A stretch of 44,051 bases of DNA from a virus. The stretch spans positions 1 to 44,051 of IMG/VR virus record IMGVR_UViG_3300046457_000036; one strand, written 5' to 3'. The position numbers and the translations under genes are program-made. Of the stretch, positions 1 through 44,051 are shown piece after piece. The notes under the pieces are model-generated. The model had not been told where the DNA came from, did not search any database, and was given only the letters and a program-made list of their open reading frames with translations. The number at the start of each line of letters is the position of its first letter. The stretch's first letter is position 1.

Positions 1-20
1 TCGAGTGCGTTGTAGCTCAT
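1..20 (-). CDS. SSB-like protein, first codons only (partial duplicate)
   Basis: The reverse complement of 1-20 starts with the ATG of the SSB-like gene, whose full copy is at 43000-43944. It is present here only because the contig ends overlap, and it is not a separate gene. Confidence 0.85.
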
Positions 21-127
21 GTGTTGTCCTAAGTATTAGTGGGTAAAAGAAGGGGTGTAACCGTTCATGAACTGCTTGCGCAGCCACGGCTTCAATGCTG
101 CTACTGCCTTGGCGAAGTTCGGGTCGG
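1..127. repeat. Terminal overlap, left copy (assembly circularisation repeat)
   Basis: Bases 1-127 are identical to 43925-44051. The overlap is exactly 127 nt, lies in the middle of the replication operon across a coding junction, and has no feature of a packaging end. This is the pattern left when an assembler with k=127 closes a circular graph. The true direct terminal repeats of a T7-like virion are more likely in the 10-12 kb non-coding region, where their collapse would also produce a circular contig. Confidence 0.9.
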
Positions 128-2483
128 TGATCTTGTCTTCCGTGCCCATGTTCTTGCCCCATACGGTGTCGCTCGGCACCGGCAAGGGGAGCTTCCAGTT
201 GAACCACCACGAGAAGAAGTTGCTCGCCTCCTCCATGACGGCGTGCAGCAGCGCTGCGGCCTTCAGCTTCACATCGTTGTGGGCATCGACGTACTCGGCG
301 TCGTGTACCTGATTGACCAGCAGCGCTCGCCCGTTGAAGTTGTCGTAGTGGTAGAACGCACGAAGCGACAACCACATCGCGGCCTTGGCGATCTCACCGC
401 CAGTGCCCTGCACCTCGTAGTTCTTGATCTCGGTCGGCTTGAACGAGCGGGGCGTACCCTTCTCGGCCATGAACTTCGGAGCGCATTGCTCCTTGTAGCA
501 GTACAGCTTGCCGTCAGGCGTGGTGCTGTACGACTTGCCGAGTTGCACAGTCAGGCCGGGGATGTCCGGGTGCTGCACGGTCAGACCGATAGGCACACGG
601 CCCTGCTTAATCAGCGTGGCGCGGGCCTCGAAGTACTGCTTGATCTCCGGGTAGCGAGCCTCCTCCGCTGCGATCAGCGCCTTCACATCGTCCTCTGACA
701 TGCCGGTCGATTCGCAAATCGCTGCGACGCCTGCACCGTACGCTCGCTGGAAGGAGAACTCCTTCGACTTCGTACGCTTGTAGTCCCAGTCGGCGTCCGC
801 GATGATCTTGCAGAGTTCGAAGACGCGCTCGTACTCCATGCTCTCTTTCGCCGCGAGGCGCATACAGTGCATGTCGATGCCCGACTTCAAATCTTCGATC
901 AGCTTTTCGGCCTTCGTCAGGATCGCTTGGACGTACACTTCAAGTGAGGAGAAGTCCGACTGGATAATCACGCCGTTCTCACCGTGACGCGATTCGAAGA
1001 TCATCTTCACGTCCGACTTCTGGCCCTTGCTCAGGTTCTGAAGGTTCGGATTGCTGGACGACAGCCGCCCCGTCACCGTGTTGGTGTGGTTCAGCATGTG
1101 ATGCACGATGGAGTCGAGCTGGACCATCGTGAGCATGCCCACGTTCTGCTTCTTCTTCTCGTCGTACCGGATGAAGTACGTGCCCAAGTCCTTCGTCAGC
1201 GACTGAACCTGCTTCAGCGCCTGAAGGAACGGGATGTCACGGTTGCCCAGCGCGTCGATGACTTCAGCCGCCGTGGAGTACACGCCGTCCTCTGCCGACT
1301 TCCACTTCGCGTTCGGCTTGGTGAAGCCGGGGAACTCGTAGAAGAAGTCTTCCTGCCGCGTCTTCGGACCGCGCTTGATGTCAGGCACCGTGACTTGCTT
1401 CGTCTTCGGCTGGCCTTTGTTCTTGCCACCGGCGAACAGCACCTGTAGCGGCACCGTGTCACAGCGCTGCACCTGAATGTCGTACGACACACACTCTTGC
1501 GTCGAGCCGTCCGTCAGCAGGTAGTGCGTCTGCTTGCACTGGTAGTAGGTGAGGTTGCCCTCGTCATCCAGCACCGGCGCATCGTCCCGGTACTTGACCG
1601 GGCCACCGAAGATCAGCGCCGACTTGTGGAAGCGACTGTTCCAGTTGAACTCCAGCTTCGCCGGAAGGTCAGCCGGGATGAAGCCGTTCACCTCGACCAG
1701 TGCCGTCGCCAGCTTGTCGGCGGTCTTCGCTGCAAGCTCGTTCGCCAGCGGCTGGTTCACGAACATGCCGTTGCGCTCGCACTCGATGGTGAACATGAGC
1801 GAACCCATGTTGAGCAGCAGCGAGCGAAGCTGGCCGTTAGCCTTGGCTGCGGCGTACTGACCGCGAAATACGAGTTCCGTGTTACCGATGTCGCCGTGTT
1901 CCCACTTGCCTTCTTCCTCGTAGCCACAGAGGTAGCGCATGAGCAGGTCTTCGGGGATGTCGATGGTGTCCACGCCTGCATCCCACAGCAGCTTCACCTC
2001 GTCCAGCTTGACGTTGCCGCCGTACTCGGGTGCCATGTCGTTCAGCGGCAGCATGTGGCTTGACGTTTCCATGCCTTGCAGCAGGTACTCAGCGAGTTGG
2101 ATGTCCCACACGATGCCGCCACGCTTCACGAACTCCATCCACTTGCGGAGGTTGAATTCGTGATTGCAGTTCGGATTGGCGAGGGCGTACAGGATGTCGA
2201 ACTTGATGTTCGCCCCGACGAGAATCTTCACGCCGCTCAGCATGTCGCTGAACCATGTGACGCCGGGCTTCTTGCAGGCTGCGATTCGCTCGTCGCGGTC
2301 GGTCAAACCCTTGGGCAGGTAGTGGCCGAAAACGCGTGAGCCTCGCTGCTTGTCGTACGGGTCGGTCAGTTTGCCGTGCGCGGCGGCGTAGCTGACCATG
2401 TAGTTATCGGGAGAGAACGGGTTCGCCTTGCGCTTGTACTCCGTCTTCGTGCTTGTCTCGATGTCGAATACGCGGTAATCCAT
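36..2483 (-). CDS. Family A DNA polymerase with 3'-5' exonuclease domain
   Basis: This 815-residue protein is the phage replicative polymerase, a T7 gp5/phiKMV-type homologue. The N-terminus carries a proofreading exonuclease: FDIETS near residue 6 and a later GANIKFDILY segment supply the acidic metal ligands. The polymerase domain has motif A (DFSSLE, Asp about 510), a motif B-like K-x3-F-x3-YG stretch (KEFSFQRAYG) and motif C (VHDAE, Asp about 728). The ATG follows the helicase stop directly (TAAATG), so the two genes are translationally coupled. Length fits the phiKMV group. The last 92 bases of the gene are repeated at the contig's right end through the assembly overlap. Confidence 0.96.
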   Translation of the reverse strand: MDYRVFDIETSTKTEYKRKANPFSPDNYMVSYAAAHGKLTDPYDKQRGSRVFGHYLPKGLTDRDERIAACKKPGVTWFSDMLSGVKILVGANIKFDILYALANPNCNHEFNLRKWMEFVKRGGIVWDIQLAEYLLQGMETSSHMLPLNDMAPEYGGNVKLDEVKLLWDAGVDTIDIPEDLLMRYLCGYEEEGKWEHGDIGNTELVFRGQYAAAKANGQLRSLLLNMGSLMFTIECERNGMFVNQPLANELAAKTADKLATALVEVNGFIPADLPAKLEFNWNSRFHKSALIFGGPVKYRDDAPVLDDEGNLTYYQCKQTHYLLTDGSTQECVSYDIQVQRCDTVPLQVLFAGGKNKGQPKTKQVTVPDIKRGPKTRQEDFFYEFPGFTKPNAKWKSAEDGVYSTAAEVIDALGNRDIPFLQALKQVQSLTKDLGTYFIRYDEKKKQNVGMLTMVQLDSIVHHMLNHTNTVTGRLSSSNPNLQNLSKGQKSDVKMIFESRHGENGVIIQSDFSSLEVYVQAILTKAEKLIEDLKSGIDMHCMRLAAKESMEYERVFELCKIIADADWDYKRTKSKEFSFQRAYGAGVAAICESTGMSEDDVKALIAAEEARYPEIKQYFEARATLIKQGRVPIGLTVQHPDIPGLTVQLGKSYSTTPDGKLYCYKEQCAPKFMAEKGTPRSFKPTEIKNYEVQGTGGEIAKAAMWLSLRAFYHYDNFNGRALLVNQVHDAEYVDAHNDVKLKAAALLHAVMEEASNFFSWWFNWKLPLPVPSDTVWGKNMGTEDKITDPNFAKAVAALKPWLRKQFMNGYTPSFTH

Positions 2484-3677
2484 TTAGTCGGTGAACCTCG
2501 CTCGTGAGCCGTCGAACGTAACCTCCTGACGCGGGTCGCGTGGCCCGCCATCCCGGTGCAGCTTGTTCTTCGGAGTGCCAATGAATCGGGTGTTCTGGAG
2601 GTCGATGTTGCCCGACCGGCCCAGCATGATGACGGCCTCGGCTGCACCAGCCTTGCCGGTCTTGGAGTTCGCAAGCTGCGACAGCTTCGGGAACAACTCG
2701 CCCTCTGCCTCACCGCTAAGCTGTGACGTGGCGATCACCACGCACTTGTACTTGACGGCCCATATACGGGCACGCTGGTACATCCACTCCAGAATCTGAT
2801 CGGTGCGGGTGCCGCCGTTCGCGGCTTGACCGTCTGCCTGCACGTTGTCGAGCATGTCCACGACTACGATTGCAGGGTTCAAGTCCTTCACGATGTCCTC
2901 AAGTTGGCCCATCGTGTAGTCGTGGATGTCGAAGACGTGGAACAGGTCACGCCCGCCCTGCGTCTTCAGGAACTCGTCGTACACCACGCCCTTGTCACAG
3001 AGCGGAATCAGTTCCTGATTCGACATGCCCAGCGACGCATTGAAGTAGCGGTGGCGCAGCTTGCGTCCCGGCCCCTCGTTGTTGAGTACGATGATCGTGC
3101 GATCCTGACCGGGGTAGAGCGTGTCTACCTGCGGAGCCATGTAGCTCAACTCGCTGGCGAAGAAGCTCGACTTGCCGCTATCGACACGAGCCGCCACGAT
3201 GATGAAGTCACCTTCCCACAGCGGCTTAAGCGCAGCGTTCAGGCAGTTCAATCGGAAGTGGAAGCCGGTGTCGTTCTGCACCGCGAGGAGCATGTCCTCG
3301 ATTCGGTCCTTGACCTTCGGGTGCTTCTTGTTCGTGTGGACCCACGTCTCGTGCCGATCACTGATCGTGCGCAGCGCCTGAGTCAGGTCGATCTCGCCTT
3401 CCTCGTAGCCTTCGAGCATGGTCTTCAGCTTGCTCGCCGTAGCCAGTTCGACCAGCCGCTCCTTGATGCCGTCTTCCGTACCGGGCGGTGCGGGGTGCTG
3501 GATGTTGGCGATGGTGGCCTTGTACGTGGCCTTGGCCTCACTCGTGAGCTTCGGGTGAGCCAACGCGAAGAACGTCATGAACGGCTTCGCTTCGATGGTC
3601 GTGACGCCAGAGTTCTCTTTGAAGTACGTGCCGAAGTCCTTCAGGACGGTGGCAGTGTTGGCGTCGATGTCACCCAT
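2484..3677 (-). CDS. DnaB-like replicative helicase
   Basis: This is a RecA-fold ATPase of about 397 residues. It has a Walker A-type loop (ARVDSGKSS, about residue 164), a hydrophobic strand ending in aspartate (AIVVVDMLDN) as Walker B, and a later TSQLSGE segment like the DnaB/T7 gp4 helicase core. It lies between a separate primase and the polymerase. This split of primase and helicase is seen in phiKMV, whereas T7 fuses the two. The frame is open back to a TTG at 3695, but the ATG at 3677 (MGDIDAN) is preceded by AGG at usable spacing and is preferred. It should unwind the fork for the family A polymerase. The function is secure and the start is moderately sure. Confidence 0.92.
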   Translation of the reverse strand: MGDIDANTATVLKDFGTYFKENSGVTTIEAKPFMTFFALAHPKLTSEAKATYKATIANIQHPAPPGTEDGIKERLVELATASKLKTMLEGYEEGEIDLTQALRTISDRHETWVHTNKKHPKVKDRIEDMLLAVQNDTGFHFRLNCLNAALKPLWEGDFIIVAARVDSGKSSFFASELSYMAPQVDTLYPGQDRTIIVLNNEGPGRKLRHRYFNASLGMSNQELIPLCDKGVVYDEFLKTQGGRDLFHVFDIHDYTMGQLEDIVKDLNPAIVVVDMLDNVQADGQAANGGTRTDQILEWMYQRARIWAVKYKCVVIATSQLSGEAEGELFPKLSQLANSKTGKAGAAEAVIMLGRSGNIDLQNTRFIGTPKNKLHRDGGPRDPRQEVTFDGSRARFTD

Positions 3678-3718
3678 CGGCACGTACCTATGCAATCGTT
3701 CGTATTGCTCACGATCTT

Positions 3719-4528
3719 TCAGAAGTCGGAGCAGGCTTTGGTCAAGAGAGATTTGATTTCTCCTCGGGGTAGGAGCTTAGGGTCAAAGGGGGAGACGATG
3801 TTTCTGTGGGGCACGCCCACAAGGGCCAGTCGGGTTGTGATGCGGCGCACAGCCTTGCGGCCAGCGGCATCGGGGTCGAGCCACGTAATGACGGGCTTCT
3901 GTGCTGCGATCAACCGGGCCAGTACCTTGTCGGTCAGGGCAGTTCCGAGCAGCGCCCACGCCGCGACGTGATCCCCGCACCGGAATGCAGAGAGAACGTC
4001 TTCGGTGAGGACCGTCACCGGACTATCCGGCTTGCCGAACTGAGCAACGATGGAGCGCTTGTCGATTGCCGCGCCGAGGTACTTCGGTTGCCTGCCGTCG
4101 ATGCTTCGTGCCTGCCAGTAAGCAAGGCGTCCAGAATCGAATACAGGCAGCACCACGCGGTTAGTGGGTGGGTGGTAGTACGCACCTAGCTGGCGAGTCT
4201 CGGGAGCGCCTATGGACGCTTTGAGAAGCCACAGCCGGGCCTCGATAGGCCACAGCGCGAGGTCGTCTACTACCGGCGTCGGTAGCACGGTGTACCGGGC
4301 GATAGTCTCGTCCTCCGCAGCCCGCTCCCGGTCACGCTTCATGCGCTCCGAGAACGATAGCTGCGGCTTGAACTCGACCAGCGACTCCTGACACCTGAAG
4401 CACCACGCCGTCCACTTGTCCCGCTCATGAGCCACCAGCAGCGTGCGGCCTTCACCGCAGCCGTGGCTGGCTCGACCCTTACTGCCTTCTCGCAACTGCT
4501 GCGCGGCCTTGAGCCACGCTTCAGCCAC
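3719..4528 (-). CDS. DNA primase (zinc-ribbon plus TOPRIM)
   Basis: This 269-residue primase synthesises RNA primers for lagging-strand replication. Residues 22-46 hold a zinc-binding pattern (His22, Cys24, Cys43, Cys46). The TOPRIM core follows, with a conserved glutamate in VLTEDVLSAF (about E176) and the DxD in WLDPDAAGRKA (D218, D220). The start is a GTG overlapping the stop of the preceding 31-aa gene (TAGTG). A longer reading from 4669 would run back through that gene and part of the next in another frame, and the zinc motif already lies near the N-terminus of the shorter form. It is followed by the separate helicase. Confidence 0.9.
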   Translation of the reverse strand: MAEAWLKAAQQLREGSKGRASHGCGEGRTLLVAHERDKWTAWCFRCQESLVEFKPQLSFSERMKRDRERAAEDETIARYTVLPTPVVDDLALWPIEARLWLLKASIGAPETRQLGAYYHPPTNRVVLPVFDSGRLAYWQARSIDGRQPKYLGAAIDKRSIVAQFGKPDSPVTVLTEDVLSAFRCGDHVAAWALLGTALTDKVLARLIAAQKPVITWLDPDAAGRKAVRRITTRLALVGVPHRNIVSPFDPKLLPRGEIKSLLTKACSDF

Positions 4529-4623
4529 TAGCGGGTAACGATCCGGGCCACATCGACCACGAGATTGGCCGACATTACGACCGTGAGGATGATGAACAAC
4601 GTGCGGTCGGACAGTTTGCGCAT
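4528..4623 (-). CDS. Small single-span membrane protein (31 aa)
   Basis: A 31-residue ORF starts at an ATG that overlaps the stop of its upstream neighbour (TAATG) and ends in a stop overlapping the primase GTG (TAGTG). Residues 9-26 (LFIILTVVMSANLVVDVA) form one hydrophobic segment. The tight junctions on both sides support translation. Function is unknown. It could be a small inner-membrane effector made early in infection. Confidence 0.62.
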   Translation of the reverse strand: MRKLSDRTLFIILTVVMSANLVVDVARIVTR

Positions 4624-4964
4624 TACAGCGGACTCCTTTGAACAGCCATCGGGTTGAGTTCCCACACACGGACGGTGCGGGCTTGGGCAGTGGGTCGCAG
4701 CGCCTTGGCTACGCGGTCGGTCGGGACAAGAAGCCCAGCCCGTACGCCAGCCTTGGGCAAAGAGCCCCATGCGTTCGCGTTGTTCGGCTCGGGACAGCCG
4801 CCGTTTGCACGGAAGTCGTCCATCGTCAGGTCGCGGTTGCCGTTGATGTAAGTGAGGTAGGCGTAACGCTTGAGCTTCGCCAGTGCCTCGTCCATCCACG
4901 CGTTACCGGCCCGCTTCTTGGCTTGCGCTTGGCCTTCGGCCTTGCGCTGCTCGCCAGTTGTCAC
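4623..4964 (-). CDS. Winged-helix-like phage protein (113 aa)
   Basis: The first half is charged (lysine/arginine-rich, EQRKAEGQAQAKKRAGNAW). The second half has a phage-type pattern, PEPNNANAWGSL..AGV..GLL..T, ending in VRVWELNP. That pattern is reminiscent of small winged-helix proteins encoded beside phage replication genes. The start is GTG in a GTGA overlap with the 156-aa gene, and the end overlaps the next ATG (TAATG). Placement directly before the primase suggests a replication or DNA-binding accessory. The fold assignment is from memory of related small phage proteins and is tentative. Confidence 0.7.
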   Translation of the reverse strand: MTTGEQRKAEGQAQAKKRAGNAWMDEALAKLKRYAYLTYINGNRDLTMDDFRANGGCPEPNNANAWGSLPKAGVRAGLLVPTDRVAKALRPTAQARTVRVWELNPMAVQRSPL

Positions 4965-5431
4965 GCGTCCACCAACTCGTTGATCGTGCGAGTCTGACGC
5001 TTCACGTGGCGCACGGTCTTGATGCGCTTGATGACCTCGACCTCCACGATCTTGAACGTACCAGCCGCGTATGCACCGGCGTGCTGCTCGATGAACTGCT
5101 CGGCGTCAGCTTGCGTGGTCGGTCGGCGGGTCAGCACGCTGGCGACCTTGTTGACGGCACCGGGTAACGGCACGTGATGCACCTCGAAGCACTTGCTGAT
5201 CTCCTGCTCGTCGGGTTGCACCGACTTGTCCAGTTCGAACCGGGTCGGGTGATAACCTTGGTCAGCGCCTTCATCGTTCAGGATGAACAGGAGGCTATCC
5301 GCGCCACCAATGCGATTTACCAAGTACGACTTGCCCTGCGTCAGCCCGTTGGTACTGCCCCAGCCCGGTACGTGGCCGTTACCGACGACTGCGATTACGC
5401 TGTCGCCCTTCTTGAACTGGCTCTTAGTCAT
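4961..5431 (-). CDS. Conserved early phage protein, SH3-like N-terminus (156 aa)
   Basis: This is a 156-residue soluble protein. Residues 6-60 (KGDSVIAVVGNGHVP..LTQGKSYLVNRI..LLFILNDEG) resemble a small beta-barrel of SH3/KOW type. The C-terminus is basic (VIKRIKTVRHVKRQTRT). The ATG overlaps the previous stop (TAATG) and the end overlaps the next gene by GTGA. Function is unknown. The barrel-plus-basic-tail layout would suit nucleic-acid binding, which is inference only. Confidence 0.75.
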   Translation of the reverse strand: MTKSQFKKGDSVIAVVGNGHVPGWGSTNGLTQGKSYLVNRIGGADSLLFILNDEGADQGYHPTRFELDKSVQPDEQEISKCFEVHHVPLPGAVNKVASVLTRRPTTQADAEQFIEQHAGAYAAGTFKIVEVEVIKRIKTVRHVKRQTRTINELVDA

Positions 5432-5703
5432 TACAGGACACCTCCGATTGCCACTGCTTCGGACTTCGCTGCGAGGCGCACGGTCGCGGCACGCACGGCG
5501 GCGTCATCGGCCAGCTTGTCAGCGAATGCCGACGCCTCACGCGCCTTGGTGGCGATGCTCGCAGCGATGTTCGCTTCCGTGTCCAGCACGCGGACCTTGG
5601 CATCTGCTGCGGCCACCGTCAGACGGAGCGACTTGATGTGCGCCTGCACGGCGATGACGTGGAGGCGGCGGGTTGCAGCAGCGATGATGTTGGAGAGCTT
5701 CAT
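5431..5703 (-). CDS. Ala-rich helical early protein (90 aa)
   Basis: The predicted 90-residue product begins MKLSNIIAAATRR and is dominated by alanine-rich heptads (AAADAKVRVLDTEANIAASIATKAREASAFADKLADDAAVR), so it is probably a coiled coil. The ATG at 5703 is chosen over the TTG at 5721 because of the leader TTAGGACTACACACATG, which supplies AGGA. Nearly the same leader precedes the SSB-like gene and the 151-aa early gene. Function is not recognised. Confidence 0.68.
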   Translation of the reverse strand: MKLSNIIAAATRRLHVIAVQAHIKSLRLTVAAADAKVRVLDTEANIAASIATKAREASAFADKLADDAAVRAATVRLAAKSEAVAIGGVL

Positions 5704-5783
5704 GTGTGTAGTCCTAATCAATTATGGGAAAGAGAAAGCCGCACGCCCAGCATGAACGTACAGCGGTCAGTCAGTTTGACGGG

Positions 5784-5888
5784 TTACTTCGAGGCCGTGG
5801 CGTGGATCACGCTATCGTTGATGGTGATGACGTTCACTGCGCAGCCTGACAGGGCCACGGCGACGAGTGCTGCGAGGATGTACTTCAT
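5784..5888 (-). CDS. Micro-lipoprotein B (34 aa)
   Basis: This ORF encodes 34 residues. It has a Lys-containing n-region (MKY), a hydrophobic stretch (ILAALVAVA) and a lipobox LSGC with Cys16. After cleavage only about 19 residues would remain, beginning CAVNVITIND. The start overlaps the stop of the 66-aa gene (ATGA). It is a clear paralogue of the 33-aa protein at 8898-8999: both have MKY at the start, Cys at 16 and V-N-V-I-T immediately after. A short lipid-anchored peptide made early would fit superinfection exclusion or envelope modification, but the sequence shows only export and lipidation. Confidence 0.78.
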   Translation of the reverse strand: MKYILAALVAVALSGCAVNVITINDSVIHATASK

Positions 5889-6085
5889 GCTGCTTGTCCC
5901 TCCGGGTGTTGGGCGGCGATGCGTTGCAGGTTCTCTCGGAACAGGCGGTCGAAGGCCAGCTTCGCCACGTACGCGGCCCAGTTACGGAAGCCCAGCGAGC
6001 GGGCGAAGCGGTTCATCTTGCGAACCGACTTGTACGGGCGGGCACGGTAGCCGCCGACAGTGTTGAGGGTACGAACGACGATCAT
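5885..6085 (-). CDS. Small basic early protein (66 aa)
   Basis: This is a 66-residue arginine-rich protein (MIVVRTLNTV...RARPYKSVRKMNRFARSLGFRNW) with a helical C-terminus (AKLAFDRLFRENLQRIA). An AAGGAG Shine-Dalgarno lies 6 nt before the ATG. It ends in an ATGA overlap with micro-lipoprotein B. The basic character suggests nucleic-acid or acidic-protein binding, and no family is recognised. Confidence 0.72.
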   Translation of the reverse strand: MIVVRTLNTVGGYRARPYKSVRKMNRFARSLGFRNWAAYVAKLAFDRLFRENLQRIAAQHPEGQAA

Positions 6086-6094
6086 GCGGACTCC

Positions 6095-6529
6095 TTAGTT
6101 GCCAGCACAGCCAGCGATGGGTTGGAACTTGCACGGCGCGGAGCCGCAGCAGGCGGGTTGGCCCTTGGCGAGGGCTTCGCAGTACGGCACTGTCTTGAGA
6201 TCGGACGGCTTGAGTCGGATCAGTTCCAGCAGGCTCGTGCCGAAGCGGCCAGCGTTCTCGGTCACGCGGGTCAGCGAATCGCGCTGGTTGGCGTGGCGGC
6301 GGCTCAGGTCAGCCAGTTGCTCGCGGAGCAGGGCAAGCTCATGCTTCGTCTTGGCGTGCGCTGTGGCCTCACGATTCCAACGGGCGAAGTTGTTTGCCGA
6401 GTCCTGCTGCGCCTTCACCTCGGTGGCGGTCACGCGGCCGAGGTTGCGGATACGCTGATCGTGGGACGCACGCAGCAAGCGCACGAGGCCAGCGACGATG
6501 CGCTCGTGCTTCGATTTACGGATGAACAT
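6095..6529 (-). CDS. Coiled-coil early protein with Cys-rich tail (144 aa)
   Basis: Residues 1-30 are strongly basic. Residues about 40-100 are a charged helix with heptad character (HAKTKHELALLREQLADLSRRHANQRDSLTRV). The last 30 residues hold five cysteines (YC...CCGSAPC...GC), which could bind zinc or form disulfides. The start overlaps the previous stop (TAATG). Its function is unknown. Confidence 0.7.
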   Translation of the reverse strand: MFIRKSKHERIVAGLVRLLRASHDQRIRNLGRVTATEVKAQQDSANNFARWNREATAHAKTKHELALLREQLADLSRRHANQRDSLTRVTENAGRFGTSLLELIRLKPSDLKTVPYCEALAKGQPACCGSAPCKFQPIAGCAGN

Positions 6530-6768
6530 TAGGCCGGGTTCCCATTGCGTGACAGGTGGAACTGCTGGATGGCCGCGACCGACTCAGCCTGCCGTGCGGC
6601 GTGCAGTTCAGCAGCCTCGATGTCAGCCGCCTTGTACGTCTCGTGCGGATTCTTCGACCAGCCGCCCGTCTTGCCGTCGAACACGTGCCACTTGTCGTTC
6701 TTCATCTGAACTTGGAATTGGCCGGTGACGGATTGCTCGGGGACGTTCGTCTTGTACTGTTGGCGCAT
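6529..6768 (-). CDS. Small early protein (79 aa)
   Basis: This is a 79-residue protein with a central KNDKWHVFDGKTGGWSKN stretch that looks like a beta-hairpin, followed by an alanine-rich helix (ADIEAAELHAARQAESVAAI). A GGAAAG Shine-Dalgarno precedes the ATG. It overlaps the next gene by TAATG. No family is recognised. Confidence 0.7.
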   Translation of the reverse strand: MRQQYKTNVPEQSVTGQFQVQMKNDKWHVFDGKTGGWSKNPHETYKAADIEAAELHAARQAESVAAIQQFHLSRNGNPA

Positions 6769-6777
6769 GTTCTTTCC

Positions 6778-6966
6778 TTATGTGCGGAGGCCGAGATCGA
6801 CCTCGCGGTTCATTGCATCAGCCACGCCTTGCGCGGCCACTTGTGTGAGGTACTGCGTCTCGCCCGGTGTGTCGGAGTCCGTATCAACTACCGCATAGAA
6901 AGTCTGCGGCGTGCTGTAACGGGTCGGCGTGGGCGAGAATGGACGCACCACGAACCGATCGCTCAT
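6778..6966 (-). CDS. Small early protein (62 aa)
   Basis: The 62-residue product has a proline/threonine-rich first third and a helical second half (TQVAAQGVADAMNREVDLGL). The ATG overlaps the 3' end of the previous small gene (ATG at 6966, stop at 6963). The overlap and position in the run of small co-directional genes are the main support. No function is recognised. Confidence 0.65.
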   Translation of the reverse strand: MSDRFVVRPFSPTPTRYSTPQTFYAVVDTDSDTPGETQYLTQVAAQGVADAMNREVDLGLRT

Positions 6967-7139
6967 GCAAACAGGGCTTCGAGGCCGCGCTTGGCGTCGC
7001 GCTGCTGGCGACGGATGTTGGTGACGTGGAGCTTGCCGCGCTTGCGGTCACGCCCCGGAAACGACGCCTGACGTTCTTCGACGGGGCCGGAACAATGGGC
7101 CGCGATCAAGCGGCCAGCACGCAGGGTTCGTTGGATCAT
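6963..7139 (-). CDS. Small basic early protein (58 aa)
   Basis: This is a 58-residue, highly basic ORF (MIQRTLRAGRLIAAH...GRDRKRGKLHVTNIRRQQRDAKRG). The ATG overlaps the upstream stop (ATGA). The same frame is open much further upstream but would overlap two other genes, so the internal ATG is preferred. The charge suggests nucleic-acid binding, and nothing more can be said. Confidence 0.6.
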   Translation of the reverse strand: MIQRTLRAGRLIAAHCSGPVEERQASFPGRDRKRGKLHVTNIRRQQRDAKRGLEALFA

Positions 7140-7252
7140 CGCGGGTACTTCTCCGGGCCGAACACAGCACGAGCGAACGCTCGGACGATGGCGTTGGTTT
7201 CCGCGAGGTGCGGGCGGCGAGTAACGGTGTTGATTACGTTGCGAGCGATCAT
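7136..7252 (-). CDS. Very small early protein (38 aa)
   Basis: A 38-residue ORF (MIARNVINTVTRRPHLAE..., ending FGPEKYPR) is joined to both neighbours by ATGA overlaps. It fills what would otherwise be a gap between the 145-aa and 58-aa genes. Its opening vaguely resembles that of the 66-aa basic gene at 5885. Function is unknown. Confidence 0.6.
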   Translation of the reverse strand: MIARNVINTVTRRPHLAETNAIVRAFARAVFGPEKYPR

Positions 7253-7686
7253 GCGGCGTCCTTGAGAGTGAGTGCGGAGGGATGGATGAAGTACTGCGGA
7301 TCGAACTTGCCCCACTTGGACGCATTCGGGCCGATCAGGAGGCCGTCAACGCGGCCCCACGTGTCGATGCTGGCGACGGCTATGCAGTCCTGCGCAAGCT
7401 GCGCGGCGGCGTAGTTCAGGTGAATCTGCATGACCGTGCTGTGAGGGCCCGCTACGAAGCTAGGCTCCGACAGTGGCCGGATGTACTCGACGCAGCAGAC
7501 GAGAACGCGCTCGGTGCCATGCTCGGGATGTGTTGAGTCGCAGACTTCGCCACGATGCAGCAGGAAACCGGCGCGATTGAGCGCGGCGATAGTGCGCAGC
7601 ATGGTGTTGTCGGCAGCGCAGTCGTTGCGCTTCAAACCAACGTTGAGAAGGAGTTTCATTCGATTGGGAATTGTTGTCGCGGACAC
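7249..7686 (-). CDS. Early protein of unknown function (145 aa)
   Basis: This is a 145-residue soluble protein. The central part (TMLRTIAALNRAGFLLHRGEV.. then RVLVCCVEYIRPLSE and QIHLNYAAAQLAQDCIAVAS) shows alternating helices and strands. The longest start is GTG 7686. An in-frame ATG lies at 7659, and neither has a convincing Shine-Dalgarno. The end overlaps the 38-aa gene (ATGA). A regulatory or enzyme-like fold is possible, but none is recognised. Confidence 0.72.
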   Translation of the reverse strand: MSATTIPNRMKLLLNVGLKRNDCAADNTMLRTIAALNRAGFLLHRGEVCDSTHPEHGTERVLVCCVEYIRPLSEPSFVAGPHSTVMQIHLNYAAAQLAQDCIAVASIDTWGRVDGLLIGPNASKWGKFDPQYFIHPSALTLKDAA

Positions 7687-7751
7687 CAGCTAGTTGAGTG
7701 CTGGTAGAGCTTTTAGGCGCTCCGCAAAGCCTTGTGTAACGGGTACAGCTA

Positions 7752-7844
7752 CTACTTGGTCAAACGATGTGCGACAGCCATTGCGGCCACCACACAGAAC
7801 AGCCCCACACAGATGATGAGGCCGCACAGCACGGTCAGTTTCAC
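7752..7844 (-). CDS. Small membrane protein (about 30 aa, GTG start)
   Basis: A short ORF begins at a GTG overlapping the end of the 165-aa gene. It consists almost wholly of one hydrophobic helix (LTVLCGLIICVGLFCVVAAMAVA) followed by HRLTK. No good Shine-Dalgarno is seen and expression would depend on coupling. It resembles the other one-helix mini-proteins of this early region in design. Confidence is limited by the start codon. Confidence 0.45.
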   Translation of the reverse strand: MKLTVLCGLIICVGLFCVVAAMAVAHRLTK

Positions 7845-7846
7845 GG

Positions 7847-8344
7847 TCAGACTTCGGACGTGATCTTGACGTTTTGCAGGGCAGCGAGCAGGACCGGATT
7901 CGTGATCTTGTCCTTGTTCGCAATCACCTGTTTCATGAAGGCCGCGAACTTGGCCTCGATGTCGTACACCTCGATCAGAGGCTTGTCCTTGAGCATGGAG
8001 TGCCACAGCTTCGTCTTGGCCTCCTCGAACTTCCAGATACCGTCCTTGAGCCACACGAGCGGCTTGGTGCGGACCAGTTCCGTGTCGCGCTCCTTGTTCG
8101 GTTGCAGCGCGCCGTGCTTGCAGAACCACAAGGCCAGCGACTGACCCTTGCTGCCCTTCGGCATCGACACGAGCAGCCGGTTCACCACGTCGAGGTCGTT
8201 GTTCTTGTGAGCATGGGACAGCACATGCAGCGCCGTCTCTTGCACCAGCTTGTCGAACTGCGCACCCTTGGTCGCAATGGACTGGATGTTCGCGTTGATA
8301 TGCTCGATGCTACCCGGCACGAGCGCCTGCTTCTTGGTCGTCAT
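7847..8344 (-). CDS. Conserved early phage protein (165 aa)
   Basis: The product starts MTTKKQALVPGSIEHIN. The upstream 14 residues of the open frame are alanine-rich and lack a ribosome site, whereas the ATG at 8344 follows AGAGG at 5-nt spacing. The mid-region (ALWFCKHGALQPN) and C-terminus (IEAKFAAFMKQVIANKDKITNPVLLAALQNVKI) look like an all-helical early protein of T7-like phages. The function is unknown. Confidence 0.72.
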   Translation of the reverse strand: MTTKKQALVPGSIEHINANIQSIATKGAQFDKLVQETALHVLSHAHKNNDLDVVNRLLVSMPKGSKGQSLALWFCKHGALQPNKERDTELVRTKPLVWLKDGIWKFEEAKTKLWHSMLKDKPLIEVYDIEAKFAAFMKQVIANKDKITNPVLLAALQNVKITSEV

Positions 8345-8464
8345 GGATACCTCTACGGCAGAAGGAGAGGCCGCTGCTGCGGCCACGTGGAAGGAGTGAT
8401 ACGTTGAGGACTACTAGGCATAACAGCCCGTCAGAAGCCCGCTATGCGAGCCTCTAGCTGGATG

Positions 8465-8665
8465 TCAGTGGAAGAACAACTTGGCGAAGCCAGCCGCAGC
8501 GGCAAAGAACCCAGCGCCATAGACGGCGGGCATCCACCAGTTCTCGCGGTTCGTCTTGATCGTCTCGGCCATGATCTTGCCGATCTCAGCGTGCATCTTC
8601 TCGATCTCGACTTCCATCTTGATCGTGTCCAAGGGTTTCCCCTGCGGAGTGGTAGGAGCTTCCAT
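8465..8665 (-). CDS. Membrane-anchored helical early protein (66 aa)
   Basis: The first 40 residues form a charged helix (MEVEIEKMHAEIGKIMAETIKTNRENW). The C-terminus is one transmembrane helix (MPAVYGAGFFAAAAGFAKLFF) ending in His. AAGG is present 7 nt before the ATG. The topology suggests a C-tail-anchored inner-membrane protein with a cytoplasmic coiled coil. The 120 bases upstream, to 8345, contain no gene that I can support. Confidence 0.7.
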   Translation of the reverse strand: MEAPTTPQGKPLDTIKMEVEIEKMHAEIGKIMAETIKTNRENWWMPAVYGAGFFAAAAGFAKLFFH

Positions 8666-8673
8666 TCTACGCC

Positions 8674-8901
8674 TTACTGTTCGTAAAGCCAGATCGAGAG
8701 GCCGGACTCAGACCACGTGGCACGCCACACAGCACGGCCATCCCGGCTTCGTTCGTGATACAGCGAGTACACCGTGCCAGCATGACCACGAGCGAACTCG
8801 GTGGCCGCAGCATGCGGCGTGTGAGCCTTGATGGTTCGCTCACTGCGAACTCGGTTGTGTTCGCCTAGGTGGGCGATGCACTGGTATTCGCGGTCGATCA
8901 T
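8674..8901 (-). CDS. Small early protein (75 aa)
   Basis: A 75-residue soluble ORF starts MIDREYQCIAHLGE. Histidine- and arginine-rich segments (TIKAHTPHAAATEFARGHAG) and a beta-rich end (AVWRATWSESGLSIWLYEQ) are visible. The ATG overlaps the stop of micro-lipoprotein A (ATGA), so it is translated from the same mRNA. No family is recognised. Confidence 0.68.
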   Translation of the reverse strand: MIDREYQCIAHLGEHNRVRSERTIKAHTPHAAATEFARGHAGTVYSLYHERSRDGRAVWRATWSESGLSIWLYEQ

Positions 8902-8999
8902 GTGCGCTCCACGTAGACTGCCGGATCGTGCATGGTGATTACATTCACCGAGCAGCCAGCGATGCCGAGTGCGAGGAGATACGCTAGAACGTACTTCAT
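8898..8999 (-). CDS. Micro-lipoprotein A (33 aa)
   Basis: This is a 33-residue ORF with a textbook lipoprotein signal: MKY, a hydrophobic core (VLAYLLALG) and the lipobox IAGC with Cys16. The mature part would be about 18 residues, starting CSVNVIT. ATGA overlaps link it to the genes on both sides (8996 and 8901). It is paralogous to the 34-aa protein at 5784-5888 over the signal and the C-x-V-N-V-I-T start of the mature peptide. Retention of two copies in one early region argues that the product is functional. Confidence 0.78.
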   Translation of the reverse strand: MKYVLAYLLALGIAGCSVNVITMHDPAVYVERT

Positions 9000-9187
9000 G
9001 ATATGTGCCTCACAGCCACATGAGTGAAGCCGTGGTCGTGCGCCCACTTGCGGGCATCGTCCAGCAGCTTCTGTTGGAGTTCAAGGCCAGCGGCGCGATA
9101 CAGCAGCTTGCCTCTGTACAGCACGTCCGCAGACTTGCAGGAGCGGGTGCCGAAGACGTGATACACCTCGATGGTGGCCGACTTCAT
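8996..9187 (-). CDS. Small early protein (63 aa)
   Basis: A 63-residue protein begins MKSATIEVYHVFGTRSC. It has a helix (AAGLELQQKLLDDARKWAHDHG) and a final beta strand (THVAVRHIS). AGGTGA precedes the ATG. The stop overlaps the ATG of micro-lipoprotein A. Function is unknown. Confidence 0.7.
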   Translation of the reverse strand: MKSATIEVYHVFGTRSCKSADVLYRGKLLYRAAGLELQQKLLDDARKWAHDHGFTHVAVRHIS

Positions 9188-9190
9188 GGA

Positions 9191-9646
9191 TCACCTGTAC
9201 CAGTACGTGTCGCCGTTGAATTCGACCGACGAATAATCAACACGCAGGTTGTTAGCCGTGGCCTCCCAGTCAATCTCAAGGTACGCAGGGAAGCCCTTGG
9301 GCACATCCCCGATATCCTCGACTAGCTCCTGCATCGCAGCCGTGAAGTGGCTGTCCAGAATGAGCGTGAGCGGATACCACGAGCCTTCCCATTGATGGTC
9401 GCCGCCGTAGCCTTTGAGGTCGTCCAGCAGGCTCCCAAGAGCCGCGAGTTCATCGGCCTCCTCGCTACTAAAGCCGACTTGGTTGCGGACCCAGTTAGCG
9501 AAGTCCACACCATCGTTGGCCGGATCAGCGTCGAACTCCTCTCGCAAGGCGTCGCGCTGCTCTCTCAGTTCATCGACTCGATCAGTTACGGCCCGAAGGT
9601 CGATTACGTCAGAGCCCTTGAAGTCCTCGATGGTGTCGGAACTCAT
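9191..9646 (-). CDS. Acidic conserved phage protein (151 aa)
   Basis: This 151-residue, strongly acidic protein has an N-terminal coiled coil (VTDRVDELREQRDALREEFD). Its C-terminal half carries the pattern YPLTLILDSHFTAAMQELV then EIDWEATANNLRVDY and FNGDTYWYR. I recognise this as a recurring phage/plasmid hypothetical family often seen near anti-restriction genes. The acidic surface would be compatible with DNA mimicry, but that is speculation. The leader TTAGGACTGCC gives the ribosome site. Confidence 0.75.
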   Translation of the reverse strand: MSSDTIEDFKGSDVIDLRAVTDRVDELREQRDALREEFDADPANDGVDFANWVRNQVGFSSEEADELAALGSLLDDLKGYGGDHQWEGSWYPLTLILDSHFTAAMQELVEDIGDVPKGFPAYLEIDWEATANNLRVDYSSVEFNGDTYWYR

Positions 9647-9666
9647 GGCAGTCCTAATTATTAGAG

Positions 9667-9701
9667 TTTGAAAAGAGGCGGGTGACAGAGCGCCACCCGC
9701 C
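9667..9701 (-). terminator. Rho-independent terminator after the first early gene
   Basis: Arms GGCGGGTG (9677-9684) and CACCCGCC (9694-9701) form a perfect 8-bp stem with a 9-nt loop. On the minus strand the stem is followed by TCTTTTC. It lies between the 80-aa gene (ends 9707) and the 151-aa gene, and would attenuate early leftward transcription after the first gene. Confidence 0.75.
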
Positions 9702-9706
9702 AGAGG

Positions 9707-9949
9707 TCAAGCTGATCCCACGATGTTGTCTATGAACTCCTGCGGCACCTCGGTAACGGTCAACCAGCCGTGGCCGGTGAACCAATCACGCATGTGTCGA
9801 GCGCTTGTCCGGGAGTGAAACTTAGAGGTACGCAAGGCACCTAAACCCGGCTTATACGCCGCGACTGGCCCTGTGTATGAGAACAGGATCAGCACGCCAT
9901 TGTTGAACTGCACTTCCGTTTCGTGGGGGCCGATCTGCCTCAGTATCAT
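9707..9949 (-). CDS. First early protein (80 aa)
   Basis: This 80-residue protein is the first gene after the non-coding region and so the first product of the presumed early transcript. It reads MILRQIGPHETEVQFNNGV, then FSYTGPVAAY, then RTSARHMRDWF. This looks like a small mixed alpha/beta phage protein that recurs as an uncharacterised family. A GAGGAT Shine-Dalgarno lies 6 nt upstream. It is set apart from later genes by a terminator hairpin, so it may be made at a higher level. In T7-like phages this position often holds host-takeover or anti-defence genes. Confidence 0.72.
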   Translation of the reverse strand: MILRQIGPHETEVQFNNGVLILFSYTGPVAAYKPGLGALRTSKFHSRTSARHMRDWFTGHGWLTVTEVPQEFIDNIVGSA

Positions 9950-10557
9950 TGGCTATCCTCAGTTCAAAAACGAGAGTCGAGCATCATACACAACAGGATG
10001 GTCTTACTTCACAGCAATTCATTCAGCGGCCTAGCGCTTCGCGTCTCCCACCGCACACCTGCTACGTGCCTAGCACCCTTCCTGCCCACCATCGACTAAC
10101 GCTGAGCCTGTGGCCGTCGTCCTGTCGTAAGTCTCAGTATCGGTCGTGCATCGGATCACTAGCGAGGAGCCTGTGAGTCCCTAGGTTAGCTGGCCTAGGC
10201 CGCTGAATGAATTACTGTAGCCGCCAATCAGGGCCGATGTACTGGCCGCGTGGCGAACAACAGATTCATCGGCGGGTTCACTCACACAGCACGCCACAGA
10301 TTAAGTGGTCGTATCCGCCATGTGTCCCGCCAGCAAATTGTTAATGAACGCCGCGTCGCGTATCGCCTAGAGTCTGTACCGGACATTCTTGCATCGGCTA
10401 TTCCGCCTGCATACAACCGTCCGTAGGCCGCAATCCCGGTGCCTCGCCATGACGCGTTAGACCGTTACCGCTTCCGTACTCTCTGCTACCCGCTGTCGCG
10501 CCCAATCAGTGATCGAGCGTTCCGCGTTACTGCCTTGCTACCTACATCGTGCTTCGC
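9950..10557. other. Non-coding early leader region
   Basis: No ORF with a credible start and codon pattern is seen on either strand. The region lies between the proximal early promoter block (-10 at 10558) and the first early gene, so it would be a roughly 600-nt 5' untranslated leader on the minus strand. It contains a long inverted repeat (10012-10034/10195-10217), a TGCTA/TAGCA hairpin (10060-10075) and a GCCGATG/CATCGGC pair (10233-10239/10267-10273). Confidence 0.7.
10012..10217 (-). ncRNA. Candidate structured leader RNA bounded by a 23-bp inverted repeat
   Basis: Arm 1 (10012-10034) and arm 2 (10195-10217) are reverse complements at 22 of 23 positions, with core AATTCATTCAGCGGCCTAG. 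They enclose 160 bp. The intervening sequence holds a nested TGCTA/TAGCA hairpin and no ORF with a credible start. It lies downstream of three leftward sigma70-like promoters, so the transcript could fold into one long-stem RNA. Alternatives are a pair of operator or replication-protein sites, or an RNase III processing signal like those in T7 early mRNA. The repeat is seen directly, and the ncRNA role is inferred. Confidence 0.45.
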
Positions 10558-10606
10558 ATCTTACAGACCGCTCAGCATTCTGTCAACTGCCTTTTGTGTC
10601 TCGCGT
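10558..10606 (-). promoter_or_regulatory. Early sigma70-like promoter block 1
   Basis: On the minus strand, TTGACA (10581-10586) is followed after exactly 17 nt by TAAGAT (10558-10563). Upstream is a conserved 20-nt element (10587-10606) with an A tract (CACAAAAGGCAG), identical to that of block 3. It is the copy nearest the early genes and has the best -10. It would be recognised by host RNA polymerase on entry. Confidence 0.72.
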
Positions 10607-10748
10607 CACGCTGTTCTGTGTCACGTCCTACTCACTGTGTCGCCAGTGTCGCGCCGTTCGTAACGCCAGAACGGTAAGACGTTTTGAGCGCTTCCCTAGT
10701 CCTGACTGCTGACTGAGTGCCTACTCGGTGTTACTTGCTACGGTTCCC

Positions 10749-10797
10749 ATGTTGCCTGAACCTTTACTGACTGTCAACTGCTTTTGTTGCCTCGCGG
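10749..10797 (-). promoter_or_regulatory. Early sigma70-like promoter block 2
   Basis: The minus strand reads TTGACA (10772-10777), 17 nt, CAACAT (10749-10754), then GGGAACC. The upstream element (CAACAAAAGCAG) is a diverged copy of that in blocks 1 and 3. The -10 is poor (3/6). The block's shared spacing and its downstream GGGAACC, also found in block 3, argue for common descent. Confidence 0.55.
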
Positions 10798-10885
10798 TGC
10801 CTTACAACATGCCGATGTTCCGAACCTAGGTTCACTTTCTCCATTTCTCGGCACCGCTTAACTCTGCATCGCTGCATTGGTTCCC

Positions 10886-10934
10886 ATTTGAACAGAAGTC
10901 TAACCGTGTGTCAACTGCCTTTTGTGTCTCGCGT
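10886..10934 (-). promoter_or_regulatory. Early sigma70-like promoter block 3
   Basis: The minus strand reads TTGACA (10909-10914), 17 nt, TCAAAT (10886-10891), then GGGAACC. The 26 bases 10909-10934 are identical to 10581-10606 of block 1. It is the farthest of three tandem blocks (327 bp from block 1), all pointing to the early genes. Confidence 0.62.
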
Positions 10935-10998
10935 TCAGTCGATCAAAGCGCAACGTATCTACTGTGCCCGTTATCCTGTGCTGGCTTTGGGTCTGTTA

Positions 10999-11771
10999 CC
11001 TGTCTATACGTCGCGCCGTGTGTATCGGTGCCGTACTGCGTGCTGTCTTATCTTGCGCTACCTGTCACTCCTGCTTACATGTCGTTACATCCAATGAACC
11101 GAAGTGTAATCGTTCTGTATGAAGTGTCTACTGTGTGCGTAAGCCTATCTACCCTTCTATTCCACGTATCACTTCTGTCCGTTCTGTGTGTCACCTGTCC
11201 AGCATGGCTTACCTGTCACCGTGTCCTGTCCGTGTCCATTCGGTTATACATTCATCCTATGTATATCTTTGTTCTCACCCGTGCCTAGTCACCGTGTCCT
11301 GTCACCTGTCCCTGTGCCCTGTGTGAGTGCATCTATTCCCTGTCACCTGTCCTGTGTGAGTGTTCATTGCTTACGTAGGGATTACCTTACGTGCCTGTCT
11401 CCGTTGCTGTTCTGTCCCGGTCATCGTTACCTGTCCGTGTCCTGTCCCTGTCCACCTGTCGCAATGCGCTCCCGGTGCCTGTCACCGTTCAACAGATGGA
11501 GCGCCGCTTCCCTGTCTGTATGACTGACCGAAAAGGAAATAGATGGGAACACGTCCACGCACAGCCTAGGCGCGAGCCACAAGCCCTGAATGATCGACGC
11601 GATTAGAGCCCCTGTGTGCCGTTCGTGCCGTGGTAAGCTACCCATGCCTAGGCTATGCCCTACTAGCCCGCTGTAGGCACCTAGAATCGCGTGCAATCAA
11701 CGTTCCCTGTCTCGCCATTGTCTCGCGTGGCGCACATCCTGCTCTGTATCCCTTGCCTGTCGTGTCCTGTC
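10999..11771 (+). repeat. CCTGTC hexamer array
   Basis: CCTGTC occurs 19 times on the plus strand in 773 bp, starting at 10999, 11061, 11194, 11212, 11225, 11298, 11305, 11339, 11346, 11394, 11430, 11441, 11447, 11455, 11478, 11511, 11706, 11756 and 11766. Fourteen of these lie in 11194-11516. Several are 6-8 nt apart. Related CTGTGT and CCTGTG words fill the gaps, giving a marked C/T-rich strand. It resembles in principle the arrays of a 7-mer next to the T7 terminal repeats. Confidence 0.75.
11514..11534 (-). promoter_or_regulatory. Phage-type promoter motif, copy 1 (left-end)
   Basis: The minus strand reads CTTTTCGGTCAGTCATACAG, then AC, then AGGG. It matches the motif found upstream of capsid and fiber. 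It points toward the early genes and overlaps the last copy of the dense part of the CCTGTC array. Its location is comparable to the left-end replication promoter of T7. Assignment to the phage RNA polymerase is inferred from conservation and position. Confidence 0.65.
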
Positions 11772-12014
11772 CCCTGCCTGTGCAAGGCAGCACCACACCT
11801 GAACCGCCCACGCTGCTGACGGTGTTCGCGCACAGGCCCGCGCCCGCGTACACCTCCAGTCGCGCACATGACGCGTATCGTGCGCCACCCGCGTTATCGC
11901 ACACGGGCGTACGGGGGCATACGTGGGCAGGCGCGGCGCAGGAGTGCCCTCAGATAACTAAATCAAAATTAGGTCCGCTCCCGGTACACTCCCACCTTTC
12001 GAATGGAGAATGTA

Positions 12015-12470
12015 ATGCGATTGACAGTAACTATTGCCGCCCTGCTGCTCGCCGGTTGTGCTGCCCAAGAGGTTCCGTACACAGCGCGAGGTGACACGAG
12101 ACATCCCGAGTCGGTGATTGAACAGGTGCTGATGGAACAGGAGGAGGATCGTCGGCCTGACTACGTGCGGACCACGGCTGAGTACGTGGAGTACGGGCGG
12201 GGCGCTACAGCCAAGTACAACGAGTTCTCGGAGAAGACCACGACACGCCGGAACGTCACCCGGCTGTACTTCCGCTCTGTGGCCACGGAGAAGGTCTACA
12301 CGAAGCGCAAGGCGGTCATCGTTCAGTTCCGCAGTACACAGGGCACCCTGCTGGCGACGGTCGTCACTGACAGCCTAGAGAGCGGTCAGCGGCTGGTCGA
12401 TGCTGTCGAGACAATGAAGGCAGGACACGGCGCCACGTTGCGTGAAAACAACACAGGCAGTGGACAGTAG
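12015..12470 (+). CDS. Lipoprotein of the lysogeny module (151 aa)
   Basis: This is one of only two convincing plus-strand genes. The start ATG at 12015 follows GGAG at 6-nt spacing; an in-frame ATG at 12003 lies before the ribosome site and is less likely. The signal MRLTVTIAALLLAGC has a lipobox with Cys15. The mature part is hydrophilic, with charged helices (PESVIEQVLMEQEEDRRPDYVRTTAEYVEYG) and a C-terminal strand-rich part (RNVTRLYFRSVATEKVYTKRKAVIVQFR). Located beside attP and the integrase and opposite to lytic transcription, it could be expressed from the prophage, as superinfection-exclusion lipoproteins are. That role is inference. Confidence 0.8.
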   Translation: MRLTVTIAALLLAGCAAQEVPYTARGDTRHPESVIEQVLMEQEEDRRPDYVRTTAEYVEYGRGATAKYNEFSEKTTTRRNVTRLYFRSVATEKVYTKRKAVIVQFRSTQGTLLATVVTDSLESGQRLVDAVETMKAGHGATLRENNTGSGQ

Positions 12471-12483
12471 AGTGGGCGAGGCT

Positions 12484-12527
12484 GCGAGGCAAATCCGAGA
12501 CACTGAGTTGTCTCCTAGGTGCCTCGC
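12484..12527 (+). terminator. Nested inverted repeat after lipoprotein gene
   Basis: Outer arms GCGAGGCA (12484-12491) and TGCCTCGC (12520-12527) are perfect 8-bp complements. They enclose inner arms GAGAC (12497-12501) and GTCTC (12510-12514). The hairpin begins 13 nt after the lipoprotein stop and is followed at 12535 by ATTTTG. It may terminate the lipoprotein transcript, or serve as a protein site beside attP. Confidence 0.55.
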
Positions 12528-12546
12528 GGTAGTGATTTTGTACCGC
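12526..12546. repeat. Second inverted repeat overlapping the first
   Basis: GCGGTA (12526-12531) pairs perfectly with TACCGC (12541-12546) across 9 nt. It shares GC at 12526-12527 with the larger hairpin, so the two structures exclude each other. This could be an antiterminator-like switch or an integrase/IHF-region element. Only the repeat is certain. Confidence 0.45.
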
Positions 12547-12574
12547 CCGGTTACCGCTAACTCTTTGATTTATA

Positions 12575-12622
12575 TGGTGCGCCCGGCTGGGATCGAACCA
12601 GCAACCCCTGCCTTCGGAGGGC
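12575..12622 (-). other. attP core: 3' part of a tRNA-Arg(CCG) gene
   Basis: The reverse complement is the 3' half of a tRNA, read 5' to 3'. It has part of the anticodon stem, loop CTCCGAA (anticodon CCG), stem GGCAG, variable GGGTT, T arm GCTGG-TTCGATC-CCAGC, acceptor strand CGGGCGC, A and encoded CCA. The 5' half of the tRNA is missing. Upstream of a tyrosine integrase this is the classical attP core that rebuilds the host tRNA gene on integration. The crossover point within it cannot be seen. Confidence 0.85.
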
Positions 12623-12625
12623 CAC

Positions 12626-12659
12626 CCACATGCGGCTGGTGAGGCCCGCCGCACATGGG
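12626..12659. repeat. Imperfect inverted repeat beside attP
   Basis: GCGGC (12632-12636) pairs with GCCGC (12648-12652), and outer CCCA (12625-12628) with TGGG (12656-12659), across an internal mismatch. It lies between the tRNA-derived core and the integrase start. It may bind integrase or excisionase or fold in the int leader, which is not established. Confidence 0.4.
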
Positions 12660-12732
12660 CTGTACTCTATCCCGCTTGACACCGCGAGGCAACGGCGAGA
12701 CACTGGCTGCTCAAACGACACGGGGAGTCAAA

Positions 12733-13764
12733 ATGGGCACGGTACAGAAGCGGGATGACAATCAGGGTACTACAACGTGGCAGGCACGGGTCAGGCGCAA
12801 GGGCTATCCGGCTGTCAGCAGGACGTTCAGCAGCGAGAAGGATGCCCAGCAGTGGGTGACCGAGCGCGAGGCTGAAATGAGCCGGGGCGTGTTCGTGGAC
12901 ACCAGCAAGGCACGGGAGCATACGCTGGCTGATGTGATCGGGATGTACGTGGAGAAGGAGACACCCAAGAAGAAGGGCAAGGACTCCGAGGACTGGCGGC
13001 TCAAGGCGATGGCCCGTGACCGCATGGCGCAGTACGCCGTGGCCCACCTGACACCTGCCGTTATTGCGAACTACCGGGACCGTCGCCTATCGGGGATGGA
13101 CTCGGGCCGTCCGGTGACCGGCTCCACGGTGAACCGGGAACTGAACCTCCTGCATCATGTGCTGGAGATCGCCCGTAAGGACTGGGGCATCGGGACGGTC
13201 ACCAATCCGGTCAGCGACGTGCGCCGTCCGAAGTCGAGCCCTCCGAGGGACCGGCGACTGGAACCTGCCGAGGAACTGGCGCTACTGGCTGCGGCGTCCG
13301 AAGCCCGGTCGTGGTATCTCCGTCCGGTGGTCGAGCTTGCCATTGAAACAGCCATGCGTCAGTCCGAGATCGTCGGGCTGGTGTGGGAGCAGATCAACCT
13401 CGAAGATCAGGTAGCGTACCTGAAGTCCGGGTCAACCAAGAATGATGAACAGCGCGGCGTACCCCTGTCCAAGCGGGCCGTCGAGATACTACGGGGACTG
13501 CCGAGCTACGCGGAGCGTAAGGGTCCGGTGTTCCCCGGTGTGACTGCGGAGGCGGTGAAGCGTGCCTTCATCCGGCTCAAGAAGCGGATCGGGCTGGACG
13601 ACTTCACCTTCCACGATACGCGGCACGAGGCCACGTCGCGGCTGGTTGAGAAGGATGTGTTCAGCGAGACTGAGATCATGTCGATAACCGGGCACAAGAC
13701 CAGCGCGATGATGCGCCGGTACACCCACCTGCGGGCTAAGGACTTGGCGCGGAAGCTGGGCTGA
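12733..13764 (+). CDS. int: Tyrosine integrase
   Basis: This 343-residue site-specific recombinase is predicted to insert the phage at a host tRNA-Arg(CCG) gene. The N-terminus (GTVQKRDDNQGTTTWQARVR) is an arm-type DNA-binding domain, followed by a SAM-like core-binding domain. The catalytic set is visible: Arg209 in AMRQSEI, Lys about 236 in TKNDEQRG, HDTR (His294, Arg297), His321 in TGHKTS and Tyr330 in RRYTH. The frame is open from 12655, but ATG 12733 has GGGGAG 5 nt upstream. The longer form would start almost inside the att region. It is transcribed opposite to the lytic genes, and its 3' end overlaps the convergent 111-aa gene by 29 bp. Confidence 0.95.
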   Translation: MGTVQKRDDNQGTTTWQARVRRKGYPAVSRTFSSEKDAQQWVTEREAEMSRGVFVDTSKAREHTLADVIGMYVEKETPKKKGKDSEDWRLKAMARDRMAQYAVAHLTPAVIANYRDRRLSGMDSGRPVTGSTVNRELNLLHHVLEIARKDWGIGTVTNPVSDVRRPKSSPPRDRRLEPAEELALLAAASEARSWYLRPVVELAIETAMRQSEIVGLVWEQINLEDQVAYLKSGSTKNDEQRGVPLSKRAVEILRGLPSYAERKGPVFPGVTAEAVKRAFIRLKKRIGLDDFTFHDTRHEATSRLVEKDVFSETEIMSITGHKTSAMMRRYTHLRAKDLARKLG

Positions 13765-14071
13765 TGTGCGGCGCGCACCGGCTGTACATTGAGTCGAGCA
13801 GGTAGCAGAACGGTTCGTCTGTGCCGGGCTCGACCGTGTGGCCGATGTACGACATGACCCGCACGGCGGCGTGCCCCAACTCATGCACGAGCGTGGCTAG
13901 GTCACCGTCATGGACGGCTACGTAAACCGTGTTACCGGCCCGCCAGCAGGTTCCCGCGCTCTCGGGCGGGTACGTCCCTAGGTCGGACTTGGAAGCGGCT
14001 CTTGCGGCCTCCTCGCGTGTCAGAAGCAGCACGAGCTTCATGCTGTACGGGGCGAGGCTGAACGTCCTCAT
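13736..14071 (-). CDS. Small HELGH zinc-peptidase-like protein (111 aa)
   Basis: This is a 111-residue protein with an HExxH signature (HELGH, residues 63-67) in LVHELGHAAVRVMSYIGH, followed by EPFCYLLDSM, whose Glu is a likely third zinc ligand. The pattern is familiar from small phage proteins of the minimal metallopeptidase type. It is the last gene of the late operon, linked to Rz1 by an ATGA overlap, and its 3' end runs 29 bp into the integrase gene on the opposite strand. The substrate is unknown, and catalytic activity is inferred from the motif only. An internal Met11 is an alternative start. Confidence 0.78.
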   Translation of the reverse strand: MRTFSLAPYSMKLVLLLTREEAARAASKSDLGTYPPESAGTCWRAGNTVYVAVHDGDLATLVHELGHAAVRVMSYIGHTVEPGTDEPFCYLLDSMYSRCAPHISPASAPSP

Positions 14072-14313
14072 TGCTTGGTCGTGAAGTACGCCCGCAGCCC
14101 GTCTATCTGCGCGTTGCAGAAGTCGAGCGCGGTCTGATAGTCATGGACGGACTGGGCCAGCCCGCCGAGTGTATGCTCAGTCGGGGGCGCTGGCTCCGCG
14201 CACCGCTGAAGCAGGCTGTCCGCTGGCTTTCCCGGTGCGGTTGCCGTACAGGCTGTCCCACACATCGTCAGGCACAGCAGTGCTAGTCCAGTCAGGGTTC
14301 GCTTGTAGCGCAT
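14068..14313 (-). CDS. Rz1-like outer-membrane spanin lipoprotein
   Basis: The 81-residue product has a basic n-region, a hydrophobic core and a cysteine at 22 (CGTAC) serving as the lipidation site. A Pro-containing mature domain follows (APGKPADSLLQRCAEPAPPTEH). Its 5' part overlaps the Rz-like gene in another frame, the typical overlapping arrangement of spanin genes. With the inner-membrane Rz it would bridge the periplasm and fuse the membranes after peptidoglycan degradation. Confidence 0.82.
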   Translation of the reverse strand: MRYKRTLTGLALLCLTMCGTACTATAPGKPADSLLQRCAEPAPPTEHTLGGLAQSVHDYQTALDFCNAQIDGLRAYFTTKQ

Positions 14314-14536
14314 GGGTCACCTTGGTCTGATTGGTTGAGGCCGTCTTGGCTGCGCTCTGCATGGACTTGCTGTATGCGTCCAGAGAGGCTTGCGAAGCGG
14401 CGAGGGATGCGGACAGCGTGGCTACCTGAGCCTCTGCTGCGTCCGCACGGTCGTGTTCGATGTACACCGCGCCCGCCAGCCCCACGAGTACAGCGAGGGC
14501 CAGCAGGTACGCGAGTACCTTGTCGAGGATGGTCAC
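14177..14536 (-). CDS. Rz-like inner-membrane spanin
   Basis: This 119-residue protein starts at GTG (14536) in a GTGA overlap with the endolysin. It has one N-terminal transmembrane helix (VLAYLLALAVLVGLAGAVYI) and a periplasmic coiled coil (AEAQVATLSASLAASQASLDAYSKSM), ending in a less ordered tail. The layout is that of an i-spanin, and its 3' third encloses the start of Rz1. A longer reading from 14611 would overlap the endolysin extensively and is rejected. Confidence 0.82.
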   Translation of the reverse strand: MTILDKVLAYLLALAVLVGLAGAVYIEHDRADAAEAQVATLSASLAASQASLDAYSKSMQSAAKTASTNQTKVTHALQANPDWTSTAVPDDVWDSLYGNRTGKASGQPASAVRGASAPD

Positions 14537-14988
14537 TTGATGCAGACCTCGTATTCGGCTTGACGCCGGGTGACTAGACCCTTGAGCTTCACGCCCTTCG
14601 CGTACACCCACTTCAGCAACTCCCGGCAGGCACCGGCGTGATCGCCAGCGTTGAACTTCTGCCTGAGAGTCGAGGAGGCTAGGTTGCCCCTACCCACGTT
14701 GAACGTGAAGTCCGTGAGTGCCGCGAGTTCGTTCGCGTTGATCGGGCCGGTGGTCAGGTCGAGTACGGCGCTCATGGCGTCGCGCTCGTCGGCGTTGAGC
14801 AGCCCGGTGCATTGGGCGGGTGTGTAGGTACGGCCCACCCGCACTTCAGCGCCTGTGTGGCCTGTGCATGCGGTAGGGATGCCCACCGGGTCACGGTAGG
14901 CGGTCGTCTTGGTCCCTTCGAAGTGAAGGGTCAGCGGTACTACTATGGCGAGTGCTGCCGCCACCACTGACGGCAGAACCCGTGCCAT
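14533..14988 (-). CDS. SAR endolysin (T4-lysozyme-type muramidase)
   Basis: This 151-residue lysozyme has an uncleaved N-terminal signal-anchor (LPSVVAAALAIVVPLTL). Right after it comes the glycoside hydrolase 24 triad with exact E-8aa-D-5aa-T spacing (Glu24, Asp33, Thr39). The C-terminal part (FTFNVGRGNLASSTLRQKF) is the usual lysozyme helical lobe. The ATG overlaps the previous stop (TAATG). A SAR endolysin reaches the periplasm through the Sec system and is activated when the membrane is depolarised by a pinholin-type holin, as described for phiKMV-like phages. Confidence 0.92.
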   Translation of the reverse strand: MARVLPSVVAAALAIVVPLTLHFEGTKTTAYRDPVGIPTACTGHTGAEVRVGRTYTPAQCTGLLNADERDAMSAVLDLTTGPINANELAALTDFTFNVGRGNLASSTLRQKFNAGDHAGACRELLKWVYAKGVKLKGLVTRRQAEYEVCIK

Positions 14989-15215
14989 TAACTCTCGGCG
15001 TCGGCTGCGGTCAGAAGGCCGAGTCCACCAGCGGCTACGTCGCACGCATTCGCTGCGGCGATGAAGAAGTCACGCAGGACACCGGCTGATGCCTTGCCGG
15101 ATGCGCCGCGTGCAGCAACCACTTCGATTGCGCTGATGCATCCTGCGGTGTCTTCGCGGAGATCGCCACCGTCGCTGACGATGTGTTCGATACGGGGGAG
15201 CTTGGTTACTAGCAT
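14988..15215 (-). CDS. Small late protein of unknown function (75 aa)
   Basis: A 75-residue ORF lies between the large terminase and the endolysin, with AAGGA 7 nt before the ATG. The first half is polar (VTKLPRIEHIVSDGGDLRED). The second is alanine/glycine-rich and mildly hydrophobic (AGVLRDFFIAAANACDVAAGGLGLL). No family is recognised. The location suggests a packaging or lysis accessory. Confidence 0.68.
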   Translation of the reverse strand: MLVTKLPRIEHIVSDGGDLREDTAGCISAIEVVAARGASGKASAGVLRDFFIAAANACDVAAGGLGLLTAADAES

Positions 15216-15224
15216 GTGTGTTCC

Positions 15225-17021
15225 TTATCTGCGGTACTTGTTGAAGGTCGAACCGCTGCGTCGCGCTTGCGGTCCTGCGGTCATGGTGTTGCGTCCGAGC
15301 GGGTTCTTGACCCATGCTTCGAACTCGGCCTGAGCTTGTCGCTCGATGGCCTTCTGCTGGTTGATACCTAGCTGCTCGACCCAGTAGCGGACAGCGCCTG
15401 CGAGTGCATCGAGGCGGTCGTCATGCTGGAGGGCGTTCTTCTCGCGGGTGATGTGCGCGATCTGATGGAACACTGAGTACGAGGAGCGGCGTTCAGCCGG
15501 ATAGCGTGCGAGGGTCTGTTCCTCGTCGCGGGCGATGTCGTCGTTGAACACGAGACTGCCGCGAGCGATGACCGGCTCTAGCACGTCGATGATGCGGAGT
15601 TCCTTCTGGCCGGATTCCCACGTCTCCTCAATCGCACAGCCGCCGCCTACCGTGTGCGGGTATTCAGCGCGGAGCGTCGGGAGCCACGTGTGGAGGTACG
15701 CGCCGTTGCCGAAGTTCTTCTCGACAAGGATTCGGTTGACCTTCCAGCGTGCGGCGATGCGCGAGAGCTTCGTGAAGCCGTCCGGTGCAAAGCCGCCGGG
15801 GATGCCGCCTACTTCCAGCACGTAGATCGTGCCGTTCAGGAAGCCCACGACTGCGTAGCCTGTCTCGTCGCCGTTCTTACCGCCGCCTGCCGGGTCAACG
15901 TACATGACGACGCCTTGCAGCGGGCCACGCTCCGGTGACACATGTGAGGGCGTGCCCAGCACGTAGGTCGTACCGTTGATCGCGTACTTGATCGTCTCGT
16001 GTTCCAGCATGCCGGGAGTGATCGTCAGCGGGTACGCGTCGCCCACGAGGCGCATGGACTGAATCTTGGACAGCCGCAGAGGGAAGCGCTCCGAGTCCGC
16101 GAGCTTCGTGTTGAGCATGTGCTGCAACTGGAAGTACGCTGGGCCTTGGTCATGCTCCTTCTTGGCGAGGAAGCTCTCGTTACCTGCTGGCAATTCGAGG
16201 TCAACCGGCTGGCCTTGGTCGCACAGCAACCCGCCGCCAGTGGCGAGGCTCGGGTCGGCGCGAAGCCTGCGTTGAATGAACGGGGCGAGCATGTCGCCAT
16301 AGTTCGTCATCTGCTCGATGGTCGGGAAACGTCCCGGCCAGATACGGACGGTGTAGCCGCGACCGGGCAGTGTGTTGTAGATCGAGTTGATCGACTGCGG
16401 CGTACCCAAGTACACGATCCGTCCGGTGGAGCAGATCGAGGGGAAGTCGCGGGTCAACTGGAGGAGCGCTTGCCGTTGGTGTTCGGTCAAGCTGTTCTTC
16501 GCACTCTCAATGTCGTCCGCAATAAGTAGGTCGGCGCGCTTACCCTGCAAGTTGCCGGTGACGCCTACGCACGCCACGGATGGCGACTTATCCAGACCCT
16601 TGAGAGTATGGTGTACGTCGAATGCCTCGACAGAGGTGCGGTCACCCGCGTTGCGGTCAGGCCGCAAGCATTCGAGAATGTCCATCGTCATGATGACGCG
16701 GACGATCAGGGTTGAGATTTCGTTGGCCTGTGTGCCGCCTGCCGAGATAATCAGGATGCGGTACTTCGGGTCGTGGATAAGACACCACACCGCGAACAGG
16801 GCACAAATCGTTGTCTTGGCTTGACCACGCTGCGCCTGCACCATGAGGTAGTGCGGGCCGTGTTCAAGGAATTCCGCAATGTCGGCTTGGACTTCCGACA
16901 GAGAGAACCCCAGTTCGATCATGCCGTCTTCACAGAACGGGACGAACGAGGGGTACTCGCGTTGGAGGACTTCTAGCTGTTCAATGCGGAGCAGTGCGAG
17001 TTCTGGCGCTTCACGAGCCAC
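15225..17021 (-). CDS. Terminase large subunit
   Basis: This 598-residue packaging motor is of T7 gp19 type. The ATPase has a Walker A-like loop (QAQRGQAKTT, residues 62-71) and Walker B (LLIADDIE, Asp169/Asp170 then Glu172). The C-terminal nuclease begins at YVDPAGGGKNGDETGYAVVG with metal-binding aspartates. It starts at GTG overlapping the last codons of the small terminase. T7-type terminases cut concatemers and duplicate the terminal repeat, so this gene implies virion ends with direct repeats rather than the contig ends seen here. Confidence 0.95.
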   Translation of the reverse strand: MAREAPELALLRIEQLEVLQREYPSFVPFCEDGMIELGFSLSEVQADIAEFLEHGPHYLMVQAQRGQAKTTICALFAVWCLIHDPKYRILIISAGGTQANEISTLIVRVIMTMDILECLRPDRNAGDRTSVEAFDVHHTLKGLDKSPSVACVGVTGNLQGKRADLLIADDIESAKNSLTEHQRQALLQLTRDFPSICSTGRIVYLGTPQSINSIYNTLPGRGYTVRIWPGRFPTIEQMTNYGDMLAPFIQRRLRADPSLATGGGLLCDQGQPVDLELPAGNESFLAKKEHDQGPAYFQLQHMLNTKLADSERFPLRLSKIQSMRLVGDAYPLTITPGMLEHETIKYAINGTTYVLGTPSHVSPERGPLQGVVMYVDPAGGGKNGDETGYAVVGFLNGTIYVLEVGGIPGGFAPDGFTKLSRIAARWKVNRILVEKNFGNGAYLHTWLPTLRAEYPHTVGGGCAIEETWESGQKELRIIDVLEPVIARGSLVFNDDIARDEEQTLARYPAERRSSYSVFHQIAHITREKNALQHDDRLDALAGAVRYWVEQLGINQQKAIERQAQAEFEAWVKNPLGRNTMTAGPQARRSGSTFNKYRR

Positions 17022-17313
17022 CAGCCACCGCTACTGCCTGCTGTACTGCTTCCATTGCCTCGTCATCGCTGACGGCGGTCGGAACGGACACGAGGCGCGA
17101 CTTGCGCTTCGCACGCATGGCCTCGATACGGGACTGCATTTCGGTCAGGCTCGAATTGTCTTCGATGACCGCAGTGATGTTGTTGTCCTTGAGGAGCTTG
17201 ATCGCGTTGCTGAAGTCAGCGGCGCTGGCAATGTCATCATCTTCAAGACGACTCGCCAGCCCGGTAACTACTGCGTCGAACAGCTTCTCAAGCGCTTCGA
17301 CGCTTGGCTTCAT
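17011..17313 (-). CDS. Terminase small subunit
   Basis: The 100-residue helical protein (ALEKLFDAVVTGLASRLEDDDIASAADFSNAIKLLKDNNI) matches the size and position of T7 gp18-type DNA-maturation proteins. It is adjacent to the large terminase, and the start overlaps the holin stop (ATGA). It would select the packaging site and stimulate the motor. Assignment rests on context and the N-terminal pattern. Confidence 0.85.
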   Translation of the reverse strand: MKPSVEALEKLFDAVVTGLASRLEDDDIASAADFSNAIKLLKDNNITAVIEDNSSLTEMQSRIEAMRAKRKSRLVSVPTAVSDDEAMEAVQQAVAVAGGS

Positions 17314-17498
17314 TTCTCCTTACCTCGGATAGTGCGCCACACCTTCGGCGCGATTACGATGAACTGGCACACGAGGTATACCCCGGTGCCGTACATGATC
17401 CAGTCTGCCAACGGATGACCCAAGTAGAGGGACACACCCGTGACGCCGACCGGAGGTGAGACTTGTGCTGCTGCCGATGCTGCGTCACGGACGTTCAT
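17310..17498 (-). CDS. Holin-like membrane protein (62 aa)
   Basis: This is a 62-residue protein with one clear hydrophobic helix (WIMYGTGVYLVCQFIVIAPKVW) and a short basic end (RTIRGKEK), placed just upstream of the terminase genes as in T7 (gp17.5) and phiKMV. A moderately hydrophobic segment near residues 16-26 might form a second span. AAGGAAA precedes the ATG. It probably depolarises the membrane and triggers the SAR endolysin. Confidence 0.8.
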   Translation of the reverse strand: MNVRDAASAAAQVSPPVGVTGVSLYLGHPLADWIMYGTGVYLVCQFIVIAPKVWRTIRGKEK

Positions 17499-17507
17499 CA
17501 GGTTTCC

Positions 17508-17645
17508 TTATTGTTGAGTTGGAGTGTTTCCAGCGGCTACCCAAGCAAGGTACGCTTGGTAGTCGGTGTTATCCGGGTCCGTGGGTATGTAGGCACCATC
17601 GTCCCGCATGAGTGCCCCGTAGCGGTTGAACGTGTAGGTAGTCAT
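17508..17645 (-). CDS. Small tail-fiber-associated protein (45 aa)
   Basis: The 45-residue ORF starts MTTYTFNRYGALMRDDG. It contains the pattern IPTDPDNTDYQAYLAWVAAGNTP, a motif I associate with short proteins and N-terminal domains encoded right after phage tail fibers. Its ATG follows the fiber stop with no gap (TAAATG). It is probably a fiber assembly factor or a small virion accessory. Confidence 0.72.
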   Translation of the reverse strand: MTTYTFNRYGALMRDDGAYIPTDPDNTDYQAYLAWVAAGNTPTQQ

Positions 17646-19463
17646 TTAGATTTCCGAACTAAGAGCGACTGTCCCGAAAGCAGAACCGGCTGTGCTTTGT
17701 GCGTTAAAAACAAGCGTTGCGTTCTGGATTGACACTCCCTGCCATGAGTTGACCGTGCCCGCGCTTGCGCTGCCTTGGTAGGTGAGCGAGAGCGATTGGG
17801 TAGGAAGTGCCCGCATGGGAGTGAAACTGAGCGTACAACCTGACGTTGAGAGCGCGGTATTAACCGCGATGGCCGTCCAAAGCGAGACTACTTGGTAGTA
17901 GCGCTGGCACAGCGCCAGTTCCGGGCCGTACAGTCGCCGCTCGAAGGCGGTGGCTACGGTTCCCGCTTCCAGTTGAAGGTCAGTGACCTCAATGAAGTTG
18001 CCAGCGGTTGCCGCCCAATTAACCGCGCCTGCTGCTGAAATGGGTCCAGCAGTGCCCCACTGATTCAACGTGGAGGTCTGGTAGGCACCTGTGTTGAGTG
18101 CATCAATGAGTACATGGAGTCCAATACCTGCGGACGATACGACAGTCCACGCGTATGCCGGAAGCGCAATGACCACCCTTTGCGGGGTATTGGCCGTGGA
18201 GTAGCTGAACGACGACACATAGGCGTTAGACCCTGTGCTGTCCCGTACTGCGAAAGAGTGGACTCCGGTAACGTTCGAATTGAACAGGAACGAAACGCAG
18301 AAGGCGTTGTTCACTAGATCAAGTACGTTGAATCCCTCGATCTTTTGCGAGATTCCGAACAGGAAGTTGGTTCCTGTGATGACCGCAGCCGTATTGACAG
18401 TCTGTCTCACGGTAAACTTGGATGTCCCGTTTACCGTCACACTCCCCCGGGACTGCGTGATCGACCCCGCCGAGGTAGCGACAGACGCGAAGAACCTATC
18501 GACGCCACCGGTTCCAGACAGGCCCGCTGGGTACGTCTTGGAACCGTACTGGTCGATTCGGGCATCCCCGTTGATGATTCGGTTCCGGCCTGAGAATTGC
18601 CCCACCGCTGCTGCTGCTGCATTAGCCGTGCTGACGGCTGCGCTCGCGTTGGTATTGGCAGTCGCAATGCTTGCGGCCAGCCCGTCTGCGGTTGACTTCG
18701 CCGTGTTGGCTGTAGTGCTGGCCGCACTCGCTGTGCTGGACGCCGCACCCGCTGTATCGAGAGCGGACTGCGCCTTGGCGTTGATACCGTTGGCCGTGCT
18801 GACCGCGTTGGACGCATTCGTGTTCGCCGTGGCGATACTCGCTGCAAGGCCATCGGCGGTTGACTTCGCTGTGTTGGCGGTCGTGACAGCCGCGCCCGCC
18901 GTGGTGTTCGCAGCGCCTGCGGTCGAGTTCGCTGCGTTAGCAGTGCTAATCGCCGCAGCCGCAGCACCTTGCGCAGCCTGTGCGTCAGCCAGTGCCGTAT
19001 TCGCAGTGTTGAATGCCTGCACCGAGCGGGTGGTCGCGTCCGACGCCGAAGCGTTGACAGCGTTGAATCGGTCAGCCATTTCCGCCGTGGCGAAGACAGC
19101 CTGTTCGGCCATCATGTCGAGGTTGACCTCGTTCAGCACGGAGTTCGTGGCGAAGTTCACCAGCGGTTGAGTCTTGTCGGTGTCCCGGTAGATCACGAGG
19201 TACGTGCCTGAGGCGACTGCCGGTGCGAGCTTGATCTGACTCGGGCCGAGCCACTTGGCAGGGTCCGTCAGGTCAATCGCTGTGAATACGGCCTGAGTAG
19301 GCTCGTACGTGTATGCCTTCACGTCGGTCTTATTGATGTAGCCGCCGCTGAAGTTGAAGCTCCAATTCTGTGTTGCGCCGTCGCCCAAAAGGACGGTCAT
19401 CGAGTTGCGGGAACCATCCCCGCCCGCAGAATTGATCCAAGGGACGAGATAGTCCGTAGCCAT
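17646..19463 (-). CDS. Tail fiber protein
   Basis: This 605-residue receptor-binding protein has three parts. Residues 1-150 match the T7 gp17 N-terminal attachment domain (NWSFNFSGGYINKTDVKAY, then YEPTQAVF). Residues 150-290 are an Ala/Thr/Asn-rich shaft, in which TANTAKSTADGLAASIATAN plus TNAS occurs twice, at 195-218 and 251-274. Residues 290-605 (FSGRNRIINGDARIDQYG onward) are the receptor-binding tip, less GC-rich than the rest. The gene has its own terminator-promoter cassette upstream and an AGGAGG ribosome site. Confidence 0.9.
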   Translation of the reverse strand: MATDYLVPWINSAGGDGSRNSMTVLLGDGATQNWSFNFSGGYINKTDVKAYTYEPTQAVFTAIDLTDPAKWLGPSQIKLAPAVASGTYLVIYRDTDKTQPLVNFATNSVLNEVNLDMMAEQAVFATAEMADRFNAVNASASDATTRSVQAFNTANTALADAQAAQGAAAAAISTANAANSTAGAANTTAGAAVTTANTAKSTADGLAASIATANTNASNAVSTANGINAKAQSALDTAGAASSTASAASTTANTAKSTADGLAASIATANTNASAAVSTANAAAAAVGQFSGRNRIINGDARIDQYGSKTYPAGLSGTGGVDRFFASVATSAGSITQSRGSVTVNGTSKFTVRQTVNTAAVITGTNFLFGISQKIEGFNVLDLVNNAFCVSFLFNSNVTGVHSFAVRDSTGSNAYVSSFSYSTANTPQRVVIALPAYAWTVVSSAGIGLHVLIDALNTGAYQTSTLNQWGTAGPISAAGAVNWAATAGNFIEVTDLQLEAGTVATAFERRLYGPELALCQRYYQVVSLWTAIAVNTALSTSGCTLSFTPMRALPTQSLSLTYQGSASAGTVNSWQGVSIQNATLVFNAQSTAGSAFGTVALSSEI

Positions 19464-19481
19464 ATGGCCCTCCTTTTTAGT

Positions 19482-19503
19482 GTCTGTATGGCAGACCGAA
19501 AAG
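19482..19503 (-). promoter_or_regulatory. Phage-type promoter motif, copy 2 (tail fiber)
   Basis: The minus strand reads CTTTTCGGTCTGCCATACAG, then ACACTAAAAAGG. It lies 19 nt before the fiber ATG. In this copy GTCTG/CAGAC also makes a 5-bp palindrome. The upstream T-rich side coincides with the T tract of a terminator. Confidence 0.7.
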
Positions 19504-19524
19504 AAGACCCGCGCTGGGCGGGCC
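19498..19524 (-). terminator. Terminator upstream of tail fiber
   Basis: On the minus strand, GGCCCGC (19518-19524) pairs with GCGGGTC (19506-19512, one G-T pair) across a 5-nt loop, followed by TTCTTTTC. It ends transcription of the internal-virion-protein genes just before the fiber promoter motif. Its GAGGCCCGCCCAGC start is shared with the terminator before capsid. Confidence 0.72.
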
Positions 19525-19533
19525 TCTCAGGGT

Positions 19534-22500
19534 CTATCGAGTCAGGTTCGCTACTGCTGAACCCATGATGGTGTTGGCTCCGGGCATGATGCGGAGCGCG
19601 TTGCGGAAGTTGCTGGCGTAGTCCACCGACTTGCCGGTGAGCGGGTTCGTACCTCCGTTGACAGCACCGAGGGCCGAGCCGCCGATACCGCCTGCTGCCT
19701 TGCCCAAGTTCTCAAGGAAGCCGATGGATGCGACCGGCGAACCGCTGGCGTGCGACTGACCGCCCATGAGCATGTTCGCGGTGTCGAGGCCGTCAGGGAG
19801 CAGACCGGACATGTTGACCATGACGAAGACGCCGCTGGCGAGCTTAGCGCCCGTCATGTTCTCCTTCATGTACTTGTCCCGCTGAGCTTGATCCATACCG
19901 GCCATCGAGGCTTGCGCCTTCAGGTAGTACAGCATCGCGCCCCACGCCGTCGCCATAGCGAAGCCGGTGTACGTGTTCGCGTCCGAGATCAGCGCGTTGC
20001 GCATGAGTTGCTTCTCGGCTGCGAGGATGCCGTACCGCTTGAACTGCCCAGCGATCTTGCCGATGGTGCCTTCCGACAACCAGCGCGGAGTCTCACCGAC
20101 GAACGAGCGTTGCAGCGCCTGAGCGGTAACGCGGTGGATAGCCGAGCGGAGGTCGTCTGCTGCACCTTGGTCCGACCAGCTATCCCAGTTCACACGATCA
20201 CCACGCTTGCGCGCCGTGTCGTGCGTCTCCAGCATGTCCTTGATGCGTGCTACGTGGTCAGCCGTCAGGCCCGAGTCCACCAGCCGCGCCGGGTTCATGC
20301 CGCCCGCCGACTTGATTACGCCGCCTTCGATCTTCGAACCGCGGATTGCGGCCATGAGGTCTTCAGCCAGCACAGGCACAGCGCCACGGTGGACAAGCTG
20401 GGTGATGTAGTGAGCGCCCGAGAGCTTGCCCACTGCGTCACTTGCCACGTCACCGGCACGACGCCACATAGCCGAGTCCGACAGTGCGGAGCCGGTGTGC
20501 AGCGCAGTGCCCGCCGAAGTCTCAGACACGCGCAGCGAGTGGTCCGAGCCGAGCGCGCCTGCGAGGTCCGTACCCAATTGCTTGAGGAGTGCGGTGTCCT
20601 TACCCAGCCCACCAGCGAGCGTACGGAAGAAGCCACTCACGCCAGCCGAAGCTGCCACCGATGCCGAGTCAGCCAGAGCGTTGAAGCCCAGCTTACCCAT
20701 CATCGACATGTGAGCGCCCATCTGCAACGCACGGGCAATCGGCATTTCCTTGTTGTCGAGGTTGTCGTCCAGCGAGCGCACGAGGAAGTCGATACCGTCT
20801 ACCTCCTTGGGCGAGGCACCCGTTGCGCGGAGCGCGTCCTTCAGTGCCGTCACATGTGCGTCGTCGGTGAGTCCTGCCTTAGCCAGTGCGATCTTGCCTG
20901 CGAACTTCGAGGAGCCCCGCTGAACCATGCGGCCCATGTCGGTGTCCATGTAGTCGAGCAGGCGGGTGCCGTCAGGCTGCGTTGCCAGCAAGTCGAACTC
21001 CGTGCGGGTACGGTCGCTGATGATGTCCTTCAATGCCTTCTTGAAGTCTTCAGCCATGACGCCCGTAACCTTGCTGCCGTGCCACTTCTCATTCAAGAGG
21101 TCAGCGGCTACTGAGCCGAAGTGATCGTCTGCACCCTTCAGTCGGCTATCCGGGTCACGCATGATCTGCGTCAGGTAGCGATCCGTCAGGTTGTCGGCAT
21201 GCTCGATGACGTGCTGATTCAGCGCGCCCATCGCGGTCTGATCGACCGGGCCGTTCTTCAGCATCTTGTCGAGTGCCGGGTTCAACACCTTCTGCCGGTA
21301 CTGCTCACGCAGCGCCTGCTTGAACGAGTTGAACTTGCCCGCGTCTTCGTTGTAGAGGCGCGTCAGTTCCTGCCAGTCCCATGCGTACGGCATGTGGCCC
21401 ACGTAGCCGGTCTTGTTGATCGACTCGCTGTACGGGTCGCCTGCCTTGCGGCCTGCGTCCGTCACGTCGCGCCAGAAGCCGTCGAGGATGTTCGACAGTT
21501 CACGGATGCCTGCCGACGCTGTGCTGTTATGCGGTACGCCACGCTTGATCGCATCGCGGCGCGCAAGGCGCTCTGCTGCCACCTCACGTCCGATCCGCTT
21601 CTCAGCCGCGTTGGCGAAGATGCCCTGCGAGAACTTAACCTTCTCCTCTGCGGTCATGAGCGTAGGCATCAAGCGCTCCAGCGCCTCGTACATCGGCTTG
21701 CGGAAGTTCGCCGTCAGTGCCGCCTTGGTGATCGCCGCCGAGGTCGCGTGCTGACGGTTGTTACCCGTCGCGTCCTCACCGAGAGCCGAGGCCCACATAC
21801 GCACGCCCTTGTTCTCCGACCGACCCAACTCCAGACCCACCGAGTCTAGCCAGCCCAGCGCCGTCTTGCCAGCACCCTTGAGCGAGTCACGCACAGCGCC
21901 GTAGTAGTTGGCGTGCCAGTCACGGAGGCGTTGCGTCTCCACTGGCTTAACGTCCACCCACTTGTCGATCTGATCCTTCATCGCCTGCGCCATAGCGCCG
22001 AGTGCCACGTCATCGCGGACGGGCGGCTGCGACAGCACGGTGTTGTACGTGCCGTCCTTCAGGAGGTGTGCCTCAACCGGCTCAGCGATCAGGTGATCCG
22101 ACAGGCCGATAGCCTTCACGAGCGCGTTCGTCTCATTCGGCTTCAGACCCAGCAGCGAGCGCACGAGGTCAACCGTCTTCGACAGCACGTTGCCGTTCTG
22201 CACGCGCATGGACTTCAGATGCTCGATGAACTCCGACTTGCCCGAGTACAGGCCAGCCAAGAATTCGTGGGCGTTCTGGAAGTAGTACTTCGTGATCGGG
22301 TTGTTACCCTTGTACTCAGCGCGAGCGCGCCGACGAAGTTTCTCCAGTTGCTTGACGATGCCACCGTGTACCGAGTCGGGACGACGCATACCGTAGTCGA
22401 GCTTGTACGCAGAGACTGCGTGGCTGATCTCGTGAAGCTGGGTTGCTTCCGGGTCGAGCCCGCCAGTACGCATCGCGTCTTCAGGGAACAGGTGAACCGT

Positions 22501-24456
22501 GTGCGTGGCGCGGGAGTAGTGAGCCCGCCCTGCGCCTGCATGCTCCACCACCGGCACATCATCCCGAAGCTGTTCGCGCAAGCGTCCTGCCATAGCGCGC
22601 ACCATCGGGTCTTTGGCGTTCTCCGACAGGTCGCCCAACAGCTTGCCTGCGGTCGTCGTCGGAGCCGCTGCCTTCTGCTCTGCGTTAAGGTGAGGATTGC
22701 GCACTGCTCGGTCGATGTACTCGATCTTTGCGTCAGGCTGAATGCGCGCCTCTTGCGGGTGCTGCTCCTCCTCTGCCTTCACCGCGTCCGATACTTCGAC
22801 GTGCTTACCTTCATGCTCAACCAGCGTTTCTTCTGGAATCCACGGCGTCACACGCTCGCGTTCGAAGCCAGCGGCCTCGCGTGCTGCTGCGCGTGCTGCT
22901 GGGTCCATCGCATCGTGGATGTCGGTGTTGGCCTGCATGTTGCCTTCCTTCTCGGCCTTGACCTTCGCTGCCTCCTCCTGCTTGATCTGCTCACGCATTG
23001 CGCGGCGCGACTCCACCGACTCGAATGCGTCAGCGAGGTGCCCTTCACCGATACCGATGTTGCCTTCACGGGAACCGCCATCGACGGATGCGCGCATCTG
23101 CTCGTCGCTCAGCGGGTCTTTGATGATGCCTGCCATCGGGTCTTCCGACTTCATCGAGTGCCCTGCCGAGCCGGTGATGTTGTCGAGGGTTTCCTTGGCG
23201 TGGTCGCCTGCTGCCTTCGCTGCACCGCCGAGGTCTTCGTGTGCGCCCCACTCCTTCACCATACCGAGGGCGTGACCCATACCGCCCAGCAACGCGCCCG
23301 TCAGGCCGTTCTGGAACAGTTCCGGCCAGTGGAGGTCACCGTTGTCCATCTTGGTGACTGCTGCCGAGGCGAGCATGTTGCCTGCCGCACCTTCTACTGC
23401 ACCGGCTACCAAGCCGCCCGAACGGACTGCGAAGGCTGCGCGTGCTGCGTTCGCCATCGTCCCTGCGCCCAGCGTTGCTGCGAGCATTACCGGGTCACCC
23501 ATGCCAGCGCCGAGTTGCGCTACCGTGTTGCCGAAGCCTGCGAGCCCTGCCGTGTTCTGTGCCCGCTCTTGGAAGTCCAAGCGCTGCGTCGCCATTGCCA
23601 TGCGGCGTGACCACTCAGCATCGCTGCTGGAGCCTGCCACGTACTGTGCGAGGTGTTCGTCATGCAACACGCCGGTCTGTGCAACTTGATCCTTCTGATC
23701 GGCACTCATGGCCCAGCCCTGCACCGGCTGCTCTTGGCGGAACGCGTCCTGCATCCGGCCTGCGATGGTGTCCCACTGTGCGGCTTGAATGAACGACTCA
23801 GCGAAGCCCGCGTCGTGCGTGGTTTCTGCTACCCGGCCTGCGTTCTGCTGTGCCTGCTGCGAGTATAGCGAGAGGTCGTTCTGCCCGAGGTGTGCGTCGA
23901 GCGCTACCGTGTCATTGCTGATCGAGTCTGCGCCCGCTGCTGCGATGCCCTGCGCGTTGTCGCGGAGTGCCTTCGCCTTGTCTACTGCCGTGCCGCCTGC
24001 TTGCCCAGTCACGGACGAACGCGGTGCGAAGCTCATGGGGTCGTTCGACGTAACTACCGATTCGCCGTCATCCAGCACCTTACCTGCGTACGCCTGCGTC
24101 TCCGGGTTGTTCCAGTTCGCCTTGTTCCAGCCGCCGTTGTAGGCGCGGAGTGCGTCCGGTGCGTTACCGAAGTGCCGCATGTTCTCCGACATGACGTAGC
24201 GGTGAATCTGCAATGCGTCATCGAAGTTCGTCGGGTCGAGGTCGCGGCCCAGTCGTTGACTCACCGCCGCGATGGTAGCGGGCATCGCCTGTGCGTAGCC
24301 CCGTGCGCCCTTCGGTGACACGGCGTTCGCGTTGCCTCTCGACTCGACCATGAACTGCCGACGCGTCGTGCCTGCGGGCAGGTTGATCGCCGCGTCGCTT
24401 GCTGCCATTTCGTCTTCCTGCTCTTGTGTGAACGGATTGTCTTGCATGGTAGCCAT
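19534..24456 (-). CDS. Internal virion protein with lytic transglycosylase and HExxH segment (gp16-like)
   Basis: This 1,640-residue protein is the T7 gp16 counterpart, ejected first to open the peptidoglycan and help form the DNA channel. Residues 30-140 form a lytic transglycosylase (VESRGNANAVSPKGARGYAQ with catalytic Glu38, and ALRAYNGGW). Hydrophobic Ala/Gly segments follow (about 310-400). Around residues 640-740 is an unexpected HExxH (HEISH, His675) followed by NAHEFLAGLYSG, suggesting an embedded metallopeptidase-like domain. The C-terminal 800 residues are helical with hydrophobic patches near the end. A terminator hairpin lies just upstream. Confidence 0.92.
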   Translation of the reverse strand: MATMQDNPFTQEQEDEMAASDAAINLPAGTTRRQFMVESRGNANAVSPKGARGYAQAMPATIAAVSQRLGRDLDPTNFDDALQIHRYVMSENMRHFGNAPDALRAYNGGWNKANWNNPETQAYAGKVLDDGESVVTSNDPMSFAPRSSVTGQAGGTAVDKAKALRDNAQGIAAAGADSISNDTVALDAHLGQNDLSLYSQQAQQNAGRVAETTHDAGFAESFIQAAQWDTIAGRMQDAFRQEQPVQGWAMSADQKDQVAQTGVLHDEHLAQYVAGSSSDAEWSRRMAMATQRLDFQERAQNTAGLAGFGNTVAQLGAGMGDPVMLAATLGAGTMANAARAAFAVRSGGLVAGAVEGAAGNMLASAAVTKMDNGDLHWPELFQNGLTGALLGGMGHALGMVKEWGAHEDLGGAAKAAGDHAKETLDNITGSAGHSMKSEDPMAGIIKDPLSDEQMRASVDGGSREGNIGIGEGHLADAFESVESRRAMREQIKQEEAAKVKAEKEGNMQANTDIHDAMDPAARAAAREAAGFERERVTPWIPEETLVEHEGKHVEVSDAVKAEEEQHPQEARIQPDAKIEYIDRAVRNPHLNAEQKAAAPTTTAGKLLGDLSENAKDPMVRAMAGRLREQLRDDVPVVEHAGAGRAHYSRATHTVHLFPEDAMRTGGLDPEATQLHEISHAVSAYKLDYGMRRPDSVHGGIVKQLEKLRRRARAEYKGNNPITKYYFQNAHEFLAGLYSGKSEFIEHLKSMRVQNGNVLSKTVDLVRSLLGLKPNETNALVKAIGLSDHLIAEPVEAHLLKDGTYNTVLSQPPVRDDVALGAMAQAMKDQIDKWVDVKPVETQRLRDWHANYYGAVRDSLKGAGKTALGWLDSVGLELGRSENKGVRMWASALGEDATGNNRQHATSAAITKAALTANFRKPMYEALERLMPTLMTAEEKVKFSQGIFANAAEKRIGREVAAERLARRDAIKRGVPHNSTASAGIRELSNILDGFWRDVTDAGRKAGDPYSESINKTGYVGHMPYAWDWQELTRLYNEDAGKFNSFKQALREQYRQKVLNPALDKMLKNGPVDQTAMGALNQHVIEHADNLTDRYLTQIMRDPDSRLKGADDHFGSVAADLLNEKWHGSKVTGVMAEDFKKALKDIISDRTRTEFDLLATQPDGTRLLDYMDTDMGRMVQRGSSKFAGKIALAKAGLTDDAHVTALKDALRATGASPKEVDGIDFLVRSLDDNLDNKEMPIARALQMGAHMSMMGKLGFNALADSASVAASAGVSGFFRTLAGGLGKDTALLKQLGTDLAGALGSDHSLRVSETSAGTALHTGSALSDSAMWRRAGDVASDAVGKLSGAHYITQLVHRGAVPVLAEDLMAAIRGSKIEGGVIKSAGGMNPARLVDSGLTADHVARIKDMLETHDTARKRGDRVNWDSWSDQGAADDLRSAIHRVTAQALQRSFVGETPRWLSEGTIGKIAGQFKRYGILAAEKQLMRNALISDANTYTGFAMATAWGAMLYYLKAQASMAGMDQAQRDKYMKENMTGAKLASGVFVMVNMSGLLPDGLDTANMLMGGQSHASGSPVASIGFLENLGKAAGGIGGSALGAVNGGTNPLTGKSVDYASNFRNALRIMPGANTIMGSAVANLTR

Positions 24457-24482
24457 AAGCTCTCCTAAGAATTTGGTAACGC

Positions 24483-24514
24483 GAATAGAACAACCCGCTC
24501 TTGCGAACGGGCTG
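24483..24514 (-). terminator. Hairpin between the two large internal virion protein genes
   Basis: CAACCCGCTC (24491-24500) and GAACGGGCTG (24505-24514) pair along 10 bp, allowing G-T pairs, with a TTGC/GCAA tetraloop. On the minus strand it is followed by TTCTATTC. The T tract is short, so termination may be partial. RNA stability control is an alternative. Confidence 0.5.
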
Positions 24515-24525
24515 TACTGACGCGC

Positions 24526-26826
24526 TTATTGGAACTCTGACGGGATCGCCAGAGAGTTGTCGTCTGCTGTCTTCTTCGGTGCTGCGTACGTGTCCTTGTA
24601 CCGCTTGCCCACGTCGCGGGCATCGAGGTACACGTTGAGCGGTGCGAGGGTCTTCTTGTTCACCAGCATCAAGACCATGTGACCGCCGCCTAGTTGCTCG
24701 CCGGTCTGAATCTGATAGTCGTCTGCTGAGAAGTTCTTCATGTCACCGCCTGCTCGCTGGACTTGCGAAGTCACCTGTTCACTAACGAGCGACTTGACCG
24801 CTTGCTGATAGCCGCTGTCCGTCTGATTGCCGAAGCCGGGGTACGCCTTGTTCACGGCCTCCGAGAAGCTACCGTCGCTCACTGCCGGGTTGTGCAGGAT
24901 GAATGCGCCCGGTACGAAGTCGGCATGCTTCAATGACTGCGCGAACGCCACCTTCGCTGCCTGCTCGTCGGTGTAGTTGAACGCTGTCTTCAGCTTGGCG
25001 ATCTGCGGGCCGATCTGCGTTGCGAGCGCCTGCTTGTTGCCGTCATTGAGGTTGAACTCGGTTAGCTGACCCGGCCCGCCGACGAACGGAACCATCTGCT
25101 TGAACCAACCGGGATCGGCACCGGCGACAACCGCAGTCGCTGCCTTCTTGTCTTCCGGCGTAGGCTGTACCGTCGCAGCGCGTGCGAGGACTTGCCGCTG
25201 TGACAGAAGCTGATCCGGGTCGTTGATGTCAATACCCGAGTTCAGCAGGGCGATAACCTTGGGAGCGGAATCACCGAGGTAGTTCGTCAGCGCCGCCGTG
25301 CCGTTCGGTGCCTTCAGCATCATGGACGCGTACGCGAGGGTCTGCGCCATCGCCGGGGTTGCTGGCTGGTTCCCTGCGACCAGCGGCTGTAGCTGCTGCT
25401 GGAACTGCTGGGCGAGGAGCGGACTGCGCATGCGGTCGAACTCGCTGACTGCGGCGAGCTTGTTGATCGTCGTCTGCGCCTGATCGGGCGTGGTGTTGTC
25501 CCCAATCGACTTCTTGAACGTCTCGTCAGCCGCCTGCTCCAGTGAGCCCGGTGCGTACGGGATGCTCTTAAGCTGTGCGTACTGCCCGCTGTTCAGCGCG
25601 GAGAGTCCGTCAGTCACGCCTTCGTCGTAGTTCGCCTGCTTGTTCCCAGCCTTCGCAGTCGCGGCCTTCATCTTGGCGTCGCCCGCGTACAGCGACTGCA
25701 CGAGCTTGGCGTACATACTGTTGTCGATCATTGGCGTGGTGCTGCCATTGAGCGTGCGGTCCTTCGTGTTCATGTCGTCCACGATCTTGCGCAGTGCCTG
25801 CTCACCATCGGGCGATGCCGGGATGCCGGTCGTACCCTGCGTGAGGTTGTACACGAGCCCCTGACGCGAGGTGAGGATGTCAGCCGAGTTCGGGTCATTC
25901 AGCCGGTGCTTCTCGGCCCACAGCGGCATCTGCTTGTCGATAGCGTCGCGGGCTTCGAGCGGTAGCTTGTTCCACACTTCCGGCGTCTGCTTGGCTACGT
26001 CCACGTACGCGAAGTTGCCGCGCAGTCCGTTCGCCGTGATCGACTGGGTAGTGGCCTTGATCCACGCTTCGTCCGTCATACCCGGAAGCTGCGCGAGGTT
26101 ATCCCTGATGCGCCCACGTGACGCGTCGATACCGGACTGATCCTGCACCTTGGCTGCGGCTGCGATGCTTGCCTGCTCCGCGTCGCCGGTGCTGATCTGA
26201 TTGTTGCCGTACGCGTTGATGTTCTGTTCTTGAATGTACTGCAAGTGGTGTTGCATGTGCGTCTGAAGCATCGGCATCATCTGCTCACCGAGCTTCGCCT
26301 GCACCAGCATGTCCGTTGCCTGATCGCCCGTGCTGCCGATCTTGCTCGCCTGATCTACGAGGTACTGACGCACCTGATCGGGAGACTGCTTGCGCAAGTC
26401 GGGCATTGCCGCCATGAAGTCTGTCTGCGACCGGTTCATCGCAGTCATCGCAGTCATCTGCTGCGCGCCTTGCGTCGTCGCGTCAGGCCCGAAGATTTGC
26501 GTCCACTTCGGCTGTTCGTTCTTCACGTCGATCATGGCCTTGCCCTGCGCTACCTCTGCCATGCCCTGAAAGTACATCTGCTTCTTCTGCTGCTCTACGA
26601 GCGGCTGGAGCATGCCCTGTGTCAGCTTGTTCAGCGAGTCGATGGTCCGCATTTCGGAGTTCCCACCGCCCACCAATCCCATGTCCTGCTGCTGCGCGCT
26701 GACGCTGCCCGCGCCCTGATACGAGCCTGAGCCGCCACCATCGAGGCGAGTCTGCGAACCCGCCCCGGATGCGGTGCTTTGCTGCACTACCAAACCGCCG
26801 TCACCATTCAAGGCGAAGTTCGCCAT
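24526..26826 (-). CDS. Internal virion protein (gp15-like)
   Basis: This 766-residue protein, rich in Gln, Ala and Met, lies between the gp14-like and gp16-like genes. The N-terminus (GSYQGAGSVSAQQQDMGLVGGGN) is low complexity, followed by long helical stretches (RTIDSLNKLTQGMLQPLVEQ). Size and position correspond to T7 gp15, the middle protein of the ejectosome core. No catalytic motif is seen. Confidence 0.85.
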   Translation of the reverse strand: MANFALNGDGGLVVQQSTASGAGSQTRLDGGGSGSYQGAGSVSAQQQDMGLVGGGNSEMRTIDSLNKLTQGMLQPLVEQQKKQMYFQGMAEVAQGKAMIDVKNEQPKWTQIFGPDATTQGAQQMTAMTAMNRSQTDFMAAMPDLRKQSPDQVRQYLVDQASKIGSTGDQATDMLVQAKLGEQMMPMLQTHMQHHLQYIQEQNINAYGNNQISTGDAEQASIAAAAKVQDQSGIDASRGRIRDNLAQLPGMTDEAWIKATTQSITANGLRGNFAYVDVAKQTPEVWNKLPLEARDAIDKQMPLWAEKHRLNDPNSADILTSRQGLVYNLTQGTTGIPASPDGEQALRKIVDDMNTKDRTLNGSTTPMIDNSMYAKLVQSLYAGDAKMKAATAKAGNKQANYDEGVTDGLSALNSGQYAQLKSIPYAPGSLEQAADETFKKSIGDNTTPDQAQTTINKLAAVSEFDRMRSPLLAQQFQQQLQPLVAGNQPATPAMAQTLAYASMMLKAPNGTAALTNYLGDSAPKVIALLNSGIDINDPDQLLSQRQVLARAATVQPTPEDKKAATAVVAGADPGWFKQMVPFVGGPGQLTEFNLNDGNKQALATQIGPQIAKLKTAFNYTDEQAAKVAFAQSLKHADFVPGAFILHNPAVSDGSFSEAVNKAYPGFGNQTDSGYQQAVKSLVSEQVTSQVQRAGGDMKNFSADDYQIQTGEQLGGGHMVLMLVNKKTLAPLNVYLDARDVGKRYKDTYAAPKKTADDNSLAIPSEFQ

Positions 26827-26835
26827 ACCTGCTCC

Positions 26836-27762
26836 TTACTTAAGTGTGAAGTTGAATTCCCCGCCGCTGCTGCCTACACCGCTGGAGAAGAACCCGTTCG
26901 TGTCGCCGCCGACATCGGCCTTGAAGCCATAGTCGTGACCAGTGCCGACTCCCCAGTTGTTGCTGCTCGACCAACCGCCCGATCCGATACCTTGGACTCC
27001 TGACAGAATTGCGCTTGCACCGGCACCGGCTGTGACGCTGCCCATGCCATTGCCCACGGCCTGACCCGACGAGCCGTGTAGGCTGGAGATCATGCTCGAC
27101 GTGTCCACACCGAACAGCCCTTGGATCGCGGCGTCGCCCGGATCGGTAGCGATAGGCTTCATCGGCTCGATCTGCGTTGCTGCGATGTTCACGCCGTAGT
27201 CGAGGTTCGCTACCGACTGCGATTGATCCTGCGAGAAGACCATGTTGCGCATGATTCCCACCGAGGCGAGGTGTGCGTCGAACGTCATGCTGGTTTGCTT
27301 GTCAGCCTGCTGCGTGCGCTGGCGTCCCTGCGTCTGAAGCATCGTGGTACGCATGATCGCGGCGCTGCCGCCGCCCACGCCGCGTGCTGCCGAGTCGGCC
27401 TGCATGGCACCGAGCGTCGCTGCGTTGCTGATCTGCTGCTCCAGTGAGCCCCGGTTCATCGAATCGAACTGACGCTGCACGTTCGTCTGCTGGTTGCCGT
27501 ACTGCGCGCCGATGGCGTCGGCCTTCTGATTGTTGCTGATACTGCGCTGCGTGTTAGCGAGATTGGCCTGAGCGATCAGGAATCCGTTTCCCGCGTACCG
27601 CAGCATGTTCGCGTTGTCCGCGTTCGTTGTGGCGAGCAGATTGCTGGCGTCTACATTGGCCTTGTCGAGTGTGTAGTTCGCCGCATTCGTAGCGTTCGCC
27701 AACTCGGCCTTTGCAGCGCCGCCAACGGCCTGCATCCCCATCTGGATAAAGGCACCCCACAT
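26836..27762 (-). CDS. Internal virion protein (gp14-like)
   Basis: This 308-residue protein begins MWGAFIQMGMQAVGGAAKAE. It is an Ala/Asn/Gln-rich helical first half (ATNAANYTLDKANVDASNLL, NAATLGAMQADSAARGVGGG) with a Gly/Ser-rich C-terminus. The N-terminal pattern and position after tail tubular protein B match T7 gp14 types, which insert into the outer membrane on ejection. Confidence 0.83.
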   Translation of the reverse strand: MWGAFIQMGMQAVGGAAKAELANATNAANYTLDKANVDASNLLATTNADNANMLRYAGNGFLIAQANLANTQRSISNNQKADAIGAQYGNQQTNVQRQFDSMNRGSLEQQISNAATLGAMQADSAARGVGGGSAAIMRTTMLQTQGRQRTQQADKQTSMTFDAHLASVGIMRNMVFSQDQSQSVANLDYGVNIAATQIEPMKPIATDPGDAAIQGLFGVDTSSMISSLHGSSGQAVGNGMGSVTAGAGASAILSGVQGIGSGGWSSSNNWGVGTGHDYGFKADVGGDTNGFFSSGVGSSGGEFNFTLK

Positions 27763-27765
27763 GGG

Positions 27766-30375
27766 CTAGACCCTCCGTGAATTAGAGAAGAACTGACCCA
27801 CCCACTCAATCGCGGAGATCGACATGGGCAGGCACGTACGGGACTTGAACGTGACACGATGCTCTGTGTTAGCGCGGCCCGCTGGCACGCTGATCGTTGT
27901 GGTAGCCACCGGCTGTACGCCAACCATGTCGGTGTCCCAGCCGAGAATCCGGCCATTGAACTTCGCCACGGTCGTGTCTGTGCCTGCTGCTGTCAGCACT
28001 GTGTCCATGCCTGCGGTATCCGTGACAGACACCGCGTAGCGCTGAACCGTAAGCCGCCCGGTAGTGATCGCCTTGTCGTTCTGATCGCGCACGTACGGTG
28101 CAGTGATCGTGACGTACGAGGAGTAGTCCCAGCCGGTCTGGAAGTTCGCAGTCGTGTATCCCTTGGCGAGATACGGCGCGGCGAACGTGTCCCAGTCCGT
28201 AAGCGGCGTGTGGAACAGGAACTCAGGCTTCGTGACATCCACGGCTGCGTAGCAGTCCGACCACATCGAGGCCGTTGCGCGGTTCGGGAACTGCACCGCG
28301 ATTGAGCCCGTTGCCTGACTCAGCGGACGTAGCCCGTCGAGATACGCCGTACCGGACTGCTTGGCGTCGAGGCTGAAGCTAACCGCCATGAGGCTGTACT
28401 TCGTGTTGTGTCCGACCGCACCGTTCGGCGTGACGAACAACGCGATCAGCGTCTGCCGGTGCGCAGTCATGCCAACCAGCGTGCCCATCGAAGGGCTGAC
28501 TTCCCAGCGACTCCACGAGTCCCATGCGCGCTGCTGTGAGCCTGCCGAGTCGATGTACGAGTACACGTAGAACCCGGAGGTGTAGCCGTCCGTACGCACG
28601 AACAGCGTTGCGGGTGCAGACAGCGCCGCGAGTTCAATCGGCTGACCTCGCATGTACTTGTCTAGCTGCTTCGAGATTTGATACGTCTCAGGCGTGTCTT
28701 GGAACAAGCCTAGCTGGAACTGATTAAGCTGACCGGCGTACGGCGAGCCGCCTACCTGATCGCTTGCGTCGCGTGCCTTGCCGTAGAAGATCAGGTTCCC
28801 GTTAGTCACAGGCTGTGCATTAGTCGCATCGCGCTCCGCTGCCGTGGTCGATACCGAGATCGTCTGCGGCGATGCCATCTGACGGCCCGAGATCACGTAC
28901 TGATTGCGCTTCCCGAACATGAACAAGTCCTTGTTGAAGGTCACCGAGCGCGAGATCACATCGTCAGCCGCGCCGAGTGCGTACACCTCAATCGGGTCGT
29001 CGTCATGCACCGACAGCATCGTGTCGCGGAAGAAGTTGAAGTAGTCGCCCGCCTTCGACATGAAGATCGTCCCGTTCGCCACAATGACCAAGCGGTCTTG
29101 GAACATCGTGAGCATCGAGATTTGCTTTCCGAAGAAGTACGGGACAGCGCCGGTTGCGGTAAGGTCACCGCAGCGCGACACGGAGAAGCCGGGGGCATTG
29201 AAGCCGTACGACACACCGGCCTTCTTCGCGCCGTTCAGGTCCGCAGCGGCACCGATAACGAAGTCGTTGCCATCGCTGCTGATGCCACCGAGCATGAACA
29301 CCTGACCCGGCGTGACAGTCTGCGCCGGTGCCTCAATCCATGTGCCGGTCTGCCAACTCGCGCTTGCCGGGTTGTCGGCAATGAACTTCATGTAGTACGG
29401 GTCAGGTGCGCCCTTGGACTGGATCTGCACAGTCTTGTTCGGGCTGTGGACGCTGGACAGCTTCGCCGGATCGTCCACGGTGTTGAACACCGGGCGGAAC
29501 AGCGTACCGTCACCTCCGTCATCGGCCCCGAGCGACGTGATGTGGGAGAACACCATCGTGCCCCCTACTTGCCCCACGTCGCCTGCCGGGAACCCATTGG
29601 TCCGCAAGCTGGCTACGAGCCCGTTGGCGATGGACTGCGGCTGTACGCTAGTCGCGGCCTGCCCGATCCATGCGTTCACCGCCGAGTTGTACGCGTTCAC
29701 GCGGTCGTTCACTTGCTTCTGATAGTCGGTCGCCCCCTGCGGGATGTCCGAAGTGTTCAGCAGTGTCGGGTAGCTGGACGCGAGCGTGGTGTACGAGCCC
29801 GAGTACATGACTCCGTTCGTGTGCTTCGCCGTAACCGTGAACGTACGGGAGTACGCACCGCCACGAACCCACGCGATGCCTTGGGTGTTGCTGGCTGCGT
29901 AGTTGTCTGCGGTCGAGTACCCGGGCCCCATGCCCAATGCGGCCATACACACGTAGTCACCCACGGTAGTGACAGCCGCGATGCCGCCTGTCAGCCACGG
30001 CGCTGTGTACGTTGGATTCGGATTCACCACGTTCAGGAACTTGCCGTCATCCTTGTTCAGTACGAAGATGGACTGTAGCTGGTCGCCCGCCACGGACGGT
30101 GTGACTTGGTACAGCAGACAGTACTCCTTACCACGCACGAAGAACGTGTACTCGCGGTAGTTCGTCAGGTCCGCAAGCGTCTGCGGAGTCAGTGTCGCTG
30201 CGGTCGTCGCGTCAGTCTCTGCGAGCCATACGGAACCGGGACGGCGGGCGAGGCCCACAACCGGGTCCGACAGCATGTTCACCTGTTCCCACATTTGCCC
30301 CGGATGCCGCTCCTGCGGTACTTGCTCCGAGACACCTCGCGTGACCGAGGCGTAACTTCCTACTACCTTACCCAT
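27766..30375 (-). CDS. Tail tubular protein B (gp12-like)
   Basis: This 869-residue nozzle protein of the short tail is of T7 gp12 type. The N-terminus (MGKVVGSYASVTRGVSEQVPQERHPGQMWEQVNM) carries the characteristic SQ/EQVPxxRxPGQ and N-M pattern of this family. The rest is beta-rich. An AAGGAGG ribosome site precedes the ATG. Together with tail tubular protein A it forms the conduit to which the fibers attach. Confidence 0.93.
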   Translation of the reverse strand: MGKVVGSYASVTRGVSEQVPQERHPGQMWEQVNMLSDPVVGLARRPGSVWLAETDATTAATLTPQTLADLTNYREYTFFVRGKEYCLLYQVTPSVAGDQLQSIFVLNKDDGKFLNVVNPNPTYTAPWLTGGIAAVTTVGDYVCMAALGMGPGYSTADNYAASNTQGIAWVRGGAYSRTFTVTAKHTNGVMYSGSYTTLASSYPTLLNTSDIPQGATDYQKQVNDRVNAYNSAVNAWIGQAATSVQPQSIANGLVASLRTNGFPAGDVGQVGGTMVFSHITSLGADDGGDGTLFRPVFNTVDDPAKLSSVHSPNKTVQIQSKGAPDPYYMKFIADNPASASWQTGTWIEAPAQTVTPGQVFMLGGISSDGNDFVIGAAADLNGAKKAGVSYGFNAPGFSVSRCGDLTATGAVPYFFGKQISMLTMFQDRLVIVANGTIFMSKAGDYFNFFRDTMLSVHDDDPIEVYALGAADDVISRSVTFNKDLFMFGKRNQYVISGRQMASPQTISVSTTAAERDATNAQPVTNGNLIFYGKARDASDQVGGSPYAGQLNQFQLGLFQDTPETYQISKQLDKYMRGQPIELAALSAPATLFVRTDGYTSGFYVYSYIDSAGSQQRAWDSWSRWEVSPSMGTLVGMTAHRQTLIALFVTPNGAVGHNTKYSLMAVSFSLDAKQSGTAYLDGLRPLSQATGSIAVQFPNRATASMWSDCYAAVDVTKPEFLFHTPLTDWDTFAAPYLAKGYTTANFQTGWDYSSYVTITAPYVRDQNDKAITTGRLTVQRYAVSVTDTAGMDTVLTAAGTDTTVAKFNGRILGWDTDMVGVQPVATTTISVPAGRANTEHRVTFKSRTCLPMSISAIEWVGQFFSNSRRV

Positions 30376-30384
30376 TAGACCTCC

Positions 30385-30987
30385 TTACCAACGGCGGCGT
30401 GCGAAGCGGCTCATAGGCGCGATCAAACGCAGGTTCTCCGCAACGCTGGGTGTGTTGAACATGTTCACGCGTGAGTTACGGATGTGTTCCGCACGCAGCG
30501 TGGAATAGGCTTGCTGATACGCCGCACCGAGCTTCGAGTACTTGTTGTTGTCACCGTCGAAGCTGTTCTGGAAGTCCAGTTGAGTGCGGCACGAGATAAC
30601 GTGCTGGGCCAGCATCGGCAAGTCCTCGAAGGGAATCTCGCGCACGATGAAGGCGTTGACCGAGCCCGTGACTAGGCTGCGTAGGTCGTACGTTGAATTC
30701 GAGCGGTCGTACAGGCGTCGTCCGCGTTGCACAATCCGGGTGTCGCCCGCGTCCACGTTGATAGCGTCTGCGGGCACGTACGCGTATCCGAACTGCACGT
30801 CTAGTGCAATCGGCTGCGAGTCCGAGTTGAACCACCAGCCCTTAGCCTGCTCTTGGGTGTTAGTGGTCTTGAGTTTGTTGAGCGCCGCCTGCACGAAGGG
30901 ATGGTCGGCGTCAATCGCATTGAGTGGCGACTCTCCCATTGTGTCGAGGCACGCGTTCACTACGTCGAGTGTGGAAATAGCGGCCAC
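30385..30987 (-). CDS. Tail tubular protein A (gp11-like)
   Basis: This 200-residue adaptor joins the portal to the nozzle. It starts at GTG (30987) because AAGGAG lies 6 nt upstream; the longer open frame to 31029 runs into a terminator hairpin and is rejected. The sequence AISTLDVVNACLDTMGESPLNAI and later GWWFNSDSQP follow the gp11 family, and the length is near T7's 196 residues. It is the first gene after the post-capsid terminator. Confidence 0.93.
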   Translation of the reverse strand: MAAISTLDVVNACLDTMGESPLNAIDADHPFVQAALNKLKTTNTQEQAKGWWFNSDSQPIALDVQFGYAYVPADAINVDAGDTRIVQRGRRLYDRSNSTYDLRSLVTGSVNAFIVREIPFEDLPMLAQHVISCRTQLDFQNSFDGDNNKYSKLGAAYQQAYSTLRAEHIRNSRVNMFNTPSVAENLRLIAPMSRFARRRW

Positions 30988-31002
30988 TGAATGCTCCTTA
31001 AA

Positions 31003-31035
31003 CGAAAAAGCCCCACACCGGGTAGGCATGGGGCT
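31003..31035 (-). terminator. Strong terminator downstream of capsid
   Basis: On the minus strand AGCCCCA (31029-31035) pairs with TGGGGCT (31009-31015) across 13 nt, and TTTTTCG follows. It sits 13 nt after the capsid stop. This is the same position as T-phi after gene 10 in T7, and would set the high ratio of capsid to tail transcripts. Confidence 0.88.
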
Positions 31036-31047
31036 GGGTGCGACTGG

Positions 31048-32061
31048 TTAAGCCGACTTGAGGACACCGGCGAACGCCGGGTTGTTCGGAGCGACACCGA
31101 ACGAGAGGTGCGCGTCGATGTACCACATCTTCGACTTCTGATCGTAGAACACGTCCGAGGTCAGCGGGATGGTTTCACCGGCGAGCAGCGCACGCGGCGA
31201 GAACACCGATGCGATGGTCTTCGAGAAGTCGCCATCGTACGCAGCGCCGTTGCCAGCGTTCGACAGGTAGTGACCCGTGACGTTGGCCGTAGGCACGTTG
31301 TTCGAGAAGTAGATCGGCACGCCAGCAGCCGAGATCGCCTTCGTCTTGATCGTGGTGCCGTCGCTCGTAATGAGTTCGCGGTCGATCAGGCGGTTGTTCT
31401 GCAACAGCGTGTAGAAGTACTTCGGCTTCGTGACGATCACGAGGCCATCGTCATGCGGGTCCACGTCCTTGTCTGCCATCGCGGCGAACATGTCGAGGAG
31501 CTTGCCTTCGAGCTTGACCGGATCGAGTTCGTCGCCAACAGCGGCGAAGGTCGTGGTCGTGCCCGGTTGCCAGCCGCTCGGGTACTGCGACATGTCGGTG
31601 ATGCCTGCGGCCTTGATCGCTTGGATGAAGAACGCTTGATCGAAGAACTTCGAGATTGCGATACCGTGTTCCGTACCGATTGCGGCGCGTGCGTCGTACG
31701 AGCTTTGGAAGTCGTCCAGCAGCGGCACGACTGCGCGGGCATTCACCAGCGTGTCGATCGTCAGCTTGACCTTCTGTGCCTGCACCACGTTCGCGTCCGG
31801 TTCCGTACCCGGCGTGACCTTCGAGAGGGTCGATTGACCGACTTGGAAGTTCGAAATCGTGGACGTACCCTTCACCGGGCGAACCGGGATGAAGTTACGG
31901 ATGATGGAGCGGCGCGCCAGCGTGTGTTCGACAACGCCGCCGTACTCCTCGATGTGGAGCGCCAGCGGATTCGTTGCGGACGGTGCAGCGCCGATCTGCG
32001 CGTTGTTGCCAGTCTGGAGTGCTGCGCCCGGACGGTTGACGTTCGTGTAAGACAGACCCAT
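31048..32061 (-). CDS. Major capsid protein (gp10-like)
   Basis: This 337-residue HK97-fold capsid protein starts MGLSYTNVNRPGAALQTGNN. It contains EEYGGVVEHTLARRSIIRNF then IPVRPVKGTSTISNFQVG, typical of the T7-like capsid family. It has a dedicated promoter motif and an upstream terminator (32061-32170) and a strong terminator after it, so it is transcriptionally isolated. An AAGGA site precedes the ATG. No gp10B-type frameshift extension is evident. Confidence 0.95.
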   Translation of the reverse strand: MGLSYTNVNRPGAALQTGNNAQIGAAPSATNPLALHIEEYGGVVEHTLARRSIIRNFIPVRPVKGTSTISNFQVGQSTLSKVTPGTEPDANVVQAQKVKLTIDTLVNARAVVPLLDDFQSSYDARAAIGTEHGIAISKFFDQAFFIQAIKAAGITDMSQYPSGWQPGTTTTFAAVGDELDPVKLEGKLLDMFAAMADKDVDPHDDGLVIVTKPKYFYTLLQNNRLIDRELITSDGTTIKTKAISAAGVPIYFSNNVPTANVTGHYLSNAGNGAAYDGDFSKTIASVFSPRALLAGETIPLTSDVFYDQKSKMWYIDAHLSFGVAPNNPAFAGVLKSA

Positions 32062-32114
32062 GTGTAGGATTCCTTATTGTAAGAATGTGTGATTGGCCAA
32101 TGACACGTTTCTGT

Positions 32115-32134
32115 GTCTGTATGGCTGACCGAAA
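32115..32134 (-). promoter_or_regulatory. Phage-type promoter motif, copy 3 (capsid)
   Basis: The minus strand reads TTTCGGTCAGCCATACAGAC, then ACAGAAACG. It lies 54 nt before the capsid ATG and just after a terminator. The downstream ACxGAAACG is shared with copy 4, which supports a leftward promoter orientation. Confidence 0.75.
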
Positions 32135-32135
32135 T

Positions 32136-32170
32136 GAGAAAAGGCCCGCCAGCGGTTGCTGGGCGGGCCT
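32136..32170 (-). terminator. Terminator between scaffold and capsid
   Basis: AGGCCCGCC (32142-32150) and GGCGGGCCT (32162-32170) form a perfect 9-bp stem with an 11-nt loop, followed on the minus strand by TTTTCTC. It insulates the capsid promoter from upstream transcription. It is sequence-related to the terminator before the tail fiber. Confidence 0.85.
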
Positions 32171-32247
32171 CTGCGGGTACTACGCTTTGCGGACTACGTG
32201 CGCCCAGTAGAACTCACTGGAGGGAACCGGAACGCACCCGCTCTTGA

Positions 32248-33087
32248 CTAGCCTCGGTACTGGGCGCGGCGGGCTTGGAGGGCTGCGTACTCGCGGCTAC
32301 CCTCGATGCTGCCTTGCTGGCGAATCTTGGCGACCTCGCGGGCGTACTCGGCGGGACTCAGGGGACCGTTGCCAACTGCCGCGCCTGCGCCTGCCACCAC
32401 TGCCGCGTTCACGGCTGCGGCCTGCGGGCTGATGGTCACGCCGGGAGCGCCGCGATAGCTGTTGACCAGCCACTGCGACACCGCCTCTGCCAGCACACCG
32501 CCACCGGCGAGCGCCGAGTTGATGGCGTCCTTCTCGGCAGGCTCGGCATTGGCGCTGGCCCATTCGAGCGTTTCGGCCCACACCTTCTCGTCGCCACCGG
32601 CTGCGTGCAGGCATGCGTCGTAGATTGCTGCGCTCTTGGCCTTCTCCTTCTCAGCGAAGCGGCCTTGCGCCTCCTTGGCGAGGTTCAGGTGCTGTTCCCA
32701 GCCCGTGACACCCTTCTCTGCCAACGCAGCCGCCAGCAGGCTGAAATCGCCCTGAGCCGCTGCCTGCACTGCCGGGTGACTGGAGGTGAAACCTGCGCGC
32801 CCGATGAAGTCGAGTGCCACGTCGAGGCCCGCGTCGCCGGTCTTCTCGAAGGCCACGCTGGCCTTGCTGGGATCGACCCAGCCGCCCTGCTCAAGCTCAG
32901 CCGCCTGCGTGCGCTCCGCTGCCTGCTCGGGCGTTACCGCCGTGCTTGCTACGGGGAGCGCTACCTTGACCTCGGGCGTGGTGGCTGCTGCGACCGCAGG
33001 CGTTACTGCCGCTGCTGCGGGGGAGCCTACCTGCGCCGGGGCTACGGTTGCCGATGCTGCTGCTACTGCTGCGGTTGATTCGCTCAT
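32248..33087 (-). CDS. Scaffolding protein (gp9-like)
   Basis: This 279-residue, Ala/Glu-rich protein lies between portal and capsid. The N-terminal third is low-complexity Ala/Val/Pro (VAAASATVAPAQVGSPAAAA). The middle (VDPSKASVAFEKTGDAGLDVALDFIGRAGF) is a segment typical of T7-like assembly proteins, and the end is a basic helix (AREVAKIRQQGS...RRAQYRG). The ATG overlaps the portal stop (TAATG). It guides capsid assembly and leaves the mature head. Confidence 0.9.
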   Translation of the reverse strand: MSESTAAVAAASATVAPAQVGSPAAAAVTPAVAAATTPEVKVALPVASTAVTPEQAAERTQAAELEQGGWVDPSKASVAFEKTGDAGLDVALDFIGRAGFTSSHPAVQAAAQGDFSLLAAALAEKGVTGWEQHLNLAKEAQGRFAEKEKAKSAAIYDACLHAAGGDEKVWAETLEWASANAEPAEKDAINSALAGGGVLAEAVSQWLVNSYRGAPGVTISPQAAAVNAAVVAGAGAAVGNGPLSPAEYAREVAKIRQQGSIEGSREYAALQARRAQYRG

Positions 33088-34649
33088 TACTGTCCTTGAT
33101 TAGGTTGACCGCTCATGACGGCTGATGCGACTGGGCGTGCTACCTGCTGCGCCAGCGCTGCTTGTTGTGCGTTCTGCATGTCGGCCTTCTGCTGATCGGC
33201 CGTCTTGACGTACAGGGAATAGTCCACGCCGCGACCGGCGAAGATCGCCTTGGCGATTGCGTCGAGGTTCAGCACGGCGAGGGCTTGCGGAGGCATGCCG
33301 CTGACTGCCGCGAGGTCTTGAAGGCAGAGCTTCAGGTTGTCGAGGTCACCGTTGCGCGAGAGCGCGTCGAGCCCGGTGATGACCATCGGTGTGATCTGCG
33401 TGCCGCCTAGGTCAACTCCGGTGCGCTTGACGAGCCAGAAGGCCATCGGAAGCTGGAAGTCCACCGCGAGCCGTGAGTACACACCGCCCAGTGACGTTTC
33501 GAGTTCGTTCGCCTGCATGCGGACTTCTTCAGCCGTGACCCGCTCCGCGTCGCGCACCACCGCACTACCGATCAGGAAGACCCGACCGATGCGGTTGACG
33601 TACTTGGTAGCCACGTTGTCGATGTACTGCATGTTCTGGCCGGTGCCAGAGTTCAGCGGTACGATGTCGTCCTTCAGGCCGGGTAGCGCAGCTCCGTTCT
33701 CGGACGCCTCAACGTCCTCCGGGTGAGTCTGCCCAGCCGGGTTCACCAGCCAGCGGAACTCCGACGCGAGGATCGCGCCCTTGACCTCTGCCTCAGACAA
33801 GACGGAGAGCGAGGCGAAGTCGCCAGCGTTCTGCTCCACTAGGCCGGTGCCATAGTTGTTGTCGTCGTGCAGTTCCCACGTCAGCGGTCGGTACGGGATC
33901 GTGTCGTCCGTGTACTTGCCGTTGTACTTGTCGCCTAGATCGATGTCGTCCACATGATGCGTGACCATGTAGTTCGCCACACCATTCCAGCGAATCCATG
34001 TGAAGTACTTGACCTCGTGGCACGACTGAGGATCAGCCGGGTCCATGCTCCCGTACTTCTGCGGGTGCTGTTCCTTGAGGTACGTCTGCACCTCCGACTC
34101 AAGTTCATCGAATCGGACCTTCTCATGGATGACGGACTCGATCAGCTTGCCGCTCATGGAGCGCTTGACCGTGAACCGCTTGAGCCCCAACACACGCATC
34201 GGCGGATCGTTCGGCTTCTGGCCTAGGATCAGCATGCAATTGCCCGTGATGATTAGGTGCTTCACAGCCTCGTACAGTTTCGGGCGTACGCCCATCTGAT
34301 CGAGGGTCTTGATGCAGTTCATTTCCGCCGTGGACAGCATCTGTTGGATGCCACCGGCGTCTGCACCGAGCTTCTGCATGAGCTTCTGGAGCAGCGCGGA
34401 CGCCACCTGAAGCCGGAAGAACGGGCGGGACGGCGCGAACAGCGCCAGCATCAATTTGTTCGCAAGGTTGTTGACGGCTTGCGCGCCGACCGACTGGTAA
34501 TCGGTCTGTAGTTCGTTCGCCTCCTCGTTGTAGCCGGGAGGCGTGCAGATTGTTGGAAGGGTGAATGCCGCGTACTTTTCGCATCGGGTCAGCAGAGGTT
34601 GTCGCTTACGCGCCCCTGCTTCCCATGCTTGCTCCGCAGTGAAGTTCAA
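33087..34649 (-). CDS. Portal (head-tail connector) protein
   Basis: This 520-residue gp8-like portal begins NFTAEQAWEAGARKRQPLLTR. It includes NELQTDYQSVGAQAVNNLANKLMLALFAPSRPFF, a conserved head-tail connector segment. The Gln-rich C-terminus ends in SGQPNQGQ. The start is a TTG directly after the gp7.3-like stop (TAACTTG), so it probably depends on coupling, and no nearby ATG is available. It forms the dodecameric DNA gate. Confidence 0.94.
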   Translation of the reverse strand: MNFTAEQAWEAGARKRQPLLTRCEKYAAFTLPTICTPPGYNEEANELQTDYQSVGAQAVNNLANKLMLALFAPSRPFFRLQVASALLQKLMQKLGADAGGIQQMLSTAEMNCIKTLDQMGVRPKLYEAVKHLIITGNCMLILGQKPNDPPMRVLGLKRFTVKRSMSGKLIESVIHEKVRFDELESEVQTYLKEQHPQKYGSMDPADPQSCHEVKYFTWIRWNGVANYMVTHHVDDIDLGDKYNGKYTDDTIPYRPLTWELHDDNNYGTGLVEQNAGDFASLSVLSEAEVKGAILASEFRWLVNPAGQTHPEDVEASENGAALPGLKDDIVPLNSGTGQNMQYIDNVATKYVNRIGRVFLIGSAVVRDAERVTAEEVRMQANELETSLGGVYSRLAVDFQLPMAFWLVKRTGVDLGGTQITPMVITGLDALSRNGDLDNLKLCLQDLAAVSGMPPQALAVLNLDAIAKAIFAGRGVDYSLYVKTADQQKADMQNAQQAALAQQVARPVASAVMSGQPNQGQ

Positions 34650-34650
34650 G

Positions 34651-35118
34651 TTACGACAGCTTGATCCCTACGCCACCGCTCGATGCGCCGCTCGCTGCTG
34701 CGCCCACCTGATAGCGCCGACGCGGGTCCGACGAATCGGCTGCTGCGCCGGTGCCGCTAAGGTCAACGCTTGCGGCCTTCTCGGGCGGCGGCGTCGTGTT
34801 GGCGATCTGCGCGGCGAGGGCGTTCTGATTGATGGCGGCTTGCTGCGCGCTTGCTGCGGCGGCTGCTGAGTCGTTGATCTGTGCCTTCTGCGCGCTCGCA
34901 GCGGCTGTTGCCTCCTGCGCCTGCTGGGCTGCTGCCGCATTCACGGCATCGGCCTGCTGCTGCGCTGCGGCTGTGGTGGCATCGGCTACTGCTGTGGTGC
35001 CGAGGATGCCCCCTACCTGCGCGCCGACTTCCTTGGTTGCATCGAATCCGGTGGCGAGCTTCACGGGGTCCGCGAGCTTCTTTACGATCTTGACGACTGA
35101 CCTGACTACTCCGCTCAT
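34651..35118 (-). CDS. Ala/Gln-rich virion assembly protein (gp7.3-like, 155 aa)
   Basis: This 155-residue protein has a short amphipathic start (VVRSVVKIVKKLADPVKLATG). A long helical Ala/Gln region follows (TTAAAQQQADAVNAAAAQQA and similar), then a C-terminus rich in Ser/Gly with RRRYQVGAAASG. Position just before the portal and the C-terminal RRRY pattern match the small host-range/tail assembly proteins of T7-like phages. The role is inferred by position. Confidence 0.75.
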   Translation of the reverse strand: MSGVVRSVVKIVKKLADPVKLATGFDATKEVGAQVGGILGTTAVADATTAAAQQQADAVNAAAAQQAQEATAAASAQKAQINDSAAAAASAQQAAINQNALAAQIANTTPPPEKAASVDLSGTGAAADSSDPRRRYQVGAAASGASSGGVGIKLS

Positions 35119-35552
35119 GTGAGTTCCTTATAGAGTGCGTGGGCTTGAGTGCTGTAACCAGCACGGTGATAGACCCGAGCCAAGCGCTCGTCGGAGGAGT
35201 TTAGGGCGGTGCCCACCGCTATCCCGACGCAGCCCGTACCGCGTGCAATGTTCTCCATCGCTCTGAGTACGGGTCTGATGCTGTGTGCTGCTGGGTCAAC
35301 CTTGAGGAGCAGATGCTCATAGAACACATCGCCGTCCGAGTACCACGGCGTTCCGATCTGATACGCGAGGAGGTAGCCGCTAATCAGCAGCACCTCGAAT
35401 TCCGTACCCGACCTGATCTCCTTGAATACCTTGCTGCGGCTGACAATGCGGTGCCATGACTTGTCCGAGAACTGGAACACGGCCATTGCATGCTCAATCG
35501 CTGCCCACTCTGCTACCGAGAAGTCACTGCGCGCCTTAACGCTCAATGACAT
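35115..35552 (-). CDS. GNAT-like acetyltransferase-fold protein (145 aa)
   Basis: This is a 145-residue protein whose C-terminal sequence (RLARVYHRAGYSTQAHALYKELT) matches the last helix-strand of GNAT folds found in phage genomes next to head genes. The typical acetyl-CoA loop is weak (RGTGCVGIAVG), so catalysis is uncertain. The start overlaps the 56-aa gene by 17 nt and the end overlaps the next gene by ATGA. Confidence 0.7.
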   Translation of the reverse strand: MSLSVKARSDFSVAEWAAIEHAMAVFQFSDKSWHRIVSRSKVFKEIRSGTEFEVLLISGYLLAYQIGTPWYSDGDVFYEHLLLKVDPAAHSIRPVLRAMENIARGTGCVGIAVGTALNSSDERLARVYHRAGYSTQAHALYKELT

Positions 35553-35706
35553 AACCAGTCCGCAGCTTCTTCAGCACCTCCTGCACGCCGAGTTGATACC
35601 CGGCCATAAGGTCTGTGGTTTGATTGGTGACTACCGGGGGAGTGAGTTCACGCTCCAGCCGGGTGTACGCATCGGGGTCCAGACGGACTAGAACCTGCTC
35701 TTTCAT
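35536..35706 (-). CDS. Small protein after the RNA polymerase gene (56 aa)
   Basis: The 56-residue product begins MKEQVLVRLDPDAYTRLERE and continues with a helical C-terminus (LGVQEVLKKLRTGYVIER). The start resembles ribbon-helix-helix-like openings (VLVRLDPDAYTRLE), so a small DNA-binding protein is possible. A GGAG site lies 6 nt upstream. It is the first gene after the divergent promoter pair. Confidence 0.68.
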   Translation of the reverse strand: MKEQVLVRLDPDAYTRLERELTPPVVTNQTTDLMAGYQLGVQEVLKKLRTGYVIER

Positions 35707-35724
35707 GGGTTGCTCCGTTTCGGT

Positions 35725-35741
35725 GTCTGTATGACTGACCG
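35725..35741 (-). promoter_or_regulatory. Phage-type promoter motif, copy 4 (structural operon)
   Basis: The minus strand reads CGGTCAGTCATACAGACACC, then GAAACGG. It lies 18 nt before the 56-aa gene that opens the structural operon. The nucleotides on both sides match the capsid copy. Confidence 0.72.
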
Positions 35742-35756
35742 TATTGGCTTTGGCCT

Positions 35757-35776
35757 TTTCGGTTCGCCATACAGAC
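35757..35776 (+). promoter_or_regulatory. Phage-type promoter motif, copy 5 (divergent, antisense to RNA polymerase)
   Basis: The plus strand reads TTTCGGTTCGCCATACAGAC, the same motif in the opposite orientation, 18 bp from copy 4 and 7 bp beyond the 3' end of the RNA polymerase gene. If active it would transcribe the antisense strand of that gene. Together with copy 4 it also forms an imperfect 17-bp stem (14/17) with an 18-nt loop, so an RNA hairpin role is the alternative. Confidence 0.5.
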
Positions 35777-35782
35777 GGATAA

Positions 35783-38242
35783 TCATGCGAAGAAGAATTT
35801 GCTCGTGAGAACTTGCTGCAAATCCAGTCCACCGCTCGGGGGAATCGCAGGCAAGCCGCTGTAGCTATTGCTGAAGTCACGCAACGGATCGTACGTTTCA
35901 TACATCTCCACGAATTGTTCACGGATCAACTCGTATAGCTTCTGAGTGTCAGCCGCGTGTGTACCGTAGTCGTCATGGATCATCGCCAGAGAGTCAATCC
36001 CCGCCCGTCCAGCCGCCAGTACAGTTAATGTCAAGTGAGAAGCATCCATACTGTGTACAAAGTTAGGAGCTATCCCGTTCTTGTGTCGATTCGAACTAGG
36101 CTCGTCACCCACCATCCCGCACCTGATACGCACACCACCCAGCAACAGTGACCGTACGTGTACAAGCTCAACCTCGTTGTAGACCTGATGAACCGGAAAC
36201 CCGCTCGGAGCCACCCACCCTATCTGTGACTGGCCGCTTTTAATAAGGGTGTTCGCACACTTCTGCAACCAACTCATTGCTTCAGACGCGGCGATAACAA
36301 CCTTGCCGATGGAGTCCCATACGAGGTGCGAGAGGAAGTTCGCAGCATGTGGATACTCGGACTTCTCAAACTCAGGGGCGTTACCCTTTTGCAAGTAGTC
36401 CTCAGTGATGAACTGCGCGCAAGAGAAGCGAGTGGAGCCATAAGGCAACGTCATAACGCTGCGCTTCACAATTCCGCGGTTCATCTTGTGGGCCAGCCAC
36501 TTGTTGCGGAATCCCCAATCGCGCTCACTCACCGTGTCCATTTTGAGGTCGGCAAGTTTCAGCGCTACTAGGTCGGCAACCTGCTGGTAAATGTCGTTGG
36601 GTTCGTCACTGTCAAGGAGATTAGTCGCCCGTCCTCCAACAGAATCTCGGAGCATTGCCGAGAAGTGCTGTAGGCCATTGCAACTACCGTCGAGCCCAAC
36701 CGCGATTCGAGATTTGAAAGTACTTGGCGCTGCTCGGTACTCAGCGTACTCAATGCACCACGCAAGAAACTGAAGGGGGCTATCGGCTTCGGACCAGCCT
36801 TGATGTGCAACGGGGTCTGTACCCCACTCGATGATGTAGCGGTCATTTTCATTTACCCATTTGATGCGGTCAGCGAACGGAACCTTGTCGATACCGAAGC
36901 GATTAGCGCCGTTGATCTTGAACCACCGCACCGCGTTCTCGTCGGTGAGTGGCTTACCATCTGCGAAGTGCAGGAGCGCCTTCTGTAGGTCGCTGCCCTG
37001 CGGTGATACTCCGGTCGTCATCGCATACAACCGGCCCCTGAAGTCGGCCTGATAGACGAAGTGGATCGCGTCATAGTCCTTGAACTTGTGAGCGATGCGC
37101 GTCGCCGTGTAGAACCTGCCCCAGCGGGTGCCGCGCAGCTTGCGCTCGGTGTGCCACTCGGAGGTCAGCTTGCGCCACCGGGCGAACTCCTCTAGCTGCT
37201 GCGGGTCCATGTCCTCTTTCTTCAACTCAGGTGTCAGCCACTCGGGCTTATCAGGGCGCGGTGTCTCTGCATGGGTGATGATCTCGTCCATGTCGAAGTC
37301 GCGCTTGGCGAGGTCCGTAACTGCGGCGAGTAGCTTCGCGTTGATCTGCCACCGCACGGCCTGCAACCTGTTCAACGCGCCGAACACCTGCGTGAGGTCA
37401 GCAGCGCGCACTGCTTCGAGCGCAGCGCCGGTCTTGTGTACGTTCACGCACAGCGGCATCTGCCTGCGCATTTCATTCGTGTGGTATCCGCCGTCATTGA
37501 GCGCTACCCAGTCCATCGGCTTCTCGATGAACGGCAGGCTGTACGGCATCGTCAGTTCCACCGTGGTGCGGATCGACTCGATGACGCGTGCCGCCCCGTC
37601 GCTGAACACCACATCGAACTCCGTCTTGGTGCTGCGCTGGAAGCTGGTGGACACGCGGCGCTGCACGTCGAGCATGCCCAGCACACGCATCTGTTCGATC
37701 AGGTACATGGCAAGCTGCTCGCGGTCAGGCACGTCCCAGTGCGGGATGTCGATGCTGTGCTGATCCATCGTGTGACGCATGGCGTTCAGCCGGTGGACTG
37801 CATCGCGGGAGTGCTTACGCTCCAAGTCGTGCGTCAGCTTCCAGAACAGTTCGGGGTTGATGTGTTCGAACTGCGACAGCACCAACTCACCGTAAATCTC
37901 GCGGCCCATCTGGCGGGCCATGACTCGCACGTTTTGATTCGGGCCGAGTAGCTGGATCAGCGCCGAGCGCACTGCGATGTACGCAACGGCTCGGGCGTCG
38001 AGCGGCTGGAGCAGAGCCACGTGCGCCTTGCGGCGACCGGGCTTGCCCAGCGTCTGAATCTCGGCCTCGATCACTTCGGCCAGCGGTAGCACGTACCGGC
38101 GGAAGATCGCAGCGGCGTAAGGGTTCGTATCGGCGTGGCCCTCGCGCTCCCGCTTATCCATCATCTGTACTGCTCGGTCACGTCCAGCTTGCCGGGTTTC
38201 GAGTTCCAACTCCTTCTGAGTCCTTACTACCGCTTGAGTCAT
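35783..38242 (-). CDS. Single-subunit (T7-type) RNA polymerase
   Basis: This 819-residue phage RNA polymerase shows motif A with GLDGSCNGLQH (Asp about 518), motif B with KRSVMTLPYGST, and motif C with MIHDDYGTHA (Asp about 757). The C-terminus is KFFFA, like the FAFA end of T7 RNA polymerase. Placement between replication and structural genes is the phiKMV trait. The ATG overlaps the ligase stop (TAATG). The downstream half (35783 to about 36870) is visibly AT-richer than the first half. It should recognise the CATACAGAC promoter motif found four to five times in this genome. Confidence 0.97.
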   Translation of the reverse strand: MTQAVVRTQKELELETRQAGRDRAVQMMDKREREGHADTNPYAAAIFRRYVLPLAEVIEAEIQTLGKPGRRKAHVALLQPLDARAVAYIAVRSALIQLLGPNQNVRVMARQMGREIYGELVLSQFEHINPELFWKLTHDLERKHSRDAVHRLNAMRHTMDQHSIDIPHWDVPDREQLAMYLIEQMRVLGMLDVQRRVSTSFQRSTKTEFDVVFSDGAARVIESIRTTVELTMPYSLPFIEKPMDWVALNDGGYHTNEMRRQMPLCVNVHKTGAALEAVRAADLTQVFGALNRLQAVRWQINAKLLAAVTDLAKRDFDMDEIITHAETPRPDKPEWLTPELKKEDMDPQQLEEFARWRKLTSEWHTERKLRGTRWGRFYTATRIAHKFKDYDAIHFVYQADFRGRLYAMTTGVSPQGSDLQKALLHFADGKPLTDENAVRWFKINGANRFGIDKVPFADRIKWVNENDRYIIEWGTDPVAHQGWSEADSPLQFLAWCIEYAEYRAAPSTFKSRIAVGLDGSCNGLQHFSAMLRDSVGGRATNLLDSDEPNDIYQQVADLVALKLADLKMDTVSERDWGFRNKWLAHKMNRGIVKRSVMTLPYGSTRFSCAQFITEDYLQKGNAPEFEKSEYPHAANFLSHLVWDSIGKVVIAASEAMSWLQKCANTLIKSGQSQIGWVAPSGFPVHQVYNEVELVHVRSLLLGGVRIRCGMVGDEPSSNRHKNGIAPNFVHSMDASHLTLTVLAAGRAGIDSLAMIHDDYGTHAADTQKLYELIREQFVEMYETYDPLRDFSNSYSGLPAIPPSGGLDLQQVLTSKFFFA

Positions 38243-39156
38243 TACTGGCTGTCTTCCTTATCGTATCGAATGCCCTTGAACACCGGCTCGCGCAGTGCGC
38301 CGCTCGGCAACCTTTCCATCGCAGCCACTTCACCAATGAGCCCGATGAACTTCTCCGGTGCGGCCCACCACGCGGCGCGCTCGGCGTCCGTGCCGCCTGC
38401 GGCCTCAACCACAGTGCCGTCCTTGAACTCCAGCACCACCTTGCCAACCGTACCGGCGTACTTGCCCTCGCCTTCCTTGAATCCGGTGATGCGTAGGTCG
38501 AACGTCTCGCGGGGTTTAGCCTTGACGATCTCGCCTGTGGTGCCTAAGCCAGCCTTCCACCAGCCACGCGGATCGCGGAGGATCAGCCCGTCGAAGCCGC
38601 CCTCGGCGCACTTACGGTCAGCGAACTCCATCGGATCGCCGTACGTCCCGGCGTGGAACAGCGGGCACAGGAACACCGTGTCGCTCTCATTGAAGCCACG
38701 TGTGTAGGTGGAGAGTTCACGGTAGCGGTCAGCGAACTCACGCTCGCTTGCACCCGCTTCGAACTCCGCGAGAGGCAACAGGTCGAACGCTGCGAACTGG
38801 AGACGCAGGCGCGGCTCGTGTGCCCGGAAGTCGCCACTGATGCGCGGCTGCTTCTCGCCCCGCGTCCACGCCTCGCCCATGACCGCGAACGTGTGGCCCT
38901 TCTTCAGTAGCGGATCGAACAGGTGCTGGAGGCGACGAGCGACGTGATCCATCGAACGGACTGGCTCGCCTGTGCGAGACACGACGCGGTAGCTGCCCAT
39001 GCCTGTGAGGAGGACAATGCAGAAGCACCCGTCGTACTTGAACTGCGCGTCGTACTTGTCTGCGAGGTCTGCGACTGCGGCGACTCCGAGGAGCTTGCGG
39101 GCTTTGACTGTGATGTTTCCAAACTCAACCGCCTTGTGAACGATGTACGTTGCCAT
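38242..39156 (-). CDS. ATP-dependent DNA ligase
   Basis: This 304-residue ligase seals Okazaki fragments. It shows the adenylation motif KYDG (Lys40), then AAFDLLPL (motif IIIa-like), DGLILRDP (motif IV) and EIVKAKP (motif V), followed by an OB-fold region. The ATG overlaps the kinase stop (TAATG). The open frame further upstream to 39435 overlaps the kinase and is not used. Small single-domain-plus-OB ligases are standard in T7-like phages. Confidence 0.93.
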   Translation of the reverse strand: MATYIVHKAVEFGNITVKARKLLGVAAVADLADKYDAQFKYDGCFCIVLLTGMGSYRVVSRTGEPVRSMDHVARRLQHLFDPLLKKGHTFAVMGEAWTRGEKQPRISGDFRAHEPRLRLQFAAFDLLPLAEFEAGASEREFADRYRELSTYTRGFNESDTVFLCPLFHAGTYGDPMEFADRKCAEGGFDGLILRDPRGWWKAGLGTTGEIVKAKPRETFDLRITGFKEGEGKYAGTVGKVVLEFKDGTVVEAAGGTDAERAAWWAAPEKFIGLIGEVAAMERLPSGALREPVFKGIRYDKEDSQ

Positions 39157-39878
39157 TAGGATTCCTGAAGGATGCGGGCAAAGAGAAGTGCGTAGCTGGT
39201 CGCCATCGTTGCCACTTCCACTTCGAGGTCTTCGAGCGATCCTTGATTGAGGATCAGTTCCTGACCGGGGATGCTTCGCTGACCCGAGGTGAGGTCGCTG
39301 GCAAGCTGCTCGCTGACGTGCGGGCTGACGAGTGCCACGTCCGAGCGGACGACCAGCAGCACCTTCTCTGCGACCGCAGCCTCGTTGTCGAAGCGGCAGT
39401 CCGTCACCAGCACGATGCCGGGGAGCGCCTTCCACTTGCGTTGAGCCAGTTCGATCCAGAAGGTAGGTCGCACCAGCCGCCCAGCCTCACCGATGGTCTG
39501 CATGAATTGGCGCGGGCTGAGTTCGAAGTACGGATACGTCGCCTTCTCGTCACGCAGGAACTTCTTCTCCAGCTTGGTGAGGGTGTAGGCGAACAGCGAG
39601 GCGCGGTCGTTCATCGAAAGGATGCGGCAAAACTTCTGCTCGGTCGCGTCGTATAGGCGGTCGATCAGGTCGCCGTGGCTGATGACGTGCGGCACCTCCT
39701 TGATGTCCCGATTGAACGGGTCGAGCCCCACGTCCTTGCTGATCTCGCGGAGGTAGTCAGCGAACCCGCCGATCACCACGTTCGTGAAGCCCGCTGCAAC
39801 CAGCCCGCGCTGGAGCATCTGTGCAACCGTGTCTTTGCCAGCACCAGCCAGCCCCATGATCCCGATAACCTTAGCCAT
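39156..39878 (-). CDS. Deoxynucleoside monophosphate kinase
   Basis: The 240-residue product starts MAKVIGIMGLAGAGKDTVAQ. The P-loop GLAGAGKD at residues 9-16 is of the dNMP kinase type. A lid/substrate region (SPRQFMQTIGE...RPTFWIELAQRKW) and VLVTDCRFDNEA follow. GGAGG lies just upstream of the ATG, which overlaps the end of the MazG-like gene by 8 nt. It phosphorylates dNMPs recycled from host DNA to feed replication. Confidence 0.9.
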   Translation of the reverse strand: MAKVIGIMGLAGAGKDTVAQMLQRGLVAAGFTNVVIGGFADYLREISKDVGLDPFNRDIKEVPHVISHGDLIDRLYDATEQKFCRILSMNDRASLFAYTLTKLEKKFLRDEKATYPYFELSPRQFMQTIGEAGRLVRPTFWIELAQRKWKALPGIVLVTDCRFDNEAAVAEKVLLVVRSDVALVSPHVSEQLASDLTSGQRSIPGQELILNQGSLEDLEVEVATMATSYALLFARILQES

Positions 39879-40104
39879 ATTTCCTCCGATAGAAGGCCAG
39901 CTTCTCTTGCTGGCGGTCGTGTACCTGTTCGTTGCGAATGACGCCCTGCTCACGCAGTAGGTCGATCAATGCGAGCACGTCGCCCGCTTCCATTTCCATC
40001 TGATACCGAGTCATGCGGCCCGCGTCTTGCAGCCACTTAACGACTGCCTGCGTCAGTTCCCCACACTCACTTGCGAGGTGCAGTGCTGCCTTCTTGGCGC
40101 GCAT
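39871..40104 (-). CDS. MazG-like nucleotide pyrophosphohydrolase (77 aa)
   Basis: This is a compact all-helical protein of 77 residues. It has the ExxE (ECGEL) and ExxD (EAGDV) motifs of the MazG/NTP-PPase superfamily, which bind magnesium and cleave NTPs to NMPs. At 77 residues it is near the minimum for one repeat. The ATG at 40104 has AAGGA 5 nt upstream; longer readings start without a site. Next to a dNMP kinase it fits nucleotide-pool control, or reduction of (p)ppGpp-type stress signals as proposed for other phage MazG proteins. Confidence 0.82.
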   Translation of the reverse strand: MRAKKAALHLASECGELTQAVVKWLQDAGRMTRYQMEMEAGDVLALIDLLREQGVIRNEQVHDRQQEKLAFYRRKYG

Positions 40105-40201
40105 ACATTTCCTTGAGGGTTTGCTTGACGTGGGCGCGGCACTCGGCCATGCGCCCTTCTTCGTAGAGTGATAAGGCGTGCGAACCTTTACCGAGTCGCA
40201 C
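40067..40201 (-). CDS. Possible small protein (44 aa) between phosphoesterase and MazG genes
   Basis: One frame reads VRLGKGSHALSLYEEGRMAE, then CRAHVKQTLKEMYARQEGST. It has normal codon use, bridges the gap after the phosphoesterase stop and overlaps the MazG-like gene. Possible starts are GTG 40201, TTG 40237 or ATG 40150. AAGGA lies upstream but at poor spacing for each. The helical, charged composition looks real, while the start is unresolved. Confidence 0.42.
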   Translation of the reverse strand: MRLGKGSHALSLYEEGRMAECRAHVKQTLKEMYARQEGSTAPRK

Positions 40202-40220
40202 GCCCTCGACGTAAACGTCC

Positions 40221-41411
40221 TTACTTGACGTGTGCAAGCTGGATCGTGAACGTGTCGTACAGCGTGAAGCGTCCGTCCTTGCGCGGCGTGTGGAATCCCA
40301 TCCACTGCGCGGCGACGCTGCTGAAGCCTGCGATGCTGCTGTACTCGACGCCGGTGTTCTCGCTACCGAAGAACGCGCCGTTGACCACGTACTGACCGGA
40401 GTTGAACGAGCAGACGTTGTGCTTGTCGCCCATGCGGAAGTACGTGATGTACTTGCCGAGTTGTTCGCTGCGCTTGATCTTGTGCGCCTTCATCGACGCT
40501 TCGGTTACCGAAACCCCAACTCCGTGTTCGTACAGCACCTTCTGCCCATAGATACTGGATGTGGTGAACGACCCGTCAACAATGTCGAAGGCAATGTGGC
40601 CGTATCCAGCGGTCCTGCATACAAGCTCAAGGGCTTTATACAGAGGGTAAGAAAGCTGCTCACGCCCCGGTCGGAACATCGTGATGCCGTGACCGTCCCA
40701 GTCGTGATTGCCGGTGACGCAAGGCACGTCGATGGGAATGCCCAACGCGGCCAGAGGAGTGAGGACATGTTCAAAGATTCCAACGGTGGCGTCATGAATC
40801 TGTTCCGCAGTTCCGGTGTCGGTAGCTCGTGCGCTGTTGTCATGCTTCTTGTCCGATTCGATGATGTCGCCAATGATGGCGAGGATGATCCGCTCGACCT
40901 TGAAGCCAGCCGCGATCTTCTGCTTGATCTGGAACACGAGTGCAGCGCCGAACTCTTGCAGGCGCTTGAATGCCACCGGCGTGTTGTACTCGCTGCTGAG
41001 CTTGCCGATCTGCAAGTCGGACAGTACGATCTCCACCGTCAGCGGCGTGCCGTTCCGTACCTGCTTCACCGTCTGCGCAGCCTTGCGGCGGTTCAGCGTA
41101 CGCACAGCGTCCGTGATGCCGTCGATCAGTGAGTTCTTCGAGCCCAGTGCGTCGATCAGCGCACGGTTGTCACGCCGCAGCTTGTTGTTCTCGGCCTGTG
41201 CGTTGCGCACCTTGGCGAGTTCCTTGGCGCGGTCCACTTCATGCGACTCGCTCACGTCCAGCTTGCTCAGCCAGTAGCGGAACAGTTGCGGGCTGACCGT
41301 GCCCTTGCCCATTTCACTCAGCATCTTCGCTGCCTTTGCGATGGTGCCTTCGATGGAGAATGCGTCAGCGATCTGCTGGTCGGTAAATGAGGTACGGCTA
41401 ACTTGACTCAA
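40221..41411 (-). CDS. Metallophosphoesterase with N-terminal DNA-binding-like region
   Basis: This is a 396-residue protein. Residues 10-60 (DQQIADAFSIEGTIAKAAKMLSEMGKG..SPQLFRYWLSKL) look like a helix-turn-helix of homeodomain/Fis type, followed by a coiled coil (NAQAENNKLRRDNRAL). The calcineurin-like core has SDLQIGK (usual SDLHIG, with Gln in place of the His), IGDIIES, GNHDWDG and YEHGVG. Such enzymes recur in phiKMV-like phages among replication genes and may process DNA ends or cyclic nucleotides. The TTG start follows the neighbour's stop and has AAGGAG at 6 nt. Confidence 0.88.
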   Translation of the reverse strand: MSQVSRTSFTDQQIADAFSIEGTIAKAAKMLSEMGKGTVSPQLFRYWLSKLDVSESHEVDRAKELAKVRNAQAENNKLRRDNRALIDALGSKNSLIDGITDAVRTLNRRKAAQTVKQVRNGTPLTVEIVLSDLQIGKLSSEYNTPVAFKRLQEFGAALVFQIKQKIAAGFKVERIILAIIGDIIESDKKHDNSARATDTGTAEQIHDATVGIFEHVLTPLAALGIPIDVPCVTGNHDWDGHGITMFRPGREQLSYPLYKALELVCRTAGYGHIAFDIVDGSFTTSSIYGQKVLYEHGVGVSVTEASMKAHKIKRSEQLGKYITYFRMGDKHNVCSFNSGQYVVNGAFFGSENTGVEYSSIAGFSSVAAQWMGFHTPRKDGRFTLYDTFTIQLAHVK

Positions 41412-41705
41412 TCAAGCTCCTTGGAAAAGTGTTCGTTCGATCTCGGCCACCACCATGCGGCGTAGCTTGTGGGCGATCATGTCTTGGTAACGCGGGTCTT
41501 TAAGCGGGCCGCACTCGTACTCGTCGTGACGTTGCTCGGCGCGGAGCAGCCGCCCGCTCACCAGCACCTCGATGCTGGACTCGTACCAGACCTTCTTGTG
41601 GGCACGAACCCAGTGCTGTAGGAACGGGCGTGCGCCTTCTGGCTCGTAGCGCCCCGGTACGTCAAGCTCGCAGCGCTTGGCGATCTCAAGTTTCAGTACT
41701 TGCAC
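41412..41705 (-). CDS. Small replication-region protein (97 aa)
   Basis: This is a 97-residue basic protein (VLKLEIAKRCELDVPGRYEP, HWVRAHKKVWYESSIEVLVSGRLLRAEQRHDEYECGPL). It starts at GTG inside the end of the endonuclease gene and stops just before the phosphoesterase TTG. A few phage proteins of this size lie between endonuclease VII and phosphoesterase genes, but no fold is recognised. Confidence 0.7.
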   Translation of the reverse strand: MQVLKLEIAKRCELDVPGRYEPEGARPFLQHWVRAHKKVWYESSIEVLVSGRLLRAEQRHDEYECGPLKDPRYQDMIAHKLRRMVVAEIERTLFQGA

Positions 41706-42072
41706 GCTTGGCCTTGGCTCGTGCCGTGCGAGCGCGCTTGTTCTTCAGCAGGCGCTTCTCGTCTTCGGTCTTGTGGGTGGGGTACTTGATGCCCTTGGCG
41801 AGCAGCGGCGACGACCGCAGGTACTTGCCCACGTTGTCGAAGAACAGCAGCGGCTCGATGCCCTGACCTATCCGACCAGCCCAGTTTTCGAGCTTGCCGA
41901 GGATGACGTTGCACCAGCGACAGACCACGGCGCGGCAGTCTCCGGTCTTGTGGTCGTGGTCAACCACGGTGTCTTCATCCATCGTGCGAGTGCAGAGAGG
42001 ACAGATTCCATTCTGCTCACGCGTCCATTTCTTGCGATAGCCCGGAAGCTCCGCCTTCGTTAATCTGCGCAA
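41686..42072 (-). CDS. Recombination endonuclease VII
   Basis: The 128-residue HNH-type nuclease resolves branched DNA before packaging. It shows CPLC (Cys24, Cys27), VVDHDH with catalytic Asp38-His39-Asp40-His41, CRWCN (Cys51, Cys54) and a basic C-terminus (KRLLKNKRARTARAKAKR). The TTG start at 42072 is supported by AAAGGAA 6 nt upstream; the gene begins inside the exonuclease 3' end. The size and motif order match phage endonuclease VII family members. Confidence 0.92.
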   Translation of the reverse strand: MRRLTKAELPGYRKKWTREQNGICPLCTRTMDEDTVVDHDHKTGDCRAVVCRWCNVILGKLENWAGRIGQGIEPLLFFDNVGKYLRSSPLLAKGIKYPTHKTEDEKRLLKNKRARTARAKAKRASTET

Positions 42073-43000
42073 TGCGGTTCCTTTGCCGTGTCACACGGCG
42101 TTTGAGTTTCGTGATCGCGCCCAGCACCTCACGGCTGCTAGGTACGACTCGAAGGAATTCGTGGATCGGCGCACGCGTCGTGGTTCGAATCCACAACAGG
42201 CCAGCTTGCTCAACAAAGCGATCTGCCCATGTGTCGCCGTACGTGCTTTGATATGCACGACTAACTACTTCGTATGCCTCGTCGTTGCAGTGCGTCCCGG
42301 CCAGCCATTCGGCGGCTGTTACTTCCCCGACTTGCCCACGCGGCGCATCCACGTGGCGCTCCAATCCGGGGATGTGGTCAGCGCCATCGCCCTGAAGCAT
42401 CTGGAGCCAGAACCACTTGTGTCCGTACACCTTGTCGTGCAACGGGTCGTAGACCTCGTACGCTCCGACCGGCACGTGAACCAGCGTGTAGTCCACCCAG
42501 TCCATGTGCGTGCCGGGTAGCATCTGCATGTCCTTGTCCTTGGTGAACAGAATGCAACGCGCTACCGGATCACGGACGCTCGACGCTAGGCCAAGCCCAT
42601 CGTCAGCTTCTCGATCTGCCCACACATGCCGAGTCCAATTTTTGCCTCGGGCAGTTTCAAGGTACTCACGGACGACAGCCCAGTTCTTCGGCTTGTGGCC
42701 CTTGCGCTGGCCTTGGTACGGCTTGACAGACGCAATGAAGTAGCGCTGGCCTTTGTCGCTGGCCGCATGGGTGAGGTGGAGGTGGACTGACTGAGCGCCG
42801 CACATGGCAGCGGCCTGCTCGATCTTGTTGTCGGTGATGATGCGGGTCACGCCCGCTTCCGTGTCGGAGCCACCGGCACAGAAGTACGCCGCGTAGTCGC
42901 CGTCGATGTGCAGTCGGCGGTTCGGGACGATCTCCTGTGCTTGGCTGAACTCCTCGACGGCAGCGGCGGCGTTCACCGCCTCCTGCCAGTCGTAGGTCAT
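42017..43000 (-). CDS. 5'-3' exonuclease (FEN-like, gp6-type)
   Basis: This 327-residue nuclease removes primers and degrades host DNA. Acidic clusters typical of the PIN/FEN fold are visible: HIDGDYAAY (Asp33, Asp35), DREADDGL (Glu131, Asp133, Asp134), TKDKDM (Asp155, Asp157) and QGDGADHIPG (Asp205, Asp208), the last being the helix-hairpin-helix entry. The ATG lies in a TGATG overlap with the SSB-like gene; the longer frame to 43381 is only an overlap. The 3' end covers the start of endonuclease VII by 56 nt. Confidence 0.93.
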   Translation of the reverse strand: MTYDWQEAVNAAAAVEEFSQAQEIVPNRRLHIDGDYAAYFCAGGSDTEAGVTRIITDNKIEQAAAMCGAQSVHLHLTHAASDKGQRYFIASVKPYQGQRKGHKPKNWAVVREYLETARGKNWTRHVWADREADDGLGLASSVRDPVARCILFTKDKDMQMLPGTHMDWVDYTLVHVPVGAYEVYDPLHDKVYGHKWFWLQMLQGDGADHIPGLERHVDAPRGQVGEVTAAEWLAGTHCNDEAYEVVSRAYQSTYGDTWADRFVEQAGLLWIRTTTRAPIHEFLRVVPSSREVLGAITKLKRRVTRQRNRIAQINEGGASGLSQEMDA

Positions 43001-43944
43001 CAGAACGCGTTCAGCGGGTCCGTGTCGTCTTCGTCCGACTCGTCGGTGCCAGCGTCTGCCTGTGCCGCAGCAGCGGCCTGTGCAGCCTCCTGTGCAGCCT
43101 CCTGTGCAGCCTGCTGGGCCTTGCGGGTAGCAGCGCGCTCGGCCTTCACCTGCTCGGGAGTCTTCGTCTCCTCGGTGACCGGCGTATCCTCCAGCGCACC
43201 GCCCGTTTCGAGGGCCGTGTGAATCGGGGAGCCGACGAAGTTCTTCGCCTTCTTGATACGCTCTTGGAACACGTTCTTCGAGCGGCCCACCTGCGTGACG
43301 TTGCCCTCCTTGTCCTTGCGGTCGTCGTACTTGCCGTCGATGAAGATGCTGTCCCACATCGCCTTCGTTGCGTACTCCCACAGGAACGCCTTGATCTCGG
43401 TCAGCGGGAGCGGCACGTTGCGGCGCTTCACGTTGCCGTCTTCGTCTTCGATGAACGGCGAGGACACGGTGAACGCCTTCGTGTTCGGGTTCACAAGCTC
43501 GGCCTTCACACCGTCCGTACCATCGGTGCGCTTGAACTTGCGGTGATAGATGCGACCGCTGAAGTCCTGACCCAGCAACTCGGCCATGATCTTCGCCTTG
43601 CCCTCGTAGTTCATTTCCTTAAACAGCTTGTAGAAGCCAGCCTTCTCGTTGAGCGAGCGGTTCAGTTCCATGCTGATACGCACCGGCACCTTCACGCCAT
43701 CGAACTCCTTGACTTCCCACTTCGCACCGTGGACTTCGAAGGTCAGGATCGCCTTGTCGCTGATCTTCGGCTGGCCTTTGTACGTGCCCTCCTGCTTACC
43801 CAGTTCGATGTATGCGACGAAGCGCAGCCCGCACGCTCCCTCGGCAGGCGGGGAGTACTCGCCACCACCGCCCGACTGGGCGACGTTCATGTCTGCGGAG
43901 GTTGCTGCTGCTGCTTTAACTGCGTCGAGTGCGTTGTAGCTCAT
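43000..43944 (-). CDS. Single-stranded DNA-binding-like protein
   Basis: This is a 314-residue protein positioned between DNA polymerase and exonuclease. The core (residues about 35-230) is beta-rich with many aromatic and basic residues (AILTFEVHGAKWEVKEFDGV). A long Ala/Gln linker follows (AQQAAQEAAQEAAQ). The last residues are strongly acidic and end in Phe (DESDEDDTDPLNAF), the hallmark interaction tail of SSBs such as T7 gp2.5. It probably coats ssDNA and recruits polymerase and helicase. The leader TTAGGACAACAC before the ATG matches those of two early genes. Confidence 0.82.
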   Translation of the reverse strand: MSYNALDAVKAAAATSADMNVAQSGGGGEYSPPAEGACGLRFVAYIELGKQEGTYKGQPKISDKAILTFEVHGAKWEVKEFDGVKVPVRISMELNRSLNEKAGFYKLFKEMNYEGKAKIMAELLGQDFSGRIYHRKFKRTDGTDGVKAELVNPNTKAFTVSSPFIEDEDGNVKRRNVPLPLTEIKAFLWEYATKAMWDSIFIDGKYDDRKDKEGNVTQVGRSKNVFQERIKKAKNFVGSPIHTALETGGALEDTPVTEETKTPEQVKAERAATRKAQQAAQEAAQEAAQAAAAAQADAGTDESDEDDTDPLNAF

Positions 43945-44051
43945 GTGTTGTCCTAAGTATTAGTGGGTAAAAGAAGGGGTGTAACCGTTCATGAACTGCT
44001 TGCGCAGCCACGGCTTCAATGCTGCTACTGCCTTGGCGAAGTTCGGGTCGG
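43925..44051. repeat. Terminal overlap, right copy
   Basis: This is identical to bases 1-127 and should be trimmed to give the 43,924-bp unit. It includes the first 20 bases of the SSB-like gene and the last codons of the polymerase. Confidence 0.9.
43960..44051 (-). CDS. DNA polymerase C-terminus (partial duplicate)
   Basis: These 92 bases repeat the 3' end of the polymerase gene at 36-127. The open 5' side runs off the contig. It is an effect of the circular assembly and not a second gene. Confidence 0.85.
   Translation of the reverse strand, partial: DPNFAKAVAALKPWLRKQFMNGYTPSFTH

Follow-up and report, generated by a model that had tools for sequence, protein, structure and literature searches.

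Covariation points to a conserved RNA stem behind a boxA in the early leader of a T7-like phage

Introduction

The early leaders of phages T7 and T3 carry, in order, tandem host promoters, a boxA core, a structured stem, and the first early gene (PMC3276506; PMC3709561); by name, these are promoters A1–A3, boxA, the RNase III site R0.3, and gene 0.3. According to PMC3709561, citing Savalia 2010, the T7 boxA is an anti-termination element that follows the early promoters, and Gp2 becomes dispensable once it is mutated; on this account boxA in T7-like leaders is already known from T7. The phage protein N and boxB are needed at the lambda nut site. There, too, boxA recruits NusB/S10 (PMC10250234). 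Bacterial rRNA operon leaders combine boxB, boxA, and boxC with a leader–trailer helix that is cut by RNase III. It is RNase III that releases pre-16S rRNA, and an rrn-type boxA works without N.

We analyzed a virus record of 44,051 bases, the whole of which we call the window. A previous reading of the letters alone (the sequence-only reading) had picked out a long inverted repeat between promoter-like blocks and the first early gene.

Results

The phage and its integrase

At the RNA polymerase, the window shares 63% identity with Burkholderia phage Paku and 53% with JG068 (both Autographiviridae); judged by sequence, the phage is T7-like (Autographiviridae) and related to Paku. It differs from T7 and T3 in carrying a tyrosine integrase (12655–13764, plus strand), a gene found in Paku at least as well. 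A 48-bp segment (12575–12622) is 98% identical to the 3′ portion of the tRNA-Ser annotated in Paku and is a likely candidate for the attachment site; a tRNA search of the window returned none. The integrase and the 48-bp match suggest that this T7-like phage is probably temperate and integrates. A blastn search of leaders against named phages gave no match for the window leader, and the Paku leader matched only itself; a terminase search of bacterial genomes returned one contig, without the leader.

Several other features of the window were recorded. A lipoprotein-like ORF (12003–12470, plus strand; 155 aa, starting MRLTVTIAALLLAGCAAQEV) lies on the strand opposite to that of the early genes and adjoins the integrase, and is possibly a lysogeny-associated gene. 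Positions 9188–9431, in the region of the minus-strand early gene 9191–9646, have ∼70% identity to genes annotated as hypothetical in Gordonia phages Engineer and Abscondus, an unexpected and distant match. Between 10000 and 12000 there is a strong strand skew over ∼2 kb (GC skew −0.15, AT skew about −0.23) together with many CCTGTCACC-like short repeats. Two 30-mers that are 87% identical, one immediately beyond the RNA polymerase gene (35712–35741) and one upstream of the early promoters (about 11501–11530), are candidates for a phage promoter or terminator motif. Related sequences with CCATACAGAC, found in both orientations at 19482–19503, 32104–32143, and 35748–35787, look like recurring terminator or regulatory hairpins.

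Layout of the early leader

The leader lies in what had been described as a gene-free area, and no minus-strand ORF of at least 60 aa was found between 9949 and 11427. The three leftward promoter-like blocks were recovered as well; each carries GCAGTTGACA, and they are predicted to form a tandem set of host sigma70 promoters ahead of the first early gene, as in the T7 group. From the TTGACA-17-TAAGAT promoter, transcription is expected to start near 10551, which puts the long stem (H2) ∼330 nt downstream, the distance given in the sequence-only reading. In the direction of transcription, the features are:

10909–10918, minus strand: −35 block GCAGTTGACA of a putative early host-type promoter, upstream copy (repeat family D1; identified by its match to the consensus alone)
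10772–10781, minus strand: −35 block GCAGTTGACA of a putative early host-type promoter, middle copy (weak −10)
10558–10590, minus strand: putative early host-type promoter nearest the leader, TTGACA-17-TAAGAT (−35 block GCAGTTGACA at 10581–10590)
10336–10349, minus strand: rrn-type boxA GTTCATTAACAATT, one mismatch to GYTCTTTAANAATT (14-mer match; in all ten group leaders)
10326–10332, minus strand: helix H1, 5′ arm, directly after boxA (covarying 7-bp helix, RNAalifold)
10270–10276, minus strand: helix H1, 3′ arm (covarying 7-bp helix, RNAalifold)
10195–10218, minus strand: long stem H2, 5′ arm ACAGTAATTCATTCAGCGGCCTAG (inverted-repeat scan, covariation)
10035–10194, minus strand: enclosed loop of 160 nt (83 nt in G001), variable and without a stable fold (comparison with relatives, shuffle folding)
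10011–10034, minus strand: long stem H2, 3′ arm CTAGGCCGCTGAATGAATTGCTGT, lying 61 nt ahead of the start codon of the first early gene (inverted-repeat scan, covariation)
9707–9949, minus strand: first early gene, 80 aa, PHROG 5643 (ORF and PHROG membership)
9677–9701, minus strand: intrinsic-terminator-like hairpin directly after the first early gene (same in G001; L006 6250–6274)

In Paku (L001, MZ326863), six ORFs are annotated in the promoter and leader region (134–1460), and one of them, CPT_Paku_006 (1299–1460), starts inside the 5′ stem arm and spans the 3′ arm. We regard ORFs annotated in such leaders (Paku genes 001–006) as probably spurious, which serves as a warning.

A covarying stem before the first early gene

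The analysis confirms the inverted repeat and lengthens its arms to 24 nt, one more than first described: 23 of the 24 positions (96%) form Watson–Crick pairs and one is a U–G wobble on the minus-strand RNA, with 160 nt enclosed. Within the 600 nt preceding the first early gene, H2 scores 23, against a mean of 9.5 and a maximum of 13 in 100 dinucleotide shuffles. The minus strand of 10005–10280 folds better than shuffles (−112 kcal/mol, z −2.8; plus strand −99.3, z −1.8). Folding of all 602 nt of the leader beats shuffles by only a moderate margin (z −1.6), so the signal lies in H2 itself.

We compared a group of ten leaders (window, G001/L006, Paku, L026/L104, L035, L058, L060, L064, L100, and L106). 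A long stem occupies the same place in nine of the ten, a result that 0/100 shuffles reach in each; in L106 the ungapped inverted-repeat scan found none, though boxA is present. Seven relatives have window-like arms forming a stem of 22–26 bp at the same location, and in an eighth, L064, the arms are wholly different (22 nt, pairing 91%) with the position kept. The arms co-vary between groups (CAGCGGCC/GGCCGCTG in the window, GACTGGC/GCCAGTC in Paku, AAGCGGCC/GGCCGCTT in L035, and GAGCGGCC/GGCCGCTC in L100). An alignment of the six distinct arm pairs, consisting of the arms only and typed in register, had 97.7% of cells paired and six pairs altered on both sides, versus none in slid controls. 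Run on nine full leaders, RNAalifold recovered H2 and added helix H1 after boxA.

Non-Watson–Crick stem positions over 15 leaders comprised 12 G–U, two A–C, and 11 others. An excess of G–U over A–C on the transcribed strand is what is expected for RNA and so supports an RNA element; together with the paired changes, and with the L064 arms that are unrelated yet still pair, it leads us to read H2 as a real, conserved RNA stem of about two helical turns on the early transcript. To this extent, the proposed structured RNA element of the early leader is borne out.

Leaders beating all of their shuffles had arms of 20–26 bp that enclosed loops of 4–160 nt, and their 3′ end lay 1–94 nt short of the start codon; given these ranges for arm and loop, it is the stem and not the loop that is kept. 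Loop length in the group varies over 82–160 nt, that of G001 being 77 nt shorter than the window's, and in eight relatives folding of the loops did not surpass that of shuffles (z 0 to +2), with no conserved stable fold of the enclosed domain. No Rfam match was obtained at the gathering threshold or at E ≤ 5, and at these thresholds no rRNA is enclosed by H2. A 15-nt loop motif, AGGGACTACAGGCTC, is common to L035/L104 and L064, whose arms differ. The smaller elements first described fared less well than the arms: a 7-bp pair (10233–10239/10267–10273) exists, but the relatives support pairing of 10326–10332 with 10270–10276 (H1) instead, and we found no support for a role of the nested hairpin at 10060–10075; the large loop in which it lies is mostly absent from G001.

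A boxA between promoters and stem

Overlooked in the sequence-only reading was a boxA (10336–10349, minus strand), the only site in the window within one mismatch of GYTCTTTAANAATT on either strand (0/100 shuffles have any). All ten group leaders contain a boxA within one mismatch, both of the 14-mer GYTCTTTAANAATT (0/300 shuffles each) and of the published consensus GYTCTTTAANA (PMC5725501). The longest invariant run of the leader alignment, TAACAATT, lies inside it (G-TC--TAACAATT). Each of two boxA sites departs from it at a different position, GTTCATTAACA in the window and GCTCTGTAACA in Paku, and may therefore be less active. In the bacterial family to which the single host-genome match belongs, rrn leaders have GTTCTTTAACAATT and rrn spacers GTTCTTTAACAATCTGG. 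No clear boxC was found in the 5′ strand of the long helix: GCTGTGTGAG (two mismatches to UCUGUGUGGG by eye) lies between boxA and the stem, outside the latter, in the window and G001, and was not seen in the leader alignment of the other relatives.

The exact 11-nt core occurs in the early leaders of T7 (813–823), T3 (781–791), gh-1, K1F, SP6, Dev2, Pisces, and Klebsiella phage P20-768. In the SP6 (L122) early region, two exact cores (656 and 926) flank the first annotated gene. An initial scan with a boxA-like pattern gave mostly chance matches in AT-rich phages, and these were dropped.

Stems in other Autographiviridae

The sequence-only reading knew of no T7-like leader with such an element, and this did not hold up: T3 has its annotated R0.3 at this position (822–875, with gene 0.3 at 901), gh-1 has a putative RNase III stem annotated after its early promoters (845–893), and stems of 20–24 bp stand directly before the first early gene in several other Autographiviridae. 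Percy, DCM, Lullwater, Cd1, BC, SB5, phiKMV, and LUZ19 have stems of 20–23 bp located 1–66 nt before the first gene (0/100 shuffles each) and no boxA; JG068, Valrath, and P14, likewise without boxA, have weaker stems (one to three of 100 shuffles). In phiKMV, Cd1, Percy, and SB5, the stem of 20–23 bp stands 14–66 nt ahead of the first early gene and exceeds chance expectation, as in the window. These four differ from the window in that the arms are unrelated, some are simple hairpins, and no boxA lies within three mismatches of the 14-mer, a gamma-proteobacterial consensus. Since that consensus may not suit Caulobacter hosts, a boxA of another form in these hosts may explain why none was seen in Caulobacter phages. 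JG068, phiKMV, and P14 have compact stems with 3–4 nt loops at the same place.

The ungapped scan, which detected no stem in SP6, LKA1, or L106, also misses T7 R0.3, so a negative there means only that there is no long regular stem. T7 R0.3 is a compact irregular hairpin (fold at its place, z −3.4), whereas the window group has a near-perfect stem of 22–26 bp closing 82–160 nt; in the window, with its 160-nt loop, no compact irregular hairpin with an internal loop of the R0.3 type was found. The distance from boxA also differs, about 115 nt to the stem in the window versus about 10 nt to the folded region in T7. In L106 boxA occurs without a long stem, and a stem occurs without boxA in JG068, the Caulobacter phages, SB5, and phiKMV, so the two are separable. 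Both are known or widespread and can occur apart.

Discussion

The window leader resembles the T7 group in having both an RNA stem and a boxA, and we think it likely that H2 serves for processing in a T7-type early leader composed of host promoters, a boxA antitermination site, an RNase III stem, and the first early gene. A stem of about two turns, free in sequence, with a variable unstructured loop and a place directly before the first gene, fits an RNase III leader-trimming site. Host RNA polymerase would start at the tandem sigma70-type promoters and run ∼200 nt to boxA, whose RNA would load NusB/S10 and other Nus factors, allowing the polymerase to pass the ∼600-nt untranslated leader and early terminators (9677–9701 in the window; 1453–1495 and 1857–1876 in Paku). 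The leader would form its 22–26 bp stem just before the first early gene, and host RNase III would probably cut both strands, so that the leader is discarded and the early mRNA receives a defined processed 5′ end. We infer RNase III cleavage and Nus-factor loading from the sequence and from T7, and likewise infer an effect on gene expression. Counting against this reading are the single deviations in the boxA of the window and of Paku, the occurrence of boxA and stem apart from each other, and the contrast with the compact hairpin of T7. Among the four roles originally suggested (noncoding RNA, RNase III site, stabilizer, and decoy against host defense), RNase III processing fits best, because conservation falls on the stem and its place is that of R0.3 in T3 and T7 (PMC3276506); nothing was found in favor of a decoy.

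The stem could instead mainly stabilize the early mRNA, its structure blocking 5′-end-dependent decay with no need for cleavage. A strong stem close upstream of the first gene, with sequence free to change and pairing kept, is compatible with this, but the 5′ end lies ∼330 nt upstream, so the stem would cap the transcript only if cut first, and arm length is held near 22 bp; we consider stabilization unlikely. Release of a noncoding RNA from the enclosed 82–160 nt, in the manner of RNase III with pre-16S rRNA, seems quite improbable to us. The geometry does recall the boxA and leader–trailer helix of rRNA operons (PMC10250234), and the motif shared by L035/L104 and L064 despite different arms could be taken in its favor; against this, the loops fold like shuffles, differ by 77 nt between close relatives, and lack an Rfam match, and the stems at this place in JG068, phiKMV, and P14 are compact, with loops of 3–4 nt.

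An attenuator, in which the stem would switch with a terminator to set early expression, we hold to be very improbable. Paku has an annotated terminator between stem and first gene, a point that also speaks against our preferred reading; the same hairpin is present in L026/L035, and a terminator follows the first gene in the window and G001. No terminator was found between stem and gene in the window, G001, L058, or L064, however, and no alternative pairing of the arms was found. Finally, near-perfect palindromic arms in a phage with an integrase might suggest a DNA operator, a cruciform, or the ends of a small mobile element, a reading that we hardly credit in view of the compensatory changes, the G–U excess on the transcribed strand, a location that stays between promoters and first gene across many phages, the position kept with wholly different arms in L064, and the lack of an arm copy elsewhere in the window genome or of the 19-nt exact arm pattern in any other viral contig.

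Read as a processing stem, H2 extends the T7 early-leader plan of promoters, boxA, and RNase III stem to Paku-related T7-like phages, and a two-turn stem is found at this spot in many Autographiviridae even where the sequence is replaced. The analysis provides concrete candidate cut sites and an antitermination site for testing, and suggests that the stem and boxA could locate the true start of early operons.

The leader also has likenesses outside the T7 group. With the lambda nut site it shares boxA, and differs in that nut requires N and boxB. With bacterial rRNA operon leaders it shares a boxA, as found in the rrn leaders and spacers of the host family, and a long covarying stem after boxA that closes a loop (PMC10250234); the rRNA stems are 25–40 bp versus 22–26 bp here, and the loop here is unstructured. 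The rRNA-operon device might even have been copied whole, with a boxA-bound Nus complex tethering the leader, distant arms pairing as they emerge, RNase III cutting both, and the enclosed RNA freed with a function of its own, perhaps via the shared AGGGACU-ACAGGCUC motif, a speculation to which we give little credence. The window leader is best read as an elaborated form of a layout known from T7 and not a new system; what is unusual is the large loop, the full exchange of arm sequence in L064, and the likeness to rRNA leaders.
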